This document shows, piece after piece, positions 1 to 64,000 of a stretch of DNA of 64,000 nt (positions are counted from its first letter, which is position 1; each line of letters opens with the position of its first letter). The position numbers were made by a program, and so were the translations under genes. The stretch spans positions 604,447-668,446 of the forward strand of contig NZ_BAABFP010000005.1 in the NCBI RefSeq assembly GCF_039541115.1, written 5' to 3'. The stretch comes from Angustibacter luteus. Its GTDB lineage: Bacteria > Actinomycetota > Actinomycetes > Actinomycetales > Angustibacteraceae. The notes below the pieces were generated by a model. The model was not told where the DNA came from, searched no databases, and saw nothing but the letters and a program-made list of their open reading frames with translations.

Positions 1-1
1 G

Positions 2-1792
2 CGCGTCCCGGCCCACGTGGTCGGGGACGGCATGAGCACGGTGCAGGAGCTGGTGACCGAGACCAACGCGGACCCGCGCCGCGGGGTCGGGCACGAGAAG
101 GTCCTCACCCGGATCAGCGTGGACGACGCCGCGGTGGAGCTGGTCCGCCAGCAGGGCTTCGGCATGGACGACGTCCCCCCGGCCGGCGAGATGGTCAAGC
201 TGGCGCTGACCGGGAACATGTCGACCGGTGGCATCTCGGTCGACCGCACCTTCGAGGCGCACCCGGACAACGTGGAGATCGCCGAGGAGGCGGCCCGGGT
301 GATCGGGTTGGACGTCGCGGGCATCGACTTCATCTGCCCGGACATCGCCCTGCCCGTGCGCGAGACCGGCGGCGCCATCTGCGAGGTCAACGCGGCGCCC
401 GGCTTCCGGATGCACACCCACCCCACCGTCGGGGAGCCCCAGTTCATCGCCAAGCCGGTCGTCGACCTGCTCTTCCCGCCGGGCGCGCCGAGCCGGGTGC
501 CGATCATCGCCGTCACCGGCACCAACGGGAAGACCACGACGTCGCGGATGATCGCGCACGTCTTCAAGGGTCTGGGCCGCAAGGTCGGCATGACCTCCAC
601 CGACGGTGTCGTCATCGACGAGCGCCTGGTGATCCGGGCCGACGCGTCCGGGCCGAAGTCCGCCCGGATGGTGCTGCAGAACCCGCGGGTCGACCTGGCC
701 GTGTTCGAGGTGGCCCGCGGGGGGATCCTGCGCGAGGGCCTGGGCTACGACCGGAACGACGTCGCCGTCGTGACCAACGTCGCCCCGGACCACCTGGGCA
801 TGCGTGGCGTCGACACCCTCGAGCAGCTGGCCGAGGTCAAGGCCGTGGTCGTCGAGGCCGTCCCGCGGGACGGCGCCGCCGTGCTCAACGCCGACGACGC
901 CCTGGTGCGCGGGATGCGCCGGCGCTGCTCGGGCGAGGTGGTCTGGTTCTCGCTGCAGGCCCCGGGCTCCGACGTCCGGGACATGATCGACGAGCACTGC
1001 CGCCGCGGCGGCAAGGCGCTGGTGCTGGACACCTCCGACAAGGGCGACATGATCGTCATCCGACACGGCCGCCGCACGATGCAGCTGGCCTGGACGCACC
1101 TGCTGCCGGCGACGTTCGGCGGCACCGCCCTGATGAACGTCGCGAACGCGATGGCCGCCGCGGGGGCCGCGTTCGCCGCGGGCGCTCCCCTGCACGACAT
1201 CCGCCAGGGTCTGCGCACGTTCAGCACGTCGTACTACCTGTCGCCGGGCCGGATGAACATGATCGACGTGCAGGGCACGGACGTCGTGGTCGACTACTGC
1301 CACAACCCGGCGGGCATGCGGGCGCTGGGCGACTTCGTGGAGCGCTTCGCGAACCGCCGTGACGCCAAAGCCGACCTCGGCAAGCCGTCGCGCATCGCGA
1401 TGATCGGTGCCGCCGGGGACCGGCGCGACGAGGACGTGCGCGAGCTGGGCGAGGTAGCCGCCGACTTCTTCGACGTCGTCGTCGTGCGCGAGGACGCGAA
1501 CCTGCGCCGCCGGGCGCCCGGCGAGGCGGCCGAGATGGTCGCCGACGGGGTGCGGGCCCGGATGGCCCAGGGTGCCCGGTGCAAGCAGGTCACGGTCGTC
1601 CCGGACGAGCTGGCGGCGGTCCGGCACTGCATGGCGCTGGCGAACCGCGGTGACCTGGTCGTGCTGTGCGCGGACAAGCACGCCGGGGTCCTCGCCGAGC
1701 TGGAGGGGCTGGCGCACCAGGCCCAGGCGGGGGCGCACCCGCAGGGGCTGGTCGGCGACCCGGACCTCGACCCGGCCGAGCTCAGGCCCTAG
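2..1792 (+). CDS. cphA: Cyanophycin synthetase, C-terminal part (5' end cut by window)
   Basis: Cyanophycin synthetase polymerises Asp and Arg into the storage polymer multi-arginyl-poly-aspartate in the cytoplasm, using ATP. The frame is open to the left edge, so the N-terminal domain and most of the ATP-grasp domain lie outside. The visible part starts in the ATP-grasp domain (RVPAHVVGDG, later ICEVNAAPGF). It then runs through the Mur-ligase-like module: P-loop VTGTNGKTTT at about visible residue 170, ARGGILREGLG, TNVAPDHLG and DYCHNPAG. The stop TAG shares the 4-bp palindrome CTAG (1789-1792) with the stop of the opposing Mur ligase gene. The family call is firm. Confidence 0.93.
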   Translation, partial: RVPAHVVGDGMSTVQELVTETNADPRRGVGHEKVLTRISVDDAAVELVRQQGFGMDDVPPAGEMVKLALTGNMSTGGISVDRTFEAHPDNVEIAEEAARVIGLDVAGIDFICPDIALPVRETGGAICEVNAAPGFRMHTHPTVGEPQFIAKPVVDLLFPPGAPSRVPIIAVTGTNGKTTTSRMIAHVFKGLGRKVGMTSTDGVVIDERLVIRADASGPKSARMVLQNPRVDLAVFEVARGGILREGLGYDRNDVAVVTNVAPDHLGMRGVDTLEQLAEVKAVVVEAVPRDGAAVLNADDALVRGMRRRCSGEVVWFSLQAPGSDVRDMIDEHCRRGGKALVLDTSDKGDMIVIRHGRRTMQLAWTHLLPATFGGTALMNVANAMAAAGAAFAAGAPLHDIRQGLRTFSTSYYLSPGRMNMIDVQGTDVVVDYCHNPAGMRALGDFVERFANRRDAKADLGKPSRIAMIGAAGDRRDEDVRELGEVAADFFDVVVVREDANLRRRAPGEAAEMVADGVRARMAQGARCKQVTVVPDELAAVRHCMALANRGDLVVLCADKHAGVLAELEGLAHQAQAGAHPQGLVGDPDLDPAELRP

Positions 1793-4002
1793 CCGCCTCC
1801 GCCGACGTAGCGCAGCAGCACCGCCCGGTAGTCCTGGTCGTCAGGGTCGGCGGCGTGGGTGAGCAACGCCTCCATCAGGACGGCGAGCGCGCGGTCGCTG
1901 CGGGAGCCGGCCCGCAGCGCGAGGGCGTAGAACCCTTGGGCCGCAGCGCTCGAGGGGCGCTGCTCGCGCACCTGGGACAGGATGTCGAGCGCCTCCTCGA
2001 CCCGGCCGAGGACGGTCAGCGACGAGCCGAGCTGCAGCATGGCCCGGTGCCGGTGCGGTTCGCGCAGGCCGTCGCGCAGCGCTGCGCGGTACGCCGGAAC
2101 GGCCTCGGCCTCGTGACCCGCCGCGTCCAGCGCGCTCGCCCACTCGAACATGAGCCGCGGGTCGTCGGGGTCGGCGTCCAGCATCGCCAGCAGCAGGCGC
2201 TGCCGGTCGGTCGCGTCGGCGTGCGCCCACAGGGCGGCGATCTGCTCCTCCTGCGGGTGCTCGCCGCGAGCGGCGACCACCTTGGCGCGGACGTCGTCGG
2301 CGCCGTCCGGGGTGGCTCCCTCGGCGAGCAGCCACTCGTCCAGCAGGGGACGGTCGGCGTGGCACATGACCGCCACGACGTCGCCGTCGACCGCGCGGGC
2401 GAGCAGTCCCTGCAGGCCGCTCAGCTCGTCCGGGAACGACGGCACGCCGGCCTTGCCCACCGCAGCGAGCCCGGCCCGCAGCGAGGTCTCGAGGTCCTCG
2501 CGAGTGCGGCCGCGGAGGTACCGCTCCTTGTGCACGATCGCGACGTCGTCCGCGCGGCGGCCGGCGATCTCGCCGAGCCCGACCAGGATCTCCTCCGTGC
2601 GGTCCCCCGCCGTGCCCAGCCCGAGGTGCAGCTGGGCACCGGGCATGCGCAGCCCCTCGCAGACGTCGAGCAGCGCCTCCAGCCCGGCCTCGTTGTGCGC
2701 CAGGTCGATCACCACGGTCACGGTGCCGCCGGCGACCGGGATGGTCCACACGTTCATCCGCCCGGGGTTGAGCCGGACGTCGGGCTGGAACGTGCGCAGC
2801 CCCTCGACGACCGCGTCCCGCTCCAACCCCAGACCGAGCCCGGCGGCGGCCGCGGCCAGCGCGTTGGCGACGTTGTGCCGCGACAGCCCGGCGAGCGTCA
2901 CCGGCACGTCCAGGACCGCGATCAGTGGGTCGGGGTCGGCGTCCGAGCGCAGCACGGTGATCGAGCCGTCCAGGACGGTGATCCCTCGGCCGCCGCCGTC
3001 CAGCGCGGTCCGCAGGGCCGGAGCGTCCGGGTCCAGGGCGAAGACCCAGGGCCGGCCGGTCGCGCGGCGCATCATGGCCAGCACCCGCGGGTCCTCGCCG
3101 TTGAGCACGCACCAGCCGGTGCGGGACGTGACCCGGGTGACCACGGCCTTGACCTCGGCCAGCTGGTCGACCGTGTCGATCCCCTGCAGCCCGAGGTGGT
3201 CGGCGCTGACGTTGGTCACCACCGAGACGTCGTTGCGGGTCACCCCCATGCCGCGCAGCAGCAGTCCCCCGCGCGCGGTCTCCAGGACGCCGAGCTGGAC
3301 GCCGTCGCTGGTCAGCACCGCTCGGGCGCCGGCCGGGCCGGAGTAGTCACCGGGCTCGACGACCTCGCCCTGCACGACCACGCCGTCCGTGCTGGACCAG
3401 GCGGTCCGCCGCCCCGCTGTCATGGACAGGTGCGCCAGCAGGCGGGTCGTCGTGGTCTTGCCGTTGGTCCCGGTCACCGACGCCACCGGGACGCTCGGCG
3501 AGATCGCGCTCGGACGACGTCCGCTGGCCGTGGCCCGCACGGCCGCCCCAGCCGCGGACACCAGCTCGACGACGTCCGCCTCGCCCCAGCGGGCCAGGCA
3601 GGTCTCCAGCTGGTGACCCAGCTCGACGGCGCGGTCGTGGTGCAGCCAGGGGTAGGCGACGACGACCTCGTGCGGGTCGTTGCTCGGACGCACCCGCAGG
3701 CCCAGGCGCGACGTGCCCGAGGCAGCGGCGATGAGCCGGACGACGCGGGCCAGCACCCGCACCGCGAGGCGCTGTCGCTGCGCGCTGCCGGGCTGGCCGG
3801 CGCGGGTGCGGGACAGGCCGAGGTCGGTGGCCCAGGCCATGGCCTGCTCGCTCGAGGCCTGGCTGAGCCCGGTGATGTCCAGTGTGAGCTTGATCGCCGC
3901 CCGCGGGAAGTACAGGTTCGGGCCGTCCAGCACCCGCAGCTCGGTCAACGCGGCCATCGGACGTGCTGCGCCCGCGTCGGCGCCGACGTCCGGATCGCTC
4001 AT
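1789..4002 (-). CDS. CphA-like Mur ligase without ATP-grasp, fused to a C-terminal TPR domain
   Basis: A 737-residue protein. Residues ~15-160 resemble the N-terminal domain of cyanophycin synthetase (LRVLDGPNLYFPRAAIKL). They lead directly, with no ATP-grasp domain between, into a Mur-ligase module: P-loop VTGTNGKTTTT at ~176, ARGGLLLRGMG, TNVSADHLG, DLAHNEAG. From ~582 to the end there is a TPR_5-like tail (WASALDAAGHEAEAVPAYRAAL, LGSSLTVLGRVEEAL). It lies tail to tail with cphA, suggesting a role in amino-acid polymer or amide-ligase chemistry, but the substrate is unknown. The ATG at 4002 is preceded by TAGAGT (4010-4015) with 7 nt between, a leaderless pattern. The frame stays open upstream to 4050, but that would overlap fabG. 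Confidence 0.82.
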   Translation of the reverse strand: MSDPDVGADAGAARPMAALTELRVLDGPNLYFPRAAIKLTLDITGLSQASSEQAMAWATDLGLSRTRAGQPGSAQRQRLAVRVLARVVRLIAAASGTSRLGLRVRPSNDPHEVVVAYPWLHHDRAVELGHQLETCLARWGEADVVELVSAAGAAVRATASGRRPSAISPSVPVASVTGTNGKTTTTRLLAHLSMTAGRRTAWSSTDGVVVQGEVVEPGDYSGPAGARAVLTSDGVQLGVLETARGGLLLRGMGVTRNDVSVVTNVSADHLGLQGIDTVDQLAEVKAVVTRVTSRTGWCVLNGEDPRVLAMMRRATGRPWVFALDPDAPALRTALDGGGRGITVLDGSITVLRSDADPDPLIAVLDVPVTLAGLSRHNVANALAAAAAGLGLGLERDAVVEGLRTFQPDVRLNPGRMNVWTIPVAGGTVTVVIDLAHNEAGLEALLDVCEGLRMPGAQLHLGLGTAGDRTEEILVGLGEIAGRRADDVAIVHKERYLRGRTREDLETSLRAGLAAVGKAGVPSFPDELSGLQGLLARAVDGDVVAVMCHADRPLLDEWLLAEGATPDGADDVRAKVVAARGEHPQEEQIAALWAHADATDRQRLLLAMLDADPDDPRLMFEWASALDAAGHEAEAVPAYRAALRDGLREPHRHRAMLQLGSSLTVLGRVEEALDILSQVREQRPSSAAAQGFYALALRAGSRSDRALAVLMEALLTHAADPDDQDYRAVLLRYVGGGG

Positions 4003-4012
4003 GATCGCGACT

Positions 4013-4792
<780 letters not shown>

Positions 4793-4840
4793 CTAGCTCG
4801 ACACCGGCGATATCTGGTCGGTTCCGTCAGTGGGTCTGGG

Positions 4841-4846
4841 TAGGGT
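4841..4846 (+). promoter_or_regulatory. -10 element TAGGGT for leaderless tldD
   Basis: TAGGGT ends 6 nt before the GTG at 4853 and there is no Shine-Dalgarno between, so transcription should begin at or near the start codon. This supports the GTG start. Confidence 0.5.
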
Positions 4847-4852
4847 CGCCTG

Positions 4853-6364
4853 GTGACCCGGGACCGAGTGGACGACGACTTCCGAGACCTGCCGCTGACC
4901 CGCCTGGCTGACGCCGCGCTGCAGCGAGCCCGCGAGCTGGGCGCCGAGCACGCCGACCTGCGGGTCGAGCGCGTGCGCAGCGCGAGCCTGCGACTGAGCG
5001 ACGCCCGGGTGGCCGGCGGCGGTGACTCCACCGACAGCGGCCTGGCCGTGCGCGTGGTCGTGGACGGCGCCTGGGGCTTCTCGGCGAGTGCCGACCTGAC
5101 GACCGAGGCGGCCCAGGCCGCGGCCTCGCGGGCGGTCGAGATGGCCCGGGTGTCCCGACCGCTGTCCACCGAGCGGGTCGAGCTGGCGCCCGAGCCGGTG
5201 CACACCGGTGAGTGGGTGTCCTCCTACGCGCTGGACCCGTTCGACGTCCCGGACGCCGACAAGGCGGAGGTCTTCACCACCTGGTCCCGCCAGCTGCTCG
5301 ACGCGGGCCTGAACCACGTGGACGCCTCGTTCGACTGGGTCAAGGAGCAGAAGTTCTACGCGGACCTCGCCGGCACGGCGACCACCCAGCAGCGGGTCCG
5401 CGTACAGCCCGTGCTGACCGGTGTGGTGGTCACCGGCGACGGGATGGAGACGATGCGCACGCTCGCCCCGCCCGTGGGCCGCGGCTGGGAGTACGTGGTC
5501 GGCACGTCCGCGGACGGCGCGTGGGGGTGGGCGGAGGAGCTGGAGGCGCTGCCCGGGCTGGCCGTCGAGAAGCTCAAGGCGCCGTCGGTCGAGGCGGGCC
5601 GCTACGACCTGGTGATCGACCCCAGCAACCTGTTCCTGACCATCCACGAGTCCATCGGGCACGCCACCGAGCTGGACCGCGCCCTGGGTTACGAGGCGGC
5701 CTACGCCGGGATGTCCTTCGCCACCCCGGACAAGCTGAACACCCTGAAGTACGGCACCCCGTTGATGCACGTCACCGGTGACCGGGACATCGAGCACGGC
5801 CTGGCCAGCATCGGCTGGGACGACGAGGGCGTCGCCACCGGCTCGTGGGACATCGTGCGCGACGGCACCCTGGTCGGCTACCAGCTGGACCGGCGGATCG
5901 CCCAGCTGACCGGCGCCGAGCGCTCGAACGGCTGCGCGTTCGCCGACTCCTCCTCGCACGTGCCGATCCAGCGGATGGCCAACGTCAGCCTGCAGCCGGC
6001 AGCGAACGGTCCCTCGACGGAGGAGATCATCGCCGGGGTCGAGCGCGGCATCTACGTCATCGGCGACAAGTCCTGGTCGATCGACATGCAGCGCTACAAC
6101 TTCCAGTTCACCGGGCAGCGGTTCTACAAGATCGAGAACGGCCGGCTGGCGGGCATGGTCAAGGACCTCGCCTACCAGGCGACGACCACGGACTTCTGGG
6201 GCTCGATGGCCGTCGTCGGCGGCCCGCAGACCTGGGTGCTGGGTGGGGCGTTCAACTGCGGCAAGGGCCAGCCCGGCCAGGTCGCCGCGGTCAGCCACGG
6301 GTGCCCGAGCGCGCTGTTCACCGACGTCCGAGTGCTCAACACCAACGAGGAGGGGGCAGCATGA
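4853..6364 (+). CDS. tldD: TldD-like metalloprotease subunit
   Basis: 503 residues, about the family's usual length. TldD forms a heterodimeric zinc protease with TldE/PmbA that acts on unfolded or small peptides, as in microcin B17 processing and CcdA turnover in E. coli. The metal motif HESIGH (His265, Glu266, His270) is intact. A C-terminal NCGKGQPGQ stretch carries the Cys expected near the active site. The next gene, tldE, overlaps by ATGA, so the two subunits are translationally coupled. The GTG start is chosen because of the leaderless -10 at 4841 and because the N-terminus aligns with the family. The peptide substrate in this organism is unknown. Confidence 0.9.
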   Translation: MTRDRVDDDFRDLPLTRLADAALQRARELGAEHADLRVERVRSASLRLSDARVAGGGDSTDSGLAVRVVVDGAWGFSASADLTTEAAQAAASRAVEMARVSRPLSTERVELAPEPVHTGEWVSSYALDPFDVPDADKAEVFTTWSRQLLDAGLNHVDASFDWVKEQKFYADLAGTATTQQRVRVQPVLTGVVVTGDGMETMRTLAPPVGRGWEYVVGTSADGAWGWAEELEALPGLAVEKLKAPSVEAGRYDLVIDPSNLFLTIHESIGHATELDRALGYEAAYAGMSFATPDKLNTLKYGTPLMHVTGDRDIEHGLASIGWDDEGVATGSWDIVRDGTLVGYQLDRRIAQLTGAERSNGCAFADSSSHVPIQRMANVSLQPAANGPSTEEIIAGVERGIYVIGDKSWSIDMQRYNFQFTGQRFYKIENGRLAGMVKDLAYQATTTDFWGSMAVVGGPQTWVLGGAFNCGKGQPGQVAAVSHGCPSALFTDVRVLNTNEEGAA

Positions 6365-7734
6365 GCGCGCACCCGCACGAGCTCGCCGAGCGGGCGCTGG
6401 CGGCGGCGACGGGGCCGTGCGTGGCCCTGGTCAGCAACCGCAGCGAGGCGAACCTGCGCTGGGCCGCGAACACGCTGACCACCAACGGGCTGACCAGCAG
6501 CCAGGACGTCACGGTCATCGCCGTGCACGGCGGCGACCAGGTGGGGGTCGTGAGCCGCAGCGGCGTGGACGTCGACTCGATCGCCGCCCTGGTCGCGGAC
6601 GCCGAGGCCGCCGCCCGGGCGTCCGCGCCCGCCGAGGACGCCGCCGAGCTCGTGCCGGGCCCGGCCGACGACGCGTTCGGCGAGGCTCCGGGCGAGGTCA
6701 CCGCCGGCGACCTGGCCGCGCTCGCGCAGAGCCTGGGCAGCGCCCTCGAGGACGCCCGCTCCGGCGACCGCGAGCTGTTCGGGTACGCGGAGCAGACGCT
6801 GCACACGACGTACCTCGCTTCGAGCACCGGACTGCGCGCGCGGTACGCGCTGCCCGCGGCGACCGTCCAGCTCAACGGCAAGTCGCACCAGCGCAGCCGC
6901 TCGGCGTGGGCCGGAGCGGCGGCGCAGGCCCTGGACGCCGTGGACGTCGCCGCACTGGCCGCCGAGGTCACCGACCGACTGGGTTGGCAGGCCCGGCGAC
7001 TGGACGCCGAGGCCGGCCGTTACGAGACGATCCTGCCGCCGTCCGCGGTCGCCGACCTGATGGCGTACACGCTGTGGTCCTCGGACGCGCGCTCCGCGCA
7101 CGAGGGACGCTCCGTGTTCGGCCGCAAGGGCGGAGGCACCCGGGTCGGCGACCAGCTGTCCGGCCAGCACCTGCGGTTGTTCAGCGATCCGACCGCTGCC
7201 GGGATGCAGACCGCCCCGGTGGTCATGGTGGGCGGCAGCTCGCCGTTCGGCTCGGTGTTCGACAACGGCCTGCCGGTCACCCGGCAGTCCTGGATCGAGG
7301 ACGGCGTGCTGCGCGCGCTGCCGACGACCCGGCACTCGGCCGGGTTGGCGGGGATCGCCGACACCCAGGCCGCCGACAACCTCGTGATGGAGGTCGACGG
7401 TGGCCGCGGCTCCGCGATGGACCTGGTCGCCGACCTGGACGACGGCCTGCTGCTGACCTGCCTCTGGTACATCCGCGAGGTCGACCCGCAGACGCTCCTG
7501 CTCACCGGCCTGACCCGCGACGGCGTCTACAAGGTCGAGGGCGGCGAGGTCATCGGGGCGGTCACGAACTTCCGGTTCAACGAGTCCCCGGTGGACCTGC
7601 TGGACCGCATCGTGGCGGCCGGCACGACCGTGCCGACCCTGGGCCGCGAGTTCGGCGACTACCTGCCGCGGACGGCGATGCCGGCGCTGCGGGTGCGCGG
7701 CTTCAACTGCTCCAGCGTCAGCCAGGCCTCCTGA
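6361..7734 (+). CDS. pmbA: TldE/PmbA-like partner subunit
   Basis: 457-residue member of the TldD/PmbA family that lacks a HExxxH motif, as expected for the non-catalytic partner TldE. Recognisable family segments are YSSDARSAHEG-like residues near the middle, GVLRALPTTRHSA, and a C-terminal GLTRDGVYKVEGGEVIGAV followed by NFRFNESPVDLLD. The ATG overlaps the tldD stop (ATGA at 6361-6364), implying coupled translation and a 1:1 complex. It ends in FNCSSVSQAS. The gene downstream starts from its own leaderless promoter. Confidence 0.88.
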   Translation: MSAHPHELAERALAAATGPCVALVSNRSEANLRWAANTLTTNGLTSSQDVTVIAVHGGDQVGVVSRSGVDVDSIAALVADAEAAARASAPAEDAAELVPGPADDAFGEAPGEVTAGDLAALAQSLGSALEDARSGDRELFGYAEQTLHTTYLASSTGLRARYALPAATVQLNGKSHQRSRSAWAGAAAQALDAVDVAALAAEVTDRLGWQARRLDAEAGRYETILPPSAVADLMAYTLWSSDARSAHEGRSVFGRKGGGTRVGDQLSGQHLRLFSDPTAAGMQTAPVVMVGGSSPFGSVFDNGLPVTRQSWIEDGVLRALPTTRHSAGLAGIADTQAADNLVMEVDGGRGSAMDLVADLDDGLLLTCLWYIREVDPQTLLLTGLTRDGVYKVEGGEVIGAVTNFRFNESPVDLLDRIVAAGTTVPTLGREFGDYLPRTAMPALRVRGFNCSSVSQAS

Positions 7735-7792
7735 TCGCGCCAGCGCACGTGGCCGGGGCGGGCCCGGCATGGCGGTGGCTGGATCGCGCGCG

Positions 7793-7798
7793 TACCGT
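7793..7798 (+). promoter_or_regulatory. -10 element TACCGT for DUF3099 gene
   Basis: TACCGT ends 6 nt before the GTG at 7805, with no Shine-Dalgarno. The same sequence and spacing precede the SURF1 gene at 9515-9520. Confidence 0.45.
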
Positions 7799-7804
7799 CA
7801 TGAC

Positions 7805-8110
7805 GTGACACGGCACCAGCGTCCGACCGAGGTGCACACGATCACGTCCGCCCCCGCGTCATTGGACGACGACCTCGGGCTGCGGATGCGCAAGTACCTG
7901 ATCTCGATGTCGATCCGCACGGTGTGCTTCGTGCTGGCCGTGGTGTTCTCCGGCCCGCTGCGCTGGGTGTTCCTGTCCGGCGCGATCCTGTTGCCCTACT
8001 TCGCGGTCGTGGTGGCCAACTCCGGGCCGAAGCGGTTGTCCCGCCATGCAGGATTCGAACCCGAACGGGGTGCCATCGACGACGGCAACCGTGACAGGCT
8101 GGGCCCATGA
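7805..8110 (+). CDS. DUF3099 family small membrane protein
   Basis: 101 residues from the GTG. The N-terminal ITSAPASLDDDLGLRMRKYLISMSIRTVCF is the signature of actinobacterial DUF3099 proteins. Two hydrophobic segments (roughly MSIRTVCFVLAVVF and VFLSGAILLPYFAVVVAN) suggest a small inner-membrane protein with both ends cytoplasmic. Function is unknown. An upstream ATG at 7769 is in frame but would place the start before the TACCGT -10 element, so the GTG is preferred. The stop overlaps the start of the next gene (ATGA), so the two are probably one operon. Confidence 0.72.
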   Translation: MTRHQRPTEVHTITSAPASLDDDLGLRMRKYLISMSIRTVCFVLAVVFSGPLRWVFLSGAILLPYFAVVVANSGPKRLSRHAGFEPERGAIDDGNRDRLGP

Positions 8111-8355
8111 TCGGGGCGACGGGCGATGGCACGGGGGACGTGCACGCCGGCGAGGTCGTGCCCGACCTGATGTGCAGCGCCAAGGGGTGCGGCGCGCACG
8201 CCACGTGGGTGCTGCGGTGGAACAACCCCAAGCTGCACCAGCCCGAGCGGCGCAAGACCTGGCTGGCCTGCGACGACCACCGTGACTCGCTCGGCGAGTT
8301 CCTCAGCCTGCGCGGGTTCCTGCGCGAGACCGAGCCGGCCAGCGCACTCGGATGA
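8107..8355 (+). CDS. Conserved small Cys/His protein, function unknown
   Basis: 82 residues. The core has CSAKGC, then an aromatic and basic stretch ATWVLRWNNPKLH and ERRKTWLACDDH. The C-x4-C and C-x2-H pairs could bind zinc like a small zinc ribbon. I recognise this as a widespread actinobacterial hypothetical protein but know no experimental function. It is translationally coupled to the DUF3099 gene by ATGA. A long inverted repeat follows the stop and likely terminates transcription. Confidence 0.7.
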   Translation: MIGATGDGTGDVHAGEVVPDLMCSAKGCGAHATWVLRWNNPKLHQPERRKTWLACDDHRDSLGEFLSLRGFLRETEPASALG

Positions 8356-8356
8356 C

Positions 8357-8432
8357 GCATACCCCGAATGTCGGCCTATCCGGGCCTATCGGCGCCCGAT
8401 GACGCCGGATAGCTCGATCTTCGGGGTCATGC
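8357..8432. terminator. Nested inverted repeat between convergent genes (bidirectional terminator)
   Basis: Outer arms GCAT-ACCCCGA (8357-8367) pair with TCGGGGT-ATGC (8421-8432, one bulged base). A second pair is CTATCCGG (8376-8383) with CCGGATAG (8405-8412). An inner ATCGG-CGC-CCGAT hairpin sits between them. There is no T tract, as is common in GC-rich actinobacteria. It fills the gap between two converging genes (8355 and 8449), so it can serve both. Confidence 0.6.
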
Positions 8433-8448
8433 GAGATCGGTAGCTGGG

Positions 8449-9468
8449 TCAGCCGCCGATGGCGGACATCGGACGGCTCGGCTGCAGGAACGTCGGGTCA
8501 TCGATCCCGTGACCGGCCTTCTTGCCGGCCACCAGCGTCATCATGAGCCGCGCCAGTTCGTCGTCGCTCGCGCCGGCCCGCAGCGGCGTGCGCAGGTCGT
8601 CCTCGGTGCGAGCGAACAGGCACGAGCGCAGCTGTCCGTCGGCGGTGAGCCGCAGCCGGTCGCAGGCACCGCAGAACGGCTGGCTCACGCTGGCGATGAC
8701 GCCCACGATGGCCGGTCCGCCGTCCACCAGCCAGGTCTGGGCGGGTGCGCTGCCGCGCTCCTGGGGCGTCGGGGTGAGGGTGAACCGCTCCCCCAGCCGC
8801 TCCAGCACCTCGGCCTGGGTGACCATCGAGGACCGCTGCCAGGCGTGCTGCGCGTCCAGCGGCATCTGCTCGATGAAGCGCAGCTCGTAGCCGCGGTCCA
8901 GGCACCACTGCAGCAGGTCGGCGACACCCTCGTCGTTCACCCCGCGCATCGCCACGGCGTTCACCTTCACCGGCGAGAGCCCGGCGGCGGCTGCCGCCGC
9001 GAGGCCAGCGACCACGTCGGCCAGCCGGTCCCGTCGGGTGAGGTCGGCGAAGGCGGCCCGGTCCACGGTGTCCAGGGACACGTTCACCCGGTCCAGGCCG
9101 GCGTCGCGCAGCGGGGCGGCCAGCCGGTCCAGCCCGAGCCCGTTGGTCGTCATGGCGATCGACGGCCGGGGTTCGAGCGCGGCGATCTGGCGGACCAGCT
9201 CGGGCAGGCCCCGACGCAGCAGGGGCTCGCCGCCGGTCAGCCGCACCGACGTCACGCCGAGCTCCACAGCCACCCCGATGACCCGGGTGAGCTCCTCGAA
9301 GGTCAGCAGCTCGGGCTTGGGCAGCCAGTCCAGCCCCTCGGCCGGCATGCAGTAGGTGCACCGCAGGTTGCACCGGTCGGTGACGGAGACCCGCAGGTCG
9401 CTCGCCACCCGCCCGAAGCCGTCGACAAGTCGGCGGCCGGCGCTCTCGTCGTGCACGTGGGTTGACAC
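8449..9468 (-). CDS. moaA: GTP 3',8-cyclase MoaA
   Basis: Radical-SAM enzyme that converts GTP to 3',8-cyclo-GTP, the first step of molybdenum cofactor synthesis, together with MoaC. The N-terminal radical-SAM cluster motif is CNLRCTYC (Cys33, 37, 40). The C-terminal second cluster is formed by CGAC and a Cys 14 residues later (LRSC). The protein ends in the Gly-Gly tail (SAIGG) needed for activity. 339 residues, normal length. No other moa genes are in this window. The GTG start is supported by TACGCT (9475-9480) 6 nt upstream and absence of a Shine-Dalgarno; this also leaves no room for a molybdenum-cofactor riboswitch. Confidence 0.95.
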   Translation of the reverse strand: MSTHVHDESAGRRLVDGFGRVASDLRVSVTDRCNLRCTYCMPAEGLDWLPKPELLTFEELTRVIGVAVELGVTSVRLTGGEPLLRRGLPELVRQIAALEPRPSIAMTTNGLGLDRLAAPLRDAGLDRVNVSLDTVDRAAFADLTRRDRLADVVAGLAAAAAAGLSPVKVNAVAMRGVNDEGVADLLQWCLDRGYELRFIEQMPLDAQHAWQRSSMVTQAEVLERLGERFTLTPTPQERGSAPAQTWLVDGGPAIVGVIASVSQPFCGACDRLRLTADGQLRSCLFARTEDDLRTPLRAGASDDELARLMMTLVAGKKAGHGIDDPTFLQPSRPMSAIGG

Positions 9469-9474
9469 GGGCTC

Positions 9475-9480
9475 AGCGTA
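9475..9480 (-). promoter_or_regulatory. -10 element TACGCT for leaderless moaA
   Basis: TACGCT on the minus strand ends 6 nt before the moaA GTG. The divergent SURF1 -10 lies 35 bp away, so the two promoters sit back to back in a 58-bp gap. Confidence 0.45.
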
Positions 9481-9514
9481 CGTCCCCGCCGCCCAGGGCG
9501 CGCCCTGCTCCGGT

Positions 9515-9520
9515 TACCGT
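9515..9520 (+). promoter_or_regulatory. -10 element TACCGT for leaderless SURF1 gene
   Basis: TACCGT ends 6 nt before the GTG at 9527 with no Shine-Dalgarno. The frame is open further upstream, but that would run through moaA coding sequence, so the promoter decides the start. Confidence 0.5.
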
Positions 9521-9526
9521 CGTGCC

Positions 9527-10378
9527 GTGCCCGGCCTGGACCTCTGGCGGCGCCATCGACAGACCGTGGGTCTGGCCCTGATGGCGCTGGTCGTCGCGCT
9601 CGGCTGCGTGGGCCTCAGCCGATGGCAGTACCACCGGTTCGAGCACAAGCACGACGCGAAGCAGCTGGTTCAGCGCAACTACGGCGCCCGCGCCGTCCCG
9701 CTGGCGGACCTGATGGCGGATCCGGACCAGCCCTTCGACCCGGCCGACCAGTGGCGGCGGGTGCAGGTCACCGGGCAGTACGACACCGCGGCCACCACGC
9801 TCGTGCGCAACCGGCCGCACGACGACGGCGACAGCAACCCGACGTACGGCTACGAGGTGCTGGTGCCGCTCGTCCTGTCCGATGGCAGCGCGCTGCTGGT
9901 CGACCGCGGCTGGGTGCCCAACGGCACCGAGGGGACCAACCCCGGTCAGGAGCCGGACGTCGTCCCCGCCCCGCCATCCGGCACCGTGCAGGTCGTGGCC
10001 CGGCTGCGGCCCAGCGAACCCCACCGCGGCCAGCGGGTGCCCGAGGGGCAGGTGGCCAGCATCGACGTCCCGCAGATCGCCCGGTCCACCGGTCTGGACC
10101 TCTACCCGGCGTACGGCGCGCTGGTCAGCGAGGTGCCGCCGGCCACGCCGGCGCCGGTCCTGCTGGGCAAGCCCGAGCTGGACGGCGGCGAGGGCATCAA
10201 CGCCTCGTACGCCGTTCAGTGGCTGCTGTTCGCCGCGTTGGCCCTGGGCTTCCCGTGGTGGTTCGTGCGTCGCAACCGGCGGGCCGCCGAGCTCGAGGAA
10301 CGGGCCGCCGACGGGACCACGGCCGCTCCGGTCCCGGTGCCGCGCCGTCGCCGGATCTGGGACGACGAGGACGAGTAG
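9527..10378 (+). CDS. SURF1 family cytochrome oxidase assembly protein
   Basis: 283-residue SURF1-like protein. SURF1 helps assemble cytochrome c oxidase, probably by handling heme a insertion. It has an N-terminal membrane segment (VGLALMALVVALGCVGLSRW), then the family motif WQYHRFEHK. Next come a periplasmic-side loop with RRVQVTGQYD, LLVDRGWVPN and GINASYAVQW, and a second membrane segment near the C-terminus (LLFAALALGFPWWFV). The tail is charged and ends in acidic residues. The GTG start follows a leaderless -10 at 9515. The ctaA and ctaB genes in this window fit with an aa3 oxidase. Confidence 0.88.
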   Translation: MPGLDLWRRHRQTVGLALMALVVALGCVGLSRWQYHRFEHKHDAKQLVQRNYGARAVPLADLMADPDQPFDPADQWRRVQVTGQYDTAATTLVRNRPHDDGDSNPTYGYEVLVPLVLSDGSALLVDRGWVPNGTEGTNPGQEPDVVPAPPSGTVQVVARLRPSEPHRGQRVPEGQVASIDVPQIARSTGLDLYPAYGALVSEVPPATPAPVLLGKPELDGGEGINASYAVQWLLFAALALGFPWWFVRRNRRAAELEERAADGTTAAPVPVPRRRRIWDDEDE

Positions 10379-10435
10379 CGCCACCCGGTCGGGCGCCCTG
10401 CATGACGGACCGCAGCGAATGCCACACTGTCCGTC

Positions 10436-11197
10436 ATGGATCTCGGACTGACCGACCGCGCGTACATCGTCACCGGCGCCTCGAGCGGCCTCGGCCGGGC
10501 CACCGCTGAGCAGCTGCTCGCCGAAGGGGCTCGGTTGCTGGTCTGCAGCCGGGACGTCACGCACCTCGAGGAGCTCGCCGCCATGGCGGACCCGGGCAGC
10601 ATCATGGTGCTGCCGGGCGACCTCGCGGACCCCGAGCTCCCGGAGCGGCTGGTGGCCGCGGCGATGGCCCGCTTCGGCCGGCTGGACGGCGCGCTGATCA
10701 GCGTGGGCGGACCGCCCGCGGGGACGTCAGACGAGATCACCGACGAGCAGTGGCGCGCAGCCTTCGAGACGGTGTTCCTGGGCCCGGTGCGGCTGGCCAG
10801 GGCGGTGTCCGACGCGGCGTCCGTCGAGGGCTGCTCCATCGCGTTCGTGCTGTCGACGTCGGTGCGCTCCCCCATCCCCGGTCTGGCGACGTCCAACGGG
10901 CTGCGCCCCGGTCTGGCCATGCTCGCCAAGACCATGGCCGACGAGGGTGGGCCGCGCGCCATCCGGGTCAACGCCTTGCTGCCAGGCCGGATCGACACCG
11001 AGCGGGTGCGCCACCTGGATGAGCTGGGTGGCGACCCCGAGGCCGCTCGCCGCGATGCCGAGGCCGCGATCCCGCTGCGCCGGTACGGCCGTCCGGACGA
11101 GTTCGGCCGGGTCGCCACCTTCGTTCTCTCCCCCGCCGGCTCCTACATCACCGGCACGGTCATCCCCGTGGACGGCGGAGTCACCCGCTCCCTCTGA
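10436..11197 (+). CDS. Atypical short-chain dehydrogenase lacking the catalytic Tyr-Lys motif
   Basis: 253-residue SDR fold protein. The cofactor motif TGASSGLG (~13-20) and the C-terminal PVDGG are intact. The NNAG position reads SVGGPPAG, and the YxxxK position reads SNGLRPG, so Tyr and Lys are both absent. Ser residues before it (FVLSTSVRS) remain. The protein may be a non-canonical reductase or a cofactor-binding regulator. The start ATG lies 7 nt after CACACT, a poor -10. It converges on an ABC exporter gene 22 bp away. The family call is firm; the function is unknown. Confidence 0.8.
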   Translation: MDLGLTDRAYIVTGASSGLGRATAEQLLAEGARLLVCSRDVTHLEELAAMADPGSIMVLPGDLADPELPERLVAAAMARFGRLDGALISVGGPPAGTSDEITDEQWRAAFETVFLGPVRLARAVSDAASVEGCSIAFVLSTSVRSPIPGLATSNGLRPGLAMLAKTMADEGGPRAIRVNALLPGRIDTERVRHLDELGGDPEAARRDAEAAIPLRRYGRPDEFGRVATFVLSPAGSYITGTVIPVDGGVTRSL

Positions 11198-11219
11198 GCG
11201 CTTGCTCTCCCCGTGCCGC

Positions 11220-13148
11220 CTATCGCGGCTCGGGGAGCGGCTCGGGGTGAGCAACCAACACGGGCTCCGGCGAGTCCTGCTGGGCGAACTGCGTGCGGTA
11301 CAGGTCGGCGTACAGGCCGCCGGCCGCCAGCAGGCTCACGTGCGTGCCGCGCTCGACGATCGCGCCGTCGTCCACGACGAGGATCTGGTCGGCGTCCCGG
11401 ATGGTCGAGAGCCGGTGCGCGATGACGATGGCCGTCCGACCCTCCAGCGCCGTCGCCAGGGCGCGCTGCACGGCCACCTCGCTCTCGGAGTCCAGGTGCG
11501 CGGTGGCCTCGTCCAGCACCACGATGGACGGCGCCTTCAGCAGCAGGCGAGCCAGCGCCAGCCGCTGCTTCTCGCCACCGGACAGCCGGTAGCCCCGGTC
11601 GCCCACCACGGTGTCCAAGCCTTCGGGCAGCGACGCCACCAGCGGCCAGATCTGCGCGTCCCGGCAGGCGGCCACCAGGTCGGAGTCGCTCGCGTCGGGC
11701 CGGGCCAGCAGCAGGTTGCCGCGGATCGTGTCGTGGAACATGTGCGCGTCCTGGCTGACCACGCCCACGGTGCGGTGCAACGACTCGAGCGTCACGTCCC
11801 GGACGTCGAGCCCACCGATCCGCACGGCCCCACCGCCGACGTCGTAGAGCCGGGACGCCAGGTGGGTGATCGTCGACTTGCCGGCGCCGGACGGCCCGAC
11901 GAGCGCGACGACCTGGCCGGGCTCGACGGCGAAGCTGACGTCCCGCAGCACCGGCTGCGGTTCGCTCTGGTCAAGCACCGCGACGGACTCCAGCGAGGCC
12001 AGCGACACCTCGGACGCCCGCGGGTAGCGGAACGCGACGTGGTCGAACTGCACGGACGACGCCCCCGCGGGCAGCTCGACCGCGTCGTCGCGGTCGCGGA
12101 CCAGCGGCTCCAGGTCGAGCACCTCGAACACCCGGTCGAAGCTGACCAGCGCCGTCATCACGTCGACCTGCACGTTGGACAGCGCGGTCAGCGGCCCGTA
12201 GAGGCGCCCGAGCAGCGCGGCCATCGCGACCAGCGCGCCGACCTCCATCGTGCCGTCGATCACCAAGATGCCGCCGGCGCCGTAGACGAGCGCGGTGGCC
12301 AGGGCGGCGACCAGCACCAGCGCGGTGAACAGCAGCCGCCCGTACATGGCCGACCGGATGCCGATGTCGCGCACCCGGGACGCCTTCTCCGCGAACACCT
12401 GCTCCTCGCGGGGGAGCTGCCCGAAGATCTTGACCAGCAGGGCGCCGGCCACGTTGAACCGCTCGGTCATGGTCTGACCCATGTCGGCGTTCAGGGTCAT
12501 CGCCTCGCGCGAGATCTTGGCCAGCCGGCGCCCCAGCAGCTGAGCTGGCACCACGAACAGGGGCAGCATGATCAGCGCGACGAGCGTGATCTGCCACGAC
12601 AGCGTCAGCATGGCGATGAGCACCACGACCAGCGTCACGACGTTGGACACGATCGACGACAACGTCGAGGTGAACGCCTGCTGCGCGCCGATCACGTCGC
12701 TGTTCAGCCGGGTGACGAGCGAGCCGGTCTGGGTCCGGGTGAAGAACGCGATCGGCATCTGCTGCACGTGCCCGAAGACCTTGACCCGCAGCACGTAGAT
12801 GAGCCCCTCGCCGATGCTCGACGACAGGAAGCGCTCGGCCAGGCCGAGGGCCGCGTCGAAGACGGCGATCAACGCCACGAGCAGCGCGGACGTGACGACG
12901 ACCCGCTTGTCCCCCGGGATCACCCCGTCGTCGATGATGCGCTTGAGCAGCAGTGGCGTCGCCACCACGAGCACCGCGTCGATGACGACGAGCACGAGGA
13001 ACGCGATGATGCGGCCGCGGAAGGGTGCGGCGAAGCTGACGATGCGGCGGGCCACCCCCGGCGTCAGGGCAGCCTGCTTCACCGACGGATCGCGTCGGAC
13101 CGAGTTCATGAAGGACCCGCTCGCGCGACCCATACCGCCCATAGACAT
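11220..13148 (-). CDS. ABC exporter, fused transmembrane and ATPase domains
   Basis: 642-residue half-transporter of the multidrug/lipid exporter type, acting as a dimer in the membrane. Residues ~40-330 form six membrane helices (including FLVLVVIDAVLVVATPLLL and VVTLVVVLIAML). The ATPase domain has Walker A GPSGAGKST, signature LSGGEKQRLALARLLL, Walker B IVVLDEAT and an H-loop IAHRLST. The substrate cannot be told. The ATG at 13148 starts 27 bp after the upstream enoyl-CoA hydratase stop, behind a GGCGGGG purine-rich stretch. Internal ATGs at 13142 and 13133 are alternatives. Confidence 0.9.
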   Translation of the reverse strand: MSMGGMGRASGSFMNSVRRDPSVKQAALTPGVARRIVSFAAPFRGRIIAFLVLVVIDAVLVVATPLLLKRIIDDGVIPGDKRVVVTSALLVALIAVFDAALGLAERFLSSSIGEGLIYVLRVKVFGHVQQMPIAFFTRTQTGSLVTRLNSDVIGAQQAFTSTLSSIVSNVVTLVVVLIAMLTLSWQITLVALIMLPLFVVPAQLLGRRLAKISREAMTLNADMGQTMTERFNVAGALLVKIFGQLPREEQVFAEKASRVRDIGIRSAMYGRLLFTALVLVAALATALVYGAGGILVIDGTMEVGALVAMAALLGRLYGPLTALSNVQVDVMTALVSFDRVFEVLDLEPLVRDRDDAVELPAGASSVQFDHVAFRYPRASEVSLASLESVAVLDQSEPQPVLRDVSFAVEPGQVVALVGPSGAGKSTITHLASRLYDVGGGAVRIGGLDVRDVTLESLHRTVGVVSQDAHMFHDTIRGNLLLARPDASDSDLVAACRDAQIWPLVASLPEGLDTVVGDRGYRLSGGEKQRLALARLLLKAPSIVVLDEATAHLDSESEVAVQRALATALEGRTAIVIAHRLSTIRDADQILVVDDGAIVERGTHVSLLAAGGLYADLYRTQFAQQDSPEPVLVAHPEPLPEPR

Positions 13149-13174
13149 GCCCGTGCAACACCCCGCCGGAGCGG

Positions 13175-13987
13175 CTACTTCCCCGCGTTCGCCACCAGCG
13201 CAGCCAGGGCGGCGAGCCGGCGGCCCTGCGCGGCCCGTTCGGCCGCGTGCTGCTCCGCGTCGCTGCGCCCGGTCGCACCAGCCAGCAGCGCCTTCGTCTC
13301 GCGGACGGCGCCGGCGTCCGGTGCGGTCAGGGCGGCCACCAGGTCGTCCACGGCCTGAGCGAGGTCCGCCCGCTCGACCCGCAGCGACGCCAGCCCGATC
13401 CGGGACGCCTCCTCGGCGCCGATCCACCGGCCGGTGACGCAGACCTCGAGCGCCCGGCTGTAGCCGATGGCGCGGACCAGCGGGGCCGTGCCGGTCAGGT
13501 CCGGCACCAGCCCGAGGCTGGTCTCGCGCATCGCGAACTTCGCGTCGTCGGCCACGATCCGCAGGTCACAGGCCAGGGCCAGCTGGAACCCGGCGCCGAC
13601 CGCGTGGCCCTGCACCGCCGCGATGCTGATGACCCGCTCGTCGGCCAGCCAGGTGAAGCCGCGCTGGAAGGCGGCGATCGTCTCGTCGAGCTGGTCCCCA
13701 GCCATCCGGGCGAGCTCGAGCAGGCCCGGCTCCCCCGGCAGACCCTCGCCGAACATGGCGCGGTCGAGCCCGGCGCTGAAGGACTCGCCCTCGGCCCGCA
13801 GGACGACGACCCGGACGTCGTCGTCGAGCGACTCGCCGATGGCGGCCAGAGCGCGCCAGGTCGTGGGGGTCTGGGCGTTGCGAGCCTGCGGGCGGTCCAG
13901 GGTGACGGTGAGGACTGCCCCGCTGCGCTCGGCGCGGACGTGACCGCTCGCGAGAAGGTCGGGGTCGACGTCCGGGATCTCGGGCAT
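13175..13987 (-). CDS. Enoyl-CoA hydratase/isomerase family protein
   Basis: 270-residue crotonase-fold enzyme. The oxyanion-hole segments are FSAGLDRAMF and GHAVGAGFQLALACDLRI. A potential catalytic Glu lies in RETSLGLVPDLTG, the position of the second hydratase glutamate; the first Glu position is less clear, so hydratase, isomerase or other crotonase chemistry is possible. Acts on an acyl-CoA in the cytoplasm. TAGGCT (13995-14000) ends 7 nt before the ATG with no Shine-Dalgarno, so it is probably leaderless and transcribed with the downstream ABC exporter gene 26 bp away. Confidence 0.83.
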   Translation of the reverse strand: MPEIPDVDPDLLASGHVRAERSGAVLTVTLDRPQARNAQTPTTWRALAAIGESLDDDVRVVVLRAEGESFSAGLDRAMFGEGLPGEPGLLELARMAGDQLDETIAAFQRGFTWLADERVISIAAVQGHAVGAGFQLALACDLRIVADDAKFAMRETSLGLVPDLTGTAPLVRAIGYSRALEVCVTGRWIGAEEASRIGLASLRVERADLAQAVDDLVAALTAPDAGAVRETKALLAGATGRSDAEQHAAERAAQGRRLAALAALVANAGK

Positions 13988-13994
13988 GCGCCCG

Positions 13995-14000
13995 AGCCTA
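13995..14000 (-). promoter_or_regulatory. -10 element TAGGCT for enoyl-CoA hydratase gene
   Basis: TAGGCT on the minus strand ends 7 nt before the ATG at 13987, the leaderless pattern seen repeatedly in this window. Confidence 0.45.
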
Positions 14001-14056
14001 GCCAGCGGCCTGCGTCCGTCCCCCGGGCAGGCCGCTGGTCGTGCAGGAACGCTCGG

Positions 14057-14269
14057 TCAAGCCGTCCGTCGCCGGGTCGCGCCGCCGCGTCCGCGGAGCA
14101 CGAGATCGCTCTCAGACAGCACCCGGTGGACGAAGCCGTAGGAACGACCTGTCGCCGCGGAGATGTCGCGGATGCTCTTTCCCTCGCGGTACAGGCTGGT
14201 GACCGTCTTGGTCATCCGGGTCCGATCGTCCCCAGTCAGCCGCGCGCCCTTCTTGACGGTGGTGGTCAT
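14057..14269 (-). CDS. Small helix-turn-helix protein downstream of ABC-F gene
   Basis: 70 residues: a basic start (MTTTVKKGARLTGDDR), one helical segment, then a clear helix-turn-helix (KSIRDISAATGRSYGFVHRVL) and a basic tail RGRGGATRRRTA. It resembles the DNA-binding half of a sigma region 4 or resolvase HTH with no effector domain. A good Shine-Dalgarno (GGAGG) precedes the ATG. It follows the ABC-F gene by 65 bp on the same strand; I recall similar pairing in other actinobacteria. It could be a small DNA-binding regulator; the target is unknown. Confidence 0.75.
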   Translation of the reverse strand: MTTTVKKGARLTGDDRTRMTKTVTSLYREGKSIRDISAATGRSYGFVHRVLSESDLVLRGRGGATRRRTA

Positions 14270-14334
14270 GGGCCCTCCTCTGCTCTCGGGCTTTCATCGT
14301 CCGAGATGTCGGGCTAGTCCGCCACTTGAGATCG

Positions 14335-15933
14335 TCAGGCGAGGGCCACCAGGTCGGCGTACTCGGGGCTCCACAGGTCCTCGTCGCCGTCCGGCAGCAG
14401 CAGCACGCGCTCCGGTTCGAGGGCGTGCACGGCGCCCTCGTCGTGGGTCACCAGCACGACGGCGCCCTTGTAGCTGCGCAGTGCGCCGAGCACCTCGTCG
14501 CGGCTGGCCGGGTCGAGGTTGTTCGTCGGCTCGTCGAGCAGCAGCACGTTCGCGCTGGACACGACGAGCGTCGCCAGCGCGAGCCGCGTCTTCTCGCCAC
14601 CGGACAGCACCCGCACCGGCTTCTCGGCGTCGTCCCCGCTGAACAGGAACGAGCCGAGCACCTTGCGGACGTCGGTGTCGCCGAGCTCGGGCGCCGCGGT
14701 GCGCATGTTCTCCAGCACCGTGCGGTCGGTGTCCAGGGTCTCGTGCTCCTGGGCGTAGTAGCCCAGGCGCAGCCCGTGGCCCGGGTGCACCTCGCCCGTG
14801 TCCGGCGGGTCGATGCCGGCCAGCATCCGCAGCAGCGTGGTCTTGCCTGCGCCGTTGAGTCCGAGGACGACGACCTTGCTGCCGCGGTCGACAGCGAGAT
14901 CGACGTCGGTGAACACCTCGAGGGAGCCGTACGACCGCGACAGCCCGCTCGCCGTGAGTGGGGTGCGCCCGCAGGCGGCCGGCTCGGGGAAGCGCAGCTT
15001 GGCGACCTTGTCGCTGACCCGCTGGTCCTCGAGACCGGCGAGCAGGCGTTCGGCCCGACGGGCCATGTTCTGTGCCGCAACGGCTTTGCTCGCCTTGGCC
15101 CGCATCTTGTCGGCCTGCGACATCAGCGTCGCCGCCTTCTTCTCGGCGTTGGCACGCTCGCGCTTGCGGCGCCGCTCGTCCGTCTCGCGCTGGTTCAGGT
15201 AGAGCTTCCACCCGACGTTGTAGAGGTCCAGCTCGGCGCGGTTGGCATCCAGGTGGAAGACCCGGTTGACCACGACGTCGAGCAGCGACACGTCGTGGCT
15301 GATGATGACCAGCCCGCCGCGGAACGCCTTGAGGTAGTCGCGCAGCCAGGTGATCGAGTCGGCGTCCAGGTGGTTCGTCGGCTCGTCGAGCAGCAGGGTC
15401 TGCGAGCCGCTGAACAGGATGCGGGCGAGCTCGACGCGACGGCGCTGACCACCGGACAGCGTGTGCAGCGGCTGACCCAGCACCCGCTCGGGCAGGGCCA
15501 GGCTGCTGGCGATGCTCGCCGCCTCGCTCTCGGCCGCGTAGCCGCCTCGGGACTGGAACTCGGCCTCGAGCCGGCTGTACCGCGCCATCGCCTTGTCGCG
15601 GGTGTCGTCGTCCGCGCTGGCCATCCGGCCCTCGGTCTCGCGCAGGTCGCGGATGACGACGTCCATCCCGCGGGCGGACAGGATCCGGTCACGGGCCAGC
15701 ACGTCGAGGTCGCCGGTGCGCGGGTCCTGCGGCAGGTACCCGACGTCACCGGAGCTGGTGACCGTGCCGGCGGCAGGCTGACCCTCACCGGCCAGGATCT
15801 TCGTCAGCGTGGTCTTGCCGGCACCGTTGCGGCCGACCAGGCCGACCCGGTCGCCGTCCGCGACCCGGAACGTGGCTGACTCGAGCAGCACGCGGGCGCC
15901 GGCGCGCACCTCGAGTGCGGTGGCGGTGATCAC
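14335..15933 (-). CDS. ABC-F family ATPase (ribosome-associated)
   Basis: 532 residues with two ATPase domains and no membrane segment, the ABC-F layout. Domain 1 has GRNGAGKTT, LSGGQRRRVELARILF and LLLDEPTNHLD. A charged linker follows (ETDERRRKRERANAEKKAA). Domain 2 has GLNGAGKTTLLRML, LSGGEKTRLALATLV and LLLDEPTNNLD. ABC-F proteins bind the ribosomal E site and modulate translation or give antibiotic protection; which of these applies here cannot be told. The GTG at 15933 (VITATALEVRAG) matches usual N-termini and has GAGAGG upstream; a GTG at 15948 is possible. Confidence 0.9.
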   Translation of the reverse strand: MITATALEVRAGARVLLESATFRVADGDRVGLVGRNGAGKTTLTKILAGEGQPAAGTVTSSGDVGYLPQDPRTGDLDVLARDRILSARGMDVVIRDLRETEGRMASADDDTRDKAMARYSRLEAEFQSRGGYAAESEAASIASSLALPERVLGQPLHTLSGGQRRRVELARILFSGSQTLLLDEPTNHLDADSITWLRDYLKAFRGGLVIISHDVSLLDVVVNRVFHLDANRAELDLYNVGWKLYLNQRETDERRRKRERANAEKKAATLMSQADKMRAKASKAVAAQNMARRAERLLAGLEDQRVSDKVAKLRFPEPAACGRTPLTASGLSRSYGSLEVFTDVDLAVDRGSKVVVLGLNGAGKTTLLRMLAGIDPPDTGEVHPGHGLRLGYYAQEHETLDTDRTVLENMRTAAPELGDTDVRKVLGSFLFSGDDAEKPVRVLSGGEKTRLALATLVVSSANVLLLDEPTNNLDPASRDEVLGALRSYKGAVVLVTHDEGAVHALEPERVLLLPDGDEDLWSPEYADLVALA

Positions 15934-16048
15934 GTTGGGGCCTCTCACGCAGGGGGTCGGGTCGGACGGCAGCCTTCGTCGTCGCCCAGGGCGTGCGGCC
16001 GAACTCGCGGTCAGTCTACGCGAGCGTCAGGATGCACCCGGAGGTCAC

Positions 16049-16921
16049 ATGAGTTTCAACGAGAACGCAGGGCTGGACACCAGCCAGGTCAGCTCCGGTG
16101 GTGGTCGCGGCAAGATGGTCATCGGCGGCGGGGCGGGTCTGGTGATCCTCGTGCTGGGGTTGGTCTTCGGGGTCGACACCAGCGGCCTGCTCGGGTCGTC
16201 CGACCCGTCGGAGCCGTCGGGCGCCAGCACGATCGGGGCCAGGTGCCGCACCGGCGCGGACGCCAACCGCGACGTCGAGTGCCGGGTGGTCGGGACCGTG
16301 AACAGCGTGCAGGCCTTCTGGGCACAGGCGCTGCCGACGTACGGCACGGAGTACTCCCCCGCCCAGACCGTGCTGTACTCCGGCCAGACCGCCTCGGCCT
16401 GCGGCACGGCGTCAAACGCCGTCGGGCCGTTCTACTGCCCGACCGACAAGCAGGTGTACATCGACGCGAGCTTCTTCGACGAGCTGACGAGCCGCTACGG
16501 CGCGGACGACGGGGCGCTGGCCCAGGAGTACGTGGTCGCGCACGAGTACGGCCACCACATCCAGGACGAGCTCGGCCTCCTCGGCGCTGCGCAGAACGAC
16601 CGGCAGGGCGCTGACTCGGGCTCCGTCCGGGTCGAGCTGATGGCGGACTGCCTGGCCGGGGTGTGGGCGCACGGCGCAAGCACGACGACGGACCGTGCGG
16701 GCCGCACCCTGCTCAAGCCGCTCACCGCGCAGGACATCGACTCCGCGCTCTCCGCCGCCGCGGCCGTCGGGGACGACCGGATCCAGCAGAAGGCGCAGGG
16801 CCGGGTGGACCCGGAGTCGTGGACCCACGGGTCCGCGGCGCAGCGTCAGACGTGGTTCACCACGGGCTACCGGACGGGGAACCTCAAGGCCTGCAACACG
16901 CTGGACGCCGCCACCCTCTGA
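16049..16921 (+). CDS. YpfJ-type neutral zinc metallopeptidase, membrane anchored
   Basis: 290 residues. There is one N-terminal membrane anchor (VIGGGAGLVILVLGLVFGV), so the catalytic domain should be outside the membrane. The zinc motif is HEYGHH (~165), followed by a distal VELMADCLAGVWAH that supplies the third ligand. Cys residues in RCRTGADANRDVEC and SACGTASNAVGPFYC could form disulfides. It belongs to PF04228; substrates are unknown. A strong GGAGG lies 4 nt before the ATG. The frame is open upstream to 15809, but the Shine-Dalgarno and family alignment fix the start. Confidence 0.88.
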   Translation: MSFNENAGLDTSQVSSGGGRGKMVIGGGAGLVILVLGLVFGVDTSGLLGSSDPSEPSGASTIGARCRTGADANRDVECRVVGTVNSVQAFWAQALPTYGTEYSPAQTVLYSGQTASACGTASNAVGPFYCPTDKQVYIDASFFDELTSRYGADDGALAQEYVVAHEYGHHIQDELGLLGAAQNDRQGADSGSVRVELMADCLAGVWAHGASTTTDRAGRTLLKPLTAQDIDSALSAAAAVGDDRIQQKAQGRVDPESWTHGSAAQRQTWFTTGYRTGNLKACNTLDAATL

Positions 16922-16948
16922 CCCGTTCGAAATACCTCCCGCGCGGAT

Positions 16949-16980
16949 GTATCACCGGGGTCCGCGCCCGCTCTGTCTGG
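16949..16980 (+). promoter_or_regulatory. Predicted ECF-sigma promoter, GTATCA-N15-GCTCTGTCTGG, upstream of 58-aa gene
   Basis: GTATCA at 16949-16954 and GCTCTGTCTGG at 16970-16980 are separated by exactly 15 bases. The identical pair with the same spacing occurs on the minus strand upstream of the sigma-factor gene (22538-22569). Two separate exact matches at fixed spacing, with little similarity in the spacer, look like a -35/-10 promoter. It would start transcription about 45 nt before the 58-aa ORF. Recognition by the sigma factor encoded at 21780-22442 is inferred. Confidence 0.72.
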
Positions 16981-17031
16981 TCGTGACGGCAGGACGCCGT
17001 CGCGTACGTCTCCGACGGAGGGGAGCGATCG

Positions 17032-17208
17032 ATGGTGCAGAGCGAGCGCGTGGCGCGAGCCCGCAGGGCCAACGTGGCACGAGCCCGAGCGCGCATCATC
17101 ATCGCCAGGCGACGTGCGCGGGCCGAGGGGGCGGGGTACCAACCGCCACCCGGTGGACCGAGGTGGTCCTGGGATCCGGAGCCGTCGCAGTCCGGAAACA
17201 CTGGCTGA
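17032..17208 (+). CDS. 58-residue Arg-rich peptide of the CHAT/subtilase module
   Basis: A short ORF of 58 codons plus stop. GGAGGGGA (17017-17024) lies 7 nt before the ATG, one of the best Shine-Dalgarno sites in the window. The product has a strongly basic, probably helical N-half (MVQSERVARARRANVARAR, then IIIARRRARAE). The C-half is Pro/Trp-rich and ends acidic to polar (YQPPPGGPRWSWDPEPS). No signal peptide or membrane segment. It has its own predicted sigma-type promoter (16949-16980), and a strong hairpin follows 2 nt after the stop. Because it sits beside two protease genes it could be a substrate, activator or RNA/DNA-binding effector. I recognise no family. Confidence 0.7.
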   Translation: MVQSERVARARRANVARARARIIIARRRARAEGAGYQPPPGGPRWSWDPEPSQSGNTG

Positions 17209-17210
17209 GA

Positions 17211-17247
17211 CGTGGGGGTCGGGAGCAGACTGCTCCCGACCCCCACG
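17211..17247 (+). terminator. Perfect 18-bp inverted repeat after the 58-aa gene
   Basis: Left arm 17211-17228 and right arm 17230-17247 are exact reverse complements, separated by a single A. Allowing a minimal loop, the stem is still about 17 bp and mostly G-C. It lies directly after the 58-aa stop and 75 bp before the subtilase start. No T tract follows. It may terminate, attenuate read-through into the subtilase gene, or protect the small mRNA's 3' end. Confidence 0.72.
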
Positions 17248-17321
17248 ACGCATGTCCTGAGGTGGTCAAGCCCGCCCACCGCAGGTGAGCAGACCCGAGA
17301 CGACGTCGACGAAGGACGGTC

Positions 17322-18557
17322 ATGAACGAGTCCGAGTACTGGAAGAACCGGCGCAAGCAGGCACTGGCCAGGGCGCTCGCGCGCGGTCCCGAAGGGGGCG
17401 GTGTGTCGCAGGTCGACGCCGACGAGGGCTACCTCTACCGACCCGGTCAGCTGCTGTTGGGTCGTGGCGCGGTCGACGAGCTCCGGAGCGAGACGCAGTC
17501 CTCGCGCGTGCGCCCCGTCGAGTCCCTGAACGCTCGCTTCGAGGACCGCGGCGTCGACCTGCAGGCCTGGTCCATCCCGAGCGATGTACGGCTCACCGCA
17601 CTGCAACGCACGCTCGCACCTCGAGCAGAGGCGGTCGGCTCGCACGTCGCCCTGAACCACGTGTTCGCCGGCGAGTGGGTCTACCAGGGCGGTCCGGCCA
17701 CCGAACCGCACCTGGCGCCGGAGCTGCCGGCGCCCGGTCGGATCGACCTGACGTCATCCGAGCCGGTTCTCGCCGTGCTCGACACCGGCGTCACCGATCC
17801 GGCGCACCCCTACTTCGCCGACGCGCTGCTGGACGAGATGGCGGACGACGTGGACGTCCTGGACGAGGACCACAACCGGTACCTGGACACCGAGGCCGGT
17901 CACGGGACATTCATCTGCGGCTTGGCCCAGCGCGTCGCTCCTGGGCTGGCGCTCGAGCAGCGCAAGGTGCTGACTCCCAACGGGTTCGGCGACGACCTGA
18001 GCGTCGCCCTCGGTGTCGCCGAGACGACCGCGCCGGTCATCAACCTGTCGCTGGGCGGGTACACCCGGGACAACCGACGTCCGCGGGCGCTCCGCGCGGC
18101 ACTGGCGGCACTTGACCCCTCGCGGGTCGTCGTTGCCGCAGCCGGCAACAACGGCCACAGCCGGCGGTTCTGGCCGGCGGCCTTCCACGAGGTCATCGCC
18201 GTGGCCGCCTACGACAGTGCGAACGGCCGAACTGCCGACTTCAGCAACTACGGCCCGTGGGTCGATGTCTGCGCGCCCGGCGTGTCCCTGCACAGCTCCT
18301 TCGTTGACGGGCGCCGTGGCGACGCCAGCGACGATCCGACGTTCTCCGGCTGGGCCGCGTGGAGCGGGACGTCGTTCGCCGCACCCCTGGTGGCCGCAGA
18401 GATCGCTCGTCGGGTGGCGGCGGCGTCGGGCAGGAGCGCCCAGGAGGTCGCCGACGAGTTCCTCGGCGAGCTCGGGGACCTGCCGGACGACGGCTACGGG
18501 CGGCGGTACGAGCCCGAGACGAACGTGCGCTTGGCTGACGTGTCGTCTGGGGTCTAG
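17322..18557 (+). CDS. Cytoplasmic subtilisin-like (S8) serine protease
   Basis: 411 residues. The catalytic triad is intact: Asp154 in AVLDTGV, His194 in GHGTFICG, Ser351 in SGTSFAAP, with the oxyanion Asn near 276 (AAAGNNG). Unusually for a subtilase, there is no signal peptide, no membrane segment and no obvious secretion prodomain. Residues 1-140 begin very basic (NRRKQALARALARG) and include YLYRPGQLLLG, a non-catalytic region that may bind a partner or regulate activity. The gene converges on the TPR-CHAT protease gene with one base between the stop codons. It follows the 58-aa gene and its hairpin and is probably co-expressed by read-through. AAGGACGG precedes the ATG. Substrate unknown. 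Confidence 0.9.
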   Translation: MNESEYWKNRRKQALARALARGPEGGGVSQVDADEGYLYRPGQLLLGRGAVDELRSETQSSRVRPVESLNARFEDRGVDLQAWSIPSDVRLTALQRTLAPRAEAVGSHVALNHVFAGEWVYQGGPATEPHLAPELPAPGRIDLTSSEPVLAVLDTGVTDPAHPYFADALLDEMADDVDVLDEDHNRYLDTEAGHGTFICGLAQRVAPGLALEQRKVLTPNGFGDDLSVALGVAETTAPVINLSLGGYTRDNRRPRALRAALAALDPSRVVVAAAGNNGHSRRFWPAAFHEVIAVAAYDSANGRTADFSNYGPWVDVCAPGVSLHSSFVDGRRGDASDDPTFSGWAAWSGTSFAAPLVAAEIARRVAAASGRSAQEVADEFLGELGDLPDDGYGRRYEPETNVRLADVSSGV

Positions 18558-18558
18558 C

Positions 18559-21309
18559 TCAGCAGCCGTAGAGGTCGAACCCGGCCGTGGTGGCGTATCC
18601 GGCCGGGGAATCGAGGTCGAGGGTGCGGCGCGCCGCGAGGAGCGCCGCACCCGCGTCGAGTCCTGCCGCGAGGTTGCGGTGCAAGGCGTCCATCAGCACC
18701 GCCGTCTCCTGGTCAGGTGTCGGCAGCGTCGTCGCGATCACCCCGGCAGACCCCATGGTCAGCAGCGCGTGCGCGACCCCGAGCAGCTGGTTCCCGGGCA
18801 GCACCGCGGCTGCGGCCGAGTGGCAGGCGGCCAGGACGACGAGCTCCGGCGGCCGCGCCAGGCCCTCGAGGTCGTAGACGGTGAGGTCGCCGTCGGCCAG
18901 CCGCAGGGAGGAGAGCAGCGGGTTGTCGGAGCGGAAGGTGCCGTGGGCGGCGATGTGCGCCACCGAGGCGCCGTCCAACAGCTCGAGCGTGCGGGCGACC
19001 GTCGCTGCGTCGCCGAACTCGACGGTCGCGTAGCGCGCCCGGTGCTCCGGCAGGGTTGGCGCCAGCGTGACACCGGGACCGGTCACGAACACCTCGGGTC
19101 GGTCGACGCTCTTCGGCGCTCGCATCGACCTGTTGGCCCGCGCTGCGAGCCACGCCGTCCCAGAGCGGACCAGGTGCACCGGGATATCGGTCAGGCTCGG
19201 CAGCAGCCCCCAGGGAACCGCGTGCAGCGCCTCGGTAGGTGCGATCACCAGCCCGGGCACGTCCTGCGGCGACCCCAGCTGAAGCGCAGCGCGAACGGGC
19301 TCGACCAGCACATCGTCGAGGTGGGACGCCGCAGCCTTGGCTCCGGCCAGCGCAGCCGCAAGGGAGGCCTGGCTGCCGCGTCCGGTGGCGAGCCTGGCCA
19401 GCGCGAACTGCAGGTGCTCCAGTCCGTCCTCCACGTCGCTGACCAGACCCAGGTCGAAGACACGAACCCGCGCTGCTCCGGAGCCGGCGACCGTCAGGGC
19501 GTGCAGTCCGCCGTCCGAGACCACGTACTCCACGAAGCCCCGCCCGGCCAGGCCGGCGGCCAGCTCCACGGCCGCCGCCGGCGGCAGCGGCGGGCTCCAC
19601 GCGCCAGGCTCGGTGCGCCGGCTCAGCCGCACGACGTCGCGCTCCCGGGCCGCGAGGGTGGCAGCAGCGGCACGGTCACCGGACGCGCCCACTGCTGCCT
19701 CCTGCGCCTCGGTCGAGGCCCGACGCAGTCGCTCGATCGCCAGCGACAGCTCGGGATCACGCGGGGGCCGGACCGGTCGGGACCGCAGGTCCTGCCCACG
19801 CCAGCGCTCGACCTCACGGAGCAACCGGTCGGCCGAGCCGCTCTCCAGTGCGACCCTGATGCCCACCCGCGCGAGGTCCTGCGCGATCGCGGGCACGTGC
19901 GCTTGGAGGTCACTGGCGCCCAACCCTGCTCGGTGGCGGGACAGCACCGTCATGCCGGCCCGGACCGCGCTGGCGGCGCCCTGGACGTCACCACGGCGCT
20001 GGCGCAGCAGTGCCGCCGCGTGCCAGTAGCGGATACGCGTCACGGACGACGCGCCTCCCGAGGCGGCGGACGCTTCGGCCAGCAGGTCACCCGCCACGTC
20101 GTGCCGTCCCGCGGCCGAGGCCATGCGCGCGGCGGCCAGTCGGGCCTCGATGGCGGCGTCCGCCCAGCGGGCGTCGTCCAGCGCGGTGACCAGGCCACGG
20201 GCACGTCGGACCAGCCCGGTGTCACCACCGTCGTCCTCCAGCGCCAGCAGCTCGAGCAGTCGGGCCTGGAGCACCCAGCCCGCTCGCCGCTGCTTCCCGG
20301 CGAGCTCGCGCGCCGACCGGGCGTAGTCGGCGGAGCTGGCGGCGTCGTGGTCCAACAAGGTGATCCGCGCCAGGAGCGCTTCGCACTCCATCAGGTCCGC
20401 GCCCAGCTGCGCCTGCGCCAGCGCTACGTGGGCTCTCTCGGCCAGCTCACGGGCTTCGCCGACCACCCCGCAGGAGAGCATCAACGACGCCCGGTCAAGC
20501 AGGCGCAGCCCGACGATGTACCCGTGCCGATCGCAGATGGGATCGGCCTCGTCGAAGCGCTCGAGCGCGAGCACGACGTCACCACGCTCTCGGGCCAGAC
20601 AGCCCAGGTTCCAGGTGATCGCTGCCGCGTCCATCTCGCGTCCGCCGGCCAGGTGCAGGTCGCGGGCCCGAACCAGATCGACCTCGGCCGCGGACAGCTC
20701 CCCCTGGAAGGCGTGCAGGATGCCCCGGTTGCACCGCGCCCTGGACTCCCAGACGTCGTCCCGCGCCTTCTGCAGCACCGGAACGGCGTCGTCGTAGATG
20801 TCCAACGCGTCCCCGAAGCGCCCGCAACGCTGCAAGATCAAGGCTCGCTGTGCCTGCAGTCGTGCCTGCGCCACTCCCTGCAGCACGTCAGCCGCCGTCG
20901 CGGACTGGCGCAGCGCCTGTGAGGTCTTGCCCAGGTCCAGCAGCACGAACGACCGGGTCATCCGGGCCTCGGCGGCGCTCTGCAGGTCGCCGGCCTGGGT
21001 GGCCGAGCGGACCGCGCGCAGCAACGCGTCCTCCGCGGTGGCGAGGTCGCCCTTGGCCCGGGCGCCCAGCCCGAGCGCCCGCCAGGCCAGCGTCCGCGCG
21101 GCGGCGTCCGGACGGCCCCGGGCCACCGCCAGCGCCCGCTCGGCCCGCGCGATCGCCGCGGAAGGATCGGTGCCGACGAGCTCCATGGCCTCGGCCGCGA
21201 GCCGAGCAGCGTCCGAGACCACGACCGGGAGGTCGGTGCCCGGGCGCGACGGCGCGACCGCCTGCTTCGGGACGGTCATCGTGGGCGCTGGCTCAGTCTG
21301 GGTCACCAC
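18559..21309 (-). CDS. TPR-CHAT protein (caspase-like cysteine protease)
   Basis: 916 residues. Residues ~35-450 are TPR-like helical repeats (AIARAERALAVARG, AEDALLRAVRSATQAGD, ALRQSATAADVLQ). The C-terminal ~280 residues form a CHAT domain, a caspase-relative fold. His789 in AHIAAHGTF and Cys829 in VVLAACHS give the expected His-Cys dyad, so it is probably an active peptidase. It is the last gene of sigma factor - 149-aa protein - CHAT, starting 24 bp after the 149-aa stop. GGAG lies 7 nt before the GTG. TPR-CHAT proteases in other systems are switched on by a partner binding the TPRs and cleave a specific regulator; that this one acts on the sigma pathway or the peptide is inference. Confidence 0.9.
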   Translation of the reverse strand: MVTQTEPAPTMTVPKQAVAPSRPGTDLPVVVSDAARLAAEAMELVGTDPSAAIARAERALAVARGRPDAAARTLAWRALGLGARAKGDLATAEDALLRAVRSATQAGDLQSAAEARMTRSFVLLDLGKTSQALRQSATAADVLQGVAQARLQAQRALILQRCGRFGDALDIYDDAVPVLQKARDDVWESRARCNRGILHAFQGELSAAEVDLVRARDLHLAGGREMDAAAITWNLGCLARERGDVVLALERFDEADPICDRHGYIVGLRLLDRASLMLSCGVVGEARELAERAHVALAQAQLGADLMECEALLARITLLDHDAASSADYARSARELAGKQRRAGWVLQARLLELLALEDDGGDTGLVRRARGLVTALDDARWADAAIEARLAAARMASAAGRHDVAGDLLAEASAASGGASSVTRIRYWHAAALLRQRRGDVQGAASAVRAGMTVLSRHRAGLGASDLQAHVPAIAQDLARVGIRVALESGSADRLLREVERWRGQDLRSRPVRPPRDPELSLAIERLRRASTEAQEAAVGASGDRAAAATLAARERDVVRLSRRTEPGAWSPPLPPAAAVELAAGLAGRGFVEYVVSDGGLHALTVAGSGAARVRVFDLGLVSDVEDGLEHLQFALARLATGRGSQASLAAALAGAKAAASHLDDVLVEPVRAALQLGSPQDVPGLVIAPTEALHAVPWGLLPSLTDIPVHLVRSGTAWLAARANRSMRAPKSVDRPEVFVTGPGVTLAPTLPEHRARYATVEFGDAATVARTLELLDGASVAHIAAHGTFRSDNPLLSSLRLADGDLTVYDLEGLARPPELVVLAACHSAAAAVLPGNQLLGVAHALLTMGSAGVIATTLPTPDQETAVLMDALHRNLAAGLDAGAALLAARRTLDLDSPAGYATTAGFDLYGC

Positions 21310-21333
21310 GAGCAGTCTCCTACACGGAGAAGC

Positions 21334-21783
21334 TCACAAGGAAACCCATTCGGTACGAAGTCGGCGGCCGTCGGCGGTCGTGAGCCGCAGGCTGAGCGTC
21401 CGCGCGCTCACCTCGGCCCGGAACCGACCCATCGAGTCGACGGCGATGGGCTCGACGCCGGCCAGGGTGTGCACGAACATCTCGCGGACCGCGCCGGTGA
21501 CCTGCCCGACGAGTGCCCAGCCGTGCCGCTCGCGCCGGGAGCCGAGGTCGATCTCCAGCCCCTCCAGGGCGAAGGACAGCCAGTTGTCGGAGTCGCCGCG
21601 CACCAGCGTGGTGGCCATGGACTCCACGAGCGGGATCAGCTCGGCGTCCAGGTCGCGCAGGATGAACGCCGCGCGGGCCGCCTCGCTGACCACCTCGGGC
21701 ACGGGGTCGAGCTGGTCGTACATCGCAGCCAGCTCGGTGAGCAGCCGCTCGTCCGGGTCCGGGGGCGTGATGATGGGCATCAT
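21334..21783 (-). CDS. 149-aa conserved protein between sigma factor and CHAT protease
   Basis: The N-terminal half is helical (ERLLTELAAMYDQLDPVPEVVSEAARAAFILRDLDAELIPLV). The C-terminal half has alternating beta character and a GQVTGAVREMFVH...VDSMGRFRAEV pattern like a carboxypeptidase-regulatory or Ig-like sandwich, ending LRTEWVSL. No HxxxCxxC zinc anti-sigma motif and no membrane segment are present. It overlaps the sigma gene by ATGA, behind GGGAGGGG, so sigma and this protein are made together. By position it is the best candidate for a sigma-binding regulator or an adaptor linking sigma and CHAT. I recall similar proteins next to ECF sigma genes in other actinobacteria, but no experimental role. 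Confidence 0.75.
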   Translation of the reverse strand: MMPIITPPDPDERLLTELAAMYDQLDPVPEVVSEAARAAFILRDLDAELIPLVESMATTLVRGDSDNWLSFALEGLEIDLGSRRERHGWALVGQVTGAVREMFVHTLAGVEPIAVDSMGRFRAEVSARTLSLRLTTADGRRLRTEWVSL

Positions 21784-22442
21784 CTGTCCCCTCCCTTCGT
21801 GTCGTCGTCGCCGTCGTTGGGGTTGAACCCCATGTCCAGCAACACGTCCTTGAGTCGTTGCAGGCAGCGCCCCCGGGTGGGGCCGATACTGCCGATGGGC
21901 ATGCCGAACGCCTCGGACACCGCTTCGTACCGCGGTGGCGGCGAGGCCGACAGCACCCGGAGCAGGCGCTGGCAGCGGTCGTCCAGCTCTCGCACGGCGC
22001 GCAACAGGGTGGCGTCCCGCTCGCTGCTGAGCAGGGACTCCTCCACGCCGATGCCGTCGTCCGGCATGGTCTCGAGCATGTCGTCGGCCCCGTCGCGCCG
22101 TTCGCGCTGGCGCCGGGTGACGATGCGCAGGGACTCACGCCTGGAGGTCGTGGCGAGCCAGGCGCCGAGGCGCTCGGGCTCCTGGATGGCACCGAGGTGC
22201 TCGACGAGGCGCAACCAGGTGGTCTGCACCGCGTCGCCGCAGTCGGCCGTGTTGAGCCGGTGCGAGCGAGCCACCGACCAGACCAACCGCTCGTAGCGCC
22301 GGACGATCTCGTCCCACGCCGACTGGGCGCCGTTCGCGGCGCGCGCGAGCAGGTCCGCGACGCTGGCGTCGCCGACCGGAACGTTCGTCGCGGCCGACGG
22401 CTGCGACGTCGCGTTACCACCCGACGCGATACCGGCGCTCAC
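21780..22442 (-). CDS. ECF-type sigma-70 family factor
   Basis: 220 residues. After a low-complexity start, sigma region 2 spans ~28-105 (SAWDEIVRRYERLVWSVARSH, DAVQTTWLRLVEHL, WLATTSRRESLRIVTRR). An acidic linker follows, then region 4 at ~145-205 (RELDDRCQRLLRVLS, YEAVSEAFGMPIGSIGPTRGRCLQRL). Regions 1 and 3 are absent, as in ECF factors. It probably directs RNA polymerase to the GTATCA-N15-GCTCTGTCTGG elements, one of which lies upstream of this gene, so it should be autoregulated. The GTG at 22442 has GGGGAG upstream; longer starts, up to 22634, would lie above the predicted transcription start and are rejected. Confidence 0.88.
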   Translation of the reverse strand: MSAGIASGGNATSQPSAATNVPVGDASVADLLARAANGAQSAWDEIVRRYERLVWSVARSHRLNTADCGDAVQTTWLRLVEHLGAIQEPERLGAWLATTSRRESLRIVTRRQRERRDGADDMLETMPDDGIGVEESLLSSERDATLLRAVRELDDRCQRLLRVLSASPPPRYEAVSEAFGMPIGSIGPTRGRCLQRLKDVLLDMGFNPNDGDDDTKGGDR

Positions 22443-22537
22443 GGAACTCTCCCCAGGACGGCGGACTGCCCATTCTGGTCGCCCAGCGACCAGCGCGACA
22501 AGCCCGCCGTCCCCACACGCGAAATGCGCCCTCATGT

Positions 22538-22569
22538 CCAGACAGAGCAGAACGGGGGCATCCTGATAC
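22538..22569 (-). promoter_or_regulatory. Predicted autoregulatory ECF-sigma promoter, GTATCA-N15-GCTCTGTCTGG
   Basis: Read on the minus strand, GTATCA is at 22569-22564 and GCTCTGTCTGG at 22548-22538, 15 bases apart. The pair matches the element before the 58-aa gene base for base. It would start transcription around 22531, about 90 nt before the sigma GTG. Assignment to the module's own sigma factor is inferred. Confidence 0.72.
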
Positions 22570-22638
22570 GTGATGGTGAAACTTCTTCCCGGCTGCTCAC
22601 CAGCTGGACCGCCGCGAACGGGCGTAATCATCAAGCGC

Positions 22639-22644
22639 TAGCCT
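22639..22644 (+). promoter_or_regulatory. Possible -10 element TAGCCT for the biotin operon
   Basis: TAGCCT fits TANNNT and lies 54 nt before the bioY ATG, with GAGAGG as a Shine-Dalgarno in between. The -35 region is not clear. I do not see a convincing BioQ or BirA operator around it. Confidence 0.3.
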
Positions 22645-22698
22645 CCCCCTGCCGGGGGCGGCCGACGACGTCCGTCCCGCGTCCGACGAGAGGCTGAC

Positions 22699-23298
22699 AT
22701 GTCCGCACCCCGCTCATCCGCCCGCGATCTCGCCCTCATCGCCTCGTTCGCCGCCCTCATCGCGGTGCTCGGGCTGCCCGGGTCGATCAGCCTGTTCGGC
22801 AACGCCGTGCCGATCACGCTGCAGACGCTGGGCGTGATGCTGGCGGGCTCGATCCTCGGGTGGCGGCGCGGGTTCCTCGCGGTCCTGGTCTTCCTCGTGC
22901 TGGTCGCCGCCGGCCTGCCCCTGCTGGCCGGCGGGCGGGGTGGCCTCGCGGTGTTCACCGGCCCTAGCGCCGGCTACCTGATCGGCTGGCCGATCGGCGC
23001 CGCCGTGATCGGCTGGCTGGTCGAGCGCAAGCTGCCCGCCTACCCCGTCTGGTGGGGGTTCACCGCCAACATCATCGGCGGCATCGGCGTGATCTACCTG
23101 ATCGGCATCCCCGTGCAGGCCGAGGTGCTGGGCACCAAGACGGTCGTGGCGACCGCGATCAGCGCGCTCGTCTACCTCCCGGGCGACCTCGCGAAGGCGG
23201 TCATCGCCACCTTCGTCGCGGCTGGCGTCCACCGCGGCTACCCGAACGTGCTGCCCGCACCCCACCGCGAGCGTGAGGTCGCCGAGTCGGCGCACTGA
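22699..23298 (+). CDS. bioY: Biotin transporter substrate-binding subunit BioY
   Basis: 199-residue integral membrane protein, the S component of an energy-coupling-factor transporter. Six hydrophobic stretches alternate with short loops. The family motifs NAVPITLQTLGVMLAG, GGRGGLAVFTGPSAGYLIG and the YLPGDLAKA segment near the end are present. It binds biotin outside the membrane and works with BioM and BioN, encoded three genes downstream in the same direction. First gene of the operon, divergent from the sigma-factor gene. ATG with GAGAGG upstream. Confidence 0.92.
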   Translation: MSAPRSSARDLALIASFAALIAVLGLPGSISLFGNAVPITLQTLGVMLAGSILGWRRGFLAVLVFLVLVAAGLPLLAGGRGGLAVFTGPSAGYLIGWPIGAAVIGWLVERKLPAYPVWWGFTANIIGGIGVIYLIGIPVQAEVLGTKTVVATAISALVYLPGDLAKAVIATFVAAGVHRGYPNVLPAPHREREVAESAH

Positions 23299-23318
23299 CG
23301 CGCTGGGACGGCGAAGCC

Positions 23319-24437
23319 GTGGACGTCGAGACGCCGGCCCCGGAGGACCTGCTGGCTCGGCTGTCCACCCGCCTGGACGACGGCACCGCTGGCCCGCTGG
23401 CGGTCCTGGACCCGCGGTGGCCCGAGCCGCTGCGCCGGTCGGCCCGCGACCAGCTCGCCGCGGCGCGCGCGGCGGGGCGGCTGCACGAGGGCGACCTGGT
23501 CCTGTTCACCTCCGGCGCCACGGGCCGAGCGCGCGGTGTGGTGCGGACCGTCGAGTCGTGGCGGGCGAGCCTGGCCCCGCTGACGGACCTCACCGGCATC
23601 AGCGCGACGGACGACGTCTGGCTGCCACTCCCACTCTCGTCGTCGCTGTCGCTTTACGGCGGCCTGCACGCGGTCAGCGTGGGAGCAGCGGTCACCCGGA
23701 CCAGGACGCTGCCGCCCGCCGCCACAGCCGCCCACCTGGTCCCGACCCTGCTCGACGAGTCCTGCGCCCGGGCCGAGACCGGGACGCCGACCCGGCTGCG
23801 CACCGTGGTGGTCGCCGGTGCTGTCCTGTCCCCCGGTCTGCGGGCGCGGGCCGAGCGGCTGGGCTGGGACGTCGTGGAGTACTACGGCGCCGCGGAGCTC
23901 TCCTTCGTCGGCTGGCGCCGTGGCGGTGGACCGATGCACGACTTCCCCGGCGCCCGAACCCGGCTGGACGACGACGACCGACTCTGGGCCAGCTCGCCCT
24001 ACCTGGCTCGCGGCTACCTGGACGCCGATCCCGGCGGTGCCCTCCAGCGGGACGGCGAGTGGGCCACCGTGGGCGACCTGGCCCGGCTCGACAGGGACGG
24101 CTGGCGCGTGCTGGGCCGCGGATCGGCTGCCGTCACCACCGGCGGGCACACCGTGCTGGTCGAGGACGTCGAAGCCGCCCTCGCCGCGCTGCCGGGGGTG
24201 CTCGACGTCGCGGTGACCGGGCAGCCGCACCCGCGGTTCGGGCAGGTCGTCACGGCCGTGCTGGTCGTCGAGGACGGCGTCCGCCGACGCGACCTGGCCG
24301 GGCGGCTCGGCGCGCTGCCCGCACCCGCCCGCCCGCGCCGGTGGCTGCGCGCGACCACCATCGCGCGCACCGACACCGGCAAGATCCGGCGAGAAGAGAT
24401 CGCCCGCTCGGCGGACGACCTGCCCCCTCTACCCTGA
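23319..24437 (+). CDS. Short AMP-forming acyl-CoA ligase in the biotin operon (YhfT-like)
   Basis: 372 residues of the ANL superfamily. Core motifs are LFTSGATGRARG (63-72), EYYGAAELSFVG, VGDLARLDRDGW and the C-terminal TDTGKIRREEI with the catalytic Lys. It is ~100-130 residues shorter than usual because the N-terminal subdomain before the TSG motif is nearly absent, a size closer to MenE-like ligases. It activates a carboxylic acid as acyl-AMP and then acyl-CoA. In Bacillus the BirA-controlled yhfU-yhfT-yhfS operon (BioY, acyl-CoA ligase, thiolase) has the same gene content, pointing to a biotin-precursor or fatty-acid role here. GTG start, 20 bp after bioY. Confidence 0.82.
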   Translation: MDVETPAPEDLLARLSTRLDDGTAGPLAVLDPRWPEPLRRSARDQLAAARAAGRLHEGDLVLFTSGATGRARGVVRTVESWRASLAPLTDLTGISATDDVWLPLPLSSSLSLYGGLHAVSVGAAVTRTRTLPPAATAAHLVPTLLDESCARAETGTPTRLRTVVVAGAVLSPGLRARAERLGWDVVEYYGAAELSFVGWRRGGGPMHDFPGARTRLDDDDRLWASSPYLARGYLDADPGGALQRDGEWATVGDLARLDRDGWRVLGRGSAAVTTGGHTVLVEDVEAALAALPGVLDVAVTGQPHPRFGQVVTAVLVVEDGVRRRDLAGRLGALPAPARPRRWLRATTIARTDTGKIRREEIARSADDLPPLP

Positions 24438-24442
24438 GCCCG

Positions 24443-25639
24443 ATGCCTGCCACCGCTCGACTGCTCACCCCGGACCCGACAGATCCACGGACTCCCGTGG
24501 TCGTCGCGGCCCGGCGTACGCCGGTGGGCACGGCCGGGCGCTCCCTCGCCGCCGTGGACGTCGTCGGGCTGACGGCCCCGGTGCTGCGGGCACTCGCGGG
24601 CGACCTGGGCGACCTGGCCGGCCACCCGGACGTCGTGGACGAGGTCGTGCTGGGCAACTGCATGGGGCCGGGGGGCGACCCCGCGCGAGTCGCTGCACTG
24701 GCGGCCGGCCTCGGGCTCGCCGTCCCCGGGCTGACCGTGGACCGGCAGTGCGGCAGCGGCTTGGAGGCAATCAGCCTGGCGGCCCTGCACGTCGCCGCCG
24801 GCGACCGGCTGGTCCTGGCCGGAGGGGTGGAGAGCGCCAGCACCGCGCCGACCCGCCTGGCCCTGCAGCCGGACGGCAGCCGGGTCCCCTACGACCGGGC
24901 GCGGTTCTCGCCGGACGACATCGGTGACCCGGGCATGGGCGAGGCGGCCGACGCCCTGGCTCTGGCGCGCGGGGTCAGCCGGGAGCGGCAGGACGCGTAC
25001 GCCGTCCGCTCGCACAGGCGGGCCCTTGGCGCGTCGGCTGCGGGCTGGTTCGACGCCGAGCTGGTGCCGATCGGCGCGGTCGAGCGGGACGAGCGGCCCC
25101 GGGCCGGTCTCGACCCGACCCGGCTCGCCCGGTTCCGTCCCGCGTTCGGCCCCGACGGCACCGCGACCGCCGGCAACTCCTGCGGGATCAGCGACGGCGC
25201 CGCGGCCGTCGCCGTGGTCGACGAGTCCACCCGGCGCGCCCTCGACCTGCCGGGGCTGGCGATCCGCGCGACCGCCTCGACCGGCGTCCACCCGGCGCTG
25301 CCCGGGCTCGGGCCGGTGCCCGCGGTCGAGGCCGTGCTCAAGGCGACGGGCCTCGACTGGGACGACATCGGCGCGCTCGAGGTCACCGAGGCCTTCGCCG
25401 CCCAGCTGCTGGCGTGCACCGACGAGTGGGGGCTGGACCCCCTGGGGGCGGACGCCGAGCGGGTCTGCCCCGAGGGCGGCGCGATCGCGCTCGGGCATCC
25501 CTGGGGAGCCAGCGGCGCCCTGCTCGTGGTGCGGTTGTTCAGCCAGCTGGTCCGCCGCGGCGGCCCGCGGTTCGGGCTGGCCGCCTGCGCGGTGGGTGGC
25601 GGCCAGGGCGTGGCGATGCTCGTGGAGCGGGTCGGATGA
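24443..25639 (+). CDS. Thiolase in the biotin operon (YhfS-like), catalytic base Cys replaced
   Basis: 398 residues, full thiolase length. The nucleophile Cys103 is present in VDRQCGSGLEA, and the His motif GGAIALGHPWGASGA is intact. The C-terminal motif, normally CxGGGQG, reads LAACAVGGGQG: the acid/base Cys position is Ala383 and a Cys sits one residue earlier. This would impair normal Claisen chemistry unless Cys382 substitutes. TACCCT (24430-24435) ends 7 nt before the ATG, so an extra internal leaderless promoter is possible. Context with bioY and the ligase suggests acyl-CoA handling linked to biotin or its pimelate-like precursor. Confidence 0.85.
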   Translation: MPATARLLTPDPTDPRTPVVVAARRTPVGTAGRSLAAVDVVGLTAPVLRALAGDLGDLAGHPDVVDEVVLGNCMGPGGDPARVAALAAGLGLAVPGLTVDRQCGSGLEAISLAALHVAAGDRLVLAGGVESASTAPTRLALQPDGSRVPYDRARFSPDDIGDPGMGEAADALALARGVSRERQDAYAVRSHRRALGASAAGWFDAELVPIGAVERDERPRAGLDPTRLARFRPAFGPDGTATAGNSCGISDGAAAVAVVDESTRRALDLPGLAIRATASTGVHPALPGLGPVPAVEAVLKATGLDWDDIGALEVTEAFAAQLLACTDEWGLDPLGADAERVCPEGGAIALGHPWGASGALLVVRLFSQLVRRGGPRFGLAACAVGGGQGVAMLVERVG

Positions 25640-26316
25640 TCCGGCTGGACGCGGTCAGCCACCGCTACGGCGACCACCCGGTGCTCGCCGACATCGACCT
25701 CGAGCTCGGTGAGCGGCGGATCGCGGTGATCGGGGCCAACGGGTCGGGCAAGTCCACCCTGGCCCGGCTGCTCAACGGGCTGGTCGTGCCGACGTCCGGG
25801 CGGGTCAGCGTGGACGGGCTGGACACCCGCCGCGACGGCGCCGCCGTCCGCCGCCGGGTCGGCTTCGTCTTCACCGACCCGGACGCCCAGATCGTGATGC
25901 CCACCGTCGGCGAGGACGTCGAGTTCTCGCTGCGTCGGCAGGGTCTGGACGCCGGACAGCGGGCCGAGCGGGTCGCCGACGTCCTGGCGCGGTTCGGCCT
26001 GGCCGGTCTGGCGGACCGTCCGGCGCACCTGCTGTCCGGCGGGCAGAAGCAGCTGCTGGCGCTGGCGGCCGTCCTGGTCACCGAGCCCGACGTGCTGGTC
26101 TGCGACGAGCCGACCACCCTGCTGGACCTGCGCAACGCGGCCCGGATCGCCGCGATGCTCGCCGCACTCCCCCAGCAGGTCGTGCTGGTGACCCACCAGC
26201 TCGACCTGGTCCTGGACTACGAGCGGGTGCTCGTGGTGGACGAGGGACGGATCGCCTACGACGGTGCCGGGAGCGAGGCCGTCGAGCGGTACCGGGCGCT
26301 GGTCGGCGCGTCGTGA
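25636..26316 (+). CDS. bioM: Energy-coupling factor ATPase BioM
   Basis: 226-residue ABC ATPase without a membrane part. Walker A GANGSGKST, Q-loop region VGFVFTDPDAQIVMPTV, signature LSGGQKQLLALA, Walker B VLVCDEPTTLLD, H-loop VTHQL. The FTDPDAQ...VGEDVEF pattern is characteristic of ECF-type EcfA/BioM proteins. It overlaps the thiolase stop by ATGA and its own stop overlaps the bioN start, so the three are tightly coupled. It powers BioY-mediated biotin uptake. Confidence 0.9.
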   Translation: MIRLDAVSHRYGDHPVLADIDLELGERRIAVIGANGSGKSTLARLLNGLVVPTSGRVSVDGLDTRRDGAAVRRRVGFVFTDPDAQIVMPTVGEDVEFSLRRQGLDAGQRAERVADVLARFGLAGLADRPAHLLSGGQKQLLALAAVLVTEPDVLVCDEPTTLLDLRNAARIAAMLAALPQQVVLVTHQLDLVLDYERVLVVDEGRIAYDGAGSEAVERYRALVGAS

Positions 26317-26909
26317 TCGGGCTCTACCGTCCCGGCACGTCGCTGCTGCACCGCTGCCCGCCGGGCCTGAAGCTGCTCATGCTGCTGGTCGGGACGACGG
26401 CCCTGGTGGCCGTCCGCTCGGTCACCGCGGTCCTGGTGGGGGCGGTGGTGGTGCTGGTCGGCTACGCCGTCGCCGGCTGGGGGCCGCGCGTCGTCGCGGC
26501 GCAGGCCTGGCCGCTGCGCTGGTTCGTCGTCTTCCTGGTGCCGTTCCAGTGGTGGTCCGGCGGCTGGCCGGCCGTCGTGGTCGTCGTGGGCACCCTGCTG
26601 GTCACCGTCGCGGGCGCCGCCCTGGTGACCCTCTCGACGCGGGTGACCCAGATGCTCGACGTCGTGGTGACGCTGCTGGGGCCGCTGCGCCGCTTCGGGG
26701 TCGACCCGGACCGCGTCGGCCTCGTCTTCGCGCTGACCGTCCGGGCGGTCCCGGTGCTGGCCGGGACGTACGCCCAGTCCCGCGACGCCCGGCGGGCCCG
26801 CGGCCTGGAACGCAGCCCGCGTGCCTTGCTGGTGCCGCTGGTGCTGCGCACCCTGCGGCACGCCGACCAGCTCGGCGAGGCCCTGGCCGCCCGCGGCGTG
26901 GACGACTGA
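26313..26909 (+). CDS. bioN: Energy-coupling factor transmembrane protein BioN (EcfT)
   Basis: 198 residues with several membrane helices (LLMLLVGTTALVAV, AVLVGAVVVLVGYAV, WFVVFLVPFQWW). The EcfT coupling motifs Ala-Arg-Gly occur at DARRARGLE and near the end at ALAARGVDD. It links BioY to the ATPase BioM. The GTG overlaps the bioM stop (GTGA). It is the last gene of the biotin operon and converges on an ABC permease gene 31 bp away. Confidence 0.88.
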   Translation: MIGLYRPGTSLLHRCPPGLKLLMLLVGTTALVAVRSVTAVLVGAVVVLVGYAVAGWGPRVVAAQAWPLRWFVVFLVPFQWWSGGWPAVVVVVGTLLVTVAGAALVTLSTRVTQMLDVVVTLLGPLRRFGVDPDRVGLVFALTVRAVPVLAGTYAQSRDARRARGLERSPRALLVPLVLRTLRHADQLGEALAARGVDD

Positions 26910-26940
26910 CGCCCCGCCGGACCAGGACCGCCGGGTCAGC

Positions 26941-27801
26941 TCAGGAGAGCACGTCCCGGGTTGTGAACCGCGCCCAGGCCGCGGCACCGAAGACGACGAC
27001 GTAGGCGAGCTGCAGGGCCAGACCTCGGCCCATCACGCTCAGGTCGACGGGTTCGCGCAGCAGGTCACCGAACGCCAGCCAGTAGTGCGTGGGCAACCAC
27101 GGGTGGATGGCGGACACCTGTGGGATGGCGTCCAGGATCTGGCTGGTGATGGCCAGTCCGACCGTGCTGGCCATGGCCGCGATCGGCACGTCCGTCATGG
27201 TCGACACGAACACGCCGATCGCGCTGAGACCGGCCAGCGAGAGCCCCACGTAGACGGCCACGCCGACACCACGCCAGAGCGCCTCCCCAGCGCTGATCGT
27301 GCCGCCGGACAGCAGCGGCACGTCGTGCAGCGGGAACAGCGCCGCGCCGACCACCCACGCCGTCACCGCCACCGTGAACGCGGCGACCAGGCAGAAGATC
27401 AGCACCGACACCAGCTTGACCAGGGTGAGCCGGGTGCGCCCGGCGGGGGCGACGAGCAGGTAGCGCAGGGTGCCCTGCTGCGCCTCGCCGGCGATGCTGT
27501 CGCCCGCGACCACCCCGATCGCCAGCGGCAGGAACAGCGGCAGCTCCACGGTCAGCGCGGTGAACGCGATGAACAGCCCGTTCTGGGTGACGTCGGACAG
27601 GAACGGCGGGCCCTCGCCCGGGTTGTCGGGACCACCGAAGGTCCGCACGACGACGGCGATCAGCACGGGCACGGCGGCGAGCACCACCAGTCCGGCCCGG
27701 ATCCGCAGGCGCCCCAGCAGCAGCCCGAGCTCGCTGCCGAGCAGCCTCAGGGCGGGTGCGCCGGCCGACCCCGGCCGGGACGGTGCCTCACTCCGCGACA
27801 T
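26941..27801 (-). CDS. ABC-2 type transporter permease
   Basis: About 286 residues, ABC2-membrane family with six hydrophobic segments (RAGLVVLAAVPVLIAVVV, LPLFLPLAIGVVAGDSIAGE, LIFCLVAAFTVAVTAWVVG). GEAQQGTLRYLLVAPAGRTRLTL is the typical cytoplasmic loop (E..GT...L..P..R). The ATG at 27801 overlaps the end of the ATPase gene by 14 bp, so it pairs with that ATPase; another ATG is at 27813. Substrate not identifiable. Confidence 0.85.
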   Translation of the reverse strand: MSRSEAPSRPGSAGAPALRLLGSELGLLLGRLRIRAGLVVLAAVPVLIAVVVRTFGGPDNPGEGPPFLSDVTQNGLFIAFTALTVELPLFLPLAIGVVAGDSIAGEAQQGTLRYLLVAPAGRTRLTLVKLVSVLIFCLVAAFTVAVTAWVVGAALFPLHDVPLLSGGTISAGEALWRGVGVAVYVGLSLAGLSAIGVFVSTMTDVPIAAMASTVGLAITSQILDAIPQVSAIHPWLPTHYWLAFGDLLREPVDLSVMGRGLALQLAYVVVFGAAAWARFTTRDVLS

Positions 27802-28717
27802 CGAAGCCCTCACCGGTCAGCGCCACGAACGCCTCCTCCAGGGACGGCCGCTCGACGGCCAGACCCCGCACCCGGACCCCGTCGCGGACCAGGGCGGCGC
27901 ACGCCACGTCCGGCTCGACGTCGCCGACGGCCGCACTGACCGTGCCGTCCTGGGCGAGGACGTCCGTGAACCCCAGACCGCTGAGCGTGGTCGCGGCCAA
28001 CGGGCCGTCGGGCGTGCTGACCACCAGGCGGCTGCTCAGTGACCCACGCAGCGCCGACACCTCGCCGTCCGCGACGAGTCGGCCGCGGGACAGCACGGCG
28101 GCGTGGGTGCAGATCTGCTCCACCTCGGCGAGGAGGTGACTGGACACGAAGACGGTGGTGCCCTCGTCGGCCAGCTCGCGGATCAGGTGGCGCACCTCGC
28201 GGGTGCCCTGCGGGTCCAGGCCGTTGGTCGGCTCGTCGAGGACGAGCAGGTCACGCGGTCGCAGCAGGGCCGCCGCGATGCCGAGGCGCTGCCGCATCCC
28301 CAGCGAGTAGGCGCGGTAGCGCTTGCCGGACGCCGCGGCGAGCCCCACCCGGTCCAGCGCGTGGTCGATCCGGGCGGACCTGGTGCGCCGCACCGACGTC
28401 GGGTCCGCGGCGTCCAGGCGGGCGAGGTTCTCCTGCCCGGTCAGGAACGGGTAGCAGGCCGGTCCCTCGATCAGCGCGCCCACGCGCGGCAGCGCCGATG
28501 CCGAGGCCGCCGGCATGGCGTCGCCGAACAGCTCAACCGCCCCGGACGTCGGGGACGCCAGCCCCAGCACCATCCGGATCGTCGTGGTCTTGCCGGAGCC
28601 GTTCGGGCCGAGGAACCCGTAGACCGAGCCCTCGGGCACGTCGAGGTCGAGGTGGTCGACCGCAACCTGCCCGCCCCGGAAGCGCTTGGTCAACGCCCGG
28701 GTGCGGATTGTGCTCAA
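27788..28717 (-). CDS. ABC transporter ATP-binding protein (ABC-2 type)
   Basis: 309 residues. Walker A GPNGSGKTTT, signature YSLGMRQRLGIAAALL, Walker B LLVLDEPTNGLDPQG, H-loop VSSHLL. The DrrA/CcmA-like C-terminal extension ends PSLEEAFVALTG. It overlaps the permease gene downstream and its start overlaps the end of the LolA-like gene (28714-28717), forming a three-gene operon with a cell-surface protein. Confidence 0.9.
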   Translation of the reverse strand: MSTIRTRALTKRFRGGQVAVDHLDLDVPEGSVYGFLGPNGSGKTTTIRMVLGLASPTSGAVELFGDAMPAASASALPRVGALIEGPACYPFLTGQENLARLDAADPTSVRRTRSARIDHALDRVGLAAASGKRYRAYSLGMRQRLGIAAALLRPRDLLVLDEPTNGLDPQGTREVRHLIRELADEGTTVFVSSHLLAEVEQICTHAAVLSRGRLVADGEVSALRGSLSSRLVVSTPDGPLAATTLSGLGFTDVLAQDGTVSAAVGDVEPDVACAALVRDGVRVRGLAVERPSLEEAFVALTGEGFDVAE

Positions 28718-29841
28718 CGCACCGGCGTCGCGCTGGTGGGGGTCGCACCGGCCACCCGGATCAGCTCGGCGGGGGTGACGGCGCCGACGAAGACCCGACC
28801 GTCCTCGGTCTGCAGGACGCTGACCAGACGGGTGCTGAGCAGCTTGCCGGTGCCGAAGTCGCCGTGCACGGTGCGGGCTGCTGCGAGCAGTGCCCGGCTG
28901 AGCCCGGTGGCGTCGCCTGACGCCGAGTCCTGGACGGCGCTCGCGGCGGGCAGCGCCGAGGTCACCAGGACCGTCGTCCAGCCCTGGCCGACGGTGGTCC
29001 CCGTCGGAGCGTCTGTCGGACGCACCTGCTGCTGCCGGTCAGCCGACCGCTGGGGCACCGTCACCGTCCGGACCGTCGAGCCCGGGGGCGGGGTGAACCG
29101 GAACGTGGACGCGGCCGGGGCGTGCAGGCTGAGCGAGGTGAATCCGATGTCCACGGCCGGTTCGGTGCTGCCCCGCGGGGTGACCACCGTGCGCAGCGCG
29201 AGCCCGGTCGCGGCGTCCACGTAGAGGTCGACGGACCCGACCAGCGAGGCGCTCTCGCGTGGCACGAGTCGCAGGTCGTACGCCGGTCGGCCGGCGACCT
29301 TCGCGGACCGCCCGACGGAGACGTCGGTGGTCGGGGTGATCGCCTGGAGCGCCTGGTCGGCTGCCTCCTGCGGGGTCAACGGGGTCGAGGACGCCGCCGA
29401 CCCTGAGGACTTCTGGGCGGCGCCGGCCGTCGTTGGCAGGGTGGCCTTGGTGACCTCCCGGGTCTGGCTCGCCCAGGTCCAGACGGTGCGCTCGTCGTGC
29501 ACGATGCTGGCCTGGGTCAGCGACCCGAGCAGGTCCACCCGCTGGCGCTCCGGACCGTCCGCGAAGACCCGCAGCGTCTGGGTGCCCGCGACCAGCGACG
29601 ACCAGTCGGCGCCCCCCTGGCCCGGGAGCGCAGGCAGCCCCAGCTTGGCCGTCGAGCGCACGGTGCCGGACAACGCGTCGACCTTCGCCTGCTGCGCCTT
29701 CACCAACAGCTCGCTGGCGGTGAGGGTGGGCAGGCCGGACGACGTCGAGGACGCCCAGGCCGACAGCTGGACGCCGCCGACGACGACTCCGGCCGCGACG
29801 ACCGGTACGGCCCAGCGGGCATGACGCGAAAGGGGTCTCAC
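28714..29841 (-). CDS. LolA/RseB-fold exported protein
   Basis: About 375 residues. A basic start (RPLSRHARW) precedes a hydrophobic signal or anchor segment (AVPVVAAGVVVGGVQLSAWA). The rest is an extracytoplasmic beta-rich domain like LolA/MucB/DUF2092: LKAQQAKVDALSGTVRST-type opening, TLRVFADGPERQRVDLL, YDLRLVPRE, VDLYVDAATGLALRTV. Such proteins bind lipid or sense envelope state. Co-transcription with an ABC-2 transporter suggests handling of an exported lipid or signal. The start is uncertain: GTG at 29841 gives a standard signal peptide, while GTG at 29874 adds 11 residues. Confidence 0.72.
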   Translation of the reverse strand: MRPLSRHARWAVPVVAAGVVVGGVQLSAWASSTSSGLPTLTASELLVKAQQAKVDALSGTVRSTAKLGLPALPGQGGADWSSLVAGTQTLRVFADGPERQRVDLLGSLTQASIVHDERTVWTWASQTREVTKATLPTTAGAAQKSSGSAASSTPLTPQEAADQALQAITPTTDVSVGRSAKVAGRPAYDLRLVPRESASLVGSVDLYVDAATGLALRTVVTPRGSTEPAVDIGFTSLSLHAPAASTFRFTPPPGSTVRTVTVPQRSADRQQQVRPTDAPTGTTVGQGWTTVLVTSALPAASAVQDSASGDATGLSRALLAAARTVHGDFGTGKLLSTRLVSVLQTEDGRVFVGAVTPAELIRVAGATPTSATPVR

Positions 29842-29905
29842 CCCTCCACTGTCAGCCAGCCCGGCCCGGATCACAACCCGTGCGGTCGTGAAGGTCCTGC
29901 AAGCA

Positions 29906-30256
29906 TCAGATGCCGAGCAGCTTGGCCTTGGCCGCCGAGAACTCCTCGTCGGTCAGCAGGCCCTGGGCGTGCAGCTCACCCAGCTGCTTCAGCTTGGCCA
30001 TCGGGTCCTCGGCCGGCGGAGCCGCGGCTGGCGGCGGCGCGTACTGCTGCTGGGCCTGCATCTGCGCGGCCGCCTGGGCCGCGGCCTGGTCGACCAGCTC
30101 CTGCTGCTGCTCGGCAGCGGCCATCTGCTGGTCCTGGGCCTTGCCGGCCTGCCGTCGCTGCACGCTGCCCGAGACCGCGGTGGCCGTTCCGGCCACGACC
30201 GCGGTCCGGGCCGCCATGCCCAGCAGGCCCGGTCGTCCCACTCGTCGTCGCATCAT
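29906..30256 (-). CDS. SHOCT-domain protein with Gln/Ala coiled-coil
   Basis: 116 residues. A basic N-terminus (MMRRRVGRPG) leads to a short hydrophobic stretch (LLGMAARTAVVAGTATAV), then a Gln/Ala-rich coiled-coil-like region (QDQQMAAAEQQQELVDQAAAQ) and a Pro/Ala linker. The C-terminal SHOCT motif is LKQLGELHAQGLLTDEEFSAAKAKLLG. SHOCT domains are short oligomerisation motifs of unknown specific role. It starts 2 nt after the DUF6325 gene, so the two form a small operon. The frame is open further upstream, but that would overlap the neighbour. Confidence 0.8.
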   Translation of the reverse strand: MMRRRVGRPGLLGMAARTAVVAGTATAVSGSVQRRQAGKAQDQQMAAAEQQQELVDQAAAQAAAQMQAQQQYAPPPAAAPPAEDPMAKLKQLGELHAQGLLTDEEFSAAKAKLLGI

Positions 30257-30258
30257 GT

Positions 30259-30708
30259 CTAGGCCTCTGCTTCTTCCAGGGCTGCGATCGCTCGCAGCAC
30301 GTCGACGAGGGGTACCCGCTCCAGCGCGACGACGACCCCACCGGAGTCGCGGATCGCGGTGGCCAGCTTGGCGGCCCACGAGTTCTCCCACACGATGACC
30401 AGAGCACCCTGGCCCGGCTCCAGGGCGCCGGCGATCTCCAGGATCTCCTCGTCGTTGAGCAGGTCGAAGTGCTCGTCCTGGGCGATCTCGCCGAACGCGT
30501 CGTACACGTCCGAGTCCTCGATCTCGATGATCGCGGTGCTGCCGTCGTCGGCCCGCACCACGAAGGCGAGGTCGATGATGCGCACCGTGCCGCTTCGCTG
30601 CAGCTCGGCGAGGGCTGGGGCGACCTGACCGTTCAGGCCGTCGGTCTCGAAGGCGATGACCGCCACGTCGACCGGGCCGATCGACGTCACATCCAAGGTG
30701 CTGGGCAT
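30259..30708 (-). CDS. DUF6325 family protein
   Basis: 149 residues with no membrane segment: IGPVDVAVIAFETDGLNGQVAPALAEL, VRIIDLAFVVRADDGS, HFDLLNDEEILEIAGALEPGQGALVIVWE. This matches the actinobacterial DUF6325/DUF1269-like family, predicted alpha/beta, often beside a SHOCT gene as here. Function unknown. GGAGG lies before the ATG. A long in-frame extension upstream to 31077 is only a reading-frame shadow of the next gene. Confidence 0.78.
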   Translation of the reverse strand: MPSTLDVTSIGPVDVAVIAFETDGLNGQVAPALAELQRSGTVRIIDLAFVVRADDGSTAIIEIEDSDVYDAFGEIAQDEHFDLLNDEEILEIAGALEPGQGALVIVWENSWAAKLATAIRDSGGVVVALERVPLVDVLRAIAALEEAEA

Positions 30709-30803
30709 TGCTGGACCTCCATCGGTCAGGCGTTGCCCTGACTCTGCTTCTCCGGTGGCCGGTCCGGCATCACCCGCCACGGGTGATGCCGCACGGCGAC
30801 GTC

Positions 30804-31301
30804 TCAGACCCCCTCGGACAGCACGAAGACGCCGATCTCGCGGTGCGCCGCGCGCTGCTGGTACTGCGTCCAACCGGGGTAGATCGACACGGCCTCGTCC
30901 CACAGCCGCGCCCGCTCGTCCCCCGAGGTCAGCCGGGCGGTCACGGCGCGCGTCTGGCCGCGGATCTCCAGCTCGGCCTGCGGGTGGGCGAGCAGGTTGT
31001 AGTACCAGGCTGGGTGCGCGTGCTGGGCGAAGTTCGAGGCGACGACGACGAATCCCGACGGGGTGGGGAAGCCGCACAACGGCACCTGCCGGGGCAGGCC
31101 GCTGCGGGCGCCGCGAGTGGTCAGCTCGGCGACGTCCATGCCGGTCACCAGGCTGGTGAGGGTGGCCCGCCCCTTGGTGAGCCGCCCCACGTGCGGGTCG
31201 ACGTGGTGCACCGTCCGGGCGAGCAGCCAGCTGACTGGCGCGAGCGCGACGAGGCGTCGGGTGACCCGGTAGAAGGCGTTGGTGTGGCGGTAGTCCTGCA
31301 C
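30804..31301 (-). CDS. Deazaflavin (F420)-dependent nitroreductase family protein
   Basis: 165 residues, DDN-type split-barrel fold: YRVTRRLVALAPVSWLLARTVHHVD, TSLVTGMDVAELTTRGARSGLPRQVPLCG, HPAWYYNLLAHPQAELEIRGQTRAVTAR. These match PF04075 proteins of mycobacteria and streptomycetes, which bind F420 and reduce quinones or nitro compounds. The substrate is not predictable. The GTG at 31301 is chosen because earlier codons overlap the upstream VLRF1 gene. Confidence 0.82.
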   Translation of the reverse strand: MQDYRHTNAFYRVTRRLVALAPVSWLLARTVHHVDPHVGRLTKGRATLTSLVTGMDVAELTTRGARSGLPRQVPLCGFPTPSGFVVVASNFAQHAHPAWYYNLLAHPQAELEIRGQTRAVTARLTSGDERARLWDEAVSIYPGWTQYQQRAAHREIGVFVLSEGV

Positions 31302-31326
31302 GCGGTCGAGTGTGGCAGCCCAGCGC

Positions 31327-32049
31327 TCAGGCGTTGTGCACCTGGATCTGCACGGCAACCGCGCGTTGCGCGGACTGGCGCAGGACGTCGTCGCGCGGGT
31401 CGGGGACGTCGAGGTGCCGCAGCCGCGGCAGGGCCGCGAGCTTGGCCAGGCGCCGGTCCTCGAGCAGCCGGTCCACCATGGTGCGGTCCCCGCCCGTCAC
31501 CACGACGGCGCCGGACGGCGGTTCCCGGCCGTCCTCGCCGAGCACCACCCGCACCGCGGTCGCGGCCGCGGTGTCGACCAGCCCCGCTGCCTGGTTGTCC
31601 CGGCGGCGGGCGAAGCGGTGCTGGGACCAGCCACCGGCGGCCGTGCGCGACTGCACGTAACGGGTGCCGACCTTGGACGCCGCCAGCGCGCCGCCCTGGA
31701 GCACACCGACCCCGTAGCCGCCGCGACGCAGCAGCAGGAGCACGACCGTGTGGTCCTGCTCGATGTGCGCCAGGAAGTCGTCCGGCAACGCGTCGGCCGA
31801 GCCGGAGAACGGCACCAGCGACGCACACCGCGCGGTCGAGCCGTCCATGCCCAAGAGGTCGAGCGCGCCGTCCGTGACGGTGAACGTCGACCGGCCGTGA
31901 CTCTCCTCGAAGCCGGTGATCCACCGGCGCAAGCGCGCCGGCGAGACCTCGACGAGGCGCTCACCGGGCGGCAGGCTCTGGTTCAGAGGTTGAAGCCCAG
32001 CGCGCGGAGCTGCTCCCGGCCGTCGTCCGTGATCTTGTCCGGGCCCCAC
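31327..32049 (-). CDS. acVLRF1-type peptidyl-tRNA hydrolase / release factor
   Basis: About 215-240 residues. It matches the actinobacterial VLRF1 family, relatives of Vms1/ANKZF1 and eRF1 that release nascent chains from stalled ribosomes. Key segment AAGGWSQHRFARRRDNQA carries the catalytic-type Gln in the GxSxxR loop with its Arg-rich tail. Other family segments are RRWITGFEESHG and TVVLLLLRRGGYGVGV. The start is unclear: a GTG at 32049 overlaps the SufT gene by 67 bp, and no ATG or GTG lies just after the SufT stop in frame. Ribosome-rescue function is from the family. Confidence 0.72.
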   Translation of the reverse strand: MGPGQDHGRRPGAAPRAGLQPLNQSLPPGERLVEVSPARLRRWITGFEESHGRSTFTVTDGALDLLGMDGSTARCASLVPFSGSADALPDDFLAHIEQDHTVVLLLLRRGGYGVGVLQGGALAASKVGTRYVQSRTAAGGWSQHRFARRRDNQAAGLVDTAAATAVRVVLGEDGREPPSGAVVVTGGDRTMVDRLLEDRRLAKLAALPRLRHLDVPDPRDDVLRQSAQRAVAVQIQVHNA

Positions 32050-32330
32050 GGCGGCATCCAGACCCAGTTGATCCGGTAACCGCTGGTCAGGCCCTCGAGC
32101 GCCTGGGCGGTCTGGTCCTCGATGACGTCGGTCAGCGGGCAGGCCGCGCTGGTCAGGGTCATGTCGATGACGGTGTGGGCGTGCTGGTCGACGGTGACCC
32201 CGTAGACGAGGCCGAGGTCGACCACGTTGATGCCGAGCTCGGGGTCGACGACGTCGTGCAGGGCCTCCTCGACGTCCGCCACCGTGGGCGGCAGGGCGCC
32301 GGCCGGGCTGTCGGTCGTGGTGTCGGTCAT
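31983..32330 (-). CDS. sufT: SufT-like DUF59 Fe-S assembly factor
   Basis: 115 residues, MIP18/DUF59 family: VEEALHDVVDPELGINVVDLGLVYG, then the motif TSAACPLTDVIEDQT with the conserved reactive Cys, and the Trp/Pro-rich INWVWMPPWGPDKI. It helps mature Fe-S proteins. It overlaps the SufU stop by ATGA and closes the SUF operon. GAGGAG precedes the ATG. Confidence 0.88.
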   Translation of the reverse strand: MTDTTTDSPAGALPPTVADVEEALHDVVDPELGINVVDLGLVYGVTVDQHAHTVIDMTLTSAACPLTDVIEDQTAQALEGLTSGYRINWVWMPPWGPDKITDDGREQLRALGFNL

Positions 32331-32821
32331 CGGGAGATCTCCTCGGTGTGGTCCTGGTGCTTGTCGTCGTCGATCTTGTCGGGGGCGCCGACCGCCTGGG
32401 TCAACGCGTCCTGCAGAGCCATCCATCCCAGCAGCGCGCACTTGACGCGGGCCGGGTACTTCGCGACCCCGCTGAGCGCCACGCCGTCCCCGACGACGTC
32501 CTCGTCCCCGTGGTCGTCGCCGCGGCTGGTCAGCATGGCGCGCATCGCCTCGAACGCCCGCTGCGCCTGGTCCAGCGGCTGACCGCTGACCAGGTCGTGC
32601 AGCATCGACGTGGACGCCGTGCTGATCGCGCAGCCCACCGCGTCGTAGGAGACGTCGTCGACCACCGGCGCTCCGGCGTCGCCGCCGAGCCGGACGCGCA
32701 GGGTCACCTCGTCGCCACAGGTGGTGTTGACGTGGTGCACCTCGACCCCGAAGGGAGCGCGCAGGCCAGCGCCGTGCGGGGCCTTGGAGTGCTCGAGGAT
32801 GAGCTCCTTGTATAGATCCAT
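32327..32821 (-). CDS. sufU: SufU Fe-S cluster assembly sulfur-transfer protein
   Basis: 164 residues, IscU-like fold of the SufU group: ELILEHSKAPHG, Cys in TTCGDEV, VGCAISTASTSML, and a C-terminal VKCALLGW, the three Cys positions that bind zinc and accept sulfur from SufS. The insertion before the last Cys is typical of SufU. Start ATG 6 bp after sufS; stop overlaps sufT. Confidence 0.92.
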   Translation of the reverse strand: MDLYKELILEHSKAPHGAGLRAPFGVEVHHVNTTCGDEVTLRVRLGGDAGAPVVDDVSYDAVGCAISTASTSMLHDLVSGQPLDQAQRAFEAMRAMLTSRGDDHGDEDVVGDGVALSGVAKYPARVKCALLGWMALQDALTQAVGAPDKIDDDKHQDHTEEISR

Positions 32822-32826
32822 GCCGG

Positions 32827-34933
<2,107 letters not shown>

Positions 34934-34936
34934 GCG

Positions 34937-35305
34937 TCAGTGCTCCTTGCTGCTGGTGAAGGTGTCGGAGGTCCCGGCACCGGAGGTGTTGGGGGCGGTC
35001 ACGTCGACGAGGACGACGTCGTCCTGGATCGTGACCGGGTAGACGTCGATCGGTTGCGTGGCGGGCAGTCCGGTGGGGGCGCCGGTCCGCAGGTCGAACC
35101 GCGACCCGTGCAGCCAGCACTCGATCGTGCAGTCCTCGACCTCGCCCTCGGACAGCGAAACCTCGGCGTGCGAGCAGGTGTCGTCGATGGCGTGCAGGCT
35201 GCCGTCCTCGGCGCGGACGACGGCCACGCGCTGGCCGTCGAGCAGTACCTGGACCGCCCCGACGTCGGGCAGGTCGTCCAGGTGGACCGCGGGCACGAAC
35301 GTCAT
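34937..35305 (-). CDS. Rieske-type ferredoxin embedded in the SUF operon
   Basis: 122 residues. The [2Fe-2S] ligands are in DTCSHAEVSL (C-x-H) and CWLHGSRFDL (C-x2-H), the pattern of soluble Rieske ferredoxins of the NirD/BphA3 type. No signal peptide. It overlaps the sufD stop by ATGA and directly precedes sufC, a placement common in actinobacterial SUF operons. It may supply electrons for cluster assembly; this role is inferred. Confidence 0.88.
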   Translation of the reverse strand: MTFVPAVHLDDLPDVGAVQVLLDGQRVAVVRAEDGSLHAIDDTCSHAEVSLSEGEVEDCTIECWLHGSRFDLRTGAPTGLPATQPIDVYPVTIQDDVVLVDVTAPNTSGAGTSDTFTSSKEH

Positions 35306-36549
35306 GCGTCCACCCGCACCGGAGCCTGACCCATGGCGCCCTCGAGCTCGTCCTCGATCGCGTCCTTGAGCAGCTGCTGGACGTCCGGCACGCCGATCTG
35401 GGCCAGGATGTCGGCGAAGAAGCCGCGCACCACCAGGCGACGGGCCTCGGCCTCGGTGATGCCGCGGGCCTGCAGGTAGAACAGCTGCTCGTCGTCGAAC
35501 CGGCCGGTGGCGCTCGCGTGCCCGGCGCCGGCGATCTCGCCGGTCTCGATCTCGAGGTTCGGCACCGAGTCGGCGCGGGCGCCGTCGGTCAGCACCAGGT
35601 TGCGGTTGAGCTCGTAGGTCTCCGTGCCCTCGGCGCTCGCCCGGATCAGCACGTCGCCGACCCAGACGGTGTGCGCGCCCTCGCCCTGCAGCGCGCCCTT
35701 GTAGGTCACGTGGCTCGCGCAGTGCGGTGCGCTGTGGTCGACGAAGGACCGGTGCTCGAGGTGCTGGCCGGCGTCCGCGAAGTAGATCCCGAACATCTTG
35801 GCGTCACCGCCGGGTCCGGCGAACTCGACGTTCGCGTTGATCCGCACGACCTTGCCGCCCAGGGAGACCGCGACGTGCTTGAAGCGGGCGTCCCGGCCGA
35901 CCTTGGCGTCGTGCTGGCCGAGGTGGATGGCGTCGTCCTCCCAGCGCTGCAGGCTGACCACGGTCAGGTCCGCCCCGTCCCCGACGACGATCTCGAGGTT
36001 GCCGGTGTGCTGGCCCGATCCGACGTGGTCGACCACCACGGTGGCCTTGCTGTGCCGGCCGGCCTCGATGACGGTGTGCGCGTTGCTGCGCAGGTCGGCC
36101 GCGCCGGTCAGCGAAACGCGCACGGGCTCCGTGAGCTCGACCTCGTTCGCGACCTTGACGTGCAGGGCCTCGGGCGTGCCGGACGACGCGATGACAGCGG
36201 CGCGGTCGGCGGGCGTGAGGGCGTTGCCGCGCGGGCTCTGCCCGGGCTCGAGGCTCGCGACGGTGACCCCGTCCGGTGCCTGCACGGCCCACGTGGCGGC
36301 ACCCTCGTCGCTGGTGCGCTCCTCGAGGATCCCGCGCAGCAGGTCCATCGGCGTGAACCGCCACTCCTCCTCGCGCCCGGTGGGCAGCGGGAAGTCGGCC
36401 ACGTCGAACGAGCGGGTGCGCTCGGCGCGTGACTTGTCCGGCACGGTGCCACCGCCGTGCGAGTGCGGCTTCAGGCCGTGCTGGGCGACGGCGGACGGGT
36501 CGAGCAGCACCGGCGCCGGGGCGCCGCTCTGCTGGGTGGTGTCGGTCAT
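35302..36549 (-). CDS. sufD: SufD subunit of the SufBCD scaffold
   Basis: 415 residues, SufB/SufD beta-helix family. N-terminal FDVADFPLPTGREEEWRFTP, central VVSLQRWEDDAIHLGQHDAKVGRDA, and C-terminal ATGRFDDEQLFYLQARGITEAEARRLVV with the GHASATGR segment that carries the conserved His. It forms the scaffold with SufB and SufC. A purine-rich stretch lies upstream in the 71-bp gap after sufB. Confidence 0.93.
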   Translation of the reverse strand: MTDTTQQSGAPAPVLLDPSAVAQHGLKPHSHGGGTVPDKSRAERTRSFDVADFPLPTGREEEWRFTPMDLLRGILEERTSDEGAATWAVQAPDGVTVASLEPGQSPRGNALTPADRAAVIASSGTPEALHVKVANEVELTEPVRVSLTGAADLRSNAHTVIEAGRHSKATVVVDHVGSGQHTGNLEIVVGDGADLTVVSLQRWEDDAIHLGQHDAKVGRDARFKHVAVSLGGKVVRINANVEFAGPGGDAKMFGIYFADAGQHLEHRSFVDHSAPHCASHVTYKGALQGEGAHTVWVGDVLIRASAEGTETYELNRNLVLTDGARADSVPNLEIETGEIAGAGHASATGRFDDEQLFYLQARGITEAEARRLVVRGFFADILAQIGVPDVQQLLKDAIEDELEGAMGQAPVRVDA

Positions 36550-36620
36550 GCGAGTGCTCGTGCTCCGCTTCTTCGGTTCCGGGGGTGGTGCGGGCTGGCG
36601 TGCAGCGGGGGTGGCCGGCG

Positions 36621-38075
36621 TCAGCCGACCGCACCCTCCATCTGCAGCTCGATCAGCCGGTTGAGCTCCAGCGCGTACTCCATGGGCAGCTCACGGGCGA
36701 TCGGCTCGACGAAGCCGCGGACGATCATCGCCATCGCCTCGTCCTCGGCCATGCCGCGCGACATGAGGTAGAAGAGCTGGTCCTCGCTGACCTTGGAGAC
36801 CGTGGCCTCGTGACCCATGGACACGTCGTCCTCGCGGACGTCGACGTACGGGTAGGTGTCGGACCGGCTGATCGTGTCGACCAGCAGCGCGTCGCAGCGG
36901 ACGGTGGACGCGCTGTGGTGCGCGCCCTCCAGCACCTGGACGAGGCCGCGGTACGAGGTGCGGCCGCCACCGCGGGCGACGGACTTGCTGATGATCGAGG
37001 ACGACGTGTGCGGGGCGGCGTGCACCATCTTGGCGCCCGCGTCCTGGTGCTGACCCTCGCCGGAGAAGGCGATGGACAGGGTCTCGCCCTTCGCGTGCTC
37101 GCCCATCAGGTAGATCGCCGGGTACTTCATGGTCACCTTCGAGCCGATGTTGCCGTCGACCCACTCCATGGTGGCGCCCTCGGCCGCGGTGGCCCGCTTG
37201 GTGACCAGGTTGTACACGTTGTTCGACCAGTTCTGGATCGTCGTGTACCGCACCCGGGCGTTCTTCTTCACGATGATCTCGACGACCGCGCTGTGCAGCG
37301 AGTCGCTGGAGTAGATCGGTGCGGTGCAGCCCTCGACGTAGTGCACGTACGAGCCCTCGTCGGCGATGATCAGCGTCCGCTCGAACTGGCCCATGTTCTC
37401 GGTGTTGATCCGGAAGTAGGCCTGCAGCGGGATGTCCACCTGGACGCCCGGCGGGACGTAGATGAACGAGCCACCCGACCACACCGAGGTGTTCAGCGAG
37501 GCGAACTTGTTGTCGCCCACCGGGATCACGGAACCGAAGTACTCACGGAACAGGTCCTCGTGCTCGCGCAGGCCGGTGTCGGTGTCGACGAAGATGACGC
37601 CCTTCTCCTCCAGGTCCTCGCGGATCTGGTGGTAGACGACCTCCGACTCGTACTGCGCCGCGACGCCGGCGACCAGGCGCTGCTTCTCCGCCTCCGGGAT
37701 GCCGAGCTTGTCGTAGGTGTTCTTGATGTCCTCGGGCAGCTCTTCCCAGCTGGTGGCCTGCTTCTCCGTCGACTTCACGAAGTACTTGATGTTGTCGAAG
37801 TCGATGCCCGACAGGTCGCTGCCCCAGTTCGGCATGGGCTTCTTGTCGAACAGGCGCAGACCCTTGAGGCGCAGCTTGAGCATCCACTCGGGCTCGTTCT
37901 TGCGGCCGGAGATGTCGCGGACGACCTCCTCGGACAGGCCGCGCTTGGCCGTCGCGCCGGCGGAGTCGGAGTCCGCCCAGCCGAACGCGTACCGACCGAG
38001 ACCCTCGATCTCGCGCTGGGTCGCTTCCGGAACCGACGAGCTGGTCGACGGGCCTGTGGTCGGGGTGGTGGTCAT
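36621..38075 (-). CDS. sufB: SufB subunit of the SufBCD scaffold
   Basis: 484 residues. Strong family matches: [57 protein letters not shown], and the conserved Cys-containing [14 protein letters not shown] and [10 protein letters not shown]. SufB is the site where the Fe-S cluster is built. The ATG at 38075 overlaps the sufR stop (ATGA). The frame is open into sufR upstream but that part is a shadow. Confidence 0.96.
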
Positions 38076-38860
38076 CGAGTGGTCCTTCCCTCGGCAGATG
38101 CAGGGGTCTGGGTCAGGTCGAGCGTGGTCTTGGTGCTGGTGGTCGTGCTGATGGTGCTCGTGCCCGTCGCCGGGACGTGCGTGGTGCAGACGTGCGCGCC
38201 GCCGGCCAGGGTCGCCAGGCGTTGCACGTGCACTCCGAGCAGGCGGGAGAACACCTCGGTCTCCGCCTCGCAGAGCTGCGGGTACCGCTCGGCGACGTGC
38301 TGCACCGGGCAGTGACCCTGGCACAGCTGGACGCCGACGTCCCCGGCGGGGGTGGACACCGGACGGGTCGAGGCGGCGTACCCGTCCTGGGCCAGCGCAG
38401 CGGCCAGCGCCTGGGTGCGACCGGTCACGTCGTCCCCGGCCGCCTCGACCACCGGCGCGTACCGGCGCTCCAGGTCGGCCACCCGACGGGCGGCGAACCC
38501 CTCGATCGCGCCCGGGCCGAGCTGCTCGGCCAGGTAGGCCATCGCGGACGCGGCCAGGTCGTCGTACGCCGTGGTCATCGACGCGTGCCCCGCGTCGCTC
38601 AGCACGTACGCCCTGGCCGGACGGCCACGGCCGCGGCTCGCGGTGCGCAGCGGCTCGCGGGTGCGCACCAGACCGGCGTCCTCGAGCGCGTCCAGGTGGC
38701 GCCGCACCGCGGCGGGGGTGAGTCCCAGCGTGCAGGCGATCTCGGCGGCCGTGACCGGCCCGTGCTCGAGCACCGATCGCGCCACCCGGTCCCGGGTGTG
38801 CTCGGCTGAGCCGCTCTCGGTGACCCGAGACGGCGACGAGCCGTGCTGCGCGAATTGCAC
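38072..38860 (-). CDS. sufR: SufR-like Fe-S-sensing winged-helix regulator
   Basis: 262 residues. An N-terminal winged helix ([36 protein letters not shown], with [12 protein letters not shown] wing) precedes a helical region and the Cys motif [23 protein letters not shown], three Cys suited to bind an Fe-S cluster. A Thr-rich low-complexity tail follows. SufR represses the suf operon when cluster-loaded. First gene of the operon. The GTG start lies inside an inverted repeat (38858-38872) that could be its operator; no Shine-Dalgarno is visible, so it may be leaderless. Confidence 0.88.
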
Positions 38861-38872
38861 AAGCCCATTGTG
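38858..38872. promoter_or_regulatory. Inverted repeat CACAA-N5-TTGTG at the sufR start, possible SufR operator
   Basis: Perfect 5-bp arms with a 5-bp centre overlap the sufR GTG codon. AATT lies just outside each side at unequal distances. In the 88-bp gap between sufR and a divergent ABC gene this is the only clear dyad. Binding by SufR is inferred from position and known autoregulation in the family. Confidence 0.42.
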
Positions 38873-38935
38873 ACCTAATTACGCCGAGGCATCAAACCCA
38901 GCAGGGTGTGCGCCGCGCCACACCGGGCCGCGACC

Positions 38936-38941
38936 TAGACT
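38936..38941 (+). promoter_or_regulatory. -10 element TAGACT for leaderless ABC ATPase gene
   Basis: TAGACT ends 7 nt before the ATG at 38949, with no Shine-Dalgarno. Leaderless transcription inferred. Confidence 0.45.
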
Positions 38942-38948
38942 CCGCAGC

Positions 38949-39878
38949 ATGCCCGGACCTGAGGACGACGCCGTCGTCGTGCGCGGGTTGGTCCGCAGCT
39001 ACGGGCCCCTCCGCGCCGTGGACGGGCTCGACCTGGTCGCCCGCCGGGGCGAGATCACCGCGGTGCTCGGCCCCAACGGAGCCGGTAAGACGACCACCGT
39101 CGAGTGCTGCGAGGGACTGCGTCGACCCGATGCCGGCACGGTGCGCGTGCTCGGCGAGGACCCGCACCTCGCCAGCCCGGCGCACCGCGCGCGGGTCGGC
39201 GTGATGCTGCAGGACGGCGGCCTGCCCACCGGGGCGCGTGCTGCCGGGCTCGTGCAGCACGTGGCGCGGATGCACGCCACTCCCGTGCCACCGGCCCAGC
39301 TGTGCGCCGACCTCGGGATCGACGGCTTCGCCCGGACGACGGTGCGCCGGCTCTCCGGCGGACAGCGCCAGCGGGTGGCCCTGGCCTGCGCGCTCGTCGG
39401 ACGCCCCGACGTGCTGTTCCTGGACGAGCCGAGCGCCGGCCTGGACCCGCAGGCCCGCCAGGCCGTGTGGTCGGTCCTGGCCGACGTCCGCGCTCGCGGC
39501 GCCGCGGTCGTCCTGACCACGCACTACATGGAGGAGGCCGAGCGGCTCGCGGACGTCGTCGTGGTGGTCGATCGTGGTCGTGTGGTCGGTCACGGGTCCC
39601 CGGCCGAGCTCACCGCAGGGACGTCGGCCGAGCAGGCCCGCTTCACCGCTCGCCCCGCGCTCGACCTGGCCACGCTGCGCCGAGCCCTGGACCCCTCGGT
39701 CGTGGTGCTCGAGCCGCACCCGGGGCAGTACGTGCTGCAGGGTCCGATCGGGCCGCAGGTGCTGGCCACGCTGACGTCGTGGTGCGTCGCGCAGGGCGTC
39801 ATGCCCGACGGGCTGACGGTCGGGCGGCGGTCCCTCGAGGACGTGTTCCTGGAGCTGACCGGTCGGGAGCTGCGATGA
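38949..39878 (+). CDS. ABC transporter ATP-binding protein (DrrA-like)
   Basis: 309 residues. Walker A GPNGAGKTTT, signature LSGGQRQRVALACALV, Walker B VLFLDEPSAGLDPQ, H-loop TTHYMEEAERL. The C-terminal DrrA/CcmA extension ends RSLEDVFLELTGREL. Overlaps the permease start (ATGA). Together with the following permease and the ctaA gene it forms an operon divergent from sufR, an arrangement I recall from other actinobacteria. The substrate is unknown; heme or oxidase biogenesis is a guess from context. Confidence 0.9.
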   Translation: MPGPEDDAVVVRGLVRSYGPLRAVDGLDLVARRGEITAVLGPNGAGKTTTVECCEGLRRPDAGTVRVLGEDPHLASPAHRARVGVMLQDGGLPTGARAAGLVQHVARMHATPVPPAQLCADLGIDGFARTTVRRLSGGQRQRVALACALVGRPDVLFLDEPSAGLDPQARQAVWSVLADVRARGAAVVLTTHYMEEAERLADVVVVVDRGRVVGHGSPAELTAGTSAEQARFTARPALDLATLRRALDPSVVVLEPHPGQYVLQGPIGPQVLATLTSWCVAQGVMPDGLTVGRRSLEDVFLELTGRELR

Positions 39879-40669
39879 GCGCCGACGCCGGGTTCGCCCG
39901 TCCAGGTCCGTCCGCGCCCGGCCCCGTCGCCGCGCCAGCGCCCGTCGTCCGACGGGTGCTCGCCCAGGCCCGGTTCGAGTCGGCCATCCTGCTGCGCAAC
40001 GGCGAGCAGCTCCTCGTCTCGCTCGTGCTCCCCGCCTTGGCCATGATCGGGCTCACGAAGGCGTCGGTGCCCGACCTCGGGCCCGGCCCGCGGATCGACA
40101 TCGTCGTCCCCGGGGTGCTGGCGCTGGCGGTGATCTCCTCCGCCTTCACCGGGCAGGCGATCCAGACCGGCTTCGACCGCCGCTACGGTGTGCTGCGGAT
40201 GCTCGGCACGACTCCCCTGGGCCGCGGCGGGCTGCTGGCCGGCAAGGCCGTCGGGGTGCTCGCGGTGCTGGGCGTCCAGGTGGTCGTGCTGTCCGGGCTG
40301 GGGCTGCTGCTGGGCTGGGCGCCGCAGTGGTCGGGCGTTCCCGCGGCCGTGCTGGTGGGACTCGTCGGCACGGCGGCCTTCGTGTCCTTGGCTCTGCTCG
40401 TCGCCGGAACCTTGCGCGCCGAGGCCGTGCTGGCCGTCGCCAACCTGGTCTGGCTGCTGCTCGTCGCCGGGGGTGCCGTGCTGGTGCCGGCATCGACCTT
40501 GCCAGCCGGCGTCGAGCACCTCGCCCGCTGGCTGCCGTCCGGCGCGCTCGGCGAGGGGCTCCGGGCTGCCCTGCTGGACGGCGACCTGGACGTGCGCGCC
40601 CTGCTGGTGCTCGGCGGATGGGCCCTGGTCGGGGGGACCGCGGCGCGCAGGCTGTTCCGATGGAGCTGA
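39875..40669 (+). CDS. ABC-2 type transporter permease
   Basis: 264 residues, ABC2 membrane family. An Ala/Pro-rich start, then QARFESAILLRNGEQLLVSLVLPALAMIGL, helices such as IDIVVPGVLALAVISSAFTG, YGVLRMLGTTPLGRGGLLAGK (cytoplasmic coupling loop), VVVLSGLGLLLGWAP, and LVWLLLVAGGAVLVP. Pairs with the ATPase upstream by ATGA overlap; the next gene starts inside its last 10 bases. Confidence 0.87.
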   Translation: MSADAGFARPGPSAPGPVAAPAPVVRRVLAQARFESAILLRNGEQLLVSLVLPALAMIGLTKASVPDLGPGPRIDIVVPGVLALAVISSAFTGQAIQTGFDRRYGVLRMLGTTPLGRGGLLAGKAVGVLAVLGVQVVVLSGLGLLLGWAPQWSGVPAAVLVGLVGTAAFVSLALLVAGTLRAEAVLAVANLVWLLLVAGGAVLVPASTLPAGVEHLARWLPSGALGEGLRAALLDGDLDVRALLVLGGWALVGGTAARRLFRWS

Positions 40670-41082
40670 CCCCGGCCCTCGTCGTCGCGGCCGCGGTCAC
40701 GGTGACGGGGGTGCTCGTCCTGCTGGGCACCGACCGCCGTCGGACCGGGCGCTGGAGCCTGCCGGTGGTGTGGACGGCCGGGCTCGCCGTGGTCACCGCC
40801 GCCGCGTTCTGCTGGATCGGCGGCGGCCTGGCCTGGGGGGTCGCCGCACCCGGCCTCGTCATCTGGTGCGCCACCATCGCCACCGGTGGGCGGCCCGGGG
40901 TGCTCGTCGACCCACCACCCGCCGGTTCGTCCGGTGACGGCACGACCCGGCAGCAGAACCGGGCCCGTCGACAGCACTCCCGAAGCACCTGGCGCTACGT
41001 CCTGCTGGTCCTCGTGGTGGCCGCGGTGCTCGGCGCCCTGGCGGTCGCGGCCGCCACCGGGGACCTACCCTGGACGTCGTGA
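40660..41082 (+). CDS. Small membrane protein between ABC permease and heme A synthase
   Basis: 140 residues, not recognised. Hydrophobic segments at ALVVAAAVTVTGVLVLLG, SLPVVWTAGLAVVTAAAFCWIG, GVAAPGLVIWCATIATG and YVLLVLVVAAVLGALAVAAA indicate about four membrane helices. A basic cytoplasmic loop (RQQNRARRQHSRS) lies before the last. It overlaps the permease stop by 10 bp and the ctaA start by GTGA, so it is part of the operon. It may assist the transporter or heme A synthesis. Confidence 0.65.
   Translation: MELTPALVVAAAVTVTGVLVLLGTDRRRTGRWSLPVVWTAGLAVVTAAAFCWIGGGLAWGVAAPGLVIWCATIATGGRPGVLVDPPPAGSSGDGTTRQQNRARRQHSRSTWRYVLLVLVVAAVLGALAVAAATGDLPWTS
41066..41071 (+). promoter_or_regulatory. 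Internal -10 element TACCCT before ctaA
   Basis: TACCCT ends 7 nt before the ctaA GTG and lies inside the end of the preceding gene. It could add an internal leaderless promoter so ctaA is expressed apart from the transporter. No Shine-Dalgarno is present. Confidence 0.38.
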
Positions 41083-42032
41083 GCGCCGCCACCACTCCCA
41101 CGCCTGCCGCGACGCGACCCGGAGTCCCCGCCCCTGCCCGTCGCTGGGTGCAGCCGGTGCTGGTCGCCAACCTCGTCGTCCAGATCGGCATCGTCGTCAC
41201 CGGCGGGCTGGTCCGCCTGACCGGCTCGGGCCTGGGCTGCCCGACCTGGCCGGAGTGTGTGCCCGGCTCGTACACACCGGTCGTGCACCAGCCGCAGGGC
41301 GTGCACAAGTACATCGAGTTCGGGAACCGCACGCTGACGTCCGTGGTGGGGATCGTCGCCCTGGCCGCGCTCGTCGTGGTGCTGCTCGAGGTCCGGCGGC
41401 TGCACCGGCCGCGACGGCTGGTCGCGGTGGCCGCGCTGCCCCTGGTCGGGGTCGTCGTCCAGGCCGTGCTCGGCGGCATCACCGTGCTCACCCACCTGAA
41501 CCCCGCCACCGTGGCCGCGCACTTCCTGGTCTCGATGGGCCTCGTCTGCGCATCGACGTACCTGGTGTGGCGCGTCGGCGAGCCGGATGGGCCGACCAGG
41601 CCGGTCGTGCGGTCCGAGCTGGTCTGGACCTCCCGGGTGCTCGCGCTGCTGACGGGCGCCGTGCTGCTGCTCGGCACCCTCGTCACCGGGTCGGGCCCGC
41701 ACTCCGGGGACGCCGACGCGCCCGCCCGGTTCGGCCTGGACCCGCGCAGCATGAGCTGGCTGCACTCGGACGCCGTGCTGCTCTGGTTCGGCGTGGTCGC
41801 GGTGCTGATCGTGGGACTGCGGCTCACGTCGTCCGGTGCCGTGCCTCGGCGCGAAGCCTGGATCACCCTCGCCGTGGGCCTCGCCCAGGGAGTCATCGGT
41901 TACGTCCAGTACCTCACCGGACTGCCCGTCGTCGCCGTGGCGCTGCACATGCTGGGCGCGAGCCTGCTGGTCGTCGCGGTCACGAGGCTGTTGCTCAGCC
42001 TCCGCGTGCGGGCCTCGCTCTCGTCGTCCTAG
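41079..42032 (+). CDS. ctaA: Heme A synthase (COX15/CtaA)
   Basis: 317 residues, eight predicted membrane helices. Converts heme O to heme A for aa3 oxidase. Signature TGSGLGCPTWPEC with the Cys pair, HQPQGVHKYIEFGNRTLT with a heme-ligand His, HLNPATVAAHFLVSM, and in the second half SWLHSDAVLLW and VALHMLGASLLV supply the other His ligands. Ends in Ser. The partner heme O synthase ctaB is convergent just downstream. The GTG overlaps the upstream stop; a TACCCT -10 sits 7 nt before it. Confidence 0.93.
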   Translation: MSAATTPTPAATRPGVPAPARRWVQPVLVANLVVQIGIVVTGGLVRLTGSGLGCPTWPECVPGSYTPVVHQPQGVHKYIEFGNRTLTSVVGIVALAALVVVLLEVRRLHRPRRLVAVAALPLVGVVVQAVLGGITVLTHLNPATVAAHFLVSMGLVCASTYLVWRVGEPDGPTRPVVRSELVWTSRVLALLTGAVLLLGTLVTGSGPHSGDADAPARFGLDPRSMSWLHSDAVLLWFGVVAVLIVGLRLTSSGAVPRREAWITLAVGLAQGVIGYVQYLTGLPVVAVALHMLGASLLVVAVTRLLLSLRVRASLSSS

Positions 42033-42119
42033 CCGTTCCCGCCGCGCCACCCTCACACGCGCCATCCTCACACCGCGCCAGCCGCCGCCCGCCGCAGTCG
42101 TCACGGCGTGCCGTTACTC

Positions 42120-42132
42120 CACTAGGTGCGTA
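42120..42132. repeat. Direct repeat copy 1, CACTAGGTGCGTA
   Basis: A 13-base sequence repeated exactly at 42225-42237 in the 237-bp non-coding gap between ctaA and ctaB. Its core CAC-TAG-GTG is a near palindrome. GTTACTC precedes this copy. Role unknown: a protein site or remnant repeat. Confidence 0.5.
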
Positions 42133-42178
42133 GCTGCGTTGCGCCGCGACACCGACGGGTCGCCGGCCGCACGGCGGT

Positions 42179-42199
42179 GGGGAGGATTGCTCCATCCCC
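42179..42199. terminator. Hairpin between convergent ctaA and ctaB
   Basis: GGGGAGGA (42179-42186) pairs with TCCATCCCC (42191-42199) with one bulged A and loop TTGC. Located between the two convergent heme genes; no T tract. The surrounding gap (42033-42269) is otherwise free of coding signs and contains the 13-bp repeats. Confidence 0.45.
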
Positions 42200-42224
42200 C
42201 GGGTGTCGCTGGGGACCCCCACTG

Positions 42225-42237
42225 CACTAGGTGCGTA
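42225..42237. repeat. Direct repeat copy 2, CACTAGGTGCGTA
   Basis: Exact second copy of the 13-mer at 42120-42132, 105 bp away, followed by AAC, so the minus strand reads GTTACGCACCTAGTG just downstream of the ctaB stop. Function unknown. Confidence 0.5.
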
Positions 42238-42269
42238 ACAGGGTGCCCCCGCGCCAAAATGGGCGGCGG

Positions 42270-43235
42270 TCAGAAGCGCAGGAACGGGTCGATCGCCACG
42301 GACACGAAGAGCAGCGTCACGTACGTGATCGAGTAGTGGAACAGGCGCATCGGCTTCAGCGCCGCCCCCGACACTCCGCGCTTCGCCCGGCCGAGCAAGC
42401 GGTGCGCCTCGGTCAGGAACACGGCACCGAGCACCACGGCCGCGACCGCGTAGAACCAGCCGGTGGGCGCGACGGGCACCAGCAGCAGGGAGCAGAGCAC
42501 CATCGCCCACGAGTAGGCGACGACCTGACGAGCCACTGCCAGGTCGGAGGCCACCACCGGCAGCATCGGGACGCCGGCACTCGCGTAGTCGTCCTCGAAC
42601 CGCATCGACAGCGGCCAGTAGTGCGGCGGCGTCCACAGGAAGATGACCCCGAACAGCACGAACGGCGCCCAGTCCAGGGAGCTGGTCACCGCGGCCCACC
42701 CGATCAGCACCTGCATGCAGCCGGCGGCACCGCCCCACACGATGTTCTGCGGCGTCCGACGCTTGAGCAGCATCGTGTAGACGAAGACGTAGAACAGGTT
42801 CGCGGCCAGGGCCAAGCCGGCGGACAGCCAGTTGACCAGCAGTCCCAGCCACAGCACCGACACGATGCCGAGCACGACGCCGAACACCAGCGCCTCGCGC
42901 GGCGAGACCTCACCGGTGGCGAGCGGCCGCTGGCGGGTGCGGTGCATGACCTGGTCGATGTCGCGGTCCAGGTAGCAGTTCAGGGTGTTGGCACTCCCCG
43001 CCGCCAGCGTGCCGCCCACGAGCGTCGCCAACACCAGCCACGCCGGGGGCAGCCCTTCGGCGGCCAGGAACATCGTCGGCACCGTCGTCACCAGCAGCGT
43101 CTCGATGATCCGCGGCTTGGTGAGGGCGACGTACGCCCGGATGGTCCGCGAGACCGAGCGACGGCCCGCAGGCACCGTTGGCGCGGTTCCCGGCGGCGCA
43201 GGCCGCAGCGGGGAACGGGGGTCGGTCGCGGTCAC
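42270..43235 (-). CDS. ctaB: Protoheme IX farnesyltransferase (heme O synthase)
   Basis: UbiA-family membrane prenyltransferase that adds farnesyl to heme b. The Asp-rich motif is [21 protein letters not shown], the second loop is [21 protein letters not shown], and [21 protein letters not shown] is the third family motif. About 321 residues from the GTG at 43235 (VTATDPRSP), which gives a normal N-terminus; the frame is open to an ATG at 43301. Divergent from tkt across ~180 bp and convergent with ctaA. Confidence 0.92.
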
Positions 43236-43413
43236 GGGTCCTCTGGTGCGCTGGACGGCAAGGCTTCGGCGACGCCGGACGGCGCGCTCGACGTCCCTCA
43301 TGCTACCGCCGCCGCATCGGGCCCAGGGCCGGGGATGCGGGTGTCGGGCGCAGGTCTAGGCTCGAAGCGAGCGCCCGACGGCGCCTCACCCCGTGCCAGG
43401 AGAGGAACCTCAC

Positions 43414-45627
43414 GTGAGCGAGCTGACCACACCAGGCCGATCGAGCGAGCTCGCTCCCCCGACCGCCTCGAGCGCCGGGTGGACCGAGACCGACGTCCGC
43501 GCCGTGGACACCGTCCGGGTGCTGGCCGCGGACGCCGTGCAGAAGGTCGGTAACGGCCACCCGGGGACGGCGATGAGCCTGGCCCCCGTCGCCTACCTGC
43601 TGTTCCAGAACGTGATGCGGCACGACCCGGCCGACGACCAGTGGCTCGGCCGGGACCGCTTCGTCCTGTCCTGCGGGCACTCCAGCCTGACGCTCTACAT
43701 CCAGCTCTACCTGTCCGGCTACGGCCTGCAGCTCTCCGACCTCGAGTCGCTGCGCACGTGGGGCTCCCAGACCCCCGGGCACCCCGAGCACCGGCACACC
43801 CGCGGCGTGGAGATCACGACCGGCCCGCTCGGCCAGGGCCTGGCCAGCGCGGTCGGCATGGCGATGGCGGCCCGGCGCGAGCGCGGGCTGCTCGACCCGG
43901 ACGCCGCCCCCGGCGAGAGCCCGTTCGACCACCACGTCTACGTGCTCTGCTCGGACGGCGACATCATGGAGGGCGTCACCGCCGAGGCGAGCTCGCTGGC
44001 CGGCCACCAGGAGCTCGGCAACCTCGTGGTGATCTACGACAAGAACCACATCTCCATCGAGGACGACACGGACGTGTCGTTCAGCGAGGACGTCGCGGCC
44101 CGGTACGAGGCGTACGGCTGGCACGTGCAGTCCGTCGACTGGACGACGTCCGGCTCCTACGTGGAGGACGTCGACGCGCTGCTGGCCGCGATCGAGGCCG
44201 CGAAGGCGGAGACGTCGCGCCCCTCGTTCATCTCGCTGCGCACCATCATCGGCTGGCCGGCCCCGACGAAGCAGAACACCGGGAAGGCGCACGGCTCCGC
44301 GCTCGGTGACGCCGAGGTCGCGGCCACCAAGGAGTTGCTGGGCTTCGACCCGGCGCGCTCGTTCCAGGTGGACGACGACGTGCTGGCCCGGGCCCGGGAG
44401 GTCGGCGACCGCGGGCGCGCGGCCCACGAGGAGTGGGAGGGCTCGTACGAGGCCTGGCGCGCCGCCAACGCGGACGCCGCGACCCTGCTCGACCGGCTGA
44501 GCGCCCAGCGGCTGCCGGACGGCTGGACCGACAGCATCCCCGAGTTCGACCCGGACCCCAAGGGCCTGGCCACCCGCGCGGCGTCCGGCAAGGTGCTCGG
44601 CGCGCTGGCCGACGTCCTGCCCGAGCTCTGGGGCGGCTCGGCCGACCTGGCCGAGAGCAACAACACGACGATGGAGGGCCAGCCGTCCTTCATCCCGGCG
44701 AACCGGCAGACCAAGGACTGGCAGGGCGGCCCCTTCGGGCGCACGATGCACTTCGGCATCCGCGAGCACGCGATGGGCTCGATCCTGAACGGCATCGCGC
44801 TGCAGAGCCTGACCCGGCCCTACGGGGGCACCTTCCTGGTCTTCAGCGACTACATGCGCCCGGCCGTACGCCTCGCCGCACTGATGAAGCTGCCCGTCAC
44901 CTACGTCTGGACGCACGACTCCATCGGGCTCGGTGAGGACGGGCCGACCCACCAGCCCGTCGAGCACCTCGCGGCGCTGCGTGCCATCCCGGGCCTGGAC
45001 GTCGTCCGGCCCGCCGACGCGAACGAGACGGCCTGGGCGTGGCGCACCATCCTGGAGCACACGGACCGACCGGCCGGGCTGATCCTCAGCCGGCAGAACC
45101 TCCCGATCGTCGACCGCGGCGAGGGCGGCTTCGGGTCCGCGGAGGGTGTGGCGCGCGGCGGCTACGTGCTGGCGGAGGCGGACGGTGACGCCCCCGGCGT
45201 GATCCTCGTGGCCACCGGCTCGGAGGTCCAGCTCGCCGTCGCTGCCCGCGACGTGCTCCAGGCCGAGGGGACGCCCACCCGGGTGGTCTCGATGCCGTGC
45301 CGCGAGTGGTTCGCCGAGCAGCCGCAGTCCTACCGGGACGAGGTGCTCCCTCCGACGGTGCGCGCCCGGGTCAGCGTGGAGGCCGCCGTCGGCCAGGGCT
45401 GGCGGGACGTCGTCGGCGACGCCGGGCGGATCGTCTCGCTCGAGCACTTCGGCGCCTCTGCCGACTACCAGACCATCTTCCGCGAGTTCGGCTTCACCGC
45501 CGAGCACGTGGCCGCGGCCGCGCGTGAGAGCTACACCGAAGCAACCGGTGGGCTCGGCGCCGTGCGACCGGGCGGGTCCCCGTCGGCGTCCGCGCCGACG
45601 TCCGGGGGCACCGCCGACCGACCCTGA
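43414..45627 (+). CDS. tkt: Transketolase
   Basis: 737 residues, thiamine-diphosphate enzyme of the pentose phosphate pathway. ThDP/substrate motifs are [35 protein letters not shown], the [11 protein letters not shown]-like [14 protein letters not shown], and [16 protein letters not shown] with the catalytic Glu; later [19 protein letters not shown]. The Ser/Pro-rich C-terminus is slightly extended. First gene of the tkt-tal-pgi-zwf-opcA-pgl operon. AGGAGAGG lies upstream of the GTG; TAGGCT at 43356-43361 is a plausible -10. Confidence 0.96.
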
Positions 45628-45674
45628 GCGTCGATCCCCTTTCGCCCCGACCCACCCCTTCCGGGAGGAACCCC

Positions 45675-46787
45675 ATGACCGACGCACTCGCCCAGCTGTC
45701 CGAGGCCGGCGTATCCGTCTGGCTCGACGACCTGTCCCGTGAGCTGCTGAACGACGGCAGCCTGCAGCGGCTCATCGACGAGAAGCACGTCGTCGGCGTG
45801 ACGACGAACCCGACGATCTTCGCCTCGGCGCTGTCCAAGGGCGACGCCTACGACGAGCAGGTGCGCGCCCTCGCTGCCGACGGCCAGGACGTCGCCGCCG
45901 CCATCTACGCCATCACCACGGACGACGTCCGCAACGCGTGCGACGTGCTGCGTCCCGTCTACGACCGGACGAACGGCCAGGACGGCCGGGTGTCGATCGA
46001 GGTCGACCCGGGCCTGGCGCACGACACCGGCGCGACCGTCGAGATGGCCAAGCGGCTGTGGGCCACCGTCGACCGGCCGAACGTGATGATCAAGATCCCC
46101 GCCACCGTCGAGGGACTGCCCGCCATCTCGCAGGCCATTGCGGCCGGGATCAGCGTCAACGTCACGCTGATCTTCGCGCTCGACCGCTACCGCGGGGTCA
46201 TGCAGGCCTTCCTGACCGGCCTGGAGCAGGCCCGTGAGGCCGACATCGACCTGTCGACGATCCGCTCCGTCGCGTCGTTCTTCGTGTCCCGGGTCGACAC
46301 CGAGATCGACCCGCGGTTGGACGAGATCGGTTCTGACGAGGCGAAGGCACTGCGCGGCAAGGCGGCTGTGGCCAACGCCCGGCTCGCCTTCCAGGCGTTC
46401 GAGGAGGTCTTCGGCACCCCGCGCTGGCAGGTGCTGGCCGAGGACGGCGCCCACCCGCAGCGCCCGCTCTGGGCCTCGACCGGGGTCAAGAACCAGGCCT
46501 ACTCGGACACGCTGTACGTCACCGAGCTCGTCACGGACGGCACCGTCAACACCATGCCCAGCTCGACCATGGACGCCGTGTTCGACCACGGCCAGATCCA
46601 CGGCGACACGGTGCGCGGCGAGTACGACGACGCCCGCAAAGTGCTGGACGCGCTGGAGCGGCTCGGCATCTCCTACGGCGACGTGACCGCCGTCCTGGAG
46701 CGCGAGGGCGTCGAGAAGTTCGTGAAGAGCTGGGACGAGCTGACCCGGACGGTCGAGGACGAGCTCACCCAGAAGGCCGGCCAGTGA
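45675..46787 (+). CDS. tal: Transaldolase
   Basis: 370 residues, the longer actinobacterial/cyanobacterial transaldolase type. The Schiff-base Lys is in [12 protein letters not shown]; other motifs are [27 protein letters not shown] and [13 protein letters not shown]. Transfers dihydroxyacetone units between sedoheptulose-7-P and glyceraldehyde-3-P. GGGAGGAA precedes the ATG. Its stop overlaps the pgi start (GTGA). Confidence 0.95.
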
Positions 46788-48496
46788 GCCCTGCGGACGG
46801 TTCCGCGGGGGCCGTCCTGGCCTGGGCCAAGGGCGGCGGCGGTGCCACCACCGAGGTGACCGCCACCGGCGAGGCGGCGGACGCGGTGCGTGCGCACGTG
46901 CCTGCGCTGGTGGACGAACGTTTCGCCTCCCGGCTGTTCGCGCAGGACGCGACGCTCTGGGGGCCCGAAGCCGAGTCCGAGTCCGCGATCCGGCTGTCCT
47001 GGGTGGGCCTGGGCCAGTCCTCGCGACCGTTGGTGGACGAGGTCGCAGCGATCCGGGCCGACCTCGGACCGGACGTCGACCACGTGGTCCTCGCGGGCAT
47101 GGGCGGCTCGTCGCTCGCACCGGAGGTCATCTGCGCCACGGCCGGCGTCCCGCTGACCGTCCTGGACTCCAGCGACCCGGACTACGTCCGCGCCGCCCTC
47201 GGGGACCGGTTGGAGCGCACCGTGCTGGTCGCCTCCAGCAAGTCCGGCGGCACCGTCGAGACGGACAGCCAGCGCCGCGCCTACGAAGGTGCCTTCCGGG
47301 ACGCCGGGATCGACCCGACCGAGCGGATCGTCGTCGTCACCGACCCCGGCTCCCCGCTCGAGGCCTCGGCCCGGGCCGCCGGCTACCGCGTCGTCCTCGC
47401 CGACCCGAACGTCGGCGGACGCTACTCGGCGTTGACCGCGTTCGGCCTGGTGCCGAGCGGGCTGGCCGGGGTCGACATCGGCGCGCTGCTCGACGAGGCC
47501 GACTCCGTGGCCGGCCTGCTGGCCGAGGACGCCGAGGGAAACCCGGCCCTGGTGCTCGGCGCCGCCCTGTCCGGGGTGGACCCGAAGGGCTCGACCGGGC
47601 GCCGGGACAAGCTGGCCCTGGCCGCCGACGGCACCTCCGTCGTGGGATTCGGCGACTGGGCCGAGCAGCTCGTCGCCGAGAGCACGGGCAAGCAGGGCAC
47701 CGGACTGCTCCCGGTCGTCGTCGAGGGTCCGCAGGCACCGGAGGTGCGGTGGCCGGCGTCCGACGTCCTGCCCGTGCTGCTCGTCGCCGCTGACGGGGAC
47801 CCGGCGTCCGAGCCTGGCGAAGGCGACGGCACCGATGGCGCCGCGCAGAACGCCACGACGATCAGCGTGGGGGGTTCGCTCGGTGCGCTGATGCTGCTCT
47901 GGGAGGCGGCTACCGCCGTGGCCGGCCGGCTGCTGGGCATCAACCCGTTCGACCAGCCGGACGTCGAGAGCGCCAAGAAGGCCGCCCGCGGCATGCTCGA
48001 GGGCACGCCCGAGACCGGCGAGCCGGACCTGGTGGACGACGGCATCGAGCTGCGCGGGACGCCCGGCCTCCTCGACGGGGTCAGTGACCTGCCCGGTGCG
48101 GTCGCCGCACTGCTCGACCGGCTGGAGCCCGGCCGCGGGTACCTCGCGGTGATGGCCTACCTCGACCGGGCCGAGCAGGCCGAGCTCGCGGACGTGCGCG
48201 CCCCGCTGGCGTTGCGCACCGAGCGGCCGACGACCTTCGGCTGGGGCCCGCGGTTCCTGCACTCCACCGGTCAGTACCACAAGGGTGGTCCGGCGATCGG
48301 CGTGTACCTGCAGGTCACGGGCGACCCGGCAGAGGACCTCGACGTCCCCGGCCAGCCGTTCAGCTTCGGCCACCTCATCGCCGCCCAGGCGGCCGGCGAC
48401 GCGCAGGTGCTCGCCGACCACGACCGGCCGGTGCTGCGGGTCCACCTCACCGACCGGGCCGCCGGGGTCGCTCGTCTCCGGGAGGTTCTCAAGTGA
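46784..48496 (+). CDS. pgi: Glucose-6-phosphate isomerase
   Basis: 570 residues. Sugar-isomerase (SIS) fold with [31 protein letters not shown], the [20 protein letters not shown] segment holding catalytic residues and a C-terminal [32 protein letters not shown]. The divergent actinobacterial form often found between tal and zwf. Overlaps both neighbours by 4 bp (GTGA), so translation is coupled. Confidence 0.9.
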
Positions 48497-50034
48497 GCCC
48501 TGCCCGGGTGGGGGCCGGTCAGAACCCGCTGCGCGACCCGCGCGACAAGCGGCTGCAGAAGATCGCCGGCCCGTGCAGCCTGGTCATCTTCGGCGTCACC
48601 GGTGACCTGGCGCGCAAGAAGCTGATGCCCGCCGTGTACGACCTGGCGAACCGCGGCCTGCTGCCGCCCGGCTTCTCGCTCGTCGGCTTCGCCCGGCGCG
48701 ACTGGGCCGACCAGGACTTCGGGCAGATCGTCTACGACGCGGTCAAGCAGCACGCGCGCACGCCGTTCCGGGAGAACGTCTGGAAGCACCTCGCCGAGGG
48801 CTTCCGGTTCGTGCCCGGCGACTTCGACGACGACGCCGCGTTCGACCACCTCGCCGAGGTCGTGCGAGGCCTGGACACCGAACGGGGCACCGGCGGGAAC
48901 CACGCCTTCTACCTGTCGATCCCGCCCAAGTTCTTCTCCCAGGTCTGCGAGCAGCTGGCCCGATCCGGCCTGGCCTCCCCCGAGCGCGAGACCTGGCGAC
49001 GAGTGGTCATCGAGAAGCCCTTCGGGCACGACCTGAAGTCGGCCCGTGAGCTGAACGACGTGGTGTCCCAGGTCTTCCCGCCCGAGGCGGTCTTCCGGAT
49101 CGACCACTACCTCGGCAAGGAGACCGTGCAGAACATCCTGGCGTTGCGCTTCGCGAACCAGCTGTTCGAGCCGATCTGGAACGCGCACTACGTCGACCAC
49201 GTGCAGATCACGATGGCCGAGGACATCGGCATCGGCGGCCGGGCCGGCTACTACGACGGCATCGGGGCCGCCCGCGACGTCATCCAGAACCACCTGCTTC
49301 AGCTCCTGGCGTTGACCGCCATGGAGGAGCCCGTCTCGTTCGACGCCCAGGACCTGCGCGCCGAGAAGGAGAAGGTGCTGTCCGCCGTCCGGCTGCCGAA
49401 GGACCTCGGGTCGTCCACGGCGCGCGGTCAGTACGCGGCCGGCTGGCAGGGCGGTCAGAAGGTGATCGGCTACCTCGACGAGGACGGCATCAGCCGCAGC
49501 TCCGCCACCGAGACGTACGCCGCGATCAAGCTCGAGATCGACACCCGTCGCTGGGCCGGGGTGCCGTTCTACCTGCGCACCGGCAAGCGACTCGGCCGCC
49601 GGGTCAGCGAGATCGCGGTGGTCTTCAAGCAGGCGCCGCACCTGCCGTTCGAGACCACGGCGACCGAGGAGCTCGGGCACAACGCCCTGGTGGTGCGGGT
49701 GCAGCCGGACGAGGGCGTGACCCTGCGCTTCGGCTCGAAGGTGCCCGGGACGGCGATGGAGGTCCGCGACGTCACGATGGACTTCGGCTACGGGCACGCC
49801 TTCACCGAGTCCTCCCCCGAGGCCTACGAGCGGCTGATCCTGGACGTCCTGCTCGGTGAGCCGCCGCTGTTCCCACGGCACGAGGAGGTCGAGCTGTCCT
49901 GGCAGATCCTCGACCCGATCGAGAAGCACTGGAGCAAGTCCGGGCGACCGGACCCCTACCCCGCCGGGACGTGGGGGCCGCCCACCGCCGACGCGATGAT
50001 GGCCCGCGACGGCCGGGTCTGGAGGCTGCCGTGA
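48493..50034 (+). CDS. zwf: Glucose-6-phosphate 1-dehydrogenase
   Basis: 513 residues. NADP-binding FGVTGDLARKKLMPA, the substrate/catalytic motif RIDHYLGKETVQN, and EKPFGHDLKSARELN. First enzyme of the oxidative pentose phosphate pathway. GTG overlaps the pgi stop; its own stop overlaps opcA. OpcA, next in line, is its activator/assembly partner. Confidence 0.96.
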   Translation: MSPARVGAGQNPLRDPRDKRLQKIAGPCSLVIFGVTGDLARKKLMPAVYDLANRGLLPPGFSLVGFARRDWADQDFGQIVYDAVKQHARTPFRENVWKHLAEGFRFVPGDFDDDAAFDHLAEVVRGLDTERGTGGNHAFYLSIPPKFFSQVCEQLARSGLASPERETWRRVVIEKPFGHDLKSARELNDVVSQVFPPEAVFRIDHYLGKETVQNILALRFANQLFEPIWNAHYVDHVQITMAEDIGIGGRAGYYDGIGAARDVIQNHLLQLLALTAMEEPVSFDAQDLRAEKEKVLSAVRLPKDLGSSTARGQYAAGWQGGQKVIGYLDEDGISRSSATETYAAIKLEIDTRRWAGVPFYLRTGKRLGRRVSEIAVVFKQAPHLPFETTATEELGHNALVVRVQPDEGVTLRFGSKVPGTAMEVRDVTMDFGYGHAFTESSPEAYERLILDVLLGEPPLFPRHEEVELSWQILDPIEKHWSKSGRPDPYPAGTWGPPTADAMMARDGRVWRLP

Positions 50035-51173
50035 TCATCGACCTGCCGAGCACCACCACGGCGGCGGTCAACCGCAAGCTGGTGGACCTGCGTGACTCCG
50101 GCGGGGCCATCGCCCTGGGCCGGGTGCTCACCCTGGTCATCGTCACCGACGAGGGCGAGTTCGAGGAGAGCATCGCGGCGGCGAACGACGCGAGCCGCGA
50201 GCACCCTTGCCGGGTCATCGTCATCGTCGAGGGCAACCGCCGCGGCGCCGAGCGGATGGATGCCCAGGTTCGCGTCGGCGGGGACGCCGGCGCCAGCGAG
50301 GTCATCGTGCTGCGCCTGTACGGCCAGCTGGCAGCGCACGCCGACAGCGTGGTGACGCCCCTGCTGCTGCCGGACTCCCCGCTGGTGGTCTGGTGGCCCG
50401 GCCAGGCCCCGAAGGAGCCGTCGAAGGACCCCGTCGGCCGGATGGCCCAGCGCCGGATCACCGACGCCGCCGCATCCGCCAACCCGCGCAAGGAGCTCAG
50501 CCGGCGACGCGACACCTACGCGGTCGGCGACACCGACCTGGCGTGGACGCGGGTCACCAAGTGGCGTGGCCTGCTCGCCGCGGCGCTCGACCAGCCGCCG
50601 TACAACCCGATCGAGCACATCACGGTCACCGGAGCCTCGGACAGCCCCAGCACCGACCTCTTGGCCGCCTGGCTGGCCGAGACGCTGCGCTGCACCGTGA
50701 CCCGGGCTCGGACCAAGGCGGGCACCGGGATGGCCAGCGTGCGGCTCGCGCGGCGCAGCGGGCCCGTCGACCTCGTCCGGGCGGACGGCGCGATCGCCAC
50801 CCTGACCCAGCCGGGCCAGCCCGACCGCCGGATCGCCCTCCCCCGCCGCGACCTCGCGGAGTGCCTGGCCGAGGAGCTCCGCCGGCTGGACCAGGACGAG
50901 ATCTACATGGAGACGCTGCAGCGCGGCCTGGGGCGGCTCGACGCCGGCCGCTCCGTGACCGCCTCGCAGGCTGCCGCCGCCGGCGAGGCCAAGCCGCTGG
51001 CCGAGGCCAAGCAGGACGCACGGCGGGCCGGTCGCCGGGAGGCCGCGACGGCCCGGGCCATCCGGGAGGCATCGCCGGAGAAGGCAGCGACCAAGAAGGC
51101 AGCGACCAAGAAGCCCGCAACCAAGAAGACCGCAACCAAGAAGGCCACCCCCAGGAAGCCGAGCGCGAGGTGA
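50031..51173 (+). CDS. opcA: Glucose-6-phosphate dehydrogenase assembly protein OpcA with Lys-rich tail
   Basis: 380 residues. The body matches OpcA: IIDLPSTTTAAVNRKLVDLR, VVVWWPGQAP-like PLVVWWPGQAPKEP, DLAWTRVTKWRGLLAAALD, LDQDEIYMETLQRGL. It activates Zwf. The last ~40 residues are a histone H1-like repeat (KAATKKAATKKPATKKTATKK) not needed for the fold, suggesting nucleic-acid or polyanion binding. UvrA in this window carries a similar tail. GTG overlaps the zwf stop; stop overlaps pgl. Confidence 0.92.
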   Translation: MIIDLPSTTTAAVNRKLVDLRDSGGAIALGRVLTLVIVTDEGEFEESIAAANDASREHPCRVIVIVEGNRRGAERMDAQVRVGGDAGASEVIVLRLYGQLAAHADSVVTPLLLPDSPLVVWWPGQAPKEPSKDPVGRMAQRRITDAAASANPRKELSRRRDTYAVGDTDLAWTRVTKWRGLLAAALDQPPYNPIEHITVTGASDSPSTDLLAAWLAETLRCTVTRARTKAGTGMASVRLARRSGPVDLVRADGAIATLTQPGQPDRRIALPRRDLAECLAEELRRLDQDEIYMETLQRGLGRLDAGRSVTASQAAAAGEAKPLAEAKQDARRAGRREAATARAIREASPEKAATKKAATKKPATKKTATKKATPRKPSAR

Positions 51174-51961
51174 GCGCCTCACCGCTGGTCGTGGTGCACC
51201 GGGACGCCGCCCTGCTGGCCGCTTCGGTGGCGGCGCGGCTGGTCACCCGGCTGGTGGACGCGCAGGCCGCGCGCGGCACCGCTCACGTGGTGCTGACGGG
51301 AGGGTCGGTCGGGACGGCTGTCCTGGCTTCCCTCGCCGAGAGCCCGGCCCGCGACGCGGTGTCCTGGCCCGACGTGCACGTCTGGTGGGGGGACGAGCGC
51401 TTCCTGCCGGCCGGACACCCCGACCGCAACGAGACGCAGGCCCGCGAAGCACTGTTGGACGGGCTGCGGCTGGACCCAGCGCACGTGCACCCCATGGGCG
51501 CCAGCGACCAGGCTCCGCACGTGGACGTCGACGCCGCAGCCGAGCGCTACGCGGAGGAGCTGGCCCGGGTCGCGCGGGCCGAGGGGACGAGCCGGGACGA
51601 CGTCCCGGCCTTCGACGTCCTGCTGCTCGGGGTGGGTCCGGACGCGCACATCGCGTCGCTGTTCCCCGAGATGGCCGGGATCCACGAGGCGGATCGGACG
51701 GTCGTCGGGGTGCACGGCTCGCCGAAACCACCGCCGCTACGGGTCTCCCTGACCCTGCCCGCGATCAACCGGGCCGAGGAGGTCTGGCTGGTCGCCGCCG
51801 GAGCGGAGAAGGCCGATGCGATCGGCCTGGCCCTCAGCGGCGCCGGGCCGGTGCAGGCCCCGGCCGGGGCTGCTGGCGGACGACGCGCGACGGTCTGGCT
51901 GCTGGACCGGGCGGCGGCACAGCGCGTGCCACCAGCCTTGATCCGGCTGTCCAGCCCCTGA
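51170..51961 (+). CDS. pgl: 6-phosphogluconolactonase
   Basis: 263 residues, NagB-like fold: HVVLTGGSVGTAVLASL, VWWGDERFLPAGHPDRNE with catalytic-region residues, and DVLLLGVGPDAHIASLFP. Hydrolyses 6-phosphogluconolactone. GTG overlaps the opcA stop. Last gene of the operon; converges on rbpA with only 13 bp between stops. Confidence 0.94.
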   Translation: MSASPLVVVHRDAALLAASVAARLVTRLVDAQAARGTAHVVLTGGSVGTAVLASLAESPARDAVSWPDVHVWWGDERFLPAGHPDRNETQAREALLDGLRLDPAHVHPMGASDQAPHVDVDAAAERYAEELARVARAEGTSRDDVPAFDVLLLGVGPDAHIASLFPEMAGIHEADRTVVGVHGSPKPPPLRVSLTLPAINRAEEVWLVAAGAEKADAIGLALSGAGPVQAPAGAAGGRRATVWLLDRAAAQRVPPALIRLSSP

Positions 51962-51974
51962 GCGGGGCGAACCG

Positions 51975-52325
51975 TCAGCGGATGAGGCCGCGGTCCCGCA
52001 GCTGCTGCAGCGCCTCGTCGAGGATCGCCTGACCGTCGGTGTCGCTGCGACGCTCCTTCACGTAGGCGAGGTGCGTCTTGTACGGCTCCACCTTGGGTGG
52101 GGCCGGCGGGTTCGCCTGGTCCTGCCCGGCCGGGAAGCCGCAGCGCGGGCAGTCCCAGGTCTCGGGGGCGGCCACGCCCTGCTCGTCCGCGAAGCTCGGT
52201 CGCGTCTCGTGCCCGTTGGCGCACCAGTAGGACTGGACGATCCGGGGAGCGGCATCGCCGCGCTCCGCCTCGCCCATCGGACCTGCACCTACCCGGCTAC
52301 CCCGGATCGCGTTCCCGCCTGCCAT
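51975..52325 (-). CDS. rbpA: RNA polymerase-binding protein RbpA
   Basis: 116 residues. Actinobacterial RNA polymerase accessory protein that stabilises open complexes with the principal sigma factor. Core YWCANGHETRPSFA and TWDCPRCGFPAGQD form the zinc-ribbon-like domain; C-terminal YKTHLAYVKERRSDTDGQAILDEAL is the sigma-interacting part. A marker of the phylum. Confidence 0.95.
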   Translation of the reverse strand: MAGGNAIRGSRVGAGPMGEAERGDAAPRIVQSYWCANGHETRPSFADEQGVAAPETWDCPRCGFPAGQDQANPPAPPKVEPYKTHLAYVKERRSDTDGQAILDEALQQLRDRGLIR

Positions 52326-52391
52326 GCACGTTCTCCCGTGTCTCGTGTGCGCTGGTGGTCACACCGACGCTGCGCGTCGGCGACCCCGTAC

Positions 52392-52640
52392 TCAGGTGGC
52401 GGTGAACCGCTCGATCAACCCGATGCCGACGATGCACGCCGACCAGACCAGGGCGATGGCGATCGTGAAGCGATCAAGGTTCTTCTCGGCGATCGAGGAA
52501 CCGCCGAGACTCGAGGTGACTCCGCCACCGAACATGTCGGACAGACCGCCACCCTTGCCCTTGTGGAGCAGGATGAGGAGGGTCTGGAACAGGCTGGTGA
52601 TGACCAGCAGAACCTCAAGGCTGATGCGTACTGCGCTCAC
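52392..52640 (-). CDS. secG: Protein translocase subunit SecG
   Basis: 82 residues, two membrane helices (ISLEVLLVITSLFQTLLILLH and FTIAIALVWSACIVGIGLI) around the conserved GKGGGLSDMFGGGVTSSLGGSS loop. Part of the SecYEG channel. GTG start. TACTCT at 52695-52700 on the minus strand is a possible -10. A dyad CCGTCAC-N10-GTGACGG (52688-52711) lies between tpiA and secG and may end some tpiA transcripts. Confidence 0.92.
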   Translation of the reverse strand: MSAVRISLEVLLVITSLFQTLLILLHKGKGGGLSDMFGGGVTSSLGGSSIAEKNLDRFTIAIALVWSACIVGIGLIERFTAT

Positions 52641-52735
52641 GAAAAGATCCGTCCGTCATCTGGGTCAGGGCCAAGGGCCGCGTCGTACCGTCACAGAGTA
52701 CGCGGTGACGGCGCCAATCAGGACCTCGGGCGGTC

Positions 52736-53542
52736 TCAGCCGGTCCGGTGGTCACGGTAGCGGCAGATGCTCGCGAACTCGTCCGCCTTCAGGCTCGCGC
52801 CACCCACCAGGGCGCCGTCCACGTCCGGCTGCGCCATGATCGAGGCGACATTGGTGGACTTGACCGATCCGCCGTACAGCACCCGGACCGCGTCCGCGAC
52901 GTCCCCGGACCAGATCTCCGCCAGGCGGGTGCGGATCGCACCGCACACCTCCTGCGCGTCCTCCGGGGTCGCCACCTCACCGGTGCCGATGGCCCAGACG
53001 GGCTCGTACGCGACGACCAGGCTCTTGCCCTGGGCCGCGGTGAGGCCGTCCACCGCCGCGTCGAGCTGAGCCAGGGTGTGCGCGCAGTGCTCGCCCGCCT
53101 GGCGAACCTCCAGCCCCTCACCGACGCACAGGATGGGCGTCAGGCCGTGCTGGTAGGCCGCCTTGACCTTCGCGTTGACCAGGGCGTCGTCCTCGCGGTG
53201 GATCTCGCGGCGCTCGCTGTGCCCGACGACCACGTACGTGCAGCCGAGCTTGGCGAGCATCGCGCCCGACACGTCGCCGGTGTACGCGCCCTCCGTGTGC
53301 GGGGAGAGGTCCTGGGCGCCGTACCTGATGTCCAGCTTGTCGCCGTCCACCAGGGTCTGGACGGTCCGCAGGTCGGTGAACGGCGGCAGCACCGTCACCT
53401 CGACGGCGGCGAAGTCGTGCTTGCCGTCCTTGAGCGTCCAGTCCAGCTTCTGGACGAGGTGCGCTCCCGCCAGGTGGTCCAGGTTCATCTTCCAGTTGCC
53501 CGCCATCAGCGGGACACGACCGGTCACGGTGCCGCGAGCCAT
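52736..53542 (-). CDS. tpiA: Triosephosphate isomerase
   Basis: 268 residues, TIM barrel. [18 protein letters not shown] with the catalytic His region, the catalytic Glu in [12 protein letters not shown], and [10 protein letters not shown] phosphate loop. Glycolytic gene, third of gap-pgk-tpiA on this strand, 16 bp after pgk. GAAAGGTT precedes the ATG. Confidence 0.96.
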
Positions 53543-53558
53543 CAGGTGGAACCTTTCG

Positions 53559-54749
<1,191 letters not shown>

Positions 54750-54763
54750 GTCAGCGTGACCGG

Positions 54764-55807
<1,044 letters not shown>

Positions 55808-55883
55808 TCAGGGGTGGACGTCGACGGCGTCGTCGGCGTCCCGTCGACCCTATCGTCCTGGGCAGACGCGTCGCTGGGGCGTA

Positions 55884-56864
55884 TCAGGCTTCGAGCATGT
55901 CCGCGGTCAGGTTGGCGTCCGTGCCCGGGACGCCCTCGTCGTCGGCCCGCTTGTCTGCCATCGCGAGCAGCCGCCGGATCCGACCGGCGACCGCGTCCTT
56001 CGTCATCGGCGGGTCGGCCAGGTGGCCGAGCTCCTCGAGGCTCGCCTGCTTGTGCGCCAGGCGCAGCTGGCCGGCCTCGCGGAGGTGGTCCGGGACGTCG
56101 TCCCCGAGGATCTGCAGGGCACGCTCGACCCGCGACCCCGCGGCGACCGCGGCCCGCGCGGAGCGCCGCAGGTTGGCGTCGTCGAAGTTCGCCAGCCGGT
56201 TCGCGGTGGCGCGCACCTCGCGACGCATCCGACGCTCCTCCCACGCCAGGACGGCGTCGTGCGCGCCGAGGCGGGTCAGCATCGCGCCGATCGCGTCGCC
56301 GTCCCGGATGACCACCCGGTCGACGCCTCGGACCTCACGGGCCTTCGCCTGGATGCCGAGCCGCCGGGCCGCACCGACCAGGGCCAGGGCAGCCTCCGGA
56401 CCGGGGCAGGTGACCTCGAGCGCCGACGAACGGCCGGGCTCGGTCAGTGAGCCGTGCGCCAGGAACGCGCCGCGCCACGCCGCCTCCGCGTCGCACACGG
56501 CGCCGGACACGACCTGCGGCGGGAGGCCGCGGACCGGCCGGCCCCGACCGTCGATGAGGCCGGTCTGGCGGGCCAGGGCCTCGCCGTCCTTCACCACCCG
56601 CACGACGTACCGGGTGCCGCGGCGCAGACCGCCCGGCGCCAGCACCACCACGTCGCTCGCGTGGCCGTAGACGTCGGCGATGTCCCGGCGCAGCCGCCGC
56701 GCGGCCTGACCGGTGTCCAGCTCGGCCTCGACCACGATCCGCCCCGCCACGATGTGCAGGCCGCCGGCGAACCGCAGCGTCGCCGAGACCTCCGCCTTGC
56801 GGCAGCACTTCCTGGTCACCGGCAGGCGGCTCAGCTCGTCCTTCACCATCGCCGTCATCGCCAT
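55884..56864 (-). CDS. whiA: Sporulation/cell-division regulator WhiA
   Basis: 326 residues. N-terminal LAGLIDADG-like domain ([43 protein letters not shown]) and a C-terminal helix-turn-helix ([26 protein letters not shown]). In streptomycetes it acts with WhiB to control division genes. ATG at 56864 ([11 protein letters not shown]) matches family N-termini and has AGGA 8 nt upstream; an ATG at 56873 is possible. Upstream of gap, downstream of yvcK, the standard whiA-yvcK-rapZ-uvrC order. Confidence 0.94.
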
Positions 56865-56953
56865 GCTGGCCATCCTGTCATTCTCGTCGGCCTCTCGGGC
56901 GCTTGATCAAACCCTCGTTGCGCGGACGCCGAGGCGGTCCGTCCAGCGGTCTG

Positions 56954-57889
56954 TCAGCGCAGCACGTCACGGTACGCCGCTGCGAGCCGCAGCGGGTCGT
57001 GCACCCCCGCCCGGCCGGTCTGGGCCACCGAGAACACCGCGAGGCTGGCGCCCAGCCGGGCCGCAGCGTCCTCCAGGTGGCGTCGGTCCGCCACCATCGA
57101 GGGGTCGGCCAGCACGACGTCCGCCCGCAGGTCGGGCTGGTGCTCGCGAACGGCGTCCAGCAGGTCCGCGCCGCTGAACCCACCGGTCTCCTTCTCGTCC
57201 ACCAGATTCAGCGTGATCAGGGTCTTGGCCGAGGTGGTGCACAACGCGTCCGCGAGGTCCGGTACCAGCAGGTGCGGCATCACCGAGGTGAACCACGACC
57301 CCGGCCCGAGCACCACCCAGTCGGCCGAACGCACCGCCGCCACCGCTTCCTCGCAGGCGGGCGGCGCGTCCGGCACCAGCCGGACCGAGGTGACCCGTCC
57401 GGCCGTCACGGCGACCTCGGACTGACCCCGGACGGTGCGCACCGCGGTGACGTCGTCCGGATCCAGACCGACGACGTCCGCCTCGATCATCAGCGGGACC
57501 GAGCTCATCGGCAGGACGCGGCCCCGGGCGCCTAGCAGGCGGCCGACCCAGTCCAGGCCACCGACGGTGTCGCCGAGCAGCTCCCAGAGGGCGACGATCA
57601 GCAGGTTCCCCACGGAGTGGTGGTGCAGCTCCCCTTGGCTGGCGAACCGGTGCTGCAGCACGTCGCGCCAGGTACTGCCCCACTCGCCGTCGTCGCAGAG
57701 GGCGGCCAGGGCCATCCGCAGGTCGCCGGGCGGGAGCACTCCCAGCTCGCGTCGCAACCGGCCGCTGGAACCGCCGTCGTCCGCGACGGTGACCACCGCG
57801 GTGAGCTGGTCGGTCAGATGACGCAGCGCCCCCAGGGAAGCGGCCAGGCCGTGGCCCCCGCCCAGCGCGACGACCGCAGGCCGCGTCAC
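56954..57889 (-). CDS. yvcK: YvcK/CuvA-type UDP-GlcNAc-binding protein
   Basis: 311 residues, CofD-like fold. ALGGGHGLAASLGAL, TVADDGGSSGRLRRELGVLPPGD, and LGPGSWFTSVMPHLLV are diagnostic. Links central carbon metabolism to cell wall synthesis and morphology (gluconeogenesis factor). The GTG overlaps the rapZ stop, so the two are coupled. Confidence 0.94.
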   Translation of the reverse strand: MTRPAVVALGGGHGLAASLGALRHLTDQLTAVVTVADDGGSSGRLRRELGVLPPGDLRMALAALCDDGEWGSTWRDVLQHRFASQGELHHHSVGNLLIVALWELLGDTVGGLDWVGRLLGARGRVLPMSSVPLMIEADVVGLDPDDVTAVRTVRGQSEVAVTAGRVTSVRLVPDAPPACEEAVAAVRSADWVVLGPGSWFTSVMPHLLVPDLADALCTTSAKTLITLNLVDEKETGGFSGADLLDAVREHQPDLRADVVLADPSMVADRRHLEDAAARLGASLAVFSVAQTGRAGVHDPLRLAAAYRDVLR

Positions 57890-58779
57890 TCCCGCCCCAG
57901 GTCGCGGTGCAGGGTGCCGACCTGGACCCCCAGCTCGGCCAGGCGCTCGGCCAGCGCATTGACCATGGCGACCGAACGGTGCTTGCCGCCGGTGCAGCCC
58001 AGCGCGATCGTCACGTAGCGCTTGCTCTCGTTCTCGTAGCCCACCAGCACCGGCTCGAGCGAGGACACGAACCGGTCCAGGAACACCGACGCACCGTCCT
58101 GCGCCATGACGTACTGGCTCACGCCCGCGTCGTTGCCGTTCAGCGGTCGCAGGTCGTCCACCCAGTAGGGGTTCGGCAGGAAACGCATGTCCAGCACGAA
58201 GTCCGCATCCAGCGGCAGGCCGTACTTGAACCCGAAGGACATGACGGTCGCCCGCAACCGGGGCAGCTCGCTGGCCTCGAAGATCTGCGACACCTTCGTC
58301 TTCAGCTGCGTGACGTTGAGGCCACTCGTGTCGATGACGACGTCCGCCCGCTCGCGGACGAACTCGAGCATCTCGCGCTCGCGGTGGATCGCGTCCAGGA
58401 TGCGGCCGTTGCCCTGCAACGGATGGGGACGTCGGACGGACTCCTGGCGGCGCACCAGGACGTCGTCAGCGGCGTCGAGAAAGACCACCCGGGGAGCGGC
58501 TCCGCTGGTGCGCAGCTCGAAGAGCGCGTCCTGGAGGGCCTGGAAGAACGACCGGCTGCGCACGTCGACCACGGCCGCGAGCCCTGGCGCGTGTACCTCG
58601 TCGTCCGGGGTGCGCTCACGCGAGGCCAGCTGTACCAACGGGTTCAGCATCTGCGGGGGCAGGTTGTCGACCACGTACCAACCGAGGTCCTCGAGGACGT
58701 TGGCAGTGGTGGAGCGACCGGCACTGGACATCCCCGTCACGATCACCAGCTGCGGTTGCTGCGTCTGGTCCTGGCTCAT
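57886..58779 (-). CDS. rapZ: RapZ-like nucleotide-binding protein
   Basis: 297 residues. Walker A-like IVTGMSSAGRSTTANVLEDLG with Arg in place of the usual Lys, as is common in this family in Gram-positives. Then YVVDNLPPQML, FLDAADDVLVRRQESVRRPHPL, and the C-terminal FGFKYGLPLDADFVLDMRFLPNP and CTGGKHRSV. In E. coli RapZ senses GlcN6P and steers RNase E to a sRNA; in actinobacteria the role is less clear. AGGAG lies before the ATG at 58779; an upstream in-frame start at 58845 would overlap uvrC. Confidence 0.93.
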   Translation of the reverse strand: MSQDQTQQPQLVIVTGMSSAGRSTTANVLEDLGWYVVDNLPPQMLNPLVQLASRERTPDDEVHAPGLAAVVDVRSRSFFQALQDALFELRTSGAAPRVVFLDAADDVLVRRQESVRRPHPLQGNGRILDAIHREREMLEFVRERADVVIDTSGLNVTQLKTKVSQIFEASELPRLRATVMSFGFKYGLPLDADFVLDMRFLPNPYWVDDLRPLNGNDAGVSQYVMAQDGASVFLDRFVSSLEPVLVGYENESKRYVTIALGCTGGKHRSVAMVNALAERLAELGVQVGTLHRDLGRE

Positions 58780-58825
58780 GCGCTCCTGCCTCGTCGTTCG
58801 TCCCAGCCTATCGAGCGGCACCCCG

Positions 58826-60775
58826 TCAGTCGTCCAGAACCTCACCGGTGCTGAGGTTGACCGCGGGAACCGCGCCGGACGGTGCCGAGAGGGCGTCGAC
58901 GACGGCCTGGGCGGTGGCCGGCCCGATGCCCGCGACCTGGCCGACCGCTTCGACGTCCGCCGCCTTGAGCTTCTTCAGGGAACCGAAGTGCTTCAGCAGC
59001 GCCGTCCTGCGGGTGGGGCCGAGGCCCGGGATGGAGTCCAGCGCACTGGTCGTCATCGAGCGCGACCGGCGCTGCCGGTGGTAGGTGATCGCGAACCGGT
59101 GCGCCTCGTCCCGGACCCGCTGCAGCAGGTACAGCCCCTCGCTGCTGCGCGGCAGGACCACCGGGTGGTCGTCGCCGGGCAGCCAGACCTCCTCGAGTCG
59201 CTTGGCCAGACCGACCAGTGACACCTCCTCGATGCCGAGGTCGGACAGCGCCCGGGCGGCAGCCGCCACCTGGGGCGGGCCGCCGTCGACGACGACGAGC
59301 TGGGGCGGGTACGCGAACTTCTGCGGGCGTCCGGTCTCCGGGTCGATGCCCTGGGCGATCTCGACGTCGCTGGCCTCGGCGCGCTCGTCCAGGTAGCGGC
59401 GGAACCGGCGGGTGATGACCTCGTTCATCCAGGCGGTGTCGTCCTGCCCCTCGGTACCGCGCACCGCGAACCGGCGGTACTCGGACTTGCGCGGCAGCCC
59501 GTCCTCGAAGACGACCATGGAGGCCACCACCTCGGTGCCCTGCAGGTTCGAGACGTCGTAGCACTCGATCCGCAGCGGAGCCTCTGGCAGGTCCAGCGCA
59601 TCCTGCAGCTCCTTGAGGGCGACCGAGCGGGTCGTCAGGTCGCCGCCCCGGCGCGTCTTGTGCAGGTTCAGCGCCTGCCCGGCGTTCCGCTCGACGGTCT
59701 CGAGCAAGGCGCGCTTGTCACCGCGCTGCGGCACCCGCAGGTCGACCCGCGCACCGCGCAGCCCCTCCAGCCAGGCGGCGACCTCGTGGGAGTCGCGGGG
59801 CAGCGCGGGGACGAGCACCTCACGTGGCACCGCCTCCGGCGACTCCCCGTAGACCTGCTGCAGCAGGTGCTCGACGAGGTCGTCGGTCCCGACGTCCTCC
59901 ACCTTCTCGACCACCCAGCCGCGCTGCCCGCGGATGCGGCCGCCGCGGACGTGGAACACCTGGACGGCGGCCTCGAGCTCGTCCTCGGCAAGGGCGAACA
60001 CGTCGGCATCGGTGGCGTCGGCGAGCACCACGGCGCTCTTCTCGAGGGCGCGGTTGAGCGCGCCGATGTCGTCCCGCAGCCGGGCGGCGCGCTCGAACTC
60101 GAGCTCGGAGGACGCCTCCCGCATCTCACGCTCGAGTCGGCGGACGAACCGGCCCGTGTTGCCGGCCATGAAGTCGCAGAAGTCCTCGGCGAGGGCCTGG
60201 TGCTCCTCCGGCGTCACCCGACCGACGCACGGCGCCGAGCACTTGCCGATGTAGCCGAGGAGGCAGGGTCGCCCGACCTGACCGGCCCGCCGGAAGACGC
60301 CGCTGCTGCACGTGCGCACCGGGAAGACGCGCAGCAGGAGGTCGACGGTCTCGCGGATCGCCCAGGCGTGCGCGTACGGCCCGAAGTAGCGGGTGCCCTT
60401 GCGCTTGGCACCGCGCATGACCTGGACGCGGGGGAACTCCTCGCCCATCGTCACGGCCAGGTAGGGATAGGACTTGTCGTCCCGGTACTTGACGTTGAAC
60501 CGGGGGTCGTACTCCTTGATCCAGGAGTACTCGAGCTGCAGGGCCTCGACCTCGGTCGCCACCACGGTCCACTCCACGCTGGCCGCCGTGGTGACCATCG
60601 TCTGGGTACGCGGGTGCAGCGCGGAGACGTCCTGGAAGTACGAGCTCAGTCGCGGGCGCAGGCTCTTCGCCTTGCCCACGTAGATGACGCGGCCGTGCTC
60701 GTCGCGAAAGCGGTAGACCCCCGGCTCGACCGGGATCTCTCCCGGGGCGGGTCGGTACGTCGAGGGGTCGGCCAC
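58826..60775 (-). CDS. uvrC: Excinuclease ABC subunit C
   Basis: 649 residues. N-terminal GIY-YIG nuclease ([21 protein letters not shown]), UVR motif ([24 protein letters not shown]), RNase H-like endonuclease core ([32 protein letters not shown]) and C-terminal helix-hairpin-helix ([20 protein letters not shown]). Makes both incisions in nucleotide excision repair. GTG follows TAGGGT by 7 nt without a Shine-Dalgarno, so it is likely leaderless. Confidence 0.96.
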
Positions 60776-60782
60776 GTCACCA

Positions 60783-60788
60783 ACCCTA
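60783..60788 (-). promoter_or_regulatory. -10 element TAGGGT for leaderless uvrC
   Basis: TAGGGT on the minus strand ends 7 nt before the uvrC GTG at 60775, in the 33-bp gap after the Rieske gene. No Shine-Dalgarno is present. Confidence 0.45.
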
Positions 60789-60808
60789 CGTTTCGCCGCC
60801 GACAGACG

Positions 60809-61234
60809 TCAGGCGACGGTGATCTCGCCGTTCGCCACGCTCACCGGGACGGAGGCGAGCGGCTCCTTCGCCATGCTGTCGGCGGTCGGCGCACCGTCAC
60901 CCACCGCGAACCGGCTGTTGTGGCACGGGCAGATGATGTAGCCGTCCGCGACACTGCTGACGGCACAGCCCTGGTGGGTGCACCGGGTGTTGAAGCCCTT
61001 GAAGTCGCCGGACGTCGGCTGGGTGACCACGACGTTCGAGCTCGCGAAGACCGTGCCTCCACCCACCGGGACGTCGGCGGACTTGCCGACCGGGCCGGCC
61101 TTCGCCGGGCCGGTCGACGTGGCTCCGCCGCCGTCGGAGGCGTCGCCGCACGCGGTCAGCGCGACTCCGGCGACAACGGCGGCGGATGCGCCCTGGAGCA
61201 CGGCACGGCGGGTCGGGGCGGTGGATCCGGTCAT
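60809..61234 (-). CDS. Tat-exported Rieske [2Fe-2S] lipoprotein
   Basis: 141 residues. A twin-Arg start (TRRAVLQGASAAVVAGVALTAC) combines a Tat-like signal with a lipobox ending in Cys, so it should be lipid-anchored outside the membrane with its cluster loaded before export. The Rieske ligands are RCTHQGCAV (C-x-H) and CPCHNSRF (C-x2-H), with the two extra Cys forming the usual disulfide. Gly/Ser-rich linker after the anchor. Electron partner unknown. It lies between uvrA and uvrC, both DNA-repair genes, without an obvious link. Confidence 0.88.
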   Translation of the reverse strand: MTGSTAPTRRAVLQGASAAVVAGVALTACGDASDGGGATSTGPAKAGPVGKSADVPVGGGTVFASSNVVVTQPTSGDFKGFNTRCTHQGCAVSSVADGYIICPCHNSRFAVGDGAPTADSMAKEPLASVPVSVANGEITVA

Positions 61235-61337
61235 GACTCTCCAGGGATCGGCGACGACGTCGGGGTCTTTCAGAGCAGCAAGTGTTCAGAGCAAGGCTGG
61301 GAATGCCCTGAACGGGACCTGCGCACGACCTCTCGGG

Positions 61338-64000
<2,663 letters not shown>

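What the first reader, a model, noticed from the sequence alone, without database searches (positions are those of the whole stretch)
16949..16980. Identical bipartite element GTATCA-N15-GCTCTGTCTGG before the peptide gene and the sigma gene
Seen: 6 + 11 identical bases at identical 15-base spacing at 16949-16980 (+) and 22538-22569 (-), while the spacers differ. That is a chance event of negligible likelihood and has the shape of a -35/-10 promoter. The copies sit upstream of exactly the two transcription units that make up the CHAT/subtilase module. Inference: this is the target of the module's own sigma factor, giving autoregulation and one regulon for both arms. I noticed no third copy in the window but could not search exhaustively.
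Basis: seen in the sequence. Interest (0 to 1): 0.85.

Follow-up and report, generated by a model that had tools for sequence, protein, structure and literature searches.

The report
Conserved promoter of a protease-linked sigma factor
The two matching DNA boxes are most likely on-switches read by the sigma factor encoded beside them; the same switch sits in front of the same kind of protease genes in many actinobacteria, so it can be used to find genes that this poorly understood caspase-like system turns on.

Summary
Observation confirmed: GTATCA-N15-GCTCTGTCTGG occurs exactly at 16949-16980 (+) and 22538-22569 (-), nowhere else in the window within 3 mismatches (0.07 expected). The one other genome of the genus keeps the element before sigma and before the peptide; one other genome of the family keeps it before sigma. 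Order- and phylum-wide it is a two-part promoter, GTATCA-N16/17-CTC(T/C)(G/T), with a weak RTGA 10-13 bases after the -10 start. In an independent named set CTCT follows GTATCA at that spacing in 48 of 139 places, base rate 0.3%, first of 3587 hexamers. Genomes with this sigma carry 3.13 sites on average, those without 1.09. Corrections: the general -10 is CTCTG-like, not the full 11-mer; a third copy with exact halves and a 16-base spacer lies elsewhere in the genome before a 79-codon basic ORF; a 17-bp hairpin separates peptide from subtilase. By gene context the sigma fits group ECF54 (review PMC8999054, passages). Sigma binding, autoregulation and protease control remain inference.

The parts
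16949..16980 (+). Promoter 1: -35 box GTATCA 16949-16954, -10 core CTCTG 16971-16975 inside the 11 identical bases 16970-16980; RTGA-type start region GTGA 16983-16986
   Evidence: orthologous site in same-genus locus L034
17032..17208 (+). 58-codon basic peptide ORF (pI about 12), RBS-like GGAGGGGAG upstream; frame, start and stop kept in L034, but no synonymous bias (differences by codon position 23/24/26 in 58 codons)
   Evidence: in the right frame no Pfam hit at E 0.1, only sub-cut-off MinE hits 0.025 and 0.042 in NCBIfam
17211..17247 (+). Hairpin with 17-bp perfect stem and 3-base loop, right after the peptide stop and before the subtilase; terminator or attenuator candidate
   Evidence: -42.1 kcal/mol for 17195-17260, z -7.8; its 21-base arm is at one place in the genome within 2 mismatches; nearly unchanged in L034
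17322..18557 (+). Subtilase-family serine protease (Peptidase_S8)
   Evidence: Pfam 3.1e-28
18559..21309 (-). TPR-CHAT caspase-like protease
   Evidence: Pfam CHAT 8e-29; the 5 PDB sequences found at E 0.01 are all named CHAT domain protein, E 0.0016-0.0046
21334..21783 (-). 149-residue conserved partner protein, start overlaps the sigma stop; predicted two helices then beta strands
   Evidence: no Pfam hit at E 0.1
21780..22442 (-). ECF-type sigma factor (region 2, divergent region 4 with GSIGPTRGRC), GTG start; an in-frame ATG at 22535-22533 lies at the predicted transcription start
   Evidence: TIGR02937 1.3e-17, Pfam region 2 3.1e-11, alignment; in-frame ATG
22538..22569 (-). Promoter 2: -35 box GTATCA 22569-22564, -10 core CTCTG 22547-22543 inside the 11 identical bases 22548-22538; ATGA 22535-22532

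Best explanation
The element works as a promoter of the ECF kind: GTATCA is the -35 box, CTCTG (CTC(T/C)(G/T) more widely) the -10 box, with 16 or 17 bases between them, and transcription probably starts about 10-13 bases after the first base of the -10. It is read by RNA polymerase carrying the sigma factor of the same module, which thereby drives its own operon (sigma, 149-aa partner, TPR-CHAT protease) and the opposite unit (58-codon peptide, then subtilase past a hairpin), plus probably one distant small-protein gene. Activity is presumably set after synthesis by the module's proteases and the partner protein, so that freed sigma gives a positive loop. Shown: the motif, its position, its conservation, its co-occurrence with the sigma. 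Inferred: binding by this sigma, the start sites, the loop, the protease control.
For: Element before sigma and peptide in G001 of the same genus and before sigma in G003 of the family. 42 order-level loci with CHAT and subtilase: 51 GTATCA-N15-17-C(T/A)C sites within 1500 bases of the module hits (331,630 b) against 3 outside (470,190 b), reversed control 0 and 3. Independent named set, 79 loci: CTCT follows GTATCA at offset 16 or 17 in 48 of 139, base rate 0.3%, rank 1 of 3587 hexamers; offset profile 21 and 27 at 16 and 17, 0-3 at every other offset from 0 to 37. Hexamer specificity over both sets: 94 of 235 GTATCA have an accepted -10 at N15-17, GTATCT 11 of 106, the other single changes under 5% (-10 list chosen after seeing sites). 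All 11 Lentzea loci, which lack GTATCA sites, have GTATCT-N16-CTCC before sigma. 69 genomes with the sigma: 216 sites, control 49; 228 without: 248, control 407; Fisher 1e-34; same direction in families f13, f17, f19. First ORFs picked after 167 sites: 34 subtilase, 29 sigma, 13 of the 149-aa family, 3 CHAT, 88 unlabelled. Sigma region 4 carries GSIG(P)TRxR, most positions invariant in 18 sequences, where a solved SigE reads GTVRSRIHRGR: fits an unusual -35.
Against: No transcription start or binding data. Family f8 shows no difference (1.20 with sigma, 1.62 without; perhaps because its -10 reads CTCCC, which the pattern excludes). The strict form GTATCA-N16/17-CTC is missing in 8 of 42 order-level and 26 of 47 phylum-level modules; GTATCT in Lentzea and CATC or GTCT -10 boxes explain part; by the permissive pattern 4 of 42 and 4 of 47 still lack a site, reversed control found in 0 and 4 modules. 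The 1500-base margin was chosen after looking: at 700 the split was 33 inside, 21 outside; at 2500, 52 and 2. Sigma and motif share ancestry, so counts are not independent. The phylum set was picked by a region-4 peptide pattern, so it cannot test that helix.
Confidence: 0.87

Rival explanations
1. The boxes are read by another sigma factor of the cell that regulates the module, and the module's own sigma has other targets.
For: The genome has other sigma-like genes: 7 to 38 first-look candidates in the 4 family genomes (candidates, not all sigma factors). No binding data.
Against: Motif load follows presence of this sigma within three of the four families compared, and the box sits before the sigma gene itself in loci as far apart as Solirubrobacter (L104, L108) and Lentzea.
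Confidence: 0.08
2. The boxes bind a transcription regulator (activator or repressor) and are not a promoter.
For: Two half-sites at fixed spacing; I did not search the loci for a shared regulator gene.
Against: The halves are unlike each other and not inverted; spacing 16/17, an RTGA start-like signal behind it and coding starts from 32 bases on are promoter geometry.
Confidence: 0.04
3. Chance match or duplicated intergenic sequence.
For: Only two copies in the window.
Against: Spacers differ while boxes agree; conserved across genera.
Confidence: 0.01

Closest known systems
ECF54 sigma factors of Actinobacteria (review PMC8999054, passages read)
   Same: Sigma with carboxypeptidase, subtilase and CHAT proteins in conserved gene context; control by proteolysis without a classical anti-sigma has been proposed there
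   Different: The passages read give no promoter; the 149-aa partner has no Pfam carboxypeptidase hit here; assignment is by context, not by a group model
Autoregulated ECF promoters with GGAAC-type -35, as of RpoE or SigW (recalled)
   Same: Two boxes about 16 bases apart in front of the sigma operon
   Different: -35 GTATCA without AAC and -10 CTCTG instead of CGTC-type boxes (consensus recalled)
CASP-sigma of type III-E CRISPR with TPR-CHAT protease Csx29 and inhibitor Csx30 (PMC10028731, passages read)
   Same: TPR-CHAT protease encoded with an ECF sigma; PDB relatives of the window's CHAT protein are CHAT domain proteins, of these complexes by my reading of the codes
   Different: No CRISPR gene among the five module proteins; a subtilase is added; the partner has 149 residues against 565 of Csx30, homology not compared
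EACC2-caspase neighbourhoods with an ECF sigma and a TPR protein (PMC8195603, passages read)
   Same: Caspase-like protease, TPR protein and ECF sigma together, predicted transcription response
   Different: Described with DUF1822 and EACC2 domains; DUF1822 not among the Pfam hits of the window's module at E 0.1, EACC2 itself not searched

Membership tests
ECF54 | Subtilase and CHAT proteins in the conserved gene context | tested here: met
   window; tblastn hits for both in 42 of 60 order-level loci and 47 of 80 phylum-level loci
ECF54 | Carboxypeptidase-like protein in the context | tested here: inconclusive
   149-aa partner no Pfam hit at E 0.1; a gene under a site in L133 has CarboxypepD_reg 5.9e-08
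ECF54 | Match to the published group model | not testable with these tools
   classification papers not held
ECF sigma factor | sigma70-ECF model over regions 2 to 4 | tested here: met
   TIGR02937 63.9 bits, cut-off 42.9, residues 42-200 of 220; Pfam finds region 2 only; best PDB profile hits are ECF sigmas
ECF-type promoter | Two boxes at fixed spacing upstream of the sigma operon in orthologues | tested here: met
ECF-type promoter | AAC in the -35 and CGT-type -10 (recalled; typical, not defining) | tested here: not met
   GTATCA / CTCTG
ECF-type promoter | Mapped, sigma-dependent transcription start | not testable with these tools
   no expression data
Type III-E CRISPR CASP system | Cas7-11 effector and Csx30 beside CHAT and sigma | tested here: inconclusive
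   no Cas family among the five module proteins in Pfam, NCBIfam, PADLOC (peptide there off frame); other window genes not scanned

The most novel reading that the evidence does not exclude
A dedicated promoter class found through the actinobacteria marks the regulon of a caspase-like alarm: the TPR-CHAT protease, switched on by an unknown stress, frees the sigma (perhaps by cutting the 149-aa partner), which then fires its own operon and a set of lineage-specific effector genes through GTATCA/CTC(T/C)(G/T) promoters. The CHAT-sigma arm of type III-E CRISPR would be a relative of this stand-alone circuit.
Probability: 0.25. Interest if true: 0.8.

Novelty: new variant of a known kind. Interest (0 to 1): 0.6.

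Why it matters
I found no account of what the sigma-CHAT-subtilase modules do in the passages I read. A promoter that can be recognised by sequence alone makes the question testable: it predicts start sites, gives a ready reporter, and lists candidate effector genes in genomes that hold the sigma. In four species of one genus it already points to the same extra genes at nearly constant distances. It also pairs a -35 box unlike the usual ECF type with an unusual region-4 helix, useful for understanding sigma specificity.

Tried and rejected
Chance or repeat: rejected by conservation. A fixed 15-base spacer as the definition: rejected, it hid the third genomic copy (missed, found). The full 11-mer as the -10: rejected, only CTC(T/C)(G/T) is general. 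Plain hexamer enrichment inside against outside modules put GC-rich words first (top 14); replaced by the spacing-conditioned test. The 149-aa partner as a known anti-sigma fold: the model (mean pLDDT 86.9, pTM 0.56) gave no PDB match at E 0.001 or better, best 2.1e-03, a copper-resistance protein: no support. Peptide orthologues by tblastn at 1e-3: none printed in the order or phylum loci, but L034, which has one by position, was missed too, so this says little. The 79-codon ORF at the third copy and the 1151-aa gene at C7 have no orthologue in the other 3 genomes of the family. The ORF picker chose wrong frames in a number of rows; 88 of 167 picks are unlabelled, and chance sites in coding sequence are among them. 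Literature: search listings 24, 25, 27, 28, 41, 48, 79, 80 showed no title or abstract on this promoter; the 12 papers that hold both 'ECF sigma' and 'GTATCA' were not opened. Passages were read in PMC8195603, PMC8999054, PMC8103513 and PMC10028731 only. The two ECF classification papers looked for are not held, so a predicted group motif may already be in print.

Full report
Observation. Both copies are exact and are the only ones in the window within 3 mismatches; 0.07 expected, none of 100 shuffles with two. The ten bases after each copy agree at 7.

Surroundings. The first copy starts 27 bases after the end (16921) of a YpfJ-type zinc peptidase gene on the same strand. It precedes a 58-codon basic ORF (17032-17208), a hairpin with a 17-bp stem (17211-17247; -42.1 kcal/mol, z -7.8) and the subtilase (17322-18557). 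The second precedes sigma (21780-22442, minus), the 149-residue protein (21334-21783, start overlapping the sigma stop) and TPR-CHAT (18559-21309). The two units converge. A gene that looks like bioY (recall) starts at 22699 on the other side.

Orthologues. In the one other genome of the genus (G001, locus L034) the element stands before sigma (GTATCA-N16-CCTCTGTCTGG) and before the peptide (GTATCA-N15-GCTCTGGTAGG); in G003 of the family (L035) before sigma (GTATCA-N15-CCTCTGTACAG, read in the printed sequence, beyond the 3-mismatch list). Searches show the boxes conserved in otherwise diverged DNA. L035 is a 4460-base contig that ends before any peptide. G002 has no sigma match (62% complete).

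Order level. 69 of 297 genomes have the sigma at E 1e-25; I fetched 60 of the places. 42 of the 60 have CHAT and subtilase hits. Within 1500 bases of these hits there are 51 GTATCA-N15-17-C(T/A)C sites in 331,630 bases against 3 in the other 470,190, reversed control 0 and 3; 36 of 42 modules have one. The margin was chosen after looking: 700 gives 33 and 21, 2500 gives 52 and 2. Where subtilase is the first gene the site usually stands before it, often with a second, divergent one. The motif was first seen in this set, so it is no independent test.

Independent set. I dropped L097, the contig of L035. In the other 79, CTCT follows GTATCA at offset 16 or 17 in 48 of 139 distinct places, base rate 0.3%, first of 3587 hexamers; the profile has 21 at 16 and 27 at 17, 0-3 at the other offsets, of 140. 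In the order set CTCT or CTCC follows in 46 of 82, base 1.4%, first of 3366. Over both sets 94 of 235 GTATCA have an accepted -10 at N15-17; GTATCT 11 of 106; the other single changes are under 5% (the -10 list was made after seeing sites).

Exceptions. Strict GTATCA-N16/17-CTC is in 34 of 42 order and 21 of 47 phylum modules, control 0 in both; with CATC and GTCT allowed and 11 Lentzea loci set aside, 31 of 36. All 11 Lentzea loci have GTATCT-N16-CTCC before sigma and no GTATCA site. With a permissive pattern 38 of 42 and 43 of 47 modules have a site, reversed control in 0 and 4 modules; the 8 without are L045, L055, L056, L086, L105, L121, L136, L145. L055 and L056 do have GTATCA-N16-CAC.

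Consensus. 132 distinct GTATC(A/T)-N16/17-CTC(C/T) sites show a preference for G, A or G, T before and G after the -35, G or T after the CTC(C/T), and RTGA at offsets 10-13 after the CTC start in 39 occurrences. A second RTGA peak at offset 30 (15) comes at least partly from related Lentzea start codons (my reading). In 23 of 44 sigma-proximal sites an in-frame start codon lies 32-44 bases after the first base of the -35, among them L034 and L035; in the window it is an ATG 34 bases on, at 22535, in frame with sigma without a stop between (the line for the window read one base too far). Leaderless translation of a longer sigma is possible, not shown.

Genome-wide co-occurrence. Pattern GTATCA-N15/16-SCTCYK in the same 297 genomes, counted by sigma presence: with sigma 69 genomes, 216 sites, control 49, mean 3.13, 60 with a site; without 228 genomes, 248 sites, control 407, mean 1.09, 133 with a site. 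Mann-Whitney 8e-13, Fisher on sites and controls 1e-34. f13 4.79 against 0.67, f17 2.83 against 0.55, f19 4.00 against 1.00; f8 1.20 against 1.62, against the claim, perhaps because its -10 reads CTCCC. Only these four families were compared singly. Relatedness is not corrected for, and absence of sigma rests on an E cut-off with up to 10 candidates scored per genome.

Regulon beyond the module. Own genome: 12 GTATCA-N16/17-CTC hits, control 1. Two are the module; five (L177, L178, L183, L184, L185) lie in long frames with high GC3. The convincing extra one is C2:136541 (-): 20 bases after the stop of a gene that looks like fpg (recall), 77 bases before the ATG of a 79-codon basic ORF with GC3 0.94, which has no Pfam or NCBIfam hit at E 0.1. 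C7:102308 (-), GTATCA-N17-CTCTT, starts 59 bases before the ATG of a 1151-aa TPR protein whose Pfam hits include TcA_TcB_BD 2.2e-21; weaker evidence. From 7 other genomes I took 40 of the listed sites. In genus g15 (G284, G062, G188, G015) orthologous genes recur under sites: an AAA ATPase at 96-97 bases in four species, a PIG-L deacetylase at 103-116 in four, a dehydrogenase-like protein at 81-84 in three (Pfam run on one copy of each). 14 of the 40 sites are covered by a long high-GC3 frame, some of these being the downstream gene's own frame; part of the 40 is probably chance. In the order loci a HopA1-domain protein (L072) and a caspase-domain protein (L049) also follow sites.

Mechanism. 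Sigma is ECF by NCBIfam and PDB profile; its region 4 carries GSIG(P)TRxR where a solved SigE has GTVRSRIHRGR, which fits an unusual -35. The PDB relatives of CHAT are CHAT domain proteins at E 0.0016-0.0046, weak. In type III-E CRISPR the TPR-CHAT protease Csx29 cuts Csx30, which inhibits an ECF sigma (PMC10028731, passages). A review proposes proteolytic control for ECF54 sigmas because carboxypeptidase, subtilase and CHAT proteins sit beside them (PMC8999054, passages). The 149-aa protein as holder of sigma is my inference, without fold support.

Verdict. A familiar kind of thing, an autoregulated sigma promoter, but of an unusual sequence class and tied to a protease module far beyond this genus. 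Whether the motif is already listed for ECF54 I could not check.

Noticed in passing
17211-17247: Hairpin with a 17-bp perfect stem and 3-base loop between peptide and subtilase, nearly unchanged in the other species of the genus; could end or attenuate transcription so that the peptide is the main product.
   Followed up: partly
L188:9542-9567 (genome C2:136541-136566, -): Third copy with both halves exact and a 16-base spacer, 77 bases before an orphan 79-codon basic ORF.
   Followed up: partly
L189:7309 (-35 start, minus strand) and gene 3795-7250: GTATCA-N17-CTCTT 59 bases before a 1151-aa TPR protein with a TcA_TcB_BD Pfam hit, without orthologue in the other 3 family genomes.
   Followed up: partly
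22532-22535: In-frame ATG of sigma at the predicted transcription start, likewise in L034 and L035: possible leaderless translation of a longer sigma.
   Followed up: partly
L072, L074, L075, L076: A protein with a HopA1 Pfam hit (run on the L072 copy) and its relatives lie under a GTATCA site divergent from the subtilase.
   Followed up: no
Lentzea loci L150, L154, L157, L160, L165, L173: A conserved TTGATCAA palindrome between CHAT and subtilase, beside the GTATCT promoter variant before sigma.
   Followed up: no
L069, L079, L080, L085, L091, L093, about 5.3-9.2 kb after the sigma hit: A second GTATCA site behind the module in several loci, before genes not identified.
   Followed up: no
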